The notes under the pieces were generated by a model. It was not told where the DNA came from. It did not search any database and saw nothing but the letters and a program-made list of their open reading frames with translations. This document shows, in pieces, positions 1-64,000 of a DNA stretch of 64,000 nucleotides. The stretch lies in contig CP110630.1 in assembly GCA_026210745.1 (NCBI GenBank), positions 2,356,001-2,420,000 of the forward strand. Reading direction: 5' to 3'. The stretch is from Exobasidium rhododendri (Eukaryota > Basidiomycota > Exobasidiomycetes > Exobasidiales > Exobasidiaceae). A program made the translations under genes and the position numbers. Within the stretch, counting starts at the first letter, position 1, and the number at the start of each line of letters is the position of its first letter.

Positions 1-264
1 CCCTACTACTGTCGAGTATCATGAGTGAGTGAAAAAGTGGTGATGTGACCTGGCAGAGCGATGATCTCTGACCCAATCTTTTGTGTGATGATGAATTATA
101 CAGTGCTGCGACACATGTCTCTCTTTGAGCATGCTGATAAGATTGAATCGGGAGTCTTCGCTGCTATTGCCAATGGAGAGCGAACAGGTGATTTGGGAGG
201 AAAGCACGGCACTCGTGCGTTCACCGAGGCTATCATCAAGAGACTCGGTCAAAAGTCGCCCTAG
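1..264 (+). CDS. IDH2: NAD-dependent isocitrate dehydrogenase subunit 2, C-terminal part
   Basis: This is the 3' end of a gene that begins outside the window. Two coding pieces are visible, 1-24 and 104-264, separated by a 79-nt intron (25-103, GTGAGT...ACAG) that splits a Met codon. The joined peptide reads LLLSSIMMLRHM and then runs to RTGDLGGKHGTRAFTEAIIKRL, which is the conserved C-terminus of the isocitrate/isopropylmalate dehydrogenase family. The RTGDL and FTEAIIKRL parts match the catalytic Idh2-type subunit better than Idh1. The enzyme oxidises isocitrate to 2-oxoglutarate with NAD in the mitochondrial TCA cycle as an Idh1/Idh2 hetero-octamer. Active-site residues lie upstream of the window and cannot be checked. 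A short tail, GQKSP, follows the family end. Confidence 0.88.
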
Positions 265-542
265 AAGAGGAAAGGGACACACAAATGACGCTCGCAGAGG
301 TGAAGTTCAGAGCGAGGGGCAGGTAGGTCAAGAGAAACACAATACTGTTGTATTTGTGGGAGGTGCGGTGGAAAATGCCCATGATTGATAGACATACCTG
401 CGTGAAATATAATGACATGTAAACGGGAGACAGATGTATCTAGCAATGTTCGTTTCCACCCCCAATGATCCTCCCCTCATACAACCAGATAAGAGAAAAG
501 TTGACAGATGAAAGGTTCTAACATTGCATTGAGATGAATGGC

Positions 543-1102
543 TTAGAATTTACCAAAGGTCTTTTCTTGCTTCTCAGCAGCTGATCGAGCAATCTTCAGC
601 AGGTTGAACTTGACAGTCTTGGACAAAGGTCGACATTGACCGACGACGACTTCATCACCAACATTGACTCGGAAGGCGGGGCTGACATGTACGGGCAATT
701 TAGAATGTCGTCGCTCGTATCGGTTGTACTTTGGCACGTAGTGAAGATATTCTCGTCGGATGATGATTGTTCTGCTCATCTTGGTTGAAACAACCTTTCC
801 GGTCAAGATACGACCTCGAATCGAGATGAGACCAGTCCATGGACATTTCTTGTCTGCAAAGAGCAAACGCCAGGCACAGCATTGTCAGGTTATGCACCCA
901 CTACCCTCTCTACGTGGTGTGTCGACTCACCGATATATTGTCCATCAATGGCAGCACGAGGGGTCTTGAATCCTAGACCGACTTCCTTGTACCATCTCTT
1001 GGTTCGGGTCGACTTACGAGCCGCCTTTGGGTTTTGGAAAATAGGTTGCTTCTGGAATGCACGCTCGCTTTGAACGGTCAGCTCAACTCCTGTAGATGCC
1101 AT
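543..1102 (-). CDS. RPS11: 40S ribosomal protein S11 (uS17)
   Basis: Two exons on the minus strand, 1102-931 and 853-543, with a 77-nt intron (GTGAGT...GCAG) that splits an Asp codon, giving [12 protein letters not shown]. The protein is about 160 residues, the normal length. It starts [20 protein letters not shown], and the core has the uS17 signature around [19 protein letters not shown] followed by [13 protein letters not shown]. uS17 binds 18S rRNA in the body of the small subunit and is among the early-assembling proteins. The intron falls where many fungal RPS11 genes carry one. The start codon is the ATG at 1102, directly before the conserved N-terminus. The gene is divergent from RPS12 at 1767, so the two cytosolic ribosomal protein genes share a 664-bp promoter region. 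Confidence 0.96.
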
Positions 1103-1766
1103 GGTGACCTGTGATAGAGCAAATCAGGGAAGTAACAATCGGTCGATCAGCGACTTGCCTCTAATGAAATACCATTTACCACTCTGCAATATCAAATCGC
1201 TTCGCAGTCCTCTCCGACTTCTTCCCTTCCTTCCACCTTGACAATATGCACACCACATGATCGTTCGATGTCCCGTCCCTGCTTGACCACGATCTACTAT
1301 CTTCCCTACCCAGGCCCCTTCCATCGTTCCTCTCATCGTTCCAGCAATACTCACTTATTGACGATATCGAGACTGGCTTGAGGTGTAGACGAAAGACTGA
1401 GGCTTGAAGGTTTCTGTAGGAGGACCACGTACGAACGGTTTGCTTTCGAATGCAAAGCCTAACTTTCCGTCGCGTGGGTTTGTAGTGATCTGAGGAGCGC
1501 GACAAGAGCTAGGAAGAAAGCTGCGGCGGCGTCTTTTCCATCTTCATGAATAAATACAAAGCCGAAGCACGTGAGCTGTTATCATCAGTACAATTTCACC
1601 GACTGACCGTGGTACTGACTTTGGTACAGCTGATCTGCGGTTCTACTCACCTCAACCACTTACTCATTCACAGTATAATACCAGGCTGAGGTCTCGCCGT
1701 GCGATCCATCGAAGAAGCCCCACGAATCTTTTCCATCACCAGTAGAAGAGCAAACTAGCCGACAGT
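1103..1766. promoter_or_regulatory. Shared divergent promoter of RPS11 and RPS12
   Basis: This stretch lies between the two start codons. It contains no coding sequence I can support; the open frames here lack family features. Because both neighbours encode small-subunit proteins that are needed in equal amounts, a common bidirectional control region is a reasonable inference. I did not identify a specific regulator site. There are pyrimidine-rich stretches upstream of both start codons, as is usual for fungal ribosomal protein genes. Confidence 0.5.
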
Positions 1767-2347
1767 ATGTCTGACGTAGAAGAAACACCCGCCGATGTCG
1801 GTGAAGTCGAACAAGTCGAAGAGACCGAAGCTGCACCTGCCAAGACTGGTGCTATGAGCATTGAGGAGGCTCTTCAAGAGGTGCGGTGATAATGATGATG
1901 TGAGGTATGGTGGATCCGAGCTGATCGCGCTTTTGTGCCTTACAGGTTCTTAAGAAGGCGCTCATCCACGACGGTCTCGCTCGTGGTCTACGCGAGTGTG
2001 CCAAGGCTCTGGACCGAAGACAAGCTCATCTTTGTGTTTTGGTGGAGACTTGCAGCGAACAAGAGTACATCAAGCTCATTGAAGCACTCTGCACCGAGCA
2101 CAAGATCGACTTGCTCAAGGTTTCTGACCCCAAGACTCTTGGAACGTGAGTTCATCCAGTGTGGGATATACCTAGATCGACGACTAATCATCCTTCTTCA
2201 CACCACCTTAGCTGGGCCGGTCTTTGCAAGATTGACCGAGAGGGAAACCCAAGAAAGGTCGTCGGCTGCTCTTGCGTCGTTGTTCGTGACTACGGTGAAG
2301 AAAGTGAAGGCCTCAACGTCCTACTTTCTCACTTCAAGTCTCGTTAA
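1767..2347 (+). CDS. RPS12: 40S ribosomal protein S12 (eS12)
   Basis: Three exons: 1767-1880, 1946-2145 and 2212-2347, giving 149 residues. The introns are 65 nt (GTGCGG...ACAG) and 66 nt (GTGAGT...TTAG). After an acidic N-terminal tail rich in Glu and Ala, the eS12 core runs from [20 protein letters not shown] through [20 protein letters not shown] to [20 protein letters not shown], and ends LLSHFKSR. eS12 sits on the beak and head of the 40S subunit and has the L7Ae/L30e-like fold. The ATG at 1767 is the first in frame and gives the usual acidic N-terminus. It is divergent from RPS11. The first intron contains ATGATGA and CTGA words, but they are too close together to make a normal C/D snoRNA. 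Confidence 0.96.
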
Positions 2348-2743
2348 AACAGAGAACAGATCTGTAAGTCACCATAGCATAGATGCAGAGGGAAAGAGAG
2401 GAAAGGGCAGGGGTCACTGCTTGTGTTGATGACAGAACAGGACTCCCTCAACTGAATAATACATTCGATGAAATCTCCTAATCCGGAATCATTATTATAC
2501 GTCTGAACTAGAAAGACTGGAAAATTCAGAAGGATGGCACTTTTATTTTTTTGCCCTTTGGCGATCGAGACGCTGACTGTACACTCTTTGCATCTCTCGT
2601 CTCTTTACAGGCACATCTCATTGTACACCAGTTTGAAGGGAGTGTAATGTTTTGATTCATTGCTGTGATGCTATCTATATTCAGAAAGATCATTGACCGT
2701 GTGGGAAGGAGAGGAGGAGTCTAGGATGCGAGAGACTCTATCT
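2348..2743. other. Convergent 3' intergenic region
   Basis: This is a 396-bp gap between the stops of RPS12 (plus) and the thioesterase-like gene (minus). It is AT-richer than its surroundings, with T-runs near 2550 that fit 3' processing on either strand. I see no gene or RNA here. Confidence 0.4.
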
Positions 2744-4258
2744 TCACAGAGGACGATCATATTCGAGCTGACTTTTCAACCATGTTTTGAGTGCTAAGTG
2801 CCCCTGTGTGCTGTTGAGCAGCTGACGACGATTGTGAGGCACAGTGACGACATTACCCTGTAGATCAGGTGCGACTCGATCGTCCAGCCAACCATTGTAC
2901 TGACATGAACGATACTGTAGCGAAGAAAACGAGCCACTTGCTGCTTTCAGCAGTCGAACGTGTATATTTATCGGCCTCGACTCTTTGTCCACGGCAGCCA
3001 AAACTGCAGCGGGAGCGCCAAAGCTGAAGGGGGTAGGGACATGCTTCAGCAAGAGTCTAGCGGTTACTTCTTTGTGCAACCTCCGATGATCTCTCAACAG
3101 ACCGCTGTTGGTTTCAGACGGGGACGGCGTAGTCGCGGGAGAAGGAAAGGAAGTCTCCTCCCGTCGTTCAAGTTGAACGGGTGAAGGTCGAAAGCTTGGA
3201 TTGATAGCATCGAGAAGAAGGACAGATACAGTTCTTGCCGACTGACTTGTCTTTGAACTTGTACCCTTGCCCTCCCATGACTTCGTGAGAAGGGCCGCCA
3301 TCTCCCGAGCACACACACCGCCAGAGTCCCAGCCTGCGAAAAGATAGGGACCCTGAGACTGGACCTTGCGAACATGGTAATGCAAGTATATCCGAGCCAT
3401 CTGTGTGATGCTCTTGAATCGATATCCATGACTGAAGTAGAGATTTGAAATGGCATAGATCGTGCAGGGTGGAAGCTGAACTGAAGAGGCGCCATCGCCA
3501 TTCAGAATGCAGTTGTACTTTCTTGTACAGCCGGAGGAGGCGTGAACAAGCCAAAGTATCGGTCCATCACTAGGGCCTTCCTGTAATTTTACGATCACGG
3601 AAGCGTTGTGTGGAATACTCGTACGATATCCTTCTTCGAATGCTAATTTGGAGAGAATGCGATGGCTGATCTGCAAGGCCTGGACTTGTTTTGTTGTGTA
3701 TCCTGCATGATGATTGTGAGGAGAGCCTCGTCCCATTCCCGCACTGAGAGTTTGTAGCAGGTGTGCTGACGAGGGCGGTATGCTGCGATTCCCACTTGAT
3801 GAACTTGATGGAAAGCTGAATGCACTCTTTGGTGAAAGTCGATATGGGGAGCAGAGATCTCTCATCGGTGTTTTTGGTGTGCCGATGCATGGTCTTTGAC
3901 GAAGCGTGGCAGAGAAGTTTGAAGTGTCCAGAGTCAAGTGAGCAGTTCTATTCGCTCTCTTGTGAGCTGCTGAGCCTGCAGATGGCATGATGGTACAAGA
4001 TGCAAGGTGTTTTGAACAATTCGAGCTACCAGCGCTTCGTATTATTTGACTCGAGAGCGAAAAGAAAGCAGTTACACGGTTTATAGCGTCCAGCGCTTGG
4101 AAGTAGGGGAAGATATAAGGGAGATCCCCCCGACTGAACAGCTTGATATCTTCCTTCGAGAGCGACAGGCATCGCCTGGTTCGGTCAGATAGTCGGCTTT
4201 CCTTGAAAATTATACTGCCAGGTATTAGACGTAGACTGCAAGTGTCATACAGGTCCAT
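2744..4258 (-). CDS. Thioesterase-fold alpha/beta hydrolase with GWDSGG nucleophile motif
   Basis: A single open frame of 504 codons from the ATG at 4258. The first 200 residues are low in recognisable features and Ser-rich. From about residue 215 the sequence resembles the thioesterase domain of fungal PKS and NRPS enzymes: SDGPILWLVHASSGCTRKYN, then a spacer, then GPYLFAGWDSGGVCAREMAA. In that family the elbow is normally G-x-S-x-G (often GWSAGG). Here the nucleophile position is Asp311, followed by Ser312. A candidate catalytic His is in VPHNRRQLL near the C-terminus. There is no carrier-protein or synthase gene next to it, so it is a free-standing protein. It may be an inactive paralog, a hydrolase with shifted chemistry, or a remnant of a larger synthase. 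The substrate cannot be predicted. An upstream exon is possible. Confidence 0.6.
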   Translation of the reverse strand: MDLYDTCSLRLIPGSIIFKESRLSDRTRRCLSLSKEDIKLFSRGDLPYIFPYFQALDAINRVTAFFSLSSQIIRSAGSSNCSKHLASCTIMPSAGSAAHKRANRTAHLTLDTSNFSATLRQRPCIGTPKTPMRDLCSPYRLSPKSAFSFPSSSSSGNRSIPPSSAHLLQTLSAGMGRGSPHNHHAGYTTKQVQALQISHRILSKLAFEEGYRTSIPHNASVIVKLQEGPSDGPILWLVHASSGCTRKYNCILNGDGASSVQLPPCTIYAISNLYFSHGYRFKSITQMARIYLHYHVRKVQSQGPYLFAGWDSGGVCAREMAALLTKSWEGKGTSSKTSQSARTVSVLLLDAINPSFRPSPVQLERREETSFPSPATTPSPSETNSGLLRDHRRLHKEVTARLLLKHVPTPFSFGAPAAVLAAVDKESRPINIHVRLLKAASGSFSSLQYRSCQYNGWLDDRVAPDLQGNVVTVPHNRRQLLNSTQGHLALKTWLKSQLEYDRPL

Positions 4259-4792
4259 TTCGGGCCCCAGTCGTCCATACCAGAAACGTCAAACAAGCTC
4301 TGCCCATACAATATAAATGGGAGGGCATAGAGGCTGTAACGGCGCAATCTCGATCAGTCAGCGACGAACTCGAATTGCCATCGAGAAGGCTGTGATCAAC
4401 CAATTTGAACCGTGACGACCAGTGTCGAAGAACGACCCCCCAAGTGAGATTGAAATTCACAGTAGCAGCAAGCTTCAGCCAGAGGAGTGGGAAAGCGCGT
4501 CATCGGGCGAGCCTAAGATATTCTCATATTTGTGATTTTTTATGTTCTGCGCCTATCATTTTGGGCGTCGTCTTTTGGGATTAGCAAAAAGGTTGGAGGC
4601 GTTGCAGGATCAATACATCCTTTGGCACATTCTCTTCATCGCCTCTGCTGATCGCCCTGCCTTTGCACAGCTGGCTCGAGCCTCGGTCGATCGCCTCCCC
4701 TCGCCCCCTCATTCAGACTGCTACTGAAGTCGGTCTTTTGGTTTGTGGGGCAGGCAGGACGAGTGGACGGGCGTAGCTGGTAGCAGCACTCG
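4259..4792. promoter_or_regulatory. Divergent upstream region of the thioesterase-like gene and JJJ1
   Basis: A 534-bp gap between two start codons. Short open frames cross it on both strands, but none shows conserved features. It probably carries both promoters and possibly a 5' exon of the minus-strand gene. No specific site was recognised. Confidence 0.4.
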
Positions 4793-6541
4793 ATGGGAGC
4801 GTCACAGTCCTCAACCTCGCCAGGTGGTGATGGTGGTGGTGGTGGGAGACCGAGGACGAGCGATGGTATAGATGTGCAAGACTATTACGCACTATTGGAA
4901 CTGTCCGACCCAAACACCTGCACGAGCTCATCCGAAGAGATTCGCAAGGGCTATCGAAAATTGGCACTACGATATCATCCCGACAAGAACCCGGATAATG
5001 TCGAGGAGGCCAATAAGCGATTCCTTCTCATTCAGGCTGCATATGAGATTCTCAGTGATGATCAAGAGAGAGCTTGGTATGATGCTCACAGGGAGCAGAT
5101 ATTGGGTGGAGCAATGGATGATGATGGATTTGGTGACGGCGAAGAGGAAGGACTGGACGAGGAAGCCTTTCAAAGCTTTCGGAGTGGATCTAGAAAACCA
5201 CCACCTGCACCGACGGGCTCTTCTTTACCAGGCTTGACGACACGTCAGCTTATGCGATTTCTTGATGCTACGCTGTGCATTGATGTGAAGCCTCCCTCTG
5301 CAGACGAAGTCGGCTTCTTCGGGACGTTTAGGAGGCTGTTTGAGCGATTGCTAGAGGAAGAGAAGAAAGCCGCACCTTATCCAGGAGAGAAGCCATCGGA
5401 ATGGGAAGAATTGCCTAGCTTTGGCTACTGTCATACCCCATACCTGCATCCAAAGGGAGAGGAGAAACCACTTCATCAAGATCAGGTTCGTGACTTCTAC
5501 ACTGCCTGGGCTTCCTTTGCCTCGAGGAAGGGATTCCAATGGAAAGATGGTCATAGATTGCATGACGCTCCAGACCGCAGAGTGAGAAGAGCGATGGAGA
5601 AGGAGAACAAAAGACTAAGGGATGAGGCAAGGAGGGAATACAACGATGTCATACGGTCTTTGGTCAGCTTCCTTCGAAAGAGAGATCCTCGTGTGAAGGC
5701 CCACCTTGCAACGCAGAGCACCTTGGCAAATTCAAGCGAGGAGATGCAAAGGAGAAAATTGGCCGCAGAAAGGGAGATGAGAGAACAAGAAGAGAGAGCA
5801 AAAGCATTCAGGCAGCAAAGCTGGGATGTATGGAATGATGGACAAGAGGAAGAGAGTGAAGACGACAGCGAGGCATCGTTCGGGGAAGAGGTAGTGGGGA
5901 ATCAAGAGCGTGGAGAGGATGCGGCGGAGGAAGAAGAAGAAGATGATCAATCTGATAATCTTGACGTGCTAGAGTGCTTTGCGTGCGACAAGACGTTTCA
6001 ATCATTGCCTGCATTCGAGAATCACGAGAAAAGCAAAAAACACAAAAAGCAAGTCCAGCAAATCACTCGCCAGATGCAAAGAGAGGACAAGACTCTTCGA
6101 GACTTGAATGGTCAGACGGAAGAAAGCCTTGTCATCGTTGGTATCGAGGAGGAAGAGACTGAAGCGAACGGTGAAGAGAAAGATGAGATGGCAGGGCTGA
6201 GCAAGAAAGCTAAACAGAGGCTCAAAAAGCGTCTCAAAGACCAGGAAAAGTCTGCCGCTAGCACGGCTCCTACGTCGGAGAATGAGCAAGACGGGGTAGA
6301 CGAGAAGCCAGCCGTTGTGGCGGAGATGAACGATGACGGTAGTGAAGGCTTACCATTAGAGCGAGAAGACGCAAACGGAATTGCCAAGTCTAGACGGTCA
6401 AAGAAGGACAAGAAGAGTGGAAAGACAAAGGAGCGCTGCAACGTATGCTCGGCTGGCTTTGATTCGAGGAGCAAGCTGTTCACCCATGTCCGCGAGACCA
6501 ATCACGCCCTTTCCTCCACCACCAATCCTGCAAAGCGATGA
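4793..6541 (+). CDS. JJJ1: J-domain ribosome biogenesis factor Jjj1/DNAJC21
   Basis: Intronless, 582 residues. A J domain covers about residues 29-93 with the HPD motif at 62-64 (RYHPDKN), preceded by a Gly-rich N-terminal leader. A charged helical region follows with the Jjj1 pattern VRDFYTAWASFASRKGFQWK near residue 230. Two C2H2 zinc fingers are visible: CFACDKTF...HEKSKKH near residue 395 and CNVCSAGF...HVRETNH near 549. This order (J domain, acidic/charged middle, two U1-type zinc fingers) is diagnostic of Jjj1/DNAJC21. The protein works with Hsp70 (Ssa) on cytosolic pre-60S particles to release and recycle the export factor Arx1. The acidic stretch near residues 350-390 is typical. Functionally it fits with EFL1 at 47 kb, another cytosolic 60S maturation factor. 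Confidence 0.93.
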   Translation: MGASQSSTSPGGDGGGGGRPRTSDGIDVQDYYALLELSDPNTCTSSSEEIRKGYRKLALRYHPDKNPDNVEEANKRFLLIQAAYEILSDDQERAWYDAHREQILGGAMDDDGFGDGEEEGLDEEAFQSFRSGSRKPPPAPTGSSLPGLTTRQLMRFLDATLCIDVKPPSADEVGFFGTFRRLFERLLEEEKKAAPYPGEKPSEWEELPSFGYCHTPYLHPKGEEKPLHQDQVRDFYTAWASFASRKGFQWKDGHRLHDAPDRRVRRAMEKENKRLRDEARREYNDVIRSLVSFLRKRDPRVKAHLATQSTLANSSEEMQRRKLAAEREMREQEERAKAFRQQSWDVWNDGQEEESEDDSEASFGEEVVGNQERGEDAAEEEEEDDQSDNLDVLECFACDKTFQSLPAFENHEKSKKHKKQVQQITRQMQREDKTLRDLNGQTEESLVIVGIEEEETEANGEEKDEMAGLSKKAKQRLKKRLKDQEKSAASTAPTSENEQDGVDEKPAVVAEMNDDGSEGLPLEREDANGIAKSRRSKKDKKSGKTKERCNVCSAGFDSRSKLFTHVRETNHALSSTTNPAKR

Positions 6542-6904
6542 ACATGGGCGGCCCTCATCACTCTCATCAATTTCCATTCCGCTTCTTTGTCGTCTCTTCT
6601 GGGCCGAATACTTGCCATTGTCATCATTACGGCCCGCATCTGCCTCATCATCAACCGCATTTCGAGATGGTAAGAAAGGAGCGTAAAAAGTAAAGGGAAA
6701 AAGCACAAGAAGGCGCGCTAAGGAGAAGCGCGAAGCGAAAGCGGTCCGAGCGCGAATTGAAATATAACTCTGTGCAAAGTAACAAAAGGAACAGGGAAAA
6801 GCGGTCACCCACCTACTCGAGCCCATTCTTCTCTTGCGACTCACCGTCTGGGGCAACAAATCTGTTGCGAGGAAGGATCAGTCCCCTCCTTTTTTCGAGA
6901 GCAC
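6542..6904. other. Gap between JJJ1 and the RNA-dependent RNA polymerase gene
   Basis: A 363-bp region holding the 3' end of JJJ1 and the promoter of the next gene. CT-rich tracts (6570-6610 and 6820-6900) lie upstream of the next ATG. No gene seen. Confidence 0.35.
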
Positions 6905-9900
6905 ATGCAGCTGTTCATCCACAATATACCAGACGGTGTCGATGTTCGTAAGCTGAGGAGTGTCATTGGCCGTTCCGTGTATAAGATCGACAATGTCAAG
7001 GTAAAGTACAAAGTGATTCTCAAAAAGAGGAATCAAGGGAGCAGAACGGTGGGACATGGAAAGATAGTGATAGAAGACAAGCACGACAGATACGCATTTG
7101 ATCTAGTCAATCGTCGGATTCCAGTGTTCATCAACAACGTCCAGTTGAAGTTCAAGTTGGATGATCGCGTGGATGAAGAGCAACTCTACTGGGATCAAAG
7201 GCAATTAGAGGCTGTACGAGGCGAAGATGTAGACTCGGATTACGAAGAAGAGAAACCTTTCAAGGAGTTGCGAATGCGTCAAGTCAGTTGTGGAGCGTGG
7301 GATAGCGAAGGTCAATACGTCGATGCTTGGAGACGAGGATGTGATTTACATAATCCTCACGACTGTGTCAAGATTGACGAGGAGCGGGGCCGATTGATTC
7401 TCACCTTTGGACAAGCTGAGATCAGGATTCATCTGTACAACGTAAAATATTCAATTCTTGATCGAACTTCGCAGCACCTTTACGTTGTCTTGCGCTCTTT
7501 ACCTACCTTTTTCAAACAAGAGATAGACCGCAAGATTCGTGTCTCGAGCTTCGGTAACGCTCACAGACATTGTGCAGAATATTGCTACGTCTATAGAATT
7601 TTATATGATCCCACCACACTCCAACACTTTCTGCAATCTCATGCAAAGAGGCTCATCACTCCCGATCAAGTCAATATCACACTCTCGCCTATCAAAATAC
7701 TAAATTCAAAGGCGCAGGAGGATAATCTAGACATCTTCTATCGAACGTTGCCTTTCGATACAGCTTTTCAAGTCGAAGCTCTTATTACTTCTTGGCAACT
7801 CCTCCCTGTCGAAGTCTACCTTCTTAAATCGGCAATCTTCTCTTTGGACACTACTTCAGGAGCAGATCGAGTGAAGGCTTTGGCGAGAAAGATCAAATGG
7901 AGAGATCCGAGACCCGGCAAGATCGAAAAGTTCACTCTCCAAGACATTCATCGAATGTTATTGGAGGGTAGCGAACAGATCGACGATGAGATGGAACTGG
8001 ACGATCGACTTTCAGAGGAAGGAGCAAGAATGGCTTTTCATCACAGTCGACAAGAAAAGAGGAACGAGGAAGCAGTCTATGTCCATTGCCTCACCGTTAC
8101 ACCTTCTGGTAAACAGCTCTCTGGGCCTTTTCAAGATACAGGTAATCGGATACTGAGACAATACCCCGGTCTAGATAATCAATACCTCCGCGTCTCCTTC
8201 AAGGATGAGATGGGTGAGATGATCAAAGAAGAATTCGGAATCGATAGCCAGGAGGAGATTCTGCTCAAAAGATTTCGGAACTTCTTGGAGAACGGGGTCG
8301 TGATCGGCGGCTTCAAATTTGATTTCTTAGCTTTTTCCAATAGTCAGCTGAAGTCTCACGGTTGCTGGTTTGTTCGATCTCCGCTCGTGGTCGGAGGAAC
8401 AAAAGTTCTCTTTGCCAAAGATATTCGAGAAAGTATCGGAATCCTTTCTGGTCTCACCAATGCTCCTCTATATGCCGCAAGATTGGGTCAAGCGTTTACT
8501 ACAACGTTGTACAGTATCAAAGTGCCTGTGAGTCAAGTGTACAAAGTGGAAGATATCTATTCACCTTGCAAAAAGTACAGATTCTCGGATGGAGTAGGAC
8601 AAATCAGTTCTGAGATGGTAGCACTGTTGAATGCAGCAGCAAGAAAGAAGGTAGGAGGAGCAAAAGGGAAGCCGTCCAATGTGTATCAAATTCGATTAGA
8701 CGGTTGCAAGGGCGTACTAGCTTTGAACACCACATTAAGAGAAAAAGTGGTCGTCGTTCGCTCGTCTATGATCAAGTTTCGATCCACCAGCTCGGAGTGG
8801 GATCTAGCCGTGGCCACATCTTACTCGCAACCACTGCGATTCTACCTCCATCGACCCCTCATCGCGCTGTTAGAGACGCTAGGCGTGCCCTACAAGACCT
8901 TTCAAGATCTGCAAGAGGAGGCGTTAGTAAAGATTGGTGCAGCAGCAAGTAACACTACTTCGGCGGCGAGGCTTTTGCAAGAATTAGGTCTCGGTCTCAC
9001 CACTAGAGTTAAATCGACCCTGATGACATTACAAAAAGAATTCCTAATCGACGCCATAGCTGAGATCCCTTTCTTCAAGGAGGTCATCCGGACGGCGGTA
9101 GCTGCCTCTCTTCGTGCGATGAAGTACAAGGCAAGAATCAAAGTACCTAATGCATACACCTTGATGGGAATCATGGACGAGACTGGATTGCTGGAGGAGG
9201 ACGAGGTGTATGCCTGCTTGCAGGAGGGCTCCAAATCAGAAAGGTTGTATCTCAAAGGAAGACACCTCATCTTACGCTCCCCTACGCTTCATCCTGGCGA
9301 CGTCCAGTATGCCAAAGCGATCGGAGAAGTGCCTGTAACTTCACCTCTTCACGTTCTCACTAATTGTTTGATTTTCTCAAAGAAAGGGAAAAGACCTCTC
9401 CCTTCCATGCTTGCCGGGGGAGATCTGGACGGGGATCTGTACAACATCATTGGAGACCAACGACTCTTTCCGGAGAAAACGTACGTCGCTGCTGAATACC
9501 CACCCGTCACGCCAGTCAATATAGGAAGACGAGTGGAAACGAGCGACGTGGTTGACTTTTATCTTCAATACATTGTGAATGATAAGGTTGGCATGTTGGC
9601 TAATAAGCACTTGATTGTCAGCGATCAATCCAAGAGTGGAGTCCTTGACCCCATGTGCATTGCATTGGCCCAGAAGTATAGCGTCGCTCTCGATTATCCA
9701 AAGACGGGCGTCCAAGTCGATTTGAGAGATATTCCTCGAACGTATGGTAGACCAGACTACATGGAGCATGAATATGCAGTAGAGGAGAGAGCCGATCATG
9801 AGGAGGACAAACGACTTAACCTACTTGGACGAAGGAGTAATGAATATTACAAGAGCAACAAAGCACTCGGAAAATTGTTCCGACGCATCAACGTTTCCCG

Positions 9901-10636
9901 TCTACTTGAGGAGTGGGGTCTGGAGAAGAGCAGTGCCGAGTCAGTCAATGTTGGCAACGATTGGGAAGTCAAGCTGTTGAAGCAACTGAAGCCAAGCACA
10001 AATCGATGGGTCCGCTACTTGCCTTATCAACGTCATATGGTCCAATTCTACTATGAAGGAGAAGAAGCGCTAGCCGTTGGATTTCATTCCGAAGGGAGGA
10101 TGGAGACGCTACACTCGGCAGAAGTCTTCCTTGGTTGTATTTTGTTAAAGAGTCCGTTTCAAGCAAGCAAGAACCTCTATGAAGCCGCTGAATCTCTTCG
10201 TGGAAACTTTAGAGAACTGGTGAAGAGATTCATGGCAGCGGCTAGTAGTCCACCGGAGTGTGAGCCACTTGAGATCAGTCAGATGATACGGTTGCTAGGC
10301 AAGATGGAGGAGGTGGAAGATGAGAGGCAGGACAGCCATTACTACTTTGATGACGACGACGACGACGACAACACGACGGTTCGAAGTCAAGATTTCATGG
10401 AAGAAGATCACATTGAGAGTTGGACTGAATTGGGGTCTCAAATAGACTCTTCCGATCGGTCCAGTCAGTATTACGGGGAGGAAAGGATTGCAGAAGAGTT
10501 ACATTCTTCCCTTTATGCCCTATTCTTTGCTGCCTTAGAGGCGCAGAAGCACGATCCTTCGAAGATGACTTGTCCTTGGATCGTCTATCCTCGACTCTTG
10601 GCTGCGAAGAAGAATGTGCAAAGACTGGAGCTTTGA
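6905..10636 (+). CDS. RNA-dependent RNA polymerase of the RNA-silencing pathway
   Basis: A single uninterrupted frame of 1243 codons. The N-terminus (MQLFIHNIPDGVDVRKLR) looks like the RRM-like domain found in eukaryotic RdRPs. The polymerase core spans roughly residues 400-1000. It carries the block VVVRSSMIKFRSTSSEWDLA and the catalytic D-x-D-G-D loop DLDGD at residues 840-844, within MLAGGDLDGDLYNI. An acidic run of seven or more Asp near residue 1150 precedes the end. Enzymes of this family (fungal QDE-1/Rdp1, plant RDR) copy single-stranded RNA into double-stranded RNA that Dicer cuts into small RNAs. All the motifs I know are intact, so the protein is probably active. The gene is notable because some basidiomycetes, Ustilago maydis for example, have lost RNAi. 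No Dicer or Argonaute gene is in the window. Confidence 0.95.
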   Translation: MQLFIHNIPDGVDVRKLRSVIGRSVYKIDNVKVKYKVILKKRNQGSRTVGHGKIVIEDKHDRYAFDLVNRRIPVFINNVQLKFKLDDRVDEEQLYWDQRQLEAVRGEDVDSDYEEEKPFKELRMRQVSCGAWDSEGQYVDAWRRGCDLHNPHDCVKIDEERGRLILTFGQAEIRIHLYNVKYSILDRTSQHLYVVLRSLPTFFKQEIDRKIRVSSFGNAHRHCAEYCYVYRILYDPTTLQHFLQSHAKRLITPDQVNITLSPIKILNSKAQEDNLDIFYRTLPFDTAFQVEALITSWQLLPVEVYLLKSAIFSLDTTSGADRVKALARKIKWRDPRPGKIEKFTLQDIHRMLLEGSEQIDDEMELDDRLSEEGARMAFHHSRQEKRNEEAVYVHCLTVTPSGKQLSGPFQDTGNRILRQYPGLDNQYLRVSFKDEMGEMIKEEFGIDSQEEILLKRFRNFLENGVVIGGFKFDFLAFSNSQLKSHGCWFVRSPLVVGGTKVLFAKDIRESIGILSGLTNAPLYAARLGQAFTTTLYSIKVPVSQVYKVEDIYSPCKKYRFSDGVGQISSEMVALLNAAARKKVGGAKGKPSNVYQIRLDGCKGVLALNTTLREKVVVVRSSMIKFRSTSSEWDLAVATSYSQPLRFYLHRPLIALLETLGVPYKTFQDLQEEALVKIGAAASNTTSAARLLQELGLGLTTRVKSTLMTLQKEFLIDAIAEIPFFKEVIRTAVAASLRAMKYKARIKVPNAYTLMGIMDETGLLEEDEVYACLQEGSKSERLYLKGRHLILRSPTLHPGDVQYAKAIGEVPVTSPLHVLTNCLIFSKKGKRPLPSMLAGGDLDGDLYNIIGDQRLFPEKTYVAAEYPPVTPVNIGRRVETSDVVDFYLQYIVNDKVGMLANKHLIVSDQSKSGVLDPMCIALAQKYSVALDYPKTGVQVDLRDIPRTYGRPDYMEHEYAVEERADHEEDKRLNLLGRRSNEYYKSNKALGKLFRRINVSRLLEEWGLEKSSAESVNVGNDWEVKLLKQLKPSTNRWVRYLPYQRHMVQFYYEGEEALAVGFHSEGRMETLHSAEVFLGCILLKSPFQASKNLYEAAESLRGNFRELVKRFMAAASSPPECEPLEISQMIRLLGKMEEVEDERQDSHYYFDDDDDDDNTTVRSQDFMEEDHIESWTELGSQIDSSDRSSQYYGEERIAEELHSSLYALFFAALEAQKHDPSKMTCPWIVYPRLLAAKKNVQRLEL

Positions 10637-10904
10637 AATGGTGGTGATTGTCTAAATTGTGTGTAGTCCCCTTCGTTGCTCATATTCATCTACCGTTGTG
10701 TAGTGTCCCTCCATGTTGTACTATCGAAAGAAGGTTCTGCATGTCATATATTACTTACATGCTCATAGCATAATGTAAGGTAAGAGCGACAGACTCTTCC
10801 ACCGACAGAGGTGTCAAGCACAGTAGTACCTTGATCATGAGCTGTAATCTGACTTAATTATGTGGGGTATCTATATTGTAAAGCCAAGCTTCGGCTCGTA
10901 TTGT

Positions 10905-10987
10905 GCCTTCTTGGCTCAGTGGTAGAAGCGTCTGCCTCGTATTAATGCGCAAGCAGAAGGACAGCCGTTCGATCCGGCTAGGAGGCA
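10905..10987 (+). tRNA. tRNA-Thr(CGU) with a 10-nt intron
   Basis: The sequence folds as a complete cloverleaf. The acceptor stem pairs GCCTTCT (10905-10911) with AGGAGGC (10980-10986), with one T-G wobble and discriminator A at 10987. The D arm is GCTCAGTGGTAGAAGC. The anticodon stem pairs TCTGC (10931-10935) with GCAGA (10953-10957). The T arm pairs AGCCG with CGGCT around the loop TTCGATC. Between the anticodon stem halves are 17 nt instead of 7. Placing the intron at the standard site between bases 37 and 38 gives a loop CTCGTA/A and a 10-nt intron at 10942-10951. The anticodon is then CGT, reading ACG (Thr). The mature length is 73 nt, and the internal A and B boxes of Pol III are intact. 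Confidence 0.9.
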
Positions 10988-11006
10988 TTTTTTTATCTTT
11001 TTTTTT
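10988..11006 (+). terminator. RNA polymerase III terminator of tRNA-Thr
   Basis: Two T-runs follow the tRNA directly: seven T at 10988-10994 and nine T at 10998-11006. Runs of four or more T on the coding strand stop Pol III, so the second run is a backup. Confidence 0.85.
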
Positions 11007-11113
11007 GGTGTCTCTAATGCGACGAACCGCCAGTCCCTCCACCAACGTCCTCCCTGGGTTCTGAATTGTCATTTTGGCGTCTGTCTCAACGTTGCTCTGA
11101 CCCTTGGAAGTGC

Positions 11114-13345
11114 ATGGTCCACTCAGAGGAAGAAGGGTCTTCTCGATCCGATACGACAACGTCGTTTGCTGTCGATGTTGTTCGTCGACTTGGATCGCAG
11201 CTAGACGCTGTCCAAGAAAAGCACGATTGGGCAGTCGGTAAAGACAATGACAGTGTCACTGTGCAAGCGCAGAAAAGGGAATCGTCTTCATCACCCTTGC
11301 CTGACATAGACGTCACCAATTGCACATCTCTGCATTCCACCAAGGAGCTGCAAGCTGCTCTTTCATCTCTTGAGAAGGACAACGTTGTCACTCTGGCAAA
11401 GGTCACATACGCAGCTTACGGAATTGTGCTCGACCAGATACTCAAGGACGCAGAGAGGGTCAACAATCAAGCCTGGTTCTGGACCGAGGTCGAAGAAGAT
11501 GTCTTTCAGACCAGCTTGTATCTGGTGCAAAGTGAGTCCGAGGGAGGAAATGTCAGCCATCCAAACGAAGGAAAGGTGCACCCTCTGATTGACCTCTCTT
11601 TTTTTCTCTCTTTCTCTCCCTCCTCGACTTCTATCGCAGCTTTTCCCGCTCGTGTGCTCAATTTGGGTAGAACTCTGTATCGTTCCTTGAGTCACTCCGC
11701 GACGACATCTGCGCAGCCTCTCAAGCTGGACAGCGACAGCTTCAAGCGAGCTTGGCGACTAGCTCGTGACTCTCCCATCCTTGTCGTTGGAGCGATCTTT
11801 CCATGTACTGTCCGAGGAGGACAACATGAAATCATCACCAACAGCCAACACCCGCAAAGTCTTCTCGTAGTCGGAAGAGCACTGTCTCCTCTCAGCCTGA
11901 CCCGTCATGAAGCTAGATCGAAGAGGAAACACCTGCTGAAGCAGAGAGATGCACTGGCTACCAGACTAGGTTCATTGGCTCAAAGGATGGACAGTATACC
12001 GCAGGAAGCAGAGGAAGGTCGTACAGCGATGCTTCAAGAGCTCCAAACGCGAATCAACGACATGCACCAAGCGTTGAATGCACAGACGACACAGGTATCA
12101 TCAGCGTCAACTGCATCGACTGATCAACTCTCATCTTCTTTGAACAATCTCTTGTCTTACCATATTGGCGCTCAACAAGCTCAGACCGATCTGATGCTGT
12201 CCTCATCGCCAAGAGGGAGTGGTCCACCTTCAGCTGTTGCGAGATTGTGGCCTACGATGGTCCTTGTTCCCGTCACTACCATCATTGTAGTGCGAGTAGT
12301 GACGGCAAGCTGGGACACGATCGTGGAGAAGGCAGTGGAAGCAAGAGAGACGATGATAGGATTCGCAGTCAATTGGGTGTATGAGCCGTGTCTGAAGTTG
12401 CTGGACACCATTCGAACAGGCGACCAAGAAGGTGTCATCATGTCGAAAGAAAGCTTGAATTCCGACTTGCAAAGTCTCGAGAGGATGGTGACGGAATTCA
12501 GTGCTGAAAAGTATGGACTTCGCGGTGCAGAGTTGGACAATGTCACTCAGAAAGTCAGGGAAGGGGACATGACCACCGTGCTGAAGATTTACGAGAGCGA
12601 GCTCAAGGTGCGTAGTAAGATGGGGGGGAGAGAAGAAAATGACATCTGCGACAGGCGACGCTCTCTAGTCTTTCATATGTACTGACATTATTACTACTCT
12701 TCCTTGCCTGGGAATACGCCTAACCAGTCACCGCTTAAGTCGGCCATCACTGGGTCACTCATTCGCTCGCTCCTCATCCAGATTCAAAAAGTGAAGGTAG
12801 ACATTGCCGTAGCCATGCGTGGAGTCGATCAACTCCTCAAATCACAGCAACTGCTTTTCGGAGCTATCGGCATCGCACCTGCTATGGCCATCACATACTT
12901 TGTCGGCGGATTTCTGAAAGAGGAAGTCAGTGTAGCTCTGGGCAGGCAAGGAAAAGAAGTGGGGACAGGTACAAGATTCCGAGCTTGGGAAGCGATGAGG
13001 AGGATCGACAGGCTACTGGCCAATCCGGAACTCACTTCTGGACCTTTGCCTCCGCTCACGCAAGGGCTACTCCTTCTTGATCTGTCTCTACTGCGCAGTC
13101 TTTCGCCCCTTCTCTTATCGCAAGCTTCTAAGGGCAGGAAGGGGACGGCAAAGCGACTGCGAGTGGAATTCTTGCAAGATGTTCGAGACCTGGAGTCATC
13201 GGGCATCTCAAAGCAAGGCATCACTTCTGGTGCTTCAACACCATCTACGATCAATCAGGTAGGCCTGGGCTGGCACGCTCGACGTGCGGCAGTAGATCGA
13301 ATGTGGCGAAGTTGGGGAAGTGTTATGAACCTGGTGGATACTTGA
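11114..13345 (+). CDS. NCA2: NCA2-like mitochondrial membrane protein
   Basis: Best read as three exons. Exon 1 begins at the first ATG (11114) and ends at 11531. A 108-nt intron (11532-11639, GTGAGT, long T/C tract, CGCAG) is in frame and could be mistaken for coding sequence; removing it gives LVQTFPARVLNLG, as in the family. Exon 2 is 11640-12607, then a second intron (GTGCGT...CCAG), then exon 3 12728-13345. The protein is about 667 residues. The conserved C-terminal half has a membrane segment near MVLVPVTTIIVVRVV, then SLERMVTEF...LRGAELDNV, KSAITGSLIRSLLIQIQKVK, and a second hydrophobic segment IGIAPAMAITYFVGGF. In yeast Nca2 affects expression of the mitochondrial ATP6/ATP8 mRNA. Its biochemistry is not settled. 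Confidence 0.85.
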
Positions 13346-13642
13346 GATTCGCTTCAACAGACTAAAGGGGAGGGGGGGAATTATTTTTGGTGACCATTGT
13401 AGTGTTCAGTCAGGTTATCAATTATAGATCATGTACCATCGCATGACAAGAAAGGGGAAGGATAAAAAGCGAAGTTTTCGACCAGGAAAAGAGGAGGCAT
13501 TATCGGGTACAGATGGTTGCACGCACAGCGACGAGGGAAGAAGACCAAAACAGAATACAAATAGCCAGTGGTATGAGAGGAGGGGGGGGAGACTTTGTCC
13601 TAGGGAAGCAGAGGGAGGGGGCAAAGATGGGTGCGTACATGA

Positions 13643-15331
13643 TCAGCCTGACCATCGATTGCTGTTAAAGTGGGATTGTTTCTTGGCGGTGTTACCGTCA
13701 TAATGAGGATTGGGGCGGCCTTCTTCAGCGACGTCAAAGTCAAACGGATCGCTGTCCAGATCTGCACCACCGTACGCCTGACCGACAGAGTATTCTGTGT
13801 TTGCCATCGATTGACGAGCGTCGTTGCCCCGTTGTAGATTGTTGTACGGCGACAGGGTCTGATTCCCCGTGGCACCCTGTAGAGCGGCAGCATCTAATCC
13901 CTTGACTGCCGGATTGGAATATCCGTACGGCGCACTGCCATCGTACTGCTGTGGATAGTTTGCGTCATTCTCAACGTCTTTCCGCGGTTCCGTCTGGTTG
14001 TGATCGAAGAAGGATCCGTGTGCGACCTTGCCATCCTCGCTGGCTGTAGCGTAGCCCCCTTCTTCACCCGTTATGACGGACTGAAGATGATTGCTCTCGT
14101 CGCTCCTGCTGTCCATCGGCCCTGCATTAGCAATGTTTGTCTGACCGTACCCGTTGTACGCCGCATCTGGGTGCATCAGAATGCCATGCGGTGCTGCTGC
14201 TGCTGCTGCCATCTCTTCTCCGTCGACTTCAAAGGTTTGATGGCGGTCGTTGTCAGACGCATTCATACTGCTGTTATCGTCGTCGTACTGCAGTTCGCCG
14301 GCGATGATTGCTTCACTGATCGGTCTGTTGTCTGGCCATGTAATTTGATCGTCAGCTCCGTCATCGTCGACATAGTGGCCCTCGGATGACTTTCGATAGT
14401 CGCTTCCACGGCGATTCCTTGTAAAGACGCCGGCGGATGTGAAACCTAACGTACCGGTGGTAGCTGCAATGAGATTCGCTCTCGAGGAGATCAAGTGTGG
14501 CTGATTCAACTCTCTCTTCATTGATCTTCGCTGTCGCCACATGAACAAGGCAATCAGTAATCCCAAGGCGACCACGCCAGCAACGACAGCGACGGGAATG
14601 ATGACTTTGTCGTGGTTGGACGAGTTCGACGAGCTGTTGTCGGTATCACTGCCCGAAGCCGGCCCGTAGCCACCAGGCGGTACGACGATGCTAGACAGGG
14701 CAGGGGCGCTATTGATCGAAGAGGCACTGATGATGGCAACGTTGCCGAAAGGATTCGTAGTCGGATTAGGCGCAATCGAAAGCACAGAAGTTTCAACACT
14801 TCCGTCTGCAGCTGTAATGAGCATGGTGGTGAGGACGTCGGCAGAAGAAATCGTTGGAACAGTCGTGATTGCAGATGTGACAGTGGCAGCAAGAGTGACA
14901 GTGGAAGCAGAGGCAGCAGCGGCTGCAGCCGCGGCAGCAGATGACGAGGCCTCGGCAGGGGTGCCAACAGGTGTTGTGGCTGCCCCTGTGTTACCGGAAC
15001 CACCGGCAGTTGTTGGAGCGGCTGAAGCGACCACGCCAGCATTGGAGGAACTTGCGGGCACCGGGGAAGCAGAGGCACCTCCCCCACCCGCTCCCGCTGC
15101 TGTGCTGGAACCGCCGGATGCGCGAGAAGTTGCAGCTGAGCTTCCAGACGACCCTGCGCCAGACCCAGCACTGCTTGCTGTCGCAGACGAAGCAGAGGCA
15201 GTGGTTGATGTCCCAGCACCGCCCAAGATACCTCCTAGACCAGTGAGGAGGCTGCCAATCCCATCGCGTTGCATTATGTCCTCATGGTGTCTTTGCCTTC
15301 TGACGTAGTGTAGGCCGCTGTTGCTCACCAT
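13643..15331 (-). CDS. Ser/Ala-rich single-pass plasma membrane protein, sensor-like
   Basis: A 562-codon frame from the ATG at 15331. Residues 25-240 are extremely rich in Ser, Ala, Thr and Gly, with a poly-Ala run near residue 130 and many likely O-glycosylation sites. One hydrophobic segment (about residues 246-268, VIIPVAVVAGVVALGLLIAL) is followed by the basic stop-transfer WRQRRSMKRE. The cytosolic tail (about 290 residues) is acidic, with many Asp, Gln and Asn. This layout is that of fungal cell-wall stress sensors and signalling mucins (Wsc, Mid2, Msb2 types), but no WSC or other named domain is visible. No classical N-terminal signal peptide precedes the mucin part (the N-terminus is MVSNSGLHYVRRQR), so either a 5' exon is missing from this model or the segment acts as a reverse anchor. 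Function unproven. Confidence 0.65.
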   Translation of the reverse strand: MVSNSGLHYVRRQRHHEDIMQRDGIGSLLTGLGGILGGAGTSTTASASSATASSAGSGAGSSGSSAATSRASGGSSTAAGAGGGGASASPVPASSSNAGVVASAAPTTAGGSGNTGAATTPVGTPAEASSSAAAAAAAAASASTVTLAATVTSAITTVPTISSADVLTTMLITAADGSVETSVLSIAPNPTTNPFGNVAIISASSINSAPALSSIVVPPGGYGPASGSDTDNSSSNSSNHDKVIIPVAVVAGVVALGLLIALFMWRQRRSMKRELNQPHLISSRANLIAATTGTLGFTSAGVFTRNRRGSDYRKSSEGHYVDDDGADDQITWPDNRPISEAIIAGELQYDDDNSSMNASDNDRHQTFEVDGEEMAAAAAAPHGILMHPDAAYNGYGQTNIANAGPMDSRSDESNHLQSVITGEEGGYATASEDGKVAHGSFFDHNQTEPRKDVENDANYPQQYDGSAPYGYSNPAVKGLDAAALQGATGNQTLSPYNNLQRGNDARQSMANTEYSVGQAYGGADLDSDPFDFDVAEEGRPNPHYDGNTAKKQSHFNSNRWSG

Positions 15332-16115
15332 TCTCGATGTCGTGGAGGAGCAGCTGTGGGGATAGTGATAATGGTCTGGTTATTGAGTCGACGCAATGAG
15401 TAGGGGTCTTGTCGAAGAGTAAGAAAGTGTACGAAAGATAAAAAAGAATGTCCTATTGAAGAGTATTAAGAGAGCTGGGTCGTTGAACAGGGAGAGTGAT
15501 GTATGTGTGTGTGTGTGCGTGTGCGTGTGCGTGTGTGGTTCGGCTGTAGAAGCAGTGAGCGAGCGTGTTTAAAGAGCGTAATGTTGTAGAGTAATGCAAA
15601 GGGGGTGGGGGATGATGACAAGAGAGTGATGATGGTGATGGAGGAGGGAGGAAGTGATGCACGGCAAGACCTGTCGCTCCCTTAGGTGATCTCTTTTCCC
15701 CCCTCTCTTTCCAATCAGTTTTCCAATCAATCTTCCCTCAGCGGGATTGGCATTTGACGGAATCAACAACTCGCGTCGACACAACGACTATGTGGGCTGA
15801 AAGCACGCTAAACAAGTTCCTTGCATGTTCTTTGGAACACGAAATAAAAGTGTCGCGTCGAAATGAACAGTGAAGCCGTCCGACGACTGGTGGGCTTCTG
15901 AGCGCGTGTAGAAGAGCAACTCCAACGTATTCTATTTTGCATGGCAGATATTTCTCACGCAAAAGGGGACACCACGCGAGCCATGTCCGGGTAAAAAGCC
16001 TCTGAGTGGCTCGTCTCTATCCTCGGCCCCGTTGTTCTCTGTCGGCCGATGGGCCCAAGGTCCACACGCTGAAGAGGAAGAAGACCAACACATCATAACT
16101 TCAAATCACGCAGAC
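15332..16115. promoter_or_regulatory. Divergent region between the sensor-like gene and FAHD1, with a TG-rich microsatellite
   Basis: A 784-bp gap between two start codons. It contains an imperfect TG/CG repeat at about 15504-15538 (TGTGTGTGCGTGTGCGTG pattern) and T/C-rich tracts. If the sensor-like gene has a 5' exon encoding a signal peptide it should lie here, but I did not find a convincing one. No other gene is supported. Confidence 0.4.
15504..15538. repeat. Imperfect (TG/CG)n microsatellite
   Basis: About 35 bp of alternating purine and pyrimidine, TG with interspersed CG steps, upstream of the sensor-like gene. Such sequence is slippage-prone and can adopt Z-DNA. Confidence 0.85.
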
Positions 16116-17131
16116 ATGGCATCATCCTTCAGGCAAAACGGCCGCAAGATCATTGCGTGAGTGGGCAAGAGTGCAGAGAGAGAGGGAGAGGAATCTTGTC
16201 CAATTCAGCTGTTACAAAGAAGCTGAACATATATACATGAACTCTCCTGTCACGAACCAAAAGAATCGGGCGAAATTACGCCGATCACGCCAAGGAGCTC
16301 GGTAATGCTGTTCCTAAATCACCGTTCTTCTTTCTGAAGCCAACTACATCCTATGTCGATGACGGCGGTGTTGTCGAGATTCCAAAGGGCGTCGACTGTC
16401 ACTTTGAAGGTGAGCAAGACTGATCAACAGCACATGGCACAGGAAAACCAGCACTAATGCGAAAATTTACGTTGATAGTTGAACTTGGCGTGGTCATCGG
16501 TAAGACCGGTAGGGACATCAGCAGTGCAGACGCAGAGGATTACATCGGTGGCTATGGTGAATATATTTTCCTTGTAGGGATCCACGGGTAGAGGAAGAGG
16601 CTATCCGTTGAGACTTCCTTTTCCTCTCCTTCTATCTACAGCTCTCGCCATTGACATGACCGCCCGAAACATGCAGGAGGCCGTCAAGAAAAAGGGTCTA
16701 CCCTGGAGTGCCGCCAAAGGCTTCGACACGTTCAATCCCATCTCTTCCTTTATCGGGAAGTCGAGCATCCCAGACCACTCCAATGTACGACTCTGGCTGA
16801 AGACAAATGATCAAATTCGTCAAGATGGCAACACAAAAGATATGATCTTTGACATTCCTCAACTGATCAGCCACGTATCGTCTATCATGACAGTCGAAGT
16901 GGGCGATCTGCTACTTACAGGTACGTGAGAGAGGTGGACGATGTTTCCCTCCTTTAAGAGATGAAGTAAAGTCTCACTTTATGATCAATAGGTACACCGA
17001 AAGGAGTAGGTGCTGTCAAAGCTGGCGATGAGATCCATGCAGGACTCGAAGTAGACGGCAAGGGTCTGTTGGCCGAGCTGCGAATGAAGGTGAAGAACCG
17101 AGAAGGGGGATACGAATTCAAGGGGGAGTAA
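16116..17131 (+). CDS. FAHD1: Fumarylacetoacetate hydrolase family protein, FAHD1-like acylpyruvase
   Basis: Five exons: 16116-16156, 16264-16409, 16479-16556, 16642-16920 and 16992-17131, giving 227 residues (human FAHD1 is about 221). All junctions keep frame and restore family motifs: IIA-IGRNYADHAKELGN, HFE-VELGVVIGKTGRDI, GGY-ALAIDMTARNMQ and LLTG-TPKGVGAVKAGD. The metal-binding acidic residues of the FAH fold are expected in the E-x-E and D positions of VELGVVIG and ALAIDMT, and these are present. FAHD1 proteins cleave acylpyruvates and decarboxylate oxaloacetate in mitochondria. No clear targeting peptide is seen; the N-terminus MASSFRQNGRK is short and basic, which would allow mitochondrial import. 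The first intron is 107 nt and the others are 69-85 nt. Confidence 0.93.
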
Positions 17132-17288
17132 AGACGTCGCAGCAGGCGCTTCTCAAAGTTCAACAATGTACACAATGTTCATTGTCCTCCCTTACAAAAG
17201 CCATCGTTATTGAAGTCAAGAAGAGAAGAATGTTATAAAAGAAGATGAAGACATGAGTGTGAAGTCAGAAAGCGAGAGTGGAGTAAGG

Positions 17289-17332
17289 AAGGGAAAAGGG
17301 GGGAAGGGGGAAGGGAAGGAAGGGGGGGGGGG
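17289..17332. repeat. G-tract cluster between FAHD1 and the myosin gene
   Basis: Several runs of three to twelve G in 44 bp (AGGGAAAAGGGGGG pattern ending in a 12-G run). Four or more G-tracts this close could form a G-quadruplex. It lies in the 3' flanks of two convergent genes. Confidence 0.7.
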
Positions 17333-17427
17333 ATATAAGCAACTGTACCGAGGAGCCGCCCATCAACACATTTCTATCTCGAATGTCCATCGAAAGCTGT
17401 CGTCTTCTTTAATTCCCTCACTACTCT

Positions 17428-20400
17428 CTACGCAACACAGCTGGCCAGTCGCCGCAGTGCTGGGACAGAGATGTATGCGGGGCAGTATGTTTCGATTCCA
17501 GTGACGAGTCGAGGGAGGGGACTTTCAAAAGGGCCGGCTTCATCAACTTCCGGAGGCAGCAGTAAGTGGTCGTTGCGGTCGTTTGGCACCACTCTCGCGG
17601 CCACCGCTTTGAGAATCTCGGGCGAGATTGGATTCTCGTAGTCAGCCACATGGTAATGACTGATGAGCTTTTGTATTTGAGTGGGCGTCAACATCCAGCA
17701 GACGTCGTAAATGATGTCGATGTCGGACAGGGTCGCCTTTTTCAGTTGCAGTAGCTTTGTCGCCTGCATGAGATGCTCCAGCTGCAACATACCTTCCGGC
17801 ATGTCGTGTGACTTGCACCATTCGTCTATTCGCATAATGTTGTATTGAATCTGCATCGCTCTCTTCCACGAACAGAAGTTTCTTCTCATCAAGATGTCAT
17901 TGAAAGCTGTCGTGCCGATCAGTTTGAGCAGCTCCGTGATCACTTGTTGCGTCACACTCGGTTCGACGTAGTAGCTCTTCAAGGCTTTCGAGACCTTGTT
18001 CAAGATGCCAAGAATGTCGTCCATCGTGTAGGCTGGGGTAGAAGCACCGGAAAGCAGTCGATTGAACAGTCTACCTCCGGTGTCGCTGGTGACGAACCCG
18101 GGCAATGACTGGCTTTCGACCAACGCGGGAATGACCATCTTGTGGAGTCTCTTCTTGATCTCGGAGATGGCCGTGTGGAAGAGGTTGTAGCTGAGTGATT
18201 CCAGATCGTGCTTGACAATCGTCACCAGACGCTCGTACTCGGAAAAGACCATCTCCCCCGCCGATCCGTCCACTCCCGGTCCGATACCTTGCAGCATGTC
18301 GCTCTCTGCAATGCAAACAAAGCTAAAGATTTCGTGAACGTTGGAAAGCCAAAAGAAGCCGGGAATAATGGCATCGTCGCCGGTGAAGCTCATAATGTGC
18401 TGTTGGATCGTCTGCATGACGTTGGCCAAGAAGCGTTCACTCTCTCGTACCAGTCCGTACTTCCAGAACTCGTTTGTGCAAAGAGAGATTAGATGAGCGG
18501 GAAAGAGGACCTCCTTTGGTGAAGGAGGATTCTGCAGACTGGGCGCAGGGATCTTCAGGTATCGGATAAGACCGTTGAGGACGTCTTCATCCAACTGCTC
18601 CTCATTCTCCAGTATGCGAATGACTTCTTCACTCTGCTCATCTGCATCCAGCTCTTCCCCGTATTCGCCATTCCTAGAGCCAACCAAGCCAGGGATCTGA
18701 TCAAAAGCAGCGACGGATACATGTCGATTAGCATTAGCAGCACTCTTCTTTGCTGCAAACATCGCTTCTTCATCGGCGTCTCTTGTGCCAGCAGGTCCAT
18801 CACTCCACGGTCCCACCTCTGAGTGCCTCCTCGGCCTTCTTTTTGCTTGCGATTGCACAGCACCGTTCTGATTTCCGGTGGCCATGTTGAATGTGGGCGT
18901 AGCAGCACTTTCACCTCGCTGACTGTTCTTGGAAAGGGTGTTGAGTGCATTGGAGCGATTGAGCTGCTCTCGTAGGCTATTCACTTCCGTCCGTAGAGCA
19001 GCCAATGCACTGGAATCTTCTTCTGACACATTCTTCGCACTGTTCAAAGCCATGTCTCTCGCTTCCAATTCTTCTGCTTGCTCTCTCAACTCCCTCTCCA
19101 GGTCGGCAATCCTAGTCTCATGTTCAGCCACCCTCTTCAACGAAGCTTCACACTGGGCGTCAATCTTTTGCTTTGCCTGGATTAGAGCTTCAAACTCGAC
19201 TTGCGGCACGGATGGCTTGGCCAGCTCCTCTTGAAGTCCGCGAGACTTCGCATCGATCTCTTCATGCTTTCCTTGCCACGTCTTCACCTGAGCCTCCAGC
19301 GCTCGAATCTTTCCGCTCAATTCTTTATTCTGCTTCGTTCGACTTTGCAGATTCTGCGTCAATTCGACCACCTTGTTCTCCAACTTGTACGTCACCTCAC
19401 GGTAGTGCGTGGCTGATTTCGCTTCTTGTCGTCTTGCCACCAACTCTTTCTTTGCCATCCGCCTTCGGTAACAGCTCTGCAAGTGAATCACACCCTTCTT
19501 CTCATGTAAGAATTGACGGCGAGAGAGAGCACCTCGGAGAAGGCTTTGCAGCTGTGTGGCAGCAAAGGCTGCTTTGTCGGCAGTGAATGTGGATCGGATC
19601 TTGAGTCCTCTTGCCTTGCTTTGAATGGCAACGATGCTGACAATCGCACGTCTGTACGCCAACCTTGCCATCCACCCTCGTACGGCCACTTGAATACTGG
19701 TCGCCGCCTTTGCTTGTCTCATCCTTTGAACCATCTTTCGCGCCATCACCATTCTCCACCAGGCTTGGACCTTCACACTGCTACTTCGCATGTTTTGGTA
19801 CTTGCGCTGATAGTGGACTCTTCTCGAATTCTTCTGCATGATAGTGACCAAGCTGTTCAGTCGGTCAGTTCGCTTTTGCTCGAAATGTGCAAGCATGCCA
19901 GCTCGGAAAAAGATCTTGGTCAGGCCGACCTGATACTTGTCTTCATCCTTGATCATCGCCTTCAGAAGGTCAGAAGCCAGGTCTCGAGTCGACATCTGCC
20001 ACTTGGACGAGTGAGCCAGTAGGTAGTATCGATTGCCAAAGTCCTCAAACGTCCATCGGGAGGGATAACCGGCGCAACTGATTCGAATCGTCTCCAAGAC
20101 ACCACACGCACGCAATTGACCCAACACATTCTGCGGCTCGACCTCCCACGCCCTCTTTGCTTCATTCGGTTTGATACATCGGATGTAGTGGACGTTGGTC
20201 GAGTCAATCGTATGCATCAGGGACACCAGACTTGATCTGAATTGCGTTCCCAGCGTCGGCTTCTTTGCCATGCCCACACCTCCCAACTTTCGCGGGGGGA
20301 TGGGCTTCTTGTCGCCATCTAGCACAGCAGCCAGATTGCTCTCCTTTGCATCTTGATTCACCCTGCTGGCCGTCTCGAACACGCTCTTGAGGAACGTGTT

Positions 20401-22488
20401 ACTGGTGGCATGCAGCAGAGCCAAGTGTTCGTCAGGAACAGTGTCTCGGTTCTTTTCCAAGAATCCTTCAATCTCGTAGTTGACGTCCAAGGCATAATGA
20501 CAGACTGTAAAGCTGCTCTGGCCGAATCGGGGCTTCTTGAAGCTGTTCTTGTACTCTGGCTTCTTGTCCATTTGCGTGAACAATTTTTGCAAAAAGCTGG
20601 TGTCCGAGCCCGACGGCAAACGTGACTCTTCGTCTAGCAACGACAAGACACCCAACTTTCCCTCAATCATGTCTATCGTAGGCTGATTGTCGGCAAAATC
20701 GATAAACGTCCACGAGATCTTTTCCTGCAAATACTCTTCTTGCTCGAGCTTGAAGACGTGCCTGTTGAATTCGTGCTGTAGTCGCTCGTTTGCGTAGTTG
20801 ATGCAGAACTGTTCATACGAGTTCACCTTGAAGCGCTCGAAGCCGTAGATATCCAGCACGCCAATCATGCTTTGACGCGTCTTTGCACTCCCCAGCGCCA
20901 AGCTTTCGTTCATCTGATCGACTAACCAGTCAAACAACGATGAATAGATGTACTTGGTCACAGAGTCTCGCACCACAATCGCTTGCGCTTGCGTCAAGTT
21001 TGAAACAATCTTTTCACCCCTCATCAGGATCTGCCTCTTGACAATCCACTTTCGAAATTCGGTCGAGTCGATTCCAAGCATGTCGGTGGCCAGCGATAAG
21101 CTCCTTTCTTCATCACCCAACACGGCATCGTTTCGGCTAGCATTGATCTTGACGTTTCCCAAATGCAAAAGAGCAGCCAAGAGACGAAAGATTGCCCACT
21201 GCTGCTCAATCTTGACACCCACTGTACTGAGCGCCTTTTGCGTAGCTTTGAACTCTTCGACGTCATTGACACCTGCGATTTGTACATTTCCTCCCTGATT
21301 AAGGTAGTGGAAGTTTGCAGCGTCATCCAAACCAAGGTCTTTTCTTTCTGAAGAGGGCGCACCGGCACAAAGCTGGTAGAATATGTGAAAGTTGCGCTCT
21401 GCAGAGAAGAGGAGGGCTCATGGCGTCAGCCAGAGTGTGAAGCTCTCGACTTGACGTGAAAGTGATACTCACCCCCAGATTCAGCAGGCTGAAACACAAT
21501 TCGTGACCTTTCAAGAAGGTACGTTCTGATCCTTGCTCCCACAATCTCATTCGTCTTGTCAAACAAGATTTCGATATATTTGCCGAATCGTGAGGAGTTG
21601 TCGTTTCGTGTCGTCTTTGCGTTTCCGAACGCCTCCATGATAGGATTTGTTGCTAAGATCTGCTGTTCAGTGACGCTCATCCCACTACTTTCCTTGCTAC
21701 TCCCTTTACGACTACCTGGTCGAGTGGGGTCTTCTACTGTCGCAAAGTATCTCATTATGAACTTTGCAGAGACGGTCTTTCCCGCACCACTATAGCAATG
21801 CAAGGAAGTACGGAGCGTTGGCCACTGATGGTCTCCCCTATTCATCCGTCCTGTCACTCACCTTTCACCGCTGACCACAATCGTCTGATCTTTTTCATCT
21901 CTGATCATGCATCGGAATGCGTCCTCTGCGATAGCGAATAAGTGTGGTTCCAGTTCACCCTTCCTTTTGCCAGAGTAAGCTTGAATAATCTCCGGGGAGT
22001 AAAGGCTGAGGGAGTCGAAGGGATTGACTGCAATCAAGACAATTCCAGAGTATGTGTAAATCAGCCTCTGCGAGTATCTGTTCAAGATTGCGTGCAAGAC
22101 TGTAGGGGCCAAGAAGCATGGTACGATCGATCAGTCAATGGAAGACAGAGCTCTGAGTCGACACGCCTAACGCACCTGCAGGCTCATTCAAGTAGCTCAA
22201 GTTGGTGAGATCATCTGTCGCTTCCAACAAGGGAGGATTTCGAAGTGGTGGTAAGGCCTCTTCTCCAGAATTGCCCTTTTGCTGTTCTATTTTTTGAAGT
22301 GTAGTTGTGACTACTCTAGGGGCGCCTGAGTCGTCTATTGTGAATGATAGCGAGACTTCCCCTTTGTCAGAGGTAGAGACTGGCTTTATGAGAGTCGCGC
22401 TGATCCAACCCGCATCTTTGTCTGTGAACCAAGCCTTGGTGCCCGGCACATACGCTGATAAAGGGTTCGAGCCAGTGATGGTTGACAT
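17428..22488 (-). CDS. MYO2: Class V myosin heavy chain
   Basis: Four exons on the minus strand: 22488-22176, 22099-21862, 21789-21473 and 21398-17428, about 1612 residues (yeast Myo2 has 1574). The start is the ATG at 22488, giving [20 protein letters not shown]. The motor domain has the P-loop GESGAGKT at residues 182-189, split by intron 2, switch [15 protein letters not shown], and IRCIKPNE near the actin-binding region. After the motor come several IQ motifs (from about [19 protein letters not shown] to [14 protein letters not shown]), a coiled coil, and a C-terminal DIL cargo-binding domain ending near [20 protein letters not shown]. The protein moves secretory vesicles and organelles along actin towards growth sites. 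The last exon is 3.97 kb without interruption. It is divergent from the POLI gene. Confidence 0.95.
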
Positions 22489-23084
22489 GACTGCTCTCTC
22501 TCTCACACACTCTCACTCTTTCGACGCACAGCGTCTTAGTATGAAGAGGAGAAGGGTAGAAGCGTTGGATTGTTGACTGCTGCTGGGATCAGGAGTGGTG
22601 TGCGTGCTGATGAAGGGAGGAAAGGGTAACGTAATGGTCCCTCTAGGGGAGAGAGGGGATGATTGGTGCAAAGAGATGTAGAGGTAGACGAGTGGAATTG
22701 TGGAACAAAGAAATGGAAAGAGGGAAAACGGGCACAGCTAACGACCTGCTTGAATGACTGGTGTGTCTCTCTAGAAAGTTCAAATTAAGCAACCGTCTAA
22801 ATTTAAAGCAAGCCCATTTGTTGGCGCCTCCCCCTCAAAAAGTGCGACACTTTCGAGTCGGTAGCGCGTCTTGACGCTCGGTTCTTCCTTCGAGCATTCG
22901 CCACGCGAGGCACTTCAGCTTTGGCTCGTTTCTAGAGGGAAGCGCTTCTTCTCTGCTTCATCACCGCAACGTACCGTTGAAGTCGTCCCTTCTGTGTGTT
23001 GAGATGGTAGCGAGTACCATGCATCGTTGATGGTGCGAATCTCTTGACCTCTCTCCAGCCATACCCGCAAGTGTCAAGGATGTG
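22489..23084. promoter_or_regulatory. Divergent promoter region of the myosin V and DNA polymerase iota genes
   Basis: A 596-bp gap between two start codons. It contains an MluI-box-like CG-rich stretch near 22850-22900 (GTAGCGCGTCTTGACGCTCG) but no factor site I can assign. No gene was recognised. Confidence 0.35.
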
Positions 23085-24893
23085 ATGAGTGCTTCAGCAT
23101 CCTGGTCGGATCGTGTCATCATAGCTCTCGACCTGGATGCTTTCTACGTCTCGGCAGCCAGAAAGAGAGACCCTTCTCTGATCGGACTTCCGGTAGGCAT
23201 AAAACAGAAGGGTATCTTTGCGACGATCAGCTATGAAGCAAGAGCGAAAGGCGTCAAGAAGCTGGCGACAATTCGGGATGGCCTGGCCCTCTGTCCTGAC
23301 ATGCTTCTGGTGAATGGCGAAGATCTGAGCTACTTTCGAAAGATCTCCATGCAAGTATTCAAGTTGGTCTCCTCGATGATCGAGTCTGGTAAGGTCGAGA
23401 AGCTTGGGATGGATGAACTGATATGTGATTGCACTGAGATGATCGAAGCTCAGATGGCTGATCTGGAGCTCCATCAGACGTCGGAGGCCGATACGAACAT
23501 TCCTCCCGTCGGATTCATATTACCACTCGAGACGGGCGAGAGGGTGCAAAGCCATCCAGACCGTATCCATCGCTTTGAGAGGCAGACTCGTATGCTGTTT
23601 CTCGCTACGCATCTAGCACAGCGCATTCGTAGTCGGATTGCAGAAGAAGTTGGGCTGACTTCCAGTGCCGGCGTTGCAACATCCAAGTTAATTGCGAAGC
23701 TTGTAGGGAATGTTCATAAACCAAATCAGCAGACTGTGTTTGCCTCGATGTCGCTAGAGCGGGCTTTGCCGGACGCCCGCTTTTTCTTGGATCCCTACCC
23801 CTTACGATCTCTTAATGGATGTGGATCAGTAATTGTGGAGAAGATGTGCACCTTTGCATCAAAATCATTAGGGCACCAAGAGGAAGTCATCCCGTCAAGT
23901 CAACTTACGGTATCATTGGCTCGTCAGATCTTTGACTGGCAAGCTCTCAAGGATCTCTTTGGAGAACGACTTGGGACTCGACTTTTTAAATTGATTCAAG
24001 GTCAGGACGATGAAGCCGTTAGCAAGGCTCCCGAATACCCAGCCCAAATCAGCGTGGAAGATACGTATCGTGGTTTGCAAGGTCAGGCAATCTCAGATCA
24101 AATCTTCGTCTTGAGTCAAAGTCTTTTGAGGCGACTAGAGACTGAATTACTCGAACCAGACGACGCTGACCGCCATAAATCGAGTGCAATACCGGAATTC
24201 GAGTACACTGAAAAGCCCGTCATTGTCGAGCAAGTGATTCTGCCGGGCTACAAAGTACGGGACTACCGAGAAAAGGACGAAGAGAAAGAGACCAGTCCTT
24301 CATTTGCCTGGAAGCGATACCCACTCTCCGTTCGTCTCTCTGTTCGTCAAAGGTGGCATAATCGAGTCAGTCGACAAGGAAGAATGCCCGTCGAGATATT
24401 CGACCTTTCTACTCCTCGTCGAGATCGAGCCAGAGTCCTGGCTCATGGCCTGGATTCTGTATTGAAGGCCATCTTTGCAAGCGAAGGCTACAAAGGTCAA
24501 GAACTGAATCTTGTCAGTATTGCAGCTCTGGATTTAAGTCCAAATAGACCCGCTCAAGCGATCGGTGGCTACTTCAGGAGTAATGCAGTCAAAGCCGTAG
24601 TAGCACCAGCATTTTCACCGTCTACGGGAGCAGACGCGATCGATATTGCCTTTCTCAATGCGTTGCCTCCTGAGATGAGGGCAGAGATTGCGGAGGAGTA
24701 CAACATTGTATTGGATCAAGCTGATACGGCAGACGACGATACCCAATGCGAATGGTGCGGCCAGCCTCAAAGGAGCTGGCTGCAGCACGATCACGCCAGA
24801 TGGCCTGACGTCGGTCTACCTGCTGGTCAGACAGATGCCATAGATTGGGGCTCGGACCTCGATGAAGCGGAGGGAGGAACCGAAGAATCATAA
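23085..24893 (+). CDS. POLI: Y-family DNA polymerase iota
   Basis: Intronless, 602 residues from the ATG at 23085. The palm motif IIALDLDAFYVSAARKRD supplies catalytic Asp16. The second catalytic pair is Asp110-Glu111 in KLGMDELICDCTEM. The combination RAKGVKKLATIRDG, DMLLVNGEDLSYFRKIS and VEKLGMDE is that of pol iota rather than eta, kappa or Rev1. The helix-hairpin region with ASTSKLIAKL-like residues (SSAGVATSKLIAKLVGN) follows, then the little-finger domain. At residues 527-528 a Leu-Pro pair in FLNALPPEMRAEIAEEYN matches a ubiquitin-binding motif (UBM). A Cys/His cluster, CEWCGQ...WLQHDH, near the C-terminus may bind zinc. Pol iota inserts opposite damaged template bases in translesion synthesis and is recruited by ubiquitylated PCNA. 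It is much rarer in fungi than pol eta. Confidence 0.88.
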   Translation: MSASASWSDRVIIALDLDAFYVSAARKRDPSLIGLPVGIKQKGIFATISYEARAKGVKKLATIRDGLALCPDMLLVNGEDLSYFRKISMQVFKLVSSMIESGKVEKLGMDELICDCTEMIEAQMADLELHQTSEADTNIPPVGFILPLETGERVQSHPDRIHRFERQTRMLFLATHLAQRIRSRIAEEVGLTSSAGVATSKLIAKLVGNVHKPNQQTVFASMSLERALPDARFFLDPYPLRSLNGCGSVIVEKMCTFASKSLGHQEEVIPSSQLTVSLARQIFDWQALKDLFGERLGTRLFKLIQGQDDEAVSKAPEYPAQISVEDTYRGLQGQAISDQIFVLSQSLLRRLETELLEPDDADRHKSSAIPEFEYTEKPVIVEQVILPGYKVRDYREKDEEKETSPSFAWKRYPLSVRLSVRQRWHNRVSRQGRMPVEIFDLSTPRRDRARVLAHGLDSVLKAIFASEGYKGQELNLVSIAALDLSPNRPAQAIGGYFRSNAVKAVVAPAFSPSTGADAIDIAFLNALPPEMRAEIAEEYNIVLDQADTADDDTQCEWCGQPQRSWLQHDHARWPDVGLPAGQTDAIDWGSDLDEAEGGTEES

Positions 24894-25033
24894 TTGGCAT
24901 GTCAAAAGTAATTTCGATAGAGAAAATGTATCAGTGCTGTCTTTCCTGTGGAATAATCATGATAATAGTACACTTTCTTGCAATCTCTATCTCAGATTGA
25001 AGTGGCACAATCGATTGTTCATGTTTGATGTGG

Positions 25034-26683
25034 TCATAAGCTTGTCTGATCCTGCTGTTTGGCGTCCACTTTGTCTTCGTCCCAATTATCCCAAGCGTCT
25101 TCCTCTTCGTCGATGGCTGCATTTGCGATGCCCACCTGCATCGCATCTCGTTTCGTCTCTTCATCCGACTTCTTTTGCAATTGCAGAGGTGGCGATACTA
25201 CCGTTGTGGCTCTCGTTGCTGCCTCATCCTTTGCTACGATCTCGCCTATCCGCTCCTTACTCATGCCCCTTTCATGCGTCGTCCCTTTCTTCAATCTGTC
25301 CAACTGACTGAGAGAGGAAGAAGTAGAATGAGGTGGTGGATAGGAATGGTTGTCGTCAACATCGTCTTCTTCCTCCTCTTCCTCTTCACTGGCGTCACCA
25401 ACCAGATGACTTCGAATCTCTTCCTCGTGTCTGTTCTCCCTGCCACGATTCCACCAGGGACTTCGACCCTGACCTGTTTCGACATCACTAGCTGTGGTGA
25501 CATCGCTCGGTCTTGAATCACGAAAATTGCCTCCATCAGGCCCTCCAGAGCCGTTCGCAGCTGCCTCTGCTTCCTCTTCATTTCTGTACTTTGACGTCAC
25601 TGGATTATGCCGGAGAAGCGAGTCGATGAGCCAGAACTGATTATGATAAATTTTGACAAGATGTGAGTAACAGTCACAATCAAAAAAAGTACAAATATGA
25701 AGTATCCGATGGTGCACACTCACCTGTAATGTGTTCATGGCTAATGGAAACGCAGCCATGACAAAGAAGACTTGCGCTTTTTGGTGTTCCCCGAAGAGAT
25801 CCAACACCCAGCCTCCGACGTCATAGAGGAAGGGGAAGATGCCAAAGAAGATGACGACCATGACTTTCATTAGGAAGAGGGAGAGGAGATAAAGAGATAA
25901 TTGTCTGGCGAAGAAGGTCAATCTTGGCCTCTGCGTCTTTTTGGTGCTGCTGACAACGGCAGGTGCTGAGGTGGTCCTTTGTATGTTTGTTGCGGTGTGT
26001 GTATCAGAGAGGACATGGTGAATGTTTTGATGATCTTGTTCTACTGTCGGCGAGAATGATTCAGAAGTAGGACTCATTTGTTCATCGTACGTGGCTTCAA
26101 TGCTTCTCCCTCGCCTCCTTCGACCTAGCACAGTAGGTGTACTTGTATATTGACCAGATACAAAGCCAGGCCATCCGAGAACATCGGTAAAGTAGTGTGT
26201 TAGATAACGCATGCTGAAGTAGATGAAGAGCACGCCTACTGTCGTGTCGATTGCAATGTTGAGAAAGTACAGGCTGCAGGGGTTATTTTCACCTTCGCTA
26301 GCTATGCTTCCTATGTAGGAAAGTGAGACGTTCAGTATGTGCACAAAGAGCTGGCCGAGCATCTGCTTTGAGATGTCCAATGTCCTGGAAAGGCCAGCAT
26401 ACGTAGAATACTGGTCAGCTCTCCGCTACGCAAATCAGAACCCTTCTATCCGCTTGCTGTATTACACTCACCAGATCTTCCATGGTCTCTTTGGCTTCTC
26501 TCTTTGCCTTTTGAGTACCAAAGTGCCCAAGACCACGAAGCCCATGATCGCTTGAACAAAGAGAGCAAAAGGTCCCAGTAGCCGACAGTTACGATTCGCC
26601 GAATCAGGATCATCTGGTATGCTGGGAAAGGGGTAGCCAGGCGAGGTAGGCTCCCCAATCATGCTGGTGATGCTTGACGACAT
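25034..26683 (-). CDS. STIMATE/YPL162C-family membrane protein
   Basis: Three exons: 26683-26472, 26384-25724 and 25636-25034, about 491 residues. The second intron (87 nt) is in frame; removing it joins NTLQ to FWLIDSLLRHNP, as in the family. The N-terminal half has about four to five membrane helices: LLGPFALFVQAIMGFVVLGT, LFVHILNVSLSYIGS, LYFLNIAIDTTVGVLFIYFS and, after a loop, LSLYLLSLFLMKVMVVIFFG and VFFVMAAFPLAMNTLQFW. The conserved DTTVGV and LIDSLLRH regions identify the STIMATE (TMEM110) family. In animals it adjusts ER-plasma membrane contacts and calcium entry; in yeast the homolog is vacuolar and of unknown role. The C-terminal 190 residues are charged and disordered, with an acidic run. 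It is divergent from FRA10AC1 and convergent with POLI (140 bp apart). Confidence 0.85.
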
Positions 26684-26954
26684 GAGTGAAGTCACGAATC
26701 TGACCAACACTCCAAGGGAAGATGGCCTTCAGATGAGAGTAGTTGGCTGTGAGAGACTCGTTGGCATGCTCGTGATGGTGTAAAGGAAATGCCACCACCC
26801 GTCCCCTCTCCATACAGCCAGGGAGTATCATGCCCTCCCCTCCACTACTTCGACGCGCCTTGATTAGCTCTCGCCCTCGGAGAAATTTGGGCTGCACGCA
26901 ATTACCCTATAAAGGCAGCAAGGTTGCTCTTCATTCATCCTGGAAGGCTGAGCC

Positions 26955-27705
26955 ATGGATCACTCCTCCCGCAAGAGGCCGGCACCCGCCGCACAAGATG
27001 ATCACTGTCGTCGTATCTTTCGAAATGAGCTCAATGGGCAATCAGCTTGGGATCGTCACAGGACATATGTCTCGAGATACCTGAAGGTGTATGAAAAGGA
27101 TGGAGGAAAGGCGAGGCAAGCTCGACTGGACGCAAAGAATCGAAATGACTGGGATGTTCTCAAAGAGCGACACCAGTTTCTTAGAGAGGACGACCAAGAA
27201 GGGTACAGACACGCTGGCTCCAGCGGAGAGAGTGGGTACGAAGATGAGGTTGCTAAAAGGTACTACAGACATCTCTTTAAAGAGTATGCTATTGCTGATA
27301 CGAAGCATTACAAAAGTGGCAATCTGGCACTACGCTGGAGATCAGAGGATGATGTAGTGGATGGAATAGGCCAATTCAGTGAGATTCTTACGCTATAGCT
27401 CATAGGAAGCGAAGGTGGAGCTGACAAAAAAGCCCTTATCTCCAGCATGTGCTAACACCCGGTGCGAGCATCATCGCCAGCTGCAATCTTCTTCCACAAA
27501 GTTGACGCCATACGAGGTCAACTTCGCTTACCAAGAGCCAAGTCGGAAAGGAGACGAGATCGGCACGGAAGCTACCCTAGAAAGCAAGAGTGCCCTAGTG
27601 AAAATCGTCCTTTGTCCTCGCTGTGCTCGCAAGCTCAAATACAAAGGAGAAAAGGAGAAGATGTCCCGGCCAGATATCAGTCCAAGGAGGCAGGACAAGA
27701 GTTGA
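26955..27705 (+). CDS. FRA10AC1: FRA10AC1-like splicing-associated protein
   Basis: Two exons, 26955-27378 and 27446-27705, with a 67-nt intron (GTGAGA...CCAG); 227 residues. The family block runs from DVLKERHQFLREDD through AKRYYRHLFKEYAIADTKHY and LRWRSEDDVVDGIGQF. The junction gives GQF-TCANTRC, which matches the conserved Cys pair of the family, followed by SYEVNF-like residues (TPYEVNFAYQEPS), ALVKIVLCPRCARKL. CX4C and CX2C pairs suggest a zinc site. Human FRA10AC1 is a nuclear protein linked to the spliceosome C complex and essential for splicing efficiency. The length is slightly below that of the human protein, and the last 20 residues are basic. Confidence 0.88.
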
Positions 27706-28020
27706 CAGTCTCTGGGCCAGTCTGGTTCACCCATTGCCGAGGACTGCGAAACGTGCTCGGCAACGCTGTCGTCCATTTAGTGCAGTCCTGACGCCCTAAA
27801 GGATCCTCACGGAGATGCCGCCTGGGATGTTCTCCGTTGATTTCTTTTCCTCTACCCGCAAGCAAGGTCACCGAAGGAGGCCTAAGCCGTTCGCTGTAAC
27901 CTTGCCGATCTACACATGAATGCTGCAAGTGGAAATTGACTTAGTGTTGTTTTTGTATACATAGATGGGGGGAATGATGTGGTTGTGTCCTGCAATTTTT
28001 AAAGCAAATCTCTCTCTCTC
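27706..28020. other. Convergent 3' intergenic region
   Basis: A 315-bp gap between the stops of FRA10AC1 (plus) and the phospholipase D family gene (minus). It contains a short CT repeat near 28010. Nothing else was seen. Confidence 0.35.
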
Positions 28021-31000
28021 TTAAGTGTCTCCTCCCTTATCCACCCTTTCGGACCCTGTCTTGCCTCTCCAAATGCCATCAGAGTCGACTCGACCGTACA
28101 GACCGGTTGATTGATTCTTCTTCAACCCAGCATCCCATTCAGCCACTATCTGAGCGCTGTCGACCATGACATTGATCTCTTGCGAGTGGAACCAGCTGTG
28201 ATGAAAGAAGAAGAGAATGCGGCGAGGAGAGAAAGAGAGAGCGAAAGCAAGAAGGTTGTGAGCGATGGAAGCCGCATTCGTAGCAATCCCAACGTGTACC
28301 CTCTTCTCACCTCTGAGTGTCCATGTTTCCACTGCCAGTGATTGCGACCTGACCATCGAAGCTGATGTACTTGACATGACAGTTTCGCTGCTTCCTTACT
28401 GCATTCAGTGGTCTAGTCATATCTTTGCCAGTGTACCCTGAGGGGAAGAAAAAAGAAAGATAAAGTTAGACATCGCGCAAAGATGGAAAGTATGTCCCTC
28501 TCCCCTCCTTGCTACTCACAATACACCTCCAAGTACTTTTCGTCTCCTCTACCTTCTCGACGCAGCTGCCTGTATAGCTTGGTCACGACACTCTCGTTTG
28601 TGCCTCCTTGGAACGGCATGCTTTCACTCTTGTCGTTGAATCCGAGTCCGAGGTAAGCTTCAATCCGAACATGTCTCCGAGCTGCGTGAAGGATGGCATG
28701 TTTGATAGGAGTCGCATTCAATGTTGGCGTCTGCAAGAAGATGTGCTTCTTTGCATAACGAAATCCTGCCAGCCACGCAGCATCTTGAGGATTCCGAATG
28801 TCAGAATGACCAGGGGTACCGTGTGGTCTACGATTCACCAGTGCCATGGGTACCGGTTGATGGTGGGCATGGAAGATGTAGGGGTTGAACAAGAGTACAT
28901 CCGTCCCGTCATCCAGCGCTGCTTGTGCATCTTGGCCCAACTTGATCTTCATGGCGGCCAGCTGCTCTGCAGTGATCTCCCCCTTTACTTGGGATAAGTT
29001 TGCAAAGTCAAGTGATTTGGTGATTTGCGCCAATCTCTCCGATGCAGATGCTTTGGACAGGGTCGAGAGGGTCCGTCGATGCCTTTGCTGATACGCTTGA
29101 GCTCCAGGTGCGCCCTGACGCCCACCACCGGAGTTGGGCCCAAGAGGAGCTTTGCTTCCATTGATGAGCGAGGTTTTTTCCTGCCCGCTATCTTCGCTCG
29201 TCGGTGCAGAAGAGTCTAGATGGTGTTGCTTTGTCCCTTCCTCATCAGCATCATCATCATCAGCAGCAATGACAGTTGCCACAGAGGTATCCAGTGCAGA
29301 ATTCGATGAAGGCGGCAGGGAAGTGATTGCATTGCTGTGCGTGCTCTCACTCCTCCTTTCGCTCTCCCCTTCGTGTCCGAGATCCTCTGGTCTATCGCCC
29401 TTCTCTTCTTCCAAGACGACATCTGGGATCTGCATTGTGCCCTGTCTTGCCACACCCTTACTTCTCTTGGCTTCGTCTGATACGTTTCGACGACTACTCG
29501 GCCCTAACCCAAACGTGTCCAGTGCTCCCTCTGCCCACAAGGCCGGCTTGATGCCTTCTTTCTCCATCAAGCCAGAGACTACATCGGCAAAGTGTCGCTT
29601 ATTTTGCGTAGCCGATCCACTGTGATCATTGACGAGAGTGCTCGTCGGAGAAGAGTCTGCGGAAGTAAGGTGGGACGACGATGGGTGGAATCGCTCCCCA
29701 AGTACCTTTCGCGCCCAATCTACTCCTGCGTTTCTTGCTGCTCGGTCTACTTCAGCACTGGAATCGAGTTCTCCCTTTTCCTCTACATGAAAGCCATTCA
29801 TTGCACTGGTATGTGTACTGTTGGGGGCGACAGTGGCTCCTGCATGTCCTCTATGCCTTACACCGTCCACTACGTCTGCAAAGCTGAGCTTTCTCTGACC
29901 TCCAATCCAGTGATCCCTCGAGCGCTCTTGTATATCTTCCGTTTCTTCGTTGTCCTCCTGAAGCTTCTTTCTTGCGACATTGGCAAGCTCTCGAAGTTTG
30001 GAAGCTGTGATGTTGGGTAAAGTGGAGTCTGCCGCTCCAATCGAGAAAGCTGCAGGCGAGGGTATCTTAGGTGCAGGCGAGCCGAGACAAGGTAGAGGCG
30101 GATTCAGAGAGTTGCCCCAAGATATGAGAGCGTGGTCATAGACGGAGTTCACAATATCCCCTTCCAGTCGAGTGCACGATTCAATGTTGGGTCGATCCTG
30201 GATGTTGTTGCTGTTGATGAGGGCCACCTGTCGGTCTACAAGGAGCAATTTGGCGTGAAAAGTACCCATCAGAGGACGATGATAGTTTCTGTGCAAGGTG
30301 TAAGAAGAGACTCAGCCCAAACGTAAGCCTCATGTGCGTCTGCCTACTGCAGCAAACTCACATTATTTCCACATTGAGATTAGGAATTTCGTCCATTGTT
30401 GGTAGACCATTTTCCTTCCACATATTCGGCGGTACTGGTTTCCTGAGACGGAACAAGTCTGCTAGTGTCTGTGGACCTCTATCCCACATTAATTTGACAA
30501 TAATCTGCTCTTGTAGTGTTGGCTTTGACGGCCTAAGGACGGCCTTTTCCGTCTCCTTGTCCTGCCCGACTGCCTCTCCTTCTGATTTTTGCTCCTTTAA
30601 AAGGCGTTCCTGCCGCCTTTCTGCATGCTTTCTATCGAGCACACGAAGTGCATCCGCTATCCTTTCGACATTCTTTCCTCCCTGCCAATAATTAGTCAAG
30701 AGGATGACTTCTTCTTTCGCGGCAACAATGCAATCGTGATAGTGCTGAATGATGTCAGGGCCAGTTGAGAATACGGAAAAGGGAGCGATCCCCGTCGTGG
30801 CAAGTAGTGGGGGTGACACGACGCCCGACATTGGGTTTCGTGGAAGTGGCAGAAGTGCATCTGCCAGGATCTAAGAGGAGGGAGAGGACAGGAGGAAAGT
30901 CAGCTCAAGAGATGACACCTGGGCTTCAGTCTCTGTATCACCCACCATGATATACAGCTTCTTAGGGCCTCCCTCAGCCTCTGATTTGTAGCCATACTGA

Positions 31001-31308
31001 GCTCTAACACTTTGTAGTTCACCTTCATTTGGCTCGATGTTCGTCTTATGAACAGCTCCCTTGTGCCAGTTCCACTTCTTGCCCCTGCCTTCTTCGAGCT
31101 CTTCCTTTATTTTGAATCGTAGAATCGCTCGCTTCCACGCAGGAGGATTTGGAAACAGTCTTTTCGCAGCTTTTGACGGGGCCAAAGTGGGTTCAGCTGC
31201 TAGAGCGGATGTGATTGTACCGGCATGAGATTGTGGAGGCGAGGATGCAGATGCGACGGCGTGTGATTCGGCTTTCTCCCTCGTCTGCTCCGTCTTAGTG
31301 ACGAGCAT
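28021..31308 (-). CDS. Phospholipase D family protein with two HKD motifs and a long insertion
   Basis: Five exons on the minus strand: 31308-30946, 30870-30362, 30288-28520, 28437-28311 and 28195-28021, about 980 residues. Each HKD motif contains H-x-K-x4-D: the first at residues 302-309 (FHAKLLLVDRQVALINSNN) and the second at 901-908 (CHVKYISFDGQVAITGSGN). Both have the downstream Ser/Gly-Asn residues, so the two-lobed active site looks intact. The motifs are some 590 residues apart. The space holds a Ser/Glu-rich disordered region (roughly residues 370-700) that is not part of the fold. It is not a Spo14-type PLD, having no PX/PH. It more resembles the fungal PLD-like/cardiolipin-synthase-type branch. 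Substrate unknown. The introns at the ends of exons 3 and 4 fall inside the second lobe. Confidence 0.82.
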
Positions 31309-31889
31309 GCCTGCCCTGGCGCTGCTGTGATGATATGAATGGTAATGTACAAGATGTGCAAGTGGACCTCGTGCAAAAGGTGCGAAGAATCGTTTCTACT
31401 CCTTTCCGGGTGGTCAAAAGGGGGAGGGGAGGGGGGTATAGAATAGGACGTGGGAGGAGTGATGAGAGCGTTTGCTTCCATCTATATGCGGTGCAATTCT
31501 TTATGTATGAGATTCGAAACAAATACTGTACCACGCACCTTCCTGTCTAAATTTCCACTCGCCACAAGGCTTTAAAGCGCGTGAATTGAAATTTTAAACA
31601 ATTTACCCTGACTGTCAAGTACAGAATGTCTCTAATTGTCACCGGATACTGTATAGGGGAAAGCCTGGCACTGCAATTTGGAATTCCGCCGGCAATGAAG
31701 CTGGGACTCAGTTTTCAGAGAAGAATAGAAAGGAAGGGAACATAGGTAGATAGACGCTACGAGACACGACGACTTTTTTGGCGCCTCGAGAACACACAGG
31801 ACGAATACTGAGGCAGAACAATCATGACATTGCAAGACAGCGAGTCCAGCTAGACGCCAACACGGTCGTCGGTAGCCTTGAATCAGAGC
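31309..31889. promoter_or_regulatory. Promoter region of the phospholipase D family gene
   Basis: A 581-bp gap between the 3' end of the dioxygenase gene and the start of the PLD gene, both on the minus strand. AT-rich around 31550-31620. No gene was recognised. Confidence 0.35.
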
Positions 31890-33208
31890 TTAGATCAGGC
31901 GACCGACGCCCAATTCATCTCGACGAGAGCGTGAATGAGGGTCAAAGTAGGGCACTTCTCCGAGGGAGACGGCTCTCACTCCAGCACGATCACCCAAGCC
32001 TTCATAGTCGGGCGTGGCTGCATGGAAGACCGATCTCTGAGGGATACATTCAGACAAGGTATAATGAAATTTAGTCGAGATCACTGCATGCTCTTTGCCT
32101 CTCCTGCCACGGAACGACTCACGTTGTCCCAAATAGCGAGGTCATTCACGCCCCACTTGAAACGAGCTTGCGCAGCATGACTGCTTGTTACCAACTCGAT
32201 AATGTAAGCTTTGATGATTTGAGATTCCCTTGGAGTAATGTTCTCAATCTTCTGGAAATGCGAGCCAAGGCCAAACACACTCTTCCACCCTGTGACAGGG
32301 TTCGTTCGAATGAAAGGGTGATGTGCGTCTAAAGCATCACCGACGTTCTCAGGGGCTCCACGAGGTCCAGGATGTACTTCAAAACCACCATCCTTTGCAA
32401 TTTGATTGAATCTTGGTTGACCGTAGTAGCCGGTCAGGGTATCAGCAAAAGCTTTGAAGGGAGCTGAGAGAAGATCATATATCTCATACCCAGAGGACCA
32501 GAGAGTGTCACCTCCCGTTGCTGGTAGTGTGTGTACCTTGAGAGACGTATAATCTGAAGGAATTGGCTCGAAAGTGATGTCACTGTGCCATTCATCCGCG
32601 CCAGATACTCGAGGGTTATTATCGTAGTAAGCCGTTCGACCTTTGGATGAAATGACAGAAATGGTATCATCTTTGTTGGCTGTTCCTTTTTCGTCAACGG
32701 CTTGAAATGCCGCATCTCGAGCCGAATTGATGATCGGGTGGATGTGCAAGGTGCTAGATTTAGGTTTTCCAGCGGCTTTACCTATCTTATCCGTGAAGTC
32801 CTTTTGCTCGTCGGGGGTAAGATTTTGACCTCGGAAGAAGACGACGCCTCGACGGGAGACTAGAGGTCGATATAGTGGGAGGAGGAGAGTCTGCTTAGCT
32901 TCAGAGGTAGACACACGAGGTACCGATATGGAACATCATCACTCACTGACGATAGCCAATTCGCGCAGGAGCTCTTCGGAATTGGAGGCTTGGAGCAGAT
33001 CTCGGATCTGAATCGTGGGGTACTCTCTTCCTATCACCGGTGTGCTGTCGATAGATTCATATTTGTCCAAGATTCCACTGAGCTGCAAAGGAGCAGGATA
33101 TCGAGTCTCTGCAGGAGCGATCTTCGTAGTCGATGCAATTTTAGATAATTTAGCAGCATCGACCGGAACAGCCGCGGCTGGAGCAATGGAAGAAGCTACT
33201 GGTGCCAT
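31890..33208 (-). CDS. TauD-family 2-oxoglutarate-dependent dioxygenase (Jlp1-like)
   Basis: Three exons: 33208-32947, 32898-32123 and 32036-31890, 394 residues. The iron-binding His and Asp are in DEWHSDITFEPIPSDYTSLK. The distal His and the 2-oxoglutarate Arg are restored by the last exon: WDN-RSVFHAATPDYEG and RAGVRAVSLGEVPYFDP. Further family blocks are RRGVVFFRGQNLTPDEQ and LPATGGDTLW. The yeast relative Jlp1 oxidises sulfonates such as isethionate and taurine, releasing sulfite for sulfur nutrition, and many fungal relatives act on other substrates. The first intron is only 48 nt and ends in GAAG. The gene is head-to-head with a Dal5/Soa1-type transporter at 34156, which supports a role in uptake and use of an organic anion, probably a sulfonate (inference). 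Confidence 0.9.
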
Positions 33209-34155
33209 GGTGAGGGTACGCGGAGAGAAGTGGGGAATCAAAGAGCTGATAGGAGGATTCTCCGCTTATAAGGTACACACAAAGAGATCCTGTGGGTCTC
33301 GCAATGTGTACCTTCCTTATCTGCAGACGAGAAACACTACCGTACCTCATTACTGCTCTGTATTTCGTGCTTTGGTGCCTGAGCAGTAGCTTCAATTTCT
33401 CTCCACTGGCTCAGCAAATTTTGATTCTAAGTGTGCTGAGATCTTCGCTTTCCCGTGCTCTGCTCTTCACTGGCACCGATCGGCACTAAACGCGAGCGAA
33501 ATAGACTGAAGAAGGATCTCAAAGCAGCATGATGGAGGAAGTGCTAGATGGCGAGAAGAGTGGCCCGAGCGCGCACTCTATAGCTTCGAAATAAAAGCTT
33601 AAATTGCGTATTCCGAGTAAGTTGCGTGCTGGGAGGGCAAATGGTGGAAGCCCACTGACAGCGCGCCCATTTACAAGAAGAGGAGATGCTGCAGTGATAG
33701 GGCGAATCTCATGACAATGTCGTGCTTGGAGCATCTCCCTCGTTTGGTGGCATTCGTTTGTCGAGCTAGTGACTGCGCTTCTCTCCCGCGTCGAGAGAGT
33801 ACGGCCCATGCTATGCCAAGATGAATGCGCTCGGCTGCCATCACGCAATGAGGGTCGGTAAAGTGGATCGAAAGCTCACGCTACTCGCTGCACGCTCGTC
33901 TCCCTCCTCTCTCATTTGCAAAAGATAGACGAATCTGCCGCATCTTTTGCTAAAAGTACACCTAGTGCTCGTCTGAGGTCGCCTTGAATTGATTGCTGCT
34001 GGGTACTAAGCGCCGAAGAATGGACTTGCCAAGGTGAGAAGATCTGATGATGCTTCGAAGTGCTCGTCTCACTGCTGAGTAATAAGCTGAACCCTTCCTC
34101 TTCTTCCTTCTCATGACCTCCTACCACCTCTCCTTGCTTCCCACTCTTTCCTGAT
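33209..34155. promoter_or_regulatory. Bidirectional region between the dioxygenase and MFS transporter genes
   Basis: A 947-bp gap between two start codons, the longest head-to-head spacing in the window. Short open frames cross it without recognisable features. A long shared region would suit co-regulation by nutrient state, but I cannot identify a binding site with confidence. Confidence 0.4.
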
Positions 34156-36176
34156 ATGGCGACGCAGCTGAAAGCACTCGACAGTAAAACGCCATTCGAC
34201 TATCATTCAGCGATTGACGGTCCTTCCTCGCTATCATCAGTAGACAAAATCTCTGCTTCTTCTGATGAGGATGACGATACAGGAAAGCAGACGTCCTTCG
34301 AAGAGGAAGCGAAGAGCACTTCCAAACAGCCTCTCTCCACTCATGTTTCTTCGCCATCCAAGCTAAAGACGCTATTCTCAAGAAAGAAGAAAGCAGCAGA
34401 CTTAGATTTAGACAGTATAGCCACTCAGCCTTCCGTTTACGATGACGACGATTTCGCAAAGTTTAGTGCTCCACATCCTAAATGGGAAAACTTACACCGT
34501 TTTGATCCTAACTTTCGATGGACTTGGCGACAAGAACAGAGTCTGATTCGAAAGATGGACTTGAGAATCGCTGCCTGGGCAGTCTTGATGTTCTTTTGTC
34601 TTGACCTTGATCGAGAGAATATCTCCCAAGCGAATGCAGACGATCTTCTGGAGGACTTGCATCTCACGACGAGTGATTACAATCTTGGGAATACGTTATT
34701 CAAAGTAGCCTTCCTCTGTGCCGAATTGCCTTCACAAATGATTAGTAAAAAGGTGGGACCGGATCGTTGGGTGCCTACCCAAATGGTAGTCTGGAGCATC
34801 TTCTCAGGCGCACAATTCTGGATGAAGGGCAGATCTTCTTTCTTGGCATTGCGATTCTTTATCGGATTGTTACAAGGCGGTTTCATTCCAGACGTAGTGT
34901 TGTACCTGTCCTACTTTTACACGAAGAAGGAATTACCTCTGCGATTGGCCTTCTTTTGGGTGTCGAATTACCTCGTGAAGATTGTTGGCCCTTTCTTGGC
35001 TTTAGGAATACTGCGTTTGCGAGGTACCCATGGACACGCCGGATGGCAGTACTTATTCCTCATCGAAGGAATCTTGACTCTTGTTGTTGGCTTACTCACT
35101 TTTGTAAACATGCCTGCTAGCCCGACGCAAACAAGGAATTGGTTCTGGAAGGACGGCTGGTTCACCGTCGAGGAAGAGAAGATTATCGTGAACAGAGTAG
35201 TTCGCGACGACCCGTCCAAAGCATCCATGCACAATCGACAAGGAATCAATTTGAGAGGTTTCAAGAAGAGTCTGGCCGATTACGATCTATGGCCCATGTA
35301 CATCATTGGACTTACATTCTTGCTGCCAACATACCCACTGGCCAATTACTTGACTATCCAGTTGAAAGACTTGGGCTTCAGCACAACCGTCACTAACGCA
35401 CTTTCTATTCCTGCTCCAGCACTAGGCCTAGTCCTACTAATCGTCGTCACCGTCGTGTCAGAGTCAGTCGACAATCGTTCCTTCGTTGCCATGTCACAAA
35501 GTGTTTGGAACTTCCCCTTCTTCTTTGCACTTTATGCGCTACCTGCCGATGCGAACCGCTGGACGTACTGGGCCGTGGCAAGCTTGCAACAAGCATATCC
35601 ATACGTTCATGCCTTGCAAGTTGCTTGGGTCTCGCGTCAGTCTGGTTCAGTAAGGACTCGGACGATCAGCGCAGCAATCTACAACATGGCTGTTCAAGCG
35701 TCTGCGATGTGAGTTGCACTTCCTTCTCTGAAAGATGGGAATTATGGTGATCAATTGCTCACTCCGATTATGCTTGACAGTATCGGAGCAAACGTCTATC
35801 AACAGTCAGATGCACCTCGTTACTTGAAAGGCAATCTAGCCATGGGCATCTTATCACTTTGCGTCTGCTTCTTATACGGTGAGAGCTTTGCGCCCAAAGA
35901 GGTGTAGTACATTTTGACACCGGCTAATCCATGATGCGGTCCTTTTCTGTCTTAAAGTCTTCACCTTTTTCTACTACCGTTGGCGTAATTCCTCCAGAGA
36001 CAATACTTGGAATGCCATGTCCAGAGTAAGTAGTAGAAGGAATAGTACTGCGATCCTTGACAACTTGCTGAGTCGAAACGAAATCCCTTCCCCTTATGTA
36101 GGACGAACAGTTGCACTACTTGCAAACGACGCCCGATGAGGGTAACAGACGATTGGACTTTCGCTTTGCCTATTGA
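34156..36176 (+). CDS. MFS anion transporter, Dal5/Soa1 (ACS) family
   Basis: Four exons: 34156-35708, 35781-35878, 35958-36025 and 36102-36176, 597 residues. A disordered N-terminus of about 100 residues precedes the fold. Membrane helices start at MDLRIAAWAVLMFFCLDLDR, the family signature for the first helix, followed by NISQANADDLLEDLHLTTSDYNLGNTLF. Later helices include FFIGLLQGGFIPDVVLYLSYF and YLFLIEGILTLVVGLLTFV. The C-terminal exons give IGANVYQQSDAPRYLKGN and end DEGNRRLDFRFAY, the usual close of this family. Dal5 carries allantoate and Soa1 carries sulfonates and other sulfur compounds by proton symport at the plasma membrane. The divergent TauD dioxygenase makes sulfonate or a related anion a likely substrate (inference). 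The small 3' exons are easy to miss. Confidence 0.9.
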
Positions 36177-36308
36177 GCGCTGCCGTGCTGTGCCATGGTA
36201 CTGTGCCATGGAGCTAAGGCCACTGCTTGACAAAGAAGACTATTGTACTCATGGTATAAAGGCAATGTGAATACAACCATGCTCTTTCCTTTCACCACCC
36301 CTGCCTCA

Positions 36309-38001
36309 TCACCATCTCCAATCTAAGTCTCCCTTGAGCAAATTACGAACGCCCTTGGACGGACGAGTGCCACTTTCATTGACAATCTCGAGCGAAGTGA
36401 CCTTGAGATCTGCTGCACTTTTAAGAGGGACCACGAAGCGGCATCTGATGGCGCTGGATAATTTGGGAGCAGAATCACCCTTGAAAGATCCAGACAGTAC
36501 CAGTGGCTTCTGTGAATTGCTCAAACGACTGATGCTCCATCTGATGACTCCACTCTTCGCATCGTGTTGAACAGTCCCTTTGAGTGCGTTGATGTCTTCA
36601 ATCGCCAGACCACTGCCTTGACTTCCTCCCGTAACAATCGAGTCAAAGGTGCATCCCTTTTCCTGGACATCAAAGGAGATTTCGAGTTCATCTACAGAAG
36701 TGTTTGCCCCTACTTCAATCTGAAAGGTAGTGCTTTGTAGTCCAATCTTTTCTTCTCGACGACAGTGAATCCAGATCGGCACTTGCTTTTCGAGCGAATT
36801 ATCAACCTTCAGGTCAAAGTCGGCCAACACGAACGAGCCATCGGGTGGGATGAAGCTGAACACCCCTTCTCTTTTCCACCTCTTGACCCTTACACATGGA
36901 TGTAGACTGATTGCTCCCATCACTTTTGTATCGTTGAAGCATAGTGAGAGGTCAGGCGTTCCGTTCAGCTTACTGTTGCATTCGATCGCACCTGTCAAGC
37001 ACAGATTTGGCAATGCTCTAGGATGCAAGCCTCGAGAGAAGGAGCCCTGAAGAGTTTCGACGACATCGACGTATATTTCATTTCGACTCGTTCGCTGTGT
37101 TGCTTGGAGCGGTCGTCGCCATGGAATATCAGAAACGTGAGGTGGTGGCGCAGAGCTGCTGAGACTGGAGGTTTTGCATCGTCAGTAAAAAGCTTGCCTT
37201 AAGAGGATACAGACTTCAGCAATGCGCATCAGTAAGAGCATATATAGTACTCTTCAAACCTGTTTCAGTATGAAACAGATCAGACAAATCACTTGAGTGG
37301 AGTATATAATCGTCATTCGAATCAAGGTTTGAATGGAGCACGAAAGACTCACCCAGGAACGGAAGCCATCTTTCCCATTAAATTTTGCATCCAGCTAGGC
37401 TCTCTGACGATATCTCGAAGGGCGTTGTATTCAGTATTGGCAGGCTGACCGGTCTCATCTAGCATTTCTTCCAGGAGTTGGTAAACTACGTCGATGTTTT
37501 CGCGAATCGAATCTTCAGTGAGCGGGTCACCTAGGTAGAGTTTCAAGATCGATAGCAGCGTATGGAGAAAGGAAAGCGGAAAGAGCGGATCCACTGCAAT
37601 GCCTCTGTCAGCAAGGTGAACTAATCGATCGCATCTATGCATGTACCACACTTACGATGCTTGGAGAAGGTAGCAATGAATCGAAGCTTTTTGTGCTGTA
37701 TATGGACCAGAGCAGAGCCCTTCTGAGGGCTGGCAAATCTGCTCCGAAGCTCCTCAAGGCTCTTTTGACCATCTTCGCTTTCGTTTCTGTCATCAGATTC
37801 CTCTTCTTCGTGTGGGATGCATGGGATCTTGTCTGTGTAGGATATAGGCAAAATTGCATCTACAGAAGAGGCTGCCTCTAGCTTCTCTACCAATTGATCA
37901 GCGTGAAGGATAGGATAATTGGGAAGTGGATGAAGGAAGTGAGAGTGTAGGATGGGCTCGTTTGTCGGCGACAGAACGATGACGCCTTCGATCGAGCCCA
38001 T
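36309..38001 (-). CDS. APM3: AP-3 adaptor complex subunit mu
   Basis: Three exons: 38001-37656, 37593-37353 and 37164-36309, 480 residues. The N-terminal longin-like domain starts MGSIEGVIVLSPTNEPILHS. It has a charged insertion around EEEESDDRNESEDGQ, and continues after intron 1 as FSKH-LDPLFPLSFLHTLLSI and VYQLLEEMLDETGQPANTEY. Intron 2 (188 nt, the longest in the window) separates this from the mu-homology domain, which opens SDIPWRRPLQATQRTSRNEI and includes GTPDLSLCFN and FSFIPPDGSFVLADF. AP-3 mu recognises tyrosine-based sorting signals in the Golgi or endosome-to-vacuole route. The PDLSL block and PPDGSF separate it from AP-1 and AP-2 mu chains. It is convergent with the MFS transporter gene. 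Confidence 0.92.
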
Positions 38002-38254
38002 GATGCGTTGCAAGGCCGGTCATGTACAAGCGACTTCGGTGCGAAAGCCAAACGACGAACGGGGGGAGGCCTGAGAAGAAAGCCTAAAGCGCGCTTTCCC
38101 TCCCAGTGGATCTTGTACCCAAGGCACAAGGCAGCGAACGCGCTTTCTCTTCATCTATTCTCGCTCATCTAGTCAATCACAATGAGCGAAAGTATACGAG
38201 GGAGTAATGCAAACTACTATTGGTATTATGACAGAGTGAGGTCACCCTAGCCGG

Positions 38255-40287
38255 CTAACAAGCACAGGGCTGACCTTTGAGTATCTCGCTAGCTGTTACA
38301 ATATCCGAATAACTGAGGTCCACTTGGGGTCCATCAAAGCAGATCTCTCGAGGTTGGACCACGTCTGACACGGCGGGTTCTGCTGCAAAAACCGGTGGAA
38401 TGGCTGACACCATTGGCACTTCATCAGCATAATCTTTGCCGGCATCCTTCCAGTGCTCTAGCTCCAGCGTCTTTTCTAAACGAGCTAAGCCTTCAAGCAG
38501 TGCGGGCCTTCGCAGCGTGAAAGTGAGTCGGAAGGTACCATTGCGCGGATGATGGTAGTTGCTTCCTGGTGTAAGGGCAACACAGTTTTCCAGCGCCTTA
38601 GCCCAGAGAGCGCCTTCACGCTCAGAATTGGTCAGAACATGACCTTCAGCACTGTTTGGCATGAATCTGGTATACAGGCGCAATACAGAGTCAGAATAGA
38701 GGGCCAATGCAAATCAGCAGCAGCGAAGATTCTCTGGCTCACCTCTTCAAGTCGACTAGGATGAAGTGACCAGCATTGGCAGGCGTGTATCGTATACCGT
38801 GGTGTCGGCACCATTTGGTTACTAATTGATAAGCCTTGCCCATCCTTTTCTGATTGGTTGCCACGAAGTTTTGATAGAAGGTCTGATCACAAAGCAGAGC
38901 ACTAAATAGGGCATCGGCAGGTGCAGAGACCATGTACAGCTTAGCGGTAGCTTTCATAGCCCGAATTAGCTCACTGCAGAGAAGGGTGTGTTCAGTGTGA
39001 GGTAAAAGATCTCTTGAGGGCAAAGAACGAGATTGTCTCTCACCTGTTGGCCTGGCTCACCAGAGTGCCGATGCGGAAGCCATTCATGCCAAAATCTTTC
39101 GAAGCACTAGACAATACATGCACACGAGCCGGATGACATCCTGCTTCGACGGCCCAGTCGATATTGAGGGCAGAAATGAAAGCTTGGCGAGGCTGCTCGT
39201 CTTCGATAGCTTCAAAAGTTGATAAAGCGTAGATCTGCAGGGAGGGGAAATTAAATTCAGTCACTTCCTTCCGTTCTTCTTCGAACCGTCTGAAGAGTGT
39301 CTGGATGTGTTGCTCACTTCATCGAAAACAAGATGCAAGTCGTGCTGCTCGGCAAAGGTTCCGTAAGCAATGAGGGCGCTTCGATCGTAGCATCGTCCGA
39401 CAGGGTTGTCTACCCGAACGAACGCAGTCAGGAAGCTATTCTCGCAGTATCGCCACACTTTAACTCCACTCACTGGGGTTGCATACAAGAGTTGCCCTGA
39501 TCTTTTTGTCACCAGAAGTGCTGTTCCAGGCACCAAGAGCCTCGTTAAAGCCTCGCATTGCACCTCTTCCCTCGAAATTGAGCGATCCGGTGCCATCATC
39601 GACACTGCTGTGTACTGGAACGCATTTGACGGCACTTCGACAGGACAAGTCGGCTTCAAAGCCGTTGTAATAAGGCGCCGCAATTAAGACTCCATCACCT
39701 GGATCAGCTAGATGCTCAAAGATCTGATCGAGAAGTGGTCCGCAGCCTGGTCCGGTCATGATGTGCTCAGGAGATACGGACGATACGGGTGAGAAAGCCT
39801 TTGAATTGTAATGTAGACACAGCGCTCGAAAGAGTCGAATCGATCCAAATAGACTGGTGCCGTACGTCAGATCAGATGGGACCAAGCGAAGGTTGTCATG
39901 AAAGAAGTCGAGCAGTTCTGGTTCCATGAGGAAATTGTTGGCAATACCCATGTTTATGAAGCCCTGTTGTACAACGATCTCCTACTCAGGCTGGCTTTAC
40001 ATCAGAAGACGAGCTACGCTGATTCTACTCACCCCCGTGTTACTCTCATGACAGTAGGCGTTGCCCAACATCTGATCAAAGATACTCCAGAAGGGGGTCA
40101 CTTTGTCCCTGTGACTCTGACCGCGGGAGGAGAGGCCTGGCGATTGCAACATCATCGGATTCGATAATCGAGCGTGTTCTTTGAACTTGATTGAGTCAGG
40201 AGAGGGGTGGCAGACGGTAGGTTCAGCCACCAAATTAGACGGCGTCACGCACAAAGGGCCGGGGAAACAGGCAGGCGCACACGACAT
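38255..40287 (-). CDS. PLP-dependent aminotransferase, ACC-synthase-like
   Basis: Six exons: 40287-40033, 39963-39474, 39409-39318, 39234-39044, 38973-38743 and 38666-38255, 556 residues. Junctions restore the fold-type I aminotransferase motifs: NTGG-FINMGIANNFLMEPEL, VCNPN-NPVGRCYDRS, HLVFDE-IYALSTFE and QANS-ELIRAMKA. The PLP lysine is Lys325 in SSASKDFGMNGFRIG, and a Tyr/Gly region, GCGPLLDQIFEHLADPGD, lies in the cofactor domain. The SKDFG...GFRIG form and FINMGIANN resemble 1-aminocyclopropane-1-carboxylate synthases and their fungal relatives, most of which have aminotransferase or lyase activity on unknown amino acids. True ethylene-precursor synthesis cannot be claimed. The C-terminal 60 residues are an extra tail. 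It is divergent from SmF. Confidence 0.87.
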
Positions 40288-40694
40288 CGGAGAAGAGTCG
40301 AAGGTTGCAAGTGGACTGTGTAGACCGGCTAAATCCCCTTTGATTATGGGAGAGTGAGGAGAGTAGGACTAGATACAAAGATGGGCTTTTGGCAGCCAAG
40401 TGTTCTGCCGCTAGATTGCTTCAGGCACCCCCTTTCTCTCCCCTCCTGTGATTGCGCCCGTATCTTAGAAATGCGCCGTTGCTCCAATCTACACCTTTTA
40501 AGCTACACATGTCAAGAAGTAAACCCACCCGCGTTGACCGCGCACAATACTCCGATCGAGGTCGCGTGGGCGTAGGGCTATTTGGTGAGAATGTAGCTCA
40601 CGTGGGATTTAGATCGCGATCCTGGCGACCGACAAGGCAAAAGAAGAATCGCCATTTCCTCTAGTGATGCGATCACCCCACTACAGCATAGCAA
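40288..40694. promoter_or_regulatory. Divergent promoter region of the aminotransferase and SmF genes
   Basis: A 407-bp gap between two start codons. No gene or RNA was recognised. A GATCGCGATC palindrome lies near 40612-40621 (TTAGATCGCGATCCTGG), of unknown use. Confidence 0.35.
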
Positions 40695-41091
40695 ATGTCG
40701 ACAGTGAGTGAGACGTGGGCGGGTAACGTTTCGCTGGTTGAGAAGACTGACTAAAAGATCTCGGTATTCTGTTGCAGTTTCAGCCTGTGAATCCGAAGCC
40801 CTTCCTGCAATTGCAGACCGGTAAGCCCGTGCTAGTCCGGCTGAAGTGGGGAATGGAATACAAGGGTTTTCTAGTCAGCACAGACAACTACATGAATCTG
40901 CAGGTGCGTGCGATGTCGCAAAGGGAGCAAGGAAGAAAGAGTTCTTCAGTCCTGCTTACCTCCATCTTACACCTGCCATTTAGTTGGCCAATACGGAGGA
41001 GTTTCAGGACGGCAAGTCGAACGGAATGTTGGGCGAGGTCTTTATTCGATGCAACAACGTTCTCTATCTACGGGAATTGAATGACGAGTGA
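40695..41091 (+). CDS. SNRPF: Small nuclear ribonucleoprotein Sm F
   Basis: Three exons: 40695-40703 (only ATG TCG ACA), 40778-40903 and 40984-41091, 80 residues. The Sm fold is clear: Sm1 is [20 protein letters not shown] with [17 protein letters not shown], and Sm2 is [15 protein letters not shown]. SmF is one of seven Sm proteins that form the ring on U1, U2, U4 and U5 snRNAs. The first coding exon of nine bases is inferred because the frame needs a start and GTGAGT follows directly; the resulting [12 protein letters not shown] agrees with known SmF N-termini. The stop at 41091 follows ELNDE, so the acidic tail of animal SmF is nearly absent. Confidence 0.92.
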
Positions 41092-41282
41092 CCTCGCACC
41101 CGTGTCAATCACATCTCAAAAGGAGGACGAATCACAAAAGTCACAGAGGGACGGAGTAGAAGCAAACGATACTGTACATTAGCACACACACTGGAATGTT
41201 TACATACATTCATACGTCCAGGCACAGCTTCATCTCGTCAGTGTGCAGTTCGGGAGCAGAAGAAGAAGAAGAAGATTCTCCT

Positions 41283-44200
41283 TCAGTTCGCATTGGCTGC
41301 AGACCAGGCATCATTCAGTACAGAGAAAACTGCTCCGCCGATCATGCGTTCTTCGATGGTGTTGGATTTGGGTGTGAGCTGAGAAAGTGGAAAGCAAAAA
41401 AAAGGAAAGAGAGGGGCAAGGGAAGAAAGGAAGCTGGGGGGTGTGAGAAGGACGAAGAGATCTTTCATAAGATAAAGCAAGGCCAACGTTCTTCACTCAC
41501 CTTGTCAGGATGCAGCTTGCCAATAGCTCGCATGTACACACGTTTGACCTGGTTATCCATGACGACTTCATGCATTCCAACCTTTTTCCACTTCAGGCCA
41601 GACCAAACGACATTCTCCAGACTGGCCAATAATGCTCGCACGTTCTTCTCCTTTCCGTTCTTCCAAGATGCCACTCTCTTATCCACAATGTCCCTCAAAT
41701 TGTCCTTTTCAGCTTCTTCCGCTGCCGCTACTGCATTCTCTGCCCGAATCCGCTCCTTTGCAGCTACTTCCGCTCGTGCAATCGCTTTGACCGCTGATGC
41801 GTGTACTGTTCTTGTCGCTGGTATACTCGATTCGACGGTCTTGCCTTGGAGCATCTTGCTACATCGTTTGTGGCCATCCTGTGCTGCTCTCAGATTGATG
41901 ATGCCCGCTTTCCCACTTCCTTCCTCTTTCTCATATCTTTCCAACAAAGACCAAACACTTTTGGCTGGATCCCATTGCTCCAGCATCTCTTCTGCTTGCG
42001 CTCGCTTCAAAAGTGCCTTGGCATACGCCTCTCGAAGATTGACACCTTCATACTCAGGCAAAGGCAAGGCGTGCTCTTTGGAAGGCCTGTATAGTAAGAA
42101 GGGGGATGGTTTTTCATTCTCTCCAATCACAATCAAGGTCAAGACTTCCTTGGTGTCCTTTATAGCACTTCGAGCGTCCCCGTTCTTGAGTCGCGCACTG
42201 GCTCGATTGTTGAGCAAGGCTATCCGACGAAGAGACGTCGGATTCTCCTCCAGAGCCAACAATCCGGAGCTGTAGGCCAATTCTGCTTCACCGTATGCTC
42301 CTCGCCTGAAGAGTTCATTCCCTACATTCTTGTGTTTCGAGCTGGTTTCAACAGCCGTTGCACCATCTTGAGTCAATCGGCGATGGATTCTTTCTACTAA
42401 AACTTTTCGTGCTTCAGTATGATTCCTTGAGGCGCTTTGTGGGGCGGGTCGACTGGAAGTACCCGTCTCCTTTGCAGCAAAAGGACTGAGTCGTCTAGAG
42501 ACTTCTGGTACTGCCAGTGGAGTGTCAACGCTACCATTTGCATCATTCCACAGCTCTCCGGTAGGCATAGCTTGCGCCCTTTCTTTCGGCTCAATCTTCT
42601 GTGCACCTTGCTTGCGCTCAAGAAAGGAGGAAGCGGCAGCTTGCAGCTCATCGCCAGCTCCTTCCTCGTCCTTGAATCCACCACTACTCGCCTTGAACTT
42701 CACCGCTGCATCATCGCCGCCTTTCACTGTCTCTACTTCATTCTCTGCGTCTGTCATCCACTTTGGCTTTCCTTGCCATTCTCTTCTTTGACCTGCTCCT
42801 CCGTCTCGCGTTCCAACTGCCCATCGTCTACTTTTTGCTTTATCGCCAGCTGTAGAAGGACTGCTTCTACCACTGCTCTGTCCTGACTCAATCCCTGAAT
42901 TACTCCTTTCGTCAATCGCACGTTGCGCCTGAGCCTTTGCTGTACTCCAGAATGCGTTAGCCTTACTAAACATACTTGCCCCAATCTCGGAAGCTTGTGA
43001 ATAAATTTGATCGGCTTGTTTCTGCCATTCAGGTGGAATGTCAAGGCCGCTAATTGTGGCGCTTTCCTTGTTCCTCTCTCCTGCTTCAGCTTCATATCTA
43101 TCCGCAGGTGCTCTTTTCCTTCTTCCCTGTACCTCTCCATCCTCCTCCCGCTGCAATCTCACGGCAGCTCTACGGTCTCTCTCCATACTATCATTGCTTT
43201 GCTCATGACTGCGCTGCATGCTTCCACTTGCCTCACCCACTAACATCTCGATGGCGGCAGAAACATCTAGACCGGAGCTCGTTGCTGCTAACGCCTTTCG
43301 CGCTTGAGCTGGCGAGAAGCCCATCTCCACGATTTGACCAAGAACGTGAGGAGGAGGGGAGGCGCTCCTTGCTGGCTTCTTCGATGGAGAGACACTCGAT
43401 TGGGGCGCTGGAGCTTCAGTTTGTTGCTGCCTCGTCATGGAAGGATCTAGACTGCCGCCCAACGAGCCAAGGATATCATCGTCACTAACATCCGGAAAGC
43501 TCTGACGCGAGACATTGATCGATCGTGTTGGGGTTGCACTGAAGTCGTCCATCCCTCCAAGTGCCGAGCTCTGGGAGTCACCGGGGTCTTCGAATGCAGA
43601 GAAATCAAAAGGATCTGCGACCTTGGCAGGCTTCGAAGAGACAATCTTGCTTTCTTGCTTTCCTTTCTTCGCTTGTAGATTTATAGTGCTCTTACTTATT
43701 GGTGCCGACGAGCCACCAGCAGCGAAGTTCCAAAGATCGTCGTCGACATCAGAAGCTTTGGGCTGAGAGGAAGCTTTGCGAGCCAGAGTATTTGTGCTAG
43801 TGGAAGATGGAGATTTTCAGCCTTTGCACACGAGTCAAAATCTACCTTGAAAGGAGACGACTCACTTAGCCGTAGCTGTCTGTTGCACTTTTGAACTACC
43901 GAGCAAGCTGTCAAGACCTTCCCAGGCTGAATTACTCATGTTCGTATTCGAAAGCTGGCTAGTCGATGAATTAGAACTAGAAAAGCCTAGCTTCTGTTCC
44001 TGTTCTCTCTTCAATCGCTCCGCCATGCTGACTTTACTGCTTTGGGCCGCTCGCCCTGACATCGTGCTGCTGTCAAACCCCAGCAAGGAAGAGAAAGCAT
44101 CAGAACCGTTGGTGCTACTCTTTGTTGCCGGCTGCCCGCCTTTCATGCCGGAAGCGCTTGCATTACCACTGGAAGTGTTGGAAGGTTGCTGCGTCGGAGG

Positions 44201-44332
44201 TAGAGAACGGGTGAGAGCGTCAAAGTTGTACGAAGATGACTGGCCGTTCCCATATATAGGCGATGGCTTTTGCCGATTAGATGAGTCCGCTACCACCTTC
44301 TTGTCCCAATCCAGGTCCAGCAAGTCGTCCAT
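41283..44332 (-). CDS. SWA2: Swa2/auxilin-like clathrin uncoating protein (UBA, TPR, J domain)
   Basis: Three exons: 44332-43866, 43796-41501 and 41378-41283, about 952 residues. The Ser/Asn-rich N-terminus (MDDLLDLDWDKK) probably binds clathrin. A UBA domain is seen at HVLGQIVEMGFSPAQARKAL. Two or more TPR-like repeats lie around NVGNELFRRGAYGEAELAYSS and LLNNRASARLKNGDARSAI. The C-terminal J domain is split by the last intron within HPDK-LTPKSNTIEERMIGG and ends VFSVLNDAWSAANAN. HPD is intact. The order of domains is that of yeast Swa2 rather than animal auxilin, which has a PTEN-like domain. It recruits Hsp70 to strip clathrin from vesicles. The last exon encodes only 31 residues but is needed for the J domain. 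The 5' end is 245 bp from the divergent rhodanese gene. Confidence 0.9.
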
Positions 44333-44577
44333 GATGGCGACAAAGCGACAGGCTGAAAAGGGCAGAGTGAAAGGGACAGTGGGAAGTGTTGATTGCGCTT
44401 CTGGAGGTCCGATCAACTTCCAGATTCGGCCGTGTCACTCCAGTCTGGTACGCGTGGTCGGCCACCTAAGTTCTTGCTGCTCCACTTTCCTCGGTCAAGG
44501 TCTTCCTATTACATTGCAAGCCTGCCTCCTCTCTCATCCTTCTCCATCTACGAACGCGGTTTTCAGTACCACACATC

Positions 44578-45214
44578 ATGGCAGCCGCTCCAAGGATGTT
44601 TAGTCGAGCAATAATACTCGGAAACTCTCGCAGGGTGCTGTCGTTGCCTCCTTCGATAGGCCTCTCCCTCCAACCTAGCGTGTCTCACCGGACGGCACAG
44701 AGTTTAGGCCGCCGAACGACATCTAATGGCTTCCATTCAACTGCACTGCGCTTCAGTAAAGATACCACCTGGGCAGACAAGGGCACAATCCCTTACAAGG
44801 AGCTCAAGTCAATCTCCGAAGCACCGACGGGAGAAGTTACTATCATCGATGTTCGGGAACCTGACGAGGTGTCGGCGGGAATGATCCCCTCGGCAGTAAA
44901 CGTACCACTTACCCAGTTTGAGAAGGCTTTCGCCCCCAACGGTGGCGCAGACTTTCAGGAGAAGTTTGCCTTTCCAAGACCATCGTTCAATGATCGCCTT
45001 GTTTTCTATTGCCGCAGTGGCAAGAGAAGTCAACAGGCTTTGCAAACGGCAAAGAAGAATGGCTGGGAAAAGTGAGTGTGCGAGGGAGGAAGAGGGAGGC
45101 AAAAAGGAGGAGAAATGCTGCTTACTCTTTTCCTCCATTTGTTTCTCGCCATTCAGTGCTAGGAACTACGAAGGTTCTTGGCTCGACTGGGTCCAGCAGG
45201 AAGAAAAGAAGTGA
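44578..45214 (+). CDS. Mitochondrial single-domain rhodanese (thiosulfate sulfurtransferase)
   Basis: Two exons, 44578-45071 and 45157-45214, 183 residues. A basic, Ser/Arg-rich N-terminus of about 60 residues (MFSRAIILGNSRRVLSLPPS) without acidic residues is a likely mitochondrial presequence. The rhodanese fold follows: YKELKSI, VTIIDVREPDEVSAGMIPSA, and the active loop FYCRSGKRS with catalytic Cys145. The C-terminal exon restores WEN-ARNYEGSWLDWVQQEEK, the usual family end. The enzyme moves sulfane sulfur, for example from glutathione persulfide or thiosulfate. Yeast Rdl1 is the nearest type known to me. No fused domain. Divergent from SWA2. Confidence 0.93.
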
Positions 45215-45328
45215 ACGAAATAGTGTCAAAATAAATGTCGTGCTAAATCAAAATTCATGCTATTTGAGACATGAGAAGAGAGAGTACAAATTTATGTGAC
45301 CTTTGACGTTGGTGTGAGGTTGACATCT

Positions 45329-46748
45329 TCAAGGCTCTATTTCGCCCAGCAACATCGTCTTGTCTGTCGAACAGGAGATGACTATCGAGGTGGTGAAATC
45401 AGTTTCGAGCATGCATGATGAAGGCTAGGAGCATGTACTGCAACTCACTGATAGGCTCCTTGGGATGCAGTGAAACTGCTGTGCAAGTACCAGTGTGGCC
45501 CGGCAATTTGTAGAGGATGGTACCATCGTCGGCGCTATCAACAGGATCATGGTATCAGTGAATGGCGGCTTCACCGTGGCTCTTCAGCCTCTTGCTATGA
45601 GAGATACTCACTTCCACACTGTACAAGTCCGATCTCCCCCTCCCGTCGCTACTTTTCTGCTATCGTTACTCCAGGATGCTTTGATCAACAGGTTCTCGTA
45701 CCCGCTCATGGCTCCTGTGAGTATTCGTTGCAATCGCACATTGCCCGTCTGACCCGGCGCTGGTTCGGGTGCAAATGGCTGGACATCCCATATTCGAACA
45801 CTGTCGTCCATCGACGTCGAAAGAAGGTGCGATCCAGAAGGGGACAGAGAAAGCGAAGTGATGGTATTGGTGTGACCTCGCAGTGAAAAGACGATCTCTT
45901 TGCGCATTAGGTCGTACACCTGGATATGCAAAACTTGTGTCAGGCGTCATGATCATCGACTTCAGCAGATAAGCTGGACCACTCACATGAACATCGTTGT
46001 CCAGACCACCAACATAGACTTGACTGCCATCGTCCGAAAAACACACTGCTGTGACTGGATACCCAACATTAAGTATGTCCATCGCATCTCTCTCTTGTGG
46101 ATCCCATAACATCACTTTCCCATCATCTCCGCCGCTTACGAGCACCTCCCGACCGCCTCTCGTACATGAGACACAATTTACGATTCCCTTATGACCCCGT
46201 AATCGCCTTTCTTTGACTCCAGTAGCCGCATTCCAAACAATCAATGTGCCATCTGCTGAAGCTGAAAACAGTCTAGGTGAAGAACGAGAAGCGCTTGGGG
46301 ACCATGCAATGGATGTGACTGCCTTGGAATGCTCTTTCAGTATACCGATATTACTATTCTCCCCATATGTATGCCACAAAGCTGTCAAGAAAGAAGGCTT
46401 GTCAATTTCTATCGGTGCGTGACGATCTTGTATGTACCTACAGATAGTTTTATCCGTCGAAGCAGCTGCTATCAGCTGACCATCTGGTGAAAATTTGACA
46501 TCCAGGACTTCTCCACTATGTGCTCCGGTCAGGGAGATGATGGGCGAAGCTAGACTACTTGTTCTTTTTATGCTACGAATGAGTCCTTTTGAGCTTGAAT
46601 TAGTCGAGGAAGAGATTGCTACTTGCATCAAGCCATCGTCGTCGTCTACGGTGGACTGCTTTTGGCGTTTGATGATGGATGTAGAAGCTCCGCCCGAGTG
46701 AGAGGTTGATCCATTGGAGGCTGGTGGCGACTTACGCTTGTCCGCCAT
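45329..46748 (-). CDS. SNRNP40: U5 snRNP 40-kDa WD-repeat protein
   Basis: Five exons: 46748-46442, 46381-45987, 45919-45612, 45534-45449 and 45381-45329, 382 residues. After a charged N-terminus (MADKRKSPPASNGS) there are seven WD repeats, starting GAHSGEVLDVKFSPDGQLIA. Junctions restore repeats: STDKTI-SLWHTYGENSN, GLDNDVH-VYDLMRKEI, TCTVW-NADDGTILYKLPGH and HPKEPI-IISCSTDKTM. The ending MLLGEIEP corresponds to the family C-terminus. SNRNP40 (S. pombe Spf38) binds Prp8 in the U5 snRNP and B/C complexes; S. cerevisiae lacks it. The intron 1 donor is GTAGGT; the alternative GTACAT five bases further on (four nucleotides longer exon) would break the frame. The two last exons are short. It shares a 249-bp promoter with EFL1. 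Confidence 0.93.
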
Positions 46749-46997
46749 GGCTTCTTCGTCTTGCCAAGTCAGTCGTTGCAAGAAGGCTCTCTACTATTTT
46801 GCAGCAAGGAGCGTGTCAGCGCTTCAGAAGGACACAAAAGAGATGGACTGTCGAAAGTAGAGGCGTGCTTACGTAACCACTTCTTCCAAAACATTTTGGT
46901 TTTTTGGATTTAAGGGAAGCTGACAACTTAGGACATAACAGTGTGACACTGTGCATCGCTTCCACCCTTCATTAGGAGGTGCTGATTCTTTGCAACG

Positions 46998-49900
46998 ATG
47001 GCTGCTCTGCGAAAGCCACAATTCTCGTCTGCATCGGCCAATGTACGATGTGCGACTTTGATGGGCCATGTCGATCATGGAAAGTCGTCTTATGCCGACT
47101 CGCTTCTTGCTGCCAATTCCATCATCTCGGCTCGTCAAGCTGGTAAGCTGCGATATTTGGACTCGAGAGAAGATGAGCAAGAGAGAGGTATAACGATGGA
47201 AAGCAGTGCAGTGAGCTTGTCGTATAGAGTGAGGCAGATGCAAAGTGATGGCAGCCCTGGAGAGATTCAGGACTTCATGATCAATCTTATTGATACGCCT
47301 GGTCACGTCGATTTCTCCAGCGAAGTCTCTACCGCAAGCAGACTTTGCGACGGTACGCTCATCATCATCGATGTTGTGGAAGGGGTCTGCACTCAGACCA
47401 TCACCGTTCTGCGACAAGCATGGGACGAGCGTCTTTCACCAATCTTAGTGCTGAACAAGATGGATAGACTCGTCACTGACTTGAAGCTGTCACCCAACGA
47501 AGCATTTCACCACCTCACTCAGTTGATCGAACAAGTCAACGCTGTCATGGGATCCTTCTTCTCCATTGAAAGGATGGAAGACGATCAAAGGTGGCACGAA
47601 GAGAGAGAAAAGAGGATGCAAAAGAAGAAAGCGGCACAGGATGATGAGATAGTCAAAGATCTCAGCAATGTAAACGGGCACGAAGAAGCGAACGAGGGAG
47701 CGCAAGGACTGGCAGAGGAAGAAAAGTACCAGGAGCTGGACGATGAAGACATTTACTTTGACCCTGGCAGAGGCAATGTCATCTTTGCTTCTGCCATTGA
47801 CAATTGGGCTTTTCGACTAGACCGATTCTCCCACCTTTACTCCAAGAAGCTCGGCATTCAAGAAAGGAAGTTCCGAAAGGTTCTTTGGGGTGACTTTTAC
47901 TTTGATCCAAAGGCAAAGCGAATCATCGGACAGAAGCAGAAGGAAAAGGACGGACGTGTACTCAAGCCAGTGTTTGTCCAATTTGTACTGGAAAACATCT
48001 GGTCAGTCTATGAGAGTGCTGCGAATCGAGATCAAGAAAAGCTAGAGAAGATTGTGAAGACATTGGATCTCAAGGTACATCCACGAGATCTCAAGTCGAA
48101 AGACACTGCCACCCTGGTCCAGTCCATCTTCTCTCAATGGCTGCCCCTCGCATCTTGTACCTTCTCCGCCCTCGTCTCCAACACGCCGCCTCCTTCCAAA
48201 GCACAGACGGTGAGAATTCCGAAGATGCTTCACCCCGACTTGAATTACTTTGGCAAGGCAGAGCCGAGAACGGCTTTGGAGAGAGACTTGTTTGATGCAA
48301 GGATTGGTCCGGGAACAAGACGTTGCGCATACGTCAGCAAAATGTTTGCCATCCGAAGAGGTGACTTACCTGAAGCGAAGAGAAAGGAGTTGTCTGCCGA
48401 GGAGATGCGACAACGGGGCAAGGAAGCAAGAGAAAGGGCTCAAGCTGTTCAGGCAGCATTGAAAGCGACTGGGGCTAGTGTTGATGAAGGCTCGCATGAA
48501 GTACCTGTCGAGAAGGAAGTTCAAGTGAGGCGCTTGCCCGACGAACTAAGCGACGAAGAGAAAGCACAGGAAGTCGTCTTGGGCTTCTCCAGGCTGTACA
48601 GTGGAACACTCAAAGTGGGCCAAAGTATTGCAGCGCTCTTGCCAAAGTACAATACAGCTCTTCCACCTGCGCATACGTCGAACGTGAATCACTTTCGAAT
48701 TGTCACCTTGGACGGTCTGTACATGATGATGGGACGAGATTTGATTGCGGTTACAGAGGTACCCGCTGGAAACATCTTTGCGATTCGTGGCTTGGAAGGG
48801 ATTGTGATCAGAAATGCAACACTCTGCGGATTGGAGGAAGGTGTGAGCGATCAACAAGACGATTACGTCAACCTAGCTGGAATCAACAAGATGTCCTCCC
48901 CAATCGTACGTGTGGCACTGGAGCCGAAGAATCCTTCTCACATGCCAAAGCTAGTCGAGGGACTACGATTGCTTAATCAGGCAGATCCTTGCGTAGAGAC
49001 CATGGTCCAAAGCACAGGGGAGCACGTAATCATCTGTGCAGGCGAAATCCATCTAGAGCGATGTCTGAAGGACTTGAGAGAAAGGTTTGCCAAGTGTGCC
49101 ATCCAGGCATCTCAACCATTGGTGCCGTTTCGAGAGACGGCTATTCGAGGAGTGGAGATGGCGCCACCAAAGTCAGAAGGTCTGCCTCGAGGTACAGTAG
49201 AGTCTCTCGCATCTAATGGCGCAGTGAAATACAAGATTCGAGCTGTTCCGCTGCCTTCTTCTATTTCTGAGTTCTTGCTCATCAACGCAAGGACAATCAG
49301 ACGGCTTTTGCAGCGAGATCGACAGAACGACTCGACGGCAGCAGCTGACGAAGAGGAGGATGCTCAAGCGCAAGGCAACGGACAGTCTCGTGAAGTGAGG
49401 ATGGACGTGTTTTGGGAAAAGCTGGGAGAGGTGATGAACAAGAATGGCTCCCAGTGGAAGAATGTGGTCGATCAGATTTGGACGTTAGGACCGAAGAAAG
49501 TGGGACCAAATCTACTTATCGATGCCCGCGGTGCGAGGGCAACTCATTCTCTTCGAAAGCGAACAGAAGCAATGATTCATCGACATCGAGATGCTTCGCT
49601 TCCCGTTGTTGATCTTGCTGAAAAAGTTGATCTGCTCAGCGTCGGAGGGAAAGACGAAAATGGCCACGACCGGGATAGAGGCATGACAGAAGTAGAAGAA
49701 GCAATCGACACTGGATTCCAGCTGGCGACACTTCAAGGTCCAATGTGTGCTGAACCGATGCAAGGAATGGCTTTCTTCGTCGACAATGTCGAGATGGTCG
49801 CGAGCGAGAAGGCAGAAGGAGGGGCCAATGCTGCTCATTTGAACCTTTCCCAGTTAACGAGCTCTTTGATCGCCTCCGTTCGAGAGTCTTGCAGAAACGG

Positions 49901-50589
49901 ATTGCTGGACTGGTCACCCAGGTTGATGCTGGCCATGTATTCCTGTGATATACAAGCTTCCACCGATGTATTGGGAAAGGTTCATGCGGTCTTGTCGCGA
50001 AGAAAGGGTCGAATAACATCGGAAGAGATGAAAGAAGGAACTTCTTTCTTTACAGTGGGATCGCTCCTTCCTGTGATTGAGTCGTTTGGGTTTTCAGATG
50101 GTGAGCTCTCATTGTGCACTTCGATCTACTTTTATTGATTGGTTCCCCGTACCTCTTGCTCCTCCACAGAAATCCGAAAGAAGACGTCAGGGGCAGCTAG
50201 TCCGCAACTAGTTTTCAAAGGGTGAGCACAACTTCCTTGGAAAGAAGGATGTAGAAAGAAGAGTAAAACGAGCTAAAGGTACTTTCTCCCCACTCCTCTT
50301 CCTTCAATATGCCAGCTTTGAGGTATTCGACATTGACCCCTTCTGGGTGCCCAGAACAGAGGAAGAATTGGAAGACTTGGGAGAGCACGGGGAACGTGAA
50401 AACGTAGCGAAACGTTACATGGACAAAGTCCGAAAGCGAAAGGTGAATTCTTCCCTATACCCAAAAAAAAGAGACTTTAGAGACAAATGCTCACCATCGC
50501 CCTACACCTTTCCTCGCTAATTTCAGGGCCTCTTTGTCTCCAAAAGGATCGTCGAGGGAGAGAAGCAGCGAACATTGAAGTCGAATTAA
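46998..50589 (+). CDS. EFL1: Elongation factor-like GTPase EFL1/Ria1
   Basis: Four exons: 46998-50100, 50170-50221, 50316-50442 and 50527-50589, 1114 residues. The G domain has GHVDHGKS at residues 23-30, RGITMESSAVSL, DTPGHVDFSSEV and VLNKMDRL. An EFL1-specific acidic insertion (roughly residues 195-250) interrupts the G domain. Domains II-V follow as in EF-2. The diphthamide region of EF-2 is not expected here. The last three small exons give FSDEIRKKTSGAASPQLVFK, GFEVFDIDPFWVPRTEEELE and GLFVSKRIVEGEKQRTLK, the usual end. EFL1 works with Sdo1/SBDS to remove Tif6/eIF6 from cytosolic pre-60S subunits, close in time to the Jjj1 step encoded at 4.8 kb. Confidence 0.95.
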
Positions 50590-51938
50590 GCCTCCTTCTA
50601 TTGGCCCCTTCCCCCTTCCGTCTTGTTCATCTACTATACACCTTCGTTTGTAGAGTTTTCTGCACGAAAAAGTGCAAGCGTTCGACACACAACATGACTC
50701 GCAGCTCTTTTTCGACTCTTTTTGGTGGAATAGCACTCTTGCCACGGATGTCGTCACGCTACTTTTCACAGTCTTGCTGCGCGTGTGAATCGGACACGGC
50801 TTGGCATGCGATCCCTGCGTAGAGGAGTAAGGGCCTATGCGCACGTCTGTCTACTTCATGCACCGCAGACTCCCCCCCCCCAACATAATTCACTAAGACA
50901 TTCGTGATCAGGTATGAACGGGACCACTTCCACGCTAGGTGTACTCTATGTAGCACCTGACACCTTGAGCATCGCCTGCCACTTGCTTGTCTCCCCATTC
51001 TTTCTTCATCCCACCCTCATTTCCTCCTCTCCCACAGGAGCCTCTGTGCCACCAGATGCGCACTCTTTTGGGGACGCATGGAAATGCTCGCAGAACAGAA
51101 TTCTTCAGACTAGGTGGAGAGGCTACTTTGTACATTAGGGAGGTACAGCGACAAAGGTGTGGACGATAAATCACTTTTCCCCTTGGCAAACAAAAGAAGA
51201 GGCCGTCTGGAGGGGAATCTTTAAAGGGCTCAGGGCCTGTGTGTCGTATAGTTGCACACCGACCTATACAGCCCTTGAATACTTCTCTAAAATAATGCAA
51301 GAGCAACCTAAGACACAAATAAGAGAGAGAGAAAAAAAACAATGATGAAAACACCTTAGCGTAGCTTACGTGTTTAAGCACAATTTCCCGACAGATTATG
51401 TTAAGCTCATCATGCATGTAAGGTTCTCCTACCGTGTATTTCGAGGACCAGATTTGTAATTCCCTAGTAATAATCTGATTTGAATTTTCATCAGAGGGAA
51501 CAACTAAGCGGGGATTCGAAGGGGAAAACGACGCACTGCACAGGCAAGATAACACAGATTACAGCCATGGCCCACAATTAGTTCCTTTTATTTCCTATTC
51601 TCGGCGGGCATCTCTCTTGCTCATGTATACACAGCTCCGTTTGGATCAGAATTTTGTGTGCAAGGTCCTCCTCTTTTCCTCAATCACGAAACACAGACAC
51701 AGAAAATGATATAAAGCTTGTCCTTCTGCCTCCATCCACTCTTTGAGCCTCGATCCCGTTCCTCCAGAAGGAAACGACAAATTATTCCCTCGCCAATCGA
51801 CCGTTCCCTTGCGGTCTCTCACCTTTTTCACTCTCTGCCCTCTCTCACTCCCTTTCTCCCCTTTTGCTATCAGGTTTTAGAGTTCTCTAAAGTGATTTCC
51901 GAAGACTAGATTCACTACGCAGAAAGTGCAACTTTGTA
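50590..51938. other. 1.35-kb stretch without a convincing gene
   Basis: A minus-strand frame of about 206 codons (50935-51555) exists, but its sequence is rich in Cys, Arg and aromatic residues with no family resemblance, and its ATG is in a poor context; I do not call it. A C-run is at about 50870-50880. Near 51345 there is a TGATGA word followed 130 bp later by CTGA, too far apart for an ordinary C/D snoRNA. The stretch from 51330 to 51500 is AT-rich and could carry the promoter or 5' UTR of the next gene. No tRNA, rRNA or snRNA was recognised. Confidence 0.4.
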
Positions 51939-52796
51939 ATGGCTGTAGACGACAAGCGCGACTCTAGTAGAGAAATAACGCCTACCAATTCTAATATCAA
52001 CCTGCCTGCGGATCTACCACTACAACAACAAAAGAATACACTGGATATCAACAGGAAGCAGGACAAACTTAAATATCCTTTCCTTTCCGAGCCACACTCC
52101 CCCACTTCTACCTACCCTACCATCACTGCAGCATTCCCGACATCATCGACTTCATCAACACTGAGACCGACAACACCTCCCAAGTCAACGATAAGAACGA
52201 AGAAACCTAGCAATCTCGTTTTGATCAAGACCTTTGCACGACGAACTTCTAGTCTTAGTTCGACAGAAGCAACGTCTCCTCACACACCACCGCCTGATCA
52301 ACCGCTACCGCCCTTGCCTTCTCTTTACGAACAGCAAAACAAAGACACTGCAACTGAACGCAGGATGGATATGGACGACAAGCTCGAGGAAGCTCTGAAT
52401 GCAGCATCGCTAGAACAGCCAATCTTCCCTCCTTCAGGGGAGTCAAAAGCGACGAACAGAAATTATACGTGAGTAGCAACGACGTTGTCCTAAGCTTCCG
52501 GCTTTTCCTCCTTGTTTCGCGGGCGGTGCGATTTGCTTTTGATTGTCTCGATGGGCGTGGACAGTGTCTCCCTGCATGCATATTACGTGAAGGGTCTGAC
52601 CCTCCTTTCGAGAAAAGAAAGGCCGAGGGATATTGTGCAGAGGATGAGGTAAACGGACAGGTCTTCATGTTCGCTTCTCTTTCCTCGTCGAGATGTCATG
52701 CAGCGGGCTGTTCTTAGCAAAAGGTACAAACAAATCCCGGTGCATGATATACTGGTAGGGACCGCCCTTTGCTTGAATACTATACTTCGTCGCTAG
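51939..52796 (+). CDS. Uncertain gene or 5' exons, with a Ser/Pro-rich N-terminus
   Basis: Exons proposed: 51939-52468, 52565-52648 and 52718-52796, giving 230 residues if the last exon reads to the TAG at 52794. Residues 1-177 are disordered, rich in Ser, Thr and Pro (HTPPPDQPLPPLPSLYEQQ). The later exons encode an ordered stretch, SLHAYYVKGLTLLSRKERPR then DIVQRMSKRYKQIPVHDIL, that resembles the start of an RGS-type helical domain. Splicing there is supported by GTGAGT...GACAG and GTAAAC...TTAG and by the open frame. It may be an independent short gene, or the real 5' part of the RGS-LOV gene that starts again at 52945. I could not find a canonical acceptor that would join the two. Treat this model as tentative. 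Confidence 0.4.
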
Positions 52797-52944
52797 CTTC
52801 CCTTACTAGCGCGGAAGATCCCAATCTCTGAAACAAAATCACTCTAGATCGTTCCTCTCACGGATGAGCGCGGCTGACACTACTTTTCCTATCCTTTTTT
52901 TTTTTACTTTTTATATTTTCATTTCTCTTCCTTCCTAATCGCGA

Positions 52945-55583
52945 ATGCCGGTACTTCACGACTATGAATCATTCTTATACGCGCATTTCAAATCCTCTGG
53001 CGAATCTGTCGGTGCCGCGTCGACGGTGGGTATTGGAACATTTAAAGTGCCACGAAAGGTGGTGATACAAGGAAAGTGGAAGGACAAGACCAGCAACAAC
53101 CGCTTCATTCGCCTTACTTGCAATCGAATGTTGTGGATCGGCAGCTGAGCAATGGGAACGGGGTCGTGAGAGGCGACTTGAACGATGCAGGAAGTGTAGG
53201 GCGACGTGGCCCGGCTAGTTCCACGACGGCTTCTAAATCGACGGACACCTTTGGAACGTTTGGAAATCGACCTCGGATCGCTAAAGGCCAAGTGGAGTCC
53301 GTGCTGCCGTCCATTCCCAACGGATACTCTTCGCAAGGACCTGCTAGAAAGGGCGTCAGATCAGATAGCGAGAGTGCAGGGAAGTCTGACGATGAATTCT
53401 CCGACGAGTACCCATACTCTGATTCTGACTTGGAAACAGAAAGAGCACCTCATGGTTTGACAAAGTCGTTTGATTCAAGGGACACAAACACTAGCGCTTT
53501 GTCAAGGCATGGTAGTCGCGGTGGTGATAGCCACACGAAGGAGTCTATGCGGTCTCCAGCGAAGACGGACTTCCCGAGACCTCCTCCGCGAGATGATGCC
53601 TTGGCGAGCGTCGTTGAATCAAAGCATAGCATGGGCGGCCTAGGTGCGGACTCGACAATGCTGCAGAGGGGAAGGGGTGGGGTAGTATCTGTGAACAATA
53701 CGTACGGCGTAGTAAAGAAGGACATGGATGATGCTGCGTCAGATGCAGGCTCCGGAAAGAGCGTATACCGCACAGCAGGCTTACGATCTGACTTGGCAAC
53801 GTGGGCCCCTTCCGCTAAACCACCCATGGAACAATGGAGCGGCATTTCTAACTTACCAGACTGGTCTACTTTGCGAGGAAATGAACCGACATCCATGCCA
53901 ATCGTTCACGTTCAGCGCGATCTAGATTGGTCCATGCGACGATTGCTCAATGAAACCGTGTTTGAGCAGCTCGTCAATGATCCACTCGGCAGACATCGAT
54001 TCCGGGAACATCTAGCACACAAGACTGGAACAGAGCACAAGCTGGACATGTACTTTGATCTCTGTCAATACACCAAACAGAACGAAGCAATCCGAAAATC
54101 AAGTGAAGCTCTGCACGACATCTATCTGGCGCAAGATAGCGACGGACATGTACCGCTGCCTGCCGAGATGAGTGAAGACTTCTACGAGACGATCAAAAGG
54201 CAATATGAAGTTCGAGCGTCTTTGGGTTCGATTCAGCAGCATTTGCTAAAGTCGCTCTACAAGACGGAGTTCCAGACGTTTGTGAAAGCGCAACTGATTG
54301 AACACAACAAGGTGAAACTTGGCAGTTTCGCAGATGAAGATGTCACCCGATCAGGACTGGGAGATTGCTTTTGTCTGACGAATCCGAGACTACGAGAGAA
54401 TCCGATTGTCCTCGTATCACCTGGCTTTGAGAAAGTGACGGGTTATCCGAGACAACAAATCATCGGAAGAAATTGCAGATTCTTGCAAGGACCGGGCACA
54501 GCACCGGACAGTGTGCAACGTATTCGAGATTCCCTGAACGCTGGCGAGTCGTCTACCGAATTGATCCTCAACTATACTCGGGATGGCACACCGTTCTTCT
54601 GTTTGTTGAACATAATTCCACTTCGAGACGCTACAGGAACATTGGTGTACTTTATCGGTGGTCAGACAAACGTGAACGGTCAATTGGCAAGCTCCAAGGG
54701 ACTCAAGTTCTTGATAGGAGGAGGAGCGACCGATCCAGGAGAAGGGATGATCACGCAAGGAAGCATCGTCAATGGTGTGGAGGTGTCGCCCACGGTAGCT
54801 CGCTACTTTCAGGGACTGAACAGTAATTCTGGTAATGCTGACGGTTCCTCCATCAGTCCAAGCGGATCAGACAAGTATACGGGAGACTCGAGGGATGTCC
54901 ACAGTCGAAGGGGTCAAGCGGCCGGCTCTTATGATCCTTCCAGCAGAAGAGGACCGGCCAATACATTCGACGCTTCATCGCCCGTACAGGACTTGATGTT
55001 TGATAGGCCTGTCAAGAAAGGCAATGCAGTAAGCAGATTGTTCGGTCGATCGGCCGTCAGCAAGGCGAAGGGTGGATCGAACAGCCTCGGACAGTCGTTG
55101 GAATCGCCTTCGCAACGATTGGCAGGCGCAGAGGGTACGATGAGAAAGGACCACCATACTCTGGCCGATCAAATGGACTACTTCACCAGCCTCTACAGCA
55201 AAGCAATCATTTTTAAGCGCACAAAGAGAGAGATCATCTTTGCCACAAAAGAGTGCATTGCTTACTTTGACCTGCCAATCGATGCTTGGAAGGACATCTA
55301 CAATTCTCCCTTGATTCACGCCGATTTGCTTAGTATCATCGAAGGCTCCGACAAAGAAGAGACGAAAGCCGTTCAGACTTCCATACAACAAGCTGTAAGG
55401 AACGGTGAGAGTATCAGCGTCCATACGGGCATCCGAAGGCCAAAGCAAAAGAGGAGATTCTTGACAGCATCAGCAAACGATTGGATCGCGGGCATGGACG
55501 GACCGAAGTTCACCACCATCCACATTACCCCGTTGCGAGATCGCGACAATTCCAGTTTTGCCTTTGTCGCCATCATTGCTTGA
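52945..55583 (+). CDS. RGS-LOV blue-light photoreceptor
   Basis: Model: exon 1 52945-53025, a 68-nt intron (GTGGGT...CCAG), exon 2 53094-55583, 857 residues. Without the intron the main frame has no usable upstream ATG. After a long disordered N-terminus comes an RGS domain (DLDWSMRRLLNETVFEQLVN, then GRHRFREHLAHKTG, HDIYLAQDS). A LOV domain follows, beginning GLGDCFCLTNPRLRENPIVL, with the flavin-adduct motif GRNCRFLQGPGT (Cys488 in this model), and the flavin-contacting N and Q residues in NYTRDGTPFFCLLNIIPL and FIGGQTNV. A second PAS-like segment lies near the C-terminus (KRTKREIIFATKECIAYFDL to FTTIHITPLRDRD), without the Cys. Fungal RGS-LOV proteins are known; they bind flavin and move to the membrane in blue light. 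RGS domains speed GTP hydrolysis by G-alpha. The exact 5' end is uncertain. Confidence 0.88.
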
Positions 55584-55726
55584 AGAAGGGGGACAGCTTT
55601 TCATTGCTTGCTGCTGCTGATGCCTCACTAGATGCGTGTCGTTTCTTCTTCTCACACCGTGCCCTGCCCCTTCGTATACACCGACATCTCTTAATACAGA
55701 GGAGAGATCATATAAATGAGTGAACG

Positions 55727-55793
<67 letters not shown>

Positions 55794-56308
55794 TGTGTTG
55801 ATTCTGGTGGGTGCTGCGAAGATTGCGTAAATCTTCGGGGGAAGCGCGGCTGCTCGTCGGCTGACATCTCAAGGGAGTACCAGAGGCGCTCTAGACAATT
55901 GTCCTATTGCATCAGAACGCCGAATGCCCTCCCGAGATTCTTCCCCCCTTTCCTTTGATTTCCTCGAGCAGTGGGTCTCCCTAGCATGTTGTCACTCTAC
56001 CTGTGCATTGCCTGGTTCTCTTCTGCGACCGCATTCAAGACACACCCAGACCGACACTGCCACGGGCGGGCGGCGTGGCTCTCTCGTCGTGTTCCCCGTA
56101 AAGTGGCCTCAGCCTTCCTCTCTAACCGTCCATACTCTTATAAATGGGCGAGCTCGTCTGCGCCCTATCTTGCTCATCACCCTTTTTCTTTTCTTTCTTC
56201 ATCTCTGCGGGGGACTCAATTGCGCTGGACGCTAAGATCAAGACACCCTCTCGTAGATTGTTTCCTTCTCGGGTATTCTCTCTAAAGTGGCCAGATCTCC
56301 CAGAGGTT
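55584..56308. other. Gap with TG repeat and promoter of the small secreted protein gene
   Basis: A 725-bp gap. Apart from the TG repeat it holds CT-rich sequence upstream of 56309, including a C/T tract at 56160-56210, typical of fungal promoters. No gene was recognised. Confidence 0.4.
55728..55799. repeat. (TG)n microsatellite downstream of the RGS-LOV gene
   Basis: About 72 bp of almost perfect TG dinucleotide repeat with one TA interruption at the end. It lies about 145 bp after the stop of the RGS-LOV gene, probably in or just beyond its 3' UTR. Length is likely to vary between strains. Confidence 0.95.
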
Positions 56309-57014
56309 ATGGTCGGCCTCAACAAGTCAGCAATCCTTCTGGCACTGGCGCTGGCAGCCGGGTGAGTGATACAGGTCCCCCCCTCCCCCCTTACGCCGAG
56401 GCTGATCAATTGGCTGACATACACTTTTCAGCATTGCATCGTCGACTCCCGTTCCCCAGGCTACTTCAAATGGCGATTCTGACACCATGCGCCCGTCCAG
56501 TATAGGTTTGGTGCTTCTCCTTGGCCCTAAAGCAGCGACCACCTACGAATCTACCGTCAAACCATCAGCAGTCGCTGCAGCAGATACAATTTCCGAAAAT
56601 GGCAAGTCCCATCCACAACAGACAGTGCCGCACCAGCCTTCGCCAATGGCAATGTACAGCTCATCTAGTCATCAGGAGTTCAAGATGGTGTATCCTCCTC
56701 AAAAGCGAGAGAATAGCGATCCGCCACTGAGCAAGAGGGACGTTCCGCGACTCGTCTCTAGACCACCCATCGAAAGATTCACTCATCAGGTGAACAGAGC
56801 AGGACGGACAATAAAGAAGCGTGTCGGAAGGGGGACCACGCTTGTCCGAGAGCAATCTACAAAGGTAGTCAAGTATGCCAAGGCTCGAAAGGAGAAGTAC
56901 AAGGCGAATCGACATTACGAAAGAGCGGCTGACAGATATCAGCAGAGACAGTATCAACCACATGGAACGTATGACACTGCTTCGGGTGAATACACCGACT
57001 CCTATTTTCCCTAG
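56309..57014 (+). CDS. Small secreted protein of unknown function
   Basis: Two exons, 56309-56361 and 56432-57014, 211 residues, with a 70-nt intron right after the signal-peptide core. The N-terminus MVGLNKSAILLALALAAG followed by IASSTPVPQ is a typical secretion signal with a cleavage site near residue 22. The mature part has no domain known to me. It contains dibasic LSKR and KKR sites (possible Kex2 cleavage) and a very basic, Tyr-rich C-terminal half (TKVVKYAKARKEKYKANRHY, RAADRYQQRQYQ). Cys is absent from the mature part, so it is not a disulfide-rich effector. It may be a cell-surface or secreted peptide precursor; an effector role is only a guess. The exon 2 start is supported by CTTTTCAG and by the frame. 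Confidence 0.65.
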
Positions 57015-57627
57015 GCCATGTACTCTAAAGCTTCTTTCTCTATCATCCTCCCTTCCACCTCTGTGCACCACCGTCTCACATCCTGAGATTACTATCATTA
57101 GGTCCCCCTTGCACTCTCAGAGACAGAAAGGATGAAGAGCAATTGTGGGAAGGTATATTGGGTATTCGTACGAGGGAAAGGTCTGCTGATACTTTACATC
57201 ATTTGCTTGACTGCTCGAGCAGCGCCCGCTAGTCGGCCTTGCTGGAGGTGCAGTACCGCATCGTAAGGGTAGTGCCTTCCTCTGACGGCTCAATTGCACA
57301 CGCGACAGGTGCATCACCTTCTTCGTATGCTGCTCGTGGGATGCTGTCCAGACCATCGGATTTTAATATCGCCACGACACAGGCCTGGCTTCAAACGAAG
57401 TGATCCTCGCAGGAGGCAGTCGATGCTCTGCAGGTGTAGCTGTGCTGGCCACGGACTGTCGCCTTCGGTGATCTTCGGCCAGATAAGCGACGTGCGGGGA
57501 CACAGAATCTAAGTTTCCCTTTAAATCGATGGCACATGAAAGTTTAAACACCCTGATCACACGACTTGCTGAGCTTTTCTGGTGTTCCCTTTCTCGTTGG
57601 ACAGGACTCTCTCTCCCAGATCATATC
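57015..57627. other. Upstream region of the MFS transporter gene
   Basis: A 613-bp gap. It may contain a 5' exon of the MFS gene: an in-frame ATG at 57529 would add 33 residues, and a possible acceptor (GGACAG) lies near 57605. No separate gene was recognised. Confidence 0.35.
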
Positions 57628-59540
57628 ATGACACTGTCTGATCAGGAGAATGACATTGCTATGGTTGAGATGGAACTGCAACAGCGAGTAGCAGGCTCGT
57701 CAAAGCTGCTGCGTCGACCCTCTTCCTCCCTGCAGAAGCCCGACTCGTCGCGCTTCCCAACAGGCCAAGGAGCAGCAGTAGAAGAGGAAGAGGAAGAAGA
57801 GGAGGAGGATCCCTTCCAGGAAATCACAGTCGCCAGCAGTAAGGGAAGAGCAAACAGTACCGTTCATCGGAACAAGATCATCGACAACAGCAGCGATCAG
57901 AACAGCAGTAGAAGGGTGTCAAACGACCCATTTGCTTCAAATCATGCTGAGCCAAGCACTCGAAATGTACAAAGTCGACCGACCGAGATCCCAAATTTGC
58001 TAGCCGAGATCATGTTCATTCTCGTCTGCTCCACTGGCCAGCTGCTCTTCGGCTTCTTGACGGGAAACGTAGCAGGCTTGCAGCTCATTCTCGTCGACTT
58101 GCTCGACATTCCGTCTTCGCAGACACCATGGCTGCTGGGTTCCTTTCTTCTGGCCAACGGTCTCAGCGTCATTGTGTCAGGTCCCGTGGCCGACCTCTAC
58201 CGACCGAAATACCTCATCTGTGGCGCCTTTGCCTGGCAAACAATGTGGAATATCATCGGGGTCTTTTCTCTACATAACAAGTATCTCTTCTTCATCACTC
58301 GTGGTGGTCAAGGTCTCAGTGTGGGCATACTTGTGTCGTCAAGTATAAGCTTGCTAGGGAGAATCTATCAGCCGGGCCTGAGAAAGACTAGGGTATTCTC
58401 CATCATGGCATCCATGGCTCCGCTAGGGTACTGGCTTGGAAATCTACAAGGCGGTGCTCTGTATCACTCGCCAAAGTGGATCTTCGCTTCTTCTTCCATC
58501 ATATCGGGCATCTGCTTTGCAGGTGGAATGTATGCAATCCCCAACATCCTGCCAGCTTTGCAAAGTCCCGGCTTTCGAAGCTTTGACTTTGCTGGTTCCA
58601 CGTTAGCAGTCACTGGTTGCGCTCTCCTTGTCGCTGGTCTGACTCAGGGTCCTTCTGTTAATTGGGCGCCCTACTCGATTGTGATTGTCGTCCTTGGTCT
58701 TGTATCGTTGACAGCTTTCTTCTTTGTCGAGAGGAGGGTCCAGCGACCGTTGCTGCCTCCTTCCTTGTGGCGAGTACCGGGCTTCACCCCTCTGATCATC
58801 TCCTATTTGTGAGTCTACTTCTGTGCGTCCATTAGCGTGCTGATGCACTGCGACTGAATCATCGGATTGACGTCTCCCGGCGCAGCATCGGATTCGGATC
58901 TTTTATGGCATGGCAGTTCTTTGCTCTTCAGTTTTGGCTGAAAGTGCAACACGTCTCCCCTCTCACCGTCGCTCTATACCTCACTCCCAATGCAATCTTT
59001 GGTGTACTGGCGACGTTCATCGTCAGTCGGATTGCCCATCTAGTAGCAGGACATTGGATACTGGCGGCTAGCATGATCGCCTTTGCCCTAGGACCGGTCT
59101 TCTTCCTCCCTCAGTCGGCCAATACCATCTACTGGGCGCTGTCTTTTGCCGGTATCAGCCTTGTCACGTTTGGTCCGGTGAGTGAAGACTCTAAAAAGAA
59201 TAGAGGTGACGATCTTAGATGCTGACAATGCACTTGCTCTACCTTTATTCCTCCTTTTCAGGACCTGTCTTTTGCTGCCGCCTCCATCTTTGTCACTTCG
59301 AGCGTCGCCAAGTCGTATCAAGGCTCGGCAGGCAGCTTGTTAGTCACTGTCCAGAACCTCTCGGGAGCCATCATGATCAGTATCTCTGAATCCATCGGCG
59401 ACAAAGCTGCAAAAGGAAGCGACTTGGAGCGTCTACACTCTATCTGGTGGTTTAATTTCGCCGCTTCCATATGTGCTGCCGTCATCACTCTAGTCTTCGT
59501 CAGAATGCCCAAGACGGAGGAAAAGGAACATGAGTCGTAA
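57628..59540 (+). CDS. MFS drug:H+ antiporter-type transporter
   Basis: Three exons: 57628-58808, 58886-59177 and 59262-59540, 583 residues from the chosen ATG. An in-frame ATG at 57529 is possible, but MTLSDQENDIAMVEME reads as a more natural disordered start. The N-terminus contains a run of ten Glu. Transmembrane helices begin at IMFILVCSTGQLLFGFLTGN and continue through PWLLGSFLLANGLSVIVSGP and VADLYRPKYLICGAFAWQTM. Fourteen helices are plausible, as in the DHA2 group. The junctions give SYFIGFGSFMAWQFFALQFW and TFGP-DLSFAAASIFVTSSV. Relatives (Amf1/Atr1-like) export toxic compounds or carry ammonium or borate; the substrate here is unknown. It is convergent with the LYR-motif gene, with only 31 bp between the stops. 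Confidence 0.88.
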
Positions 59541-59571
59541 TCAAGGGGGCTCTTTTCGATTGTCCCTTTTG

Positions 59572-60541
59572 CTACGTTGACAACCAATCTCCCTTTGCCC
59601 ACCGGGTGAATCTTGAAGAACCTAACCACGCACCGCAATTGGTCTGCGCAATATTCACTACTTCTTGTAACATACTTGCCGCTTCATTCATGATGGCATG
59701 CTTGTCGTCCTCTCTTTCCTTGAGCTTCTTCGCCGACTTCAGGTTTCCCTTTTCTTGTCGAATCCTGTCCAGCACTTTAAGGGTCGCTGGTGCACTTGAT
59801 CCAAAGCGCTCTCTTGTCTCTTCGAGTGTTCTGCTCGTGGCATCTACCGTCGCTTGTAGATGTGCCAGGAACGCAGGGGTGGTCTGTATCGTCGGAATAG
59901 GTCTTTGACCATCCCATCTAGCAGGTCTATATCTTCTCAACTCTGCATGGACCATTGGGCCTCGGATCGGCTTCGGTGTCACTACCAAGGAAGGCAATAC
60001 CTGAGCTTCTACCACGGCACTCATATTTGATGAACCCGAATCGTCAATTTGAAATGAATCCAAACTGGACGACTTTGCAGCCTTCTTTGTTTGCGTTGTT
60101 CGGCGTCGACGAAGATTGTTCGCGTCTGTACCACCGATCCTCCTTTTCTTGTTGATCGGCTGCATTCGAGTGTAAGGAGATAAGTGATGGTAGCAAAGTG
60201 AGCCTAGATTTCCTACAACACGTCGTGCTCTTAAATTCTCTTTAGTGGGTTCAGTCTTGCTTCGAGAGGATGCTAGGTAGAGGAGGAGGGTGCCACCAGC
60301 TGATTGTTGGATTAAGAGGTGATTGAGCTCGTCGTCTTACCTCTACACTGGCAGACTAAGGCAGGTCCCAGAACTCACCCTGCTTGGCCATGGCCTCCGA
60401 GCTTGTCTGCAAACGAAGAGCATTCTCATACTCGTCTCTTACAATTCTTCTGATGTTCTTGGTTGCAGCCTTTTGGTATCTGACTGCATGAGGGACTGCT
60501 CGAAGCAGGTGTCGGTATACATGTAGTGCTTCGCTCGCCAT
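59572..60541 (-). CDS. LYR-motif protein, Cup1-like
   Basis: Two exons, 60541-60379 and 60299-59572, 296 residues. Exon 1 has a LYR-type helix, HVYRHLLRAVPHAVRYQKAA, followed by NIRRIVRDEYE; the first residue of the tripeptide is Val instead of Leu. Exon 2 continues with KENLRARRVVGNLGSLCYHH and LSPYT, then a basic stretch and a conserved helical C-terminal part around RYRPARWDGQRPIP and RERFGSSAPATLKVLDRI. This is the layout of the fungal Cup1-like LYR family of mitochondrial proteins. LYR proteins usually bind acyl carrier protein and serve assembly of respiratory complexes, Fe-S clusters or the mitoribosome; which of these applies is unknown. The open frame of exon 2 continues upstream of its first Met (60165), which is why a start there would be wrong. 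Confidence 0.75.
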
Positions 60542-60700
60542 GCTTCGAAGTGCTTGTGTGAGGAATAGATCAAGTGGAGCCAATCTGCAAGTGAAGGCGA
60601 AATCCTGGATGCAGCAACAACGTATCCCTGCGCCGAAGAAGAAGTCGACGCGTTGTTCTAGCTATGAAGGATGTGACTGACTATAGCTTAAATTCGAAAA

Positions 60701-60740
60701 CAACAACAACGACAACAACAACAACACCACCACCGGCAAC
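60701..60740. repeat. (CAA)n tract in a 5' leader
   Basis: CAA-type repeats with GAC and CAC variants over about 40 bp, some 50-90 bp upstream of the ATG at 60789. Unstructured CAA leaders favour efficient scanning and translation in general; whether this applies here is inference. Confidence 0.75.
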
Positions 60741-60788
60741 ACGAAGCTCGCCTCCTTAGAAGGGGCACGAACCATCACCACCTCCGCC

Positions 60789-61797
60789 ATGTCAACTTTC
60801 ACTCCCAGCACACAGATCAGTGCAGCGACAAGTCCTAGAGACTGGGCGTATGAGCTAGGTAAGTGCAGAGTAAAATCGGGGGCTCGTGAGAAGGTGGGAC
60901 AGTCCCCCCTGAACCTACGCACGATCTTTCGACATGCAGGACGTCTTCCTCCTACAGCTTCAATCGTCTTTACAAAGGCAAGCCTGATTGAATTCCTTAA
61001 AACGCATGGAATTGAAGTCGGTCCAAACAACACTGAAATAAACAAGCTGCCAAGGTGAGTCTGGCGAAAAGAAAAGCTTGAAAACGCTTGGAAGCGAGAA
61101 ATAAATTTGGAGAGGCAGTCTATTGACGCTGTCATGATGCCCATCAAAGGTATGCGACCATTGGCAAGTTGGAGCAGCCTGACGCCACAATATCGGCGAC
61201 ACAAAAGAAAGTGACACCTCCTCCAGCTTTCGCCGAGTCTCCGAGACCATCATCCTTCGCCGCGCCTGCCCCTAAGCCTATCGACGAGCCAAGATCAGAA
61301 CCCCTCGCATATCATCAACCAGCCGCTGTGTCCAAAATAATCCCTCAGGAAGATAATAAGTCCCTCATGGCTGATCGCAAGATGGACCGGAAGCAAGAGA
61401 TTCAAGTGCGTACTCCTGACGGGGAGGTATTTCGCCCAACACGGCGGGTGCGAGAGCCAGTAGGAGGCGGATCGGTGCAGATTGGTGCACTCTTTGGAGG
61501 AGAAAGCAACGATTACGATGAGACTGTAAGGGAAGCAGAGAAGGAGCAAGCAAAGCGACGTGGAATAGCAGTCGATGAGACTGTCCCAGTCACACCACTT
61601 CGTCCCATCGAGAATCAACAACAAGAGGAAGTAGAGGCCCCTTCAAAGGCCAGTACAGTCTTTCGACCAACAAGAAGAGTCCGGTGAGCTGCCGAAGAAG
61701 GAGAGTAGAAAATGCATAGTAGTCGAATGCTCACGTCTTCTCATTTTACAGAGATCCCGGTGGAACCGGTGGCCAGTCAAGCATTGCATTGGGTTAG
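60789..61797 (+). CDS. Unknown protein with two Jupiter/HN1-like Arg-Gly-Gly-Ser motifs
   Basis: Four exons: 60789-60858, 60940-61054, 61150-61683 and 61752-61797, 254 residues. The first intron (81 nt) is in frame. The N-terminal part (ASIVFTKASLIEFLKTHGIE) is short and helical; the middle is Pro/Ala-rich and disordered. The unusual feature is a repeated block: VFRPTRRVREPVGGGSVQIG near residues 150-170 and VFRPTRRVRDPGGTGGQSSI at the C-terminus. R-V-x-x-P-x-G-G-x-S followed by a hydrophobic residue resembles the motif of the Jupiter/HN1 microtubule-associated proteins and the ends of plant SPIRAL1. That similarity is by eye and may be convergent. No enzyme motif is seen. The last exon encodes the second block and would be lost in a model that reads past the donor at 61684. 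Confidence 0.7.
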
Positions 61798-61861
61798 AAG
61801 TACAATGTATTTCTCGATGTCACCTACTCTCTTCCATCACCGAAATGTCGGACCACAAATC

Positions 61862-62856
61862 TCATGACTGAAGGGGCCATATAGAAGCACCAGTCTTGGT
61901 GTCCTCCACTTTGGTGATGAACTGTAAAGGTAAGGAACCAGTGTCTGCTTTCCCACTGGTCAAGACGGCCCCATTGGACGCCAGAAAAAAAGGTATCCCA
62001 TCCTGGAGGGCGGCAATGAGGTCGATATGGATGATGACAGAAGAAGAGTTTCGCATGCCTGCAGACGATGGAGCAAGATGTGAAATCAGATCTGAGGTCA
62101 GGGAGGCAGTGCTAAGCGAGAATTCTTCACTGACCACTGATGACGGAGTCTGAGCCCGGCCTTCCTTTCGCCAGGTGGATGTGGTTTCGCTTCATCTTAC
62201 TCAGACCCCCGCTGCCTCTTATCATTTCCCACGCTTGAACATTCGTACCATGTAGGATCTCCACTCCTTCAGGTAAGCTTGATTGCTCGTTGGCTTGCTC
62301 TGATGTATCGGAAGACAAGATCGACAGATTTGACAATGTCAAGGGGCGGTGGTCCAGAGAAGTGATCTGAGAGGAAAGATGTCAAAAGACGGACAATCAA
62401 ACACTATTCGAGCTGGACGAAACGAAGAGTGAAAAGCGATTAGCAGCGACTCACTTCGGAGATAGAGTGACCTTGTACCGCTCTGATGAGCAGACTGTCA
62501 TCTTCGTCTCGACTGACTTCAAATCGCTTCTTGTCGTTGCTGGCGACTACTTGCAGAATATCATCCTGCGTTGGACTCTTGCCATTTTCAAGCTTCAATT
62601 TTGAAATCTTCGGCCTTGCTAGTACCGCAGACAGAAGAATATACCCATCTGGACGTATCTTTAGACCTTCTTTTGCTGCTCCATGTCGTAGGATGTAGGA
62701 AAGCGCTTTACTCAATTGAACTGTAGGTGTCGCTTCTCGTCTGGCACCGCCCCGTCCGTCCTTTCCGCCCTTTCCTTTTGCGCTGCTCCCTGCACTGGTG
62801 GACTCAATCTGGCTCGTTGAAGCACTGGCTGTGTCACACGTCTCTGCTGTGCTCAT
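61862..62856 (-). CDS. TPT1: tRNA 2'-phosphotransferase
   Basis: Three exons: 62856-62455, 62366-62135 and 62058-61862, 276 residues. The KptA/Tpt1 core has SKALSYILRHGAAKEGLKIR with the catalytic Arg-His pair, RPDGYILLSAVLA, HGTNVQAWEMI, KMKRNHIHLAKG and, across the last junction, VISG-MRNSSSVIIHIDLIAA followed by GIPFFLASNGAVLTSG. Tpt1 removes the 2'-phosphate left at the splice junction after fungal tRNA ligation, passing it to NAD+. This is directly relevant to intron-containing tRNAs such as the tRNA-Thr in this window. The donor of intron 2 is GTCAGT, unusual for this genome. The start at 62856 is the first ATG in frame and adds a Ser/Gly-rich leader of about 50 residues before the core. 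Confidence 0.93.
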
Positions 62857-63081
62857 GAGGGCGTAGTCTGCAAGGGGAAGTCTTTGTGGAGACTGACGAT
62901 CAGCCTCACTCAATTGATTCTTCCCAAACCCAAAAATTCAATGCAATGATCGCTGATCTAGACTTCACGTGTACAACACATTTCACCCACCACCACCCCG
63001 CCATCACTTTCTTTTGACCTCATCACCATCTTCATCATCCACCCTACCTACTCTATAGAAGTAGTAGGGTCCAGGCAAGAA

Positions 63082-63618
63082 ATGAGCTCGCAAGCAGAAA
63101 GTCGACAGCAGAGTCGAATGCTCTTTGTCAAGAATCTGAATTACAACGTACAAGGTGAGTTGGCAAGGCATGGCGCATGTATCATCAGGCAGGTAAGAAT
63201 ACCAGCCAAGGTCTCGAACGTCTCTAATACTGTCATCCTCCTGCATCCCTACGCATATCAATAGGTGCCGATCTATATGAGCTGTTCGGGAGGTATGGGG
63301 CAATCAGACAGGTTCGGATAGGTGATCAAGCCGGTAAGACAAAGGGCACAGCGTTTGTAGTCTTCGAAGAAATCGGGGATGCGAAAAAGGCAATGGAGCA
63401 TCTCAATGGTTTTCATTTGCAAGAGCGGTACATCGTCGGTGAGTCACTAGTACTTGTAGAGGGAGTAGGGGAGATTGTGAGCAAGCCGCTAACGTGTCAA
63501 TCATATGGCTATAGTCCTTTTCCATATACCCTCCAGGACAGCGGCGAAGGCAGACCTGGCAAAGAGAGAAGCTGACTTAGAACGACTCAAGCAACAGCAC
63601 GACATCAAAGACGAATGA
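63082..63618 (+). CDS. SF3B6: Splicing factor 3B subunit 6 (p14)
   Basis: Three exons: 63082-63154, 63265-63438 and 63515-63618, 116 residues (human p14 has 125). One RRM fills the protein: RNP2 is MLFVKNLNYNV and RNP1 is GTAFVVFEE, with GADLYELFGRYGAIRQVRIG between. The C-terminal helix ERLKQQHDIKDE follows, and VLFHIPSRTAAKADLAKREA is characteristic of p14. The protein sits next to the branch-point adenosine in U2 snRNP, bound to SF3B1. S. cerevisiae has no obvious counterpart, which fits an intron-rich genome with relaxed branch points. It is divergent from TPT1, with 225 bp between starts. The first intron is 110 nt. Confidence 0.94.
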
Positions 63619-63791
63619 AGCACACGACACATGTATACTAGAGCTCTTCCACCATGAAGGATAAGGAAAACGAGAGAAAGGAGCATATCATCAATTACAT
63701 TTGTATTGCACTACCCCGTCGGCCAACTCAGTCTACGTTGTCTAGTGTCCTTTGCAGTGCAACGATGAACTGAATTGTATCTCAAAATGTA

Positions 63792-64000
63792 TCAATAATC
63801 ATGTCTTTGCTGCTGTGCTGTTTGGTCCTGGTAGCCGTATCTGCCGTCGTTGTGCTCGTAGGTATTGTGGTAATCACTCTCGTAGCTATCAGGATGAGGA
63901 GCCGCACCGGTGTCGTAGCTAGAGTACGGTTCTTGGTAGGGAGCGTGTGAAGCGTCGTTGTAGTCGGCAGCATGACCTCCATAAGAAGCTTCCCGATCTC
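63792..64000 (-). CDS. C-terminus of a Tyr/Asp/His-rich protein, cut by the window edge
   Basis: The stop is TGA at 63792-63794. The frame is open to the window end and encodes 68 residues such as EASYGGHAADYNDASHAPYQ and SYESDYHNTYEHNDGRYGYQ, ending QQQRHDY. Strong Tyr, Asp, His and Gln bias with Ala/Gly marks a real low-complexity tail; a competing frame in this stretch encodes a Thr-rich string that I take to be a shadow. Such tails occur on fungal cell-surface and pH-sensing membrane proteins and on other proteins, so no function can be given. The rest of the gene lies beyond 64000. Confidence 0.6.
   Translation of the reverse strand, partial: DREASYGGHAADYNDASHAPYQEPYSSYDTGAAPHPDSYESDYHNTYEHNDGRYGYQDQTAQQQRHDY

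Follow-up and report, generated by a model that had tools for sequence, protein, structure and literature searches.

An RGS-LOV-PAS protein of the basidiomycete Exobasidium rhododendri with a conserved LOV cysteine and replaced canonical G-alpha-contact residues

We analyzed a 64,000-nucleotide stretch of contig CP110630.1 of Exobasidium rhododendri (hereafter the window) and found in it a gene for an RGS-LOV-PAS protein, about 1,021 residues long, in which the photoactive cysteine of the LOV domain is in place and five G-alpha-contact residues of the RGS domain are all replaced. Judged by its sequence, the protein is a member of the fungal RGS-LOV (BcLOV4-type) family, running from a disordered N-terminus through RGS, LOV and a basic linker to PAS. 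An earlier, sequence-only reading of this DNA was right about the family and the domains (RGS, LOV and a Cys-less PAS); its further claim of a direct blue-light input to G-protein signalling is unsupported for this protein, as four of the five replaced contacts (the exception being L159) also lie at positions poorly conserved among basidiomycete relatives. We think it reasonably likely that the protein is a BcLOV4-class receptor, photoactive and recruited to the membrane, with an RGS domain that acts as a cap or scaffold and not as a GTPase-activating protein (GAP).

The gene lies on the + strand and probably has two exons, 51939-52468 and 53048-55583:

51939-52468, + strand: probable exon 1, an open frame of 176 codons plus 2 nt coding for a disordered Ser/Pro-rich N-terminus, with the donor GTGAGT at 52469
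52284-52322, + strand: Pro-rich motif TPPPDQPLPPLPS, which Ceraceosorus (P0005) and Rickenella (P0018) have in similar form
52469-53047, + strand: probable intron (GTGAGT...AAAG), with an alternative 3' end at 53071; both acceptors keep the frame
53048-55583, + strand: exon 2, coding for the RGS-LOV-PAS body and including the stop codon
53361-53441, + strand: acidic patch SDSESAGKSDDEFSDEYPYSDSDLETE (residues 282-308), net charge -9 in 25 residues, a value reached by 10 of 1000 shuffles

The RGS-LOV frame is open from 53046 (53046-55583), and an upstream exon is likely because no ATG precedes 53547 in this frame and long N-termini occur in several relatives (e.g., total lengths of 1,004 and 1,117 residues). 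Joining exon 1 at 53048 gives 1,021 residues, and joining it at 53072 gives 1,013. The Pro-rich stretch of exon 1 aligned locally with the Ceraceosorus N-terminus at a score of 87, with 0 of 300 shuffles as good; among the 11 relatives compared with exon 1, three gave at most 4 of 300 shuffles as good and eight gave at least 82 of 300, and inspection by eye of three frames at the locus of a paralogue (described below) revealed no clear upstream-exon match. The reality of exon 1 is supported, not proven, by Ceraceosorus and two weaker matches. The start codon previously placed at 52945 was rejected, being out of frame with RGS-LOV: in that other register it opens a 67-residue frame whose end at 53148 comes well ahead of the part coding for RGS. 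This small frame-1 ORF (52945-53148, beginning MPVLHDYESFLYAHFK) lies within the probable intron and runs over the start of exon 2.

The N-terminus had been described as long, acidic and possibly specific to this lineage. Over the 478 residues N-terminal of the RGS domain, 60 basic residues stand against 58 acidic ones (net +2, neutral overall), on which count global acidity was rejected, and what stands of the description is the one local patch at residues 282-308. An acidic patch reaches p<0.05 in 23 of the 38 other scorable rows of our 42-row alignment A2, comprising 21 of 32 basidiomycete-side and 2 of 6 ascomycete rows; three rows were too short to score, and the row of the window protein (P0001) is without that part.

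In a single + strand reading frame, the domain search returned the RGS domain first (Pfam PF00615, E 2.9e-7, 31.3 bits against a cut-off of 23.9) and then the LOV domain (PAS_9, PF13426, E 6.4e-19), as had been anticipated, and a phmmer comparison with solved LOV domains gave a best E of 5.4e-28. The features of the LOV domain are as follows:

54354-54680, + strand: LOV domain
54474-54476, + strand: photoactive Cys, residue 653 of the gene model, in GRNCRFLQ, aligned with phot2 C426
54600-54602, + strand: Cys (Cys695) at the flavin-contact Asn position (AsLOV2 N492)

The complete GRNCRFLQ flavin motif is present, as originally reported, with the Cys codon at 54474; the residue, formerly numbered 488, is residue 653 in the two-exon model. 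It lies inside the pocket of a LOV/PAS fold, in that residues 213-318 of the predicted model align gap-free with phototropin-2 LOV2 388-493 (106 aligned) and C251, in that model's numbering, sits on the photoactive C426; the Cys outside the LOV pocket that the earlier reading had named as a refutation is thus not seen. The Cys is invariant across the 42 rows of alignment A2. In a larger count, whose rows were chosen by the NC[RKH] motif so that the presence of the Cys is built in, Q513 is found in 103/103 basidiomycete-side rows and N482 in 100/103 (two gaps, and one Arg in a broken row). "Basidiomycete-side" denotes all rows except eight ascomycete rows, P0111 and L004 (another RGS gene of the same genome), and takes in environmental proteins, two entries for the paralogue (PARA and P0007), Wallemia rows that are nearly identical to one another and some fragmentary rows. 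The 103-row count omits P0060, P0070 and P0082 (which mismatch the pattern, yet all read GRNCR), the window protein P0001, P0106-P0110 and P0112, and the relatives were drawn from the best 120 of 218 and the best 120 of 1663 matches. A scan of viral contigs with the deep-branching P0121 found no relative.

Two sets of rows are of interest in their own right. The Sporobolomyces proteins P0030 and P0031 are, as annotated, tandem RGS-LOV-PAS-RGS-LOV-PAS models of 1,179 and 1,031 residues, the last unit of P0031 looking truncated by eye. P0021, named from the fern Adiantum nelumboides, has an RGS-LOV part nearly identical to that of the environmental basidiomycete-side P0016, and from this resemblance is probably a fungal contamination of the fern assembly.

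The LOV fold and adduct Cys are shared with phototropin and aureochrome, the outputs of which differ, as does the N492 position, which is Asn in 219/219 sampled non-RGS LOV domains (read by regex, with all 219 parsed) and Cys in 59 of the 103 basidiomycete-side rows (for the tree rows, read from the alignment column). Since AsLOV2 N492A is reported to still photocycle (54 s vs 80 s; PMC3903614), this change need not block photochemistry. We consider it very likely that the LOV domain is photoactive, which would involve flavin binding and a photocycle.

The RGS domain and the residues at its canonical G-alpha face are placed as follows:

53952-54311, + strand: RGS (RH) domain (PF00615, E 2.9e-7), helical in the predicted model
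54039-54041, + strand: Lys at the RGS4 N88 position
54153-54155, + strand: Pro at the RGS4 N128 position
54252-54254, + strand: Ser at the RGS4 L159 position
54264-54266, + strand: Thr at the RGS4 D163 position
54276-54278, + strand: Thr at the RGS4 R167 position

The Pfam match and the helical model (ten-residue mean pLDDT 73-93, with the last block at 51) agree on an RGS fold, and the G-alpha-contact residues are missing from it: the five residues that we take as the RGS4 contacts (N88, N128, L159, D163 and R167) read K, P, S, T and T in the window protein. This mapping was the same in two MAFFT alignments and a profile-profile fit (E 2.1e-16), matches the hydrophobic register of the helix, and is consistent with the weak phmmer fit of the RGS part alone to RGS9 in the PDB (E 0.014, with viral NS1 at E 0.62); a full-length fold search was filled by LOV, with the RGS part outside its match list. 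In RGS4 itself, mutating E87, N88, I114 and N128 is reported to cut GAP activity by >90% (PMC3434218).

The RGS domain scores a modest 31.3 bits in the window protein and 24.1 in its paralogue, vs 61-94 in Botrytis, Sclerotinia, P0111 and P0121, and the fragments P0126 and P0124 score 33.7 and 29.7. N88 is Asn in 0/103 basidiomycete-side rows (three gapped) vs 7/8 ascomycete rows, and N128 is Asn in 5/103 (two gapped) vs 6/8; D163 is kept in 24/103 (one gapped) vs 7/8, and R167 in 47/103 vs 8/8. With the loss graded in this way at D163 and R167, some relatives could keep the G-alpha contact. The tree, a second alignment and the entropy comparison used 58 hand-picked rows, 44 of them basidiomycete-side, in which N88, N128, D163 and R167 rank 88, 113, 93 and 92 of 120 columns (1 being the most conserved), i.e., among the third of the basidiomycete RGS columns that is less conserved. 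In a small set of 12 other rows, mostly ascomycete and without P0111 and P0122, the same four columns rank 15, 27, 12 and 1 of 119, nine of these rows reaching N88. Two positions break the pattern, namely L159 (rank 44/120, with Ser in 27/44 basidiomycete-side rows, vs 49/119) and S164 (rank 43 vs 82, mostly Glu or Gln on the basidiomycete side). The branch leading to the basidiomycete-side rows is long, at 1.54 changes per column, with support of 100/100.

The loss is not unique to this branch, as P0111, outside the basidiomycetes, is also without N88 and N128. P0123, inspected by eye, likewise misses some RGS residues. Five rows (P0002, P0003, P0004, P0016 and P0021) carry an "EN" displaced one residue ahead of the N88 column, where the window protein reads EHK, and a shifted alignment could read these rows as N88. 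The L004 gene of this genome, by contrast, retains the residues, reading EENL, LNIE and TDSVPRF. The RGS domain of the window protein has been maintained, and to judge from these residues canonical G-alpha contact is apparently not the reason; we think it likely that GAP activity is absent.

That light instead brings a working RGS domain to the membrane and so shuts off G-alpha would fit with the RGS match above the Pfam cut-off, the several G-alpha loci in the genome and the ascomycete RGS-LOV rows, which mostly retain the G-alpha residues. It would also fit with Magnaporthe Rgs5, which is described as interacting with the G-alpha MagB, its authors also allowing a G-protein-independent role (PMC3248559), and with axin, in which the N128 position is altered and a cryptic G-alpha contact may be retained (PMC3434218). 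However, none of N88, N128, L159, D163 and R167 survives in the window protein, and basidiomycete relatives conserve four of these five columns poorly, for which reason we regard a light-gated GAP as unlikely. GRKs have RGS-homology domains with altered GAP residues, and GRK2 binds G-alpha-q through another RGS face. By a comparable arrangement, the window protein might bind and sequester G-alpha at the membrane in light through a face other than the canonical one, without GAP activity. The retained fold and newly fixed positions, such as Asp514 of the gene model (Asp in 44/44 basidiomycete-side rows and Lys in 8/9 other rows), speak for such binding, but the conserved Asp may be structural and both partner and interface are hypothetical, and we give this reading little credence as well.

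The 17.6-Mb, four-contig genome contains four RGS matches, comprising two RGS-LOV genes, L004, which is FlbA-like in our own reading, and L006, in which hydrophobic stretches are visible by eye and which we take to be Rax1-like. The second RGS-LOV-PAS gene (L002, at 4907688-4909952 of contig 3) encodes a protein that shares 50% identity with the window copy and matches Exobasidium rhododendri P0007 exactly. Its partner on the tree is an environmental row from within the window protein's own clade (the forks being partly open), and from this placement the duplication looks recent on the window's side. One of two copies losing its function, through decay or blindness, could account for a degenerated RGS face; against this, the reading frame is unbroken, the LOV domain has its Cys, N482 and Q513, neither copy departs from the complete order of domains, and the change in the RGS domain is general among basidiomycete-side rows and not private to the window copy, all of which makes decay very improbable. 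Other light-related genes in the genome include a WC-1-like LOV protein (the name being our own reading), a phytochrome match, two opsin loci and several photolyase/cryptochrome matches.

The window also contains the following, among which the EFL1-like, zuotin-like, NCA2-like and MFS genes have no obvious link to light:

4793-6541, + strand: zuotin-like DnaJ protein
11066-12685, + strand: NCA2-like protein
25034-26380, - strand: STIMATE-family protein (PF12400, E 3e-27)
46998-50138, + strand: EFL1-like GTPase
55728-55798: (TG)35 dinucleotide repeat, about 145 bases past the stop codon of the RGS-LOV-PAS gene
57529-58812, + strand: MFS transporter

Three elements follow the LOV domain in the RGS-LOV-PAS protein:

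54777-54809, + strand: conserved VEVSPTVARYF element, partly predicted helix (ten-residue mean pLDDT 77-84)
55014-55070, + strand: basic-hydrophobic segment KKGNAVSRLFGRSAVSKAK (residues 833-851), a candidate lipid-binding amphipathic helix
55119-55580, + strand: C-terminal PAS domain (core 55194-55580)

The C-terminal segment has a predicted PAS fold and no LOV Cys motif, in agreement with its earlier description as PAS-like and Cys-less. It gave no Pfam match above the cut-off, and a phmmer search of the C-terminus alone against the PDB gave no match; in the deep-branching P0121, P0111 and P0124, the homologous C-terminal domain matches PAS_3. The suggestion that this PAS is specific to the lineage was rejected, as the domain is also seen in ascomycete (Botrytis-type) rows, in deep-branching environmental rows and, by eye, in the chytrid Cladochytrium. 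Because ascomycete and deep-branching relatives carry it, the PAS domain corresponds to what has been called the BcLOV4 "C-terminal domain of unidentified function," to which the sequence comparison and predicted model give a fold.

The "SP" of the VEVSPTVARYF element is found by eye in 24 of 26 basidiomycete-side tails, and the element was not seen in the six ascomycete tails compared. For BcLOV4, lipid binding is attributed to a polybasic amphipathic linker that joins LOV to the C-terminal domain, and in the dark this linker is apparently restrained by the RGS domain (both as described in PMC8993538). The basic segment of the window protein occupies the same place. Scanning alignment-bounded linkers (in place of an earlier scan with ill-bounded ones), we found that the 14-mer of the LOV-PAS linker scoring highest as basic and amphipathic begins 16-36 residues ahead of the PAS domain in 38 of 42 rows, spanning basidiomycetes, ascomycetes and P0111, a position that is partly forced by short linkers (57-90 residues in 13 rows). 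The segment beats its own shuffled linkers at p<0.05 in only 8 of 42 rows, the row of the window protein giving p 0.047. In the AlphaFold2 full-length model the segment is disordered, with no helix and a pLDDT of about 39, which could fit a helix induced by the membrane and is no proof of one.

We compared the window protein with BcLOV4 through cluster P0150, whose representative is from Botryotinia convoluta (32 members) and in which membership of B. cinerea is presumed. The two share the order RGS, LOV, basic linker and C-terminal domain in one chain, the LOV Cys and a homologous C-terminus (BLASTP E 9e-37 over RGS-LOV and 4e-4 over the C-terminus). They differ in the N-terminus (about 478 residues vs about 115) and the linker (about 150 residues vs 62-77 in six ascomycete rows), and the window protein is without the G-alpha-contact residues and has Cys at the N492 position. 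Among other ascomycete RGS-LOV proteins, Magnaporthe oryzae Rgs5 and Fusarium LovB have, by their descriptions, an RGS domain followed by a PAS/LOV unit (PMC3248559, PMC10056346); Rgs5 differs in its interaction with G-alpha, and its deletion is described as giving no visible phenotype. Axin is described as having an RGS fold with altered G-alpha-contact residues, used as a scaffold or binder (PMC3434218). Unlike in axin and the GRKs, the RGS domain of the window protein is joined to a blue-light sensor in one chain.

The receptor that we favor, photoactive and with the RGS domain as cap or scaffold, would work by a mechanism carried over from BcLOV4 by homology. Blue light would form a flavin-cysteinyl adduct in the LOV domain, the adduct would weaken the contacts of the RGS domain and linker, and the released basic-hydrophobic segment would dock the protein on anionic plasma-membrane lipids, from which it would depart again in the dark; recruitment of this kind seems to us moderately likely. 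The acidic N-terminal patch could pair with the basic linker segment in the dark, which is a guess. The RGS fold would be kept to cap the linker in the dark state and/or to scaffold a partner, no longer as a G-alpha GAP. A brake on lipid binding, such as the RGS domain is reported to exert, apparently, in BcLOV4, needs no GAP residues, which would explain why the fold has been retained.

The class is known. Three points look new: most of the G-alpha face has been lost across the basidiomycete branch, Cys is frequent at N492, and the C-terminal domain is assigned to PAS. The titles and abstract openings listed, which did not extend to the primary BcLOV4 papers, offered no treatment of basidiomycete RGS-LOV residues or of a PAS assignment for the BcLOV4 C-terminus, and are a weak guide in this respect. 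Tentatively, basidiomycete RGS-LOV-PAS proteins may constitute a photoreceptor subclass of their own, the RGS domain having been freed early in the phylum from the regulation of G-alpha and put to new use as a dark-state cap and as a docking surface for another partner, with many members having also acquired a photocycle-tuning Cys at the flavin contact. If so, blue light would act through membrane recruitment of a scaffold and not through G-protein shut-off. The name RGS-LOV invites a reading of "light to G protein"; if the basidiomycete branch is without a working G-alpha face, that reading breaks down for much of the family, and recruitment to the membrane by light becomes the more likely conserved function. 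The natural LOV variants with Cys at the N492 position could, in addition, enlarge the optogenetic tool set.
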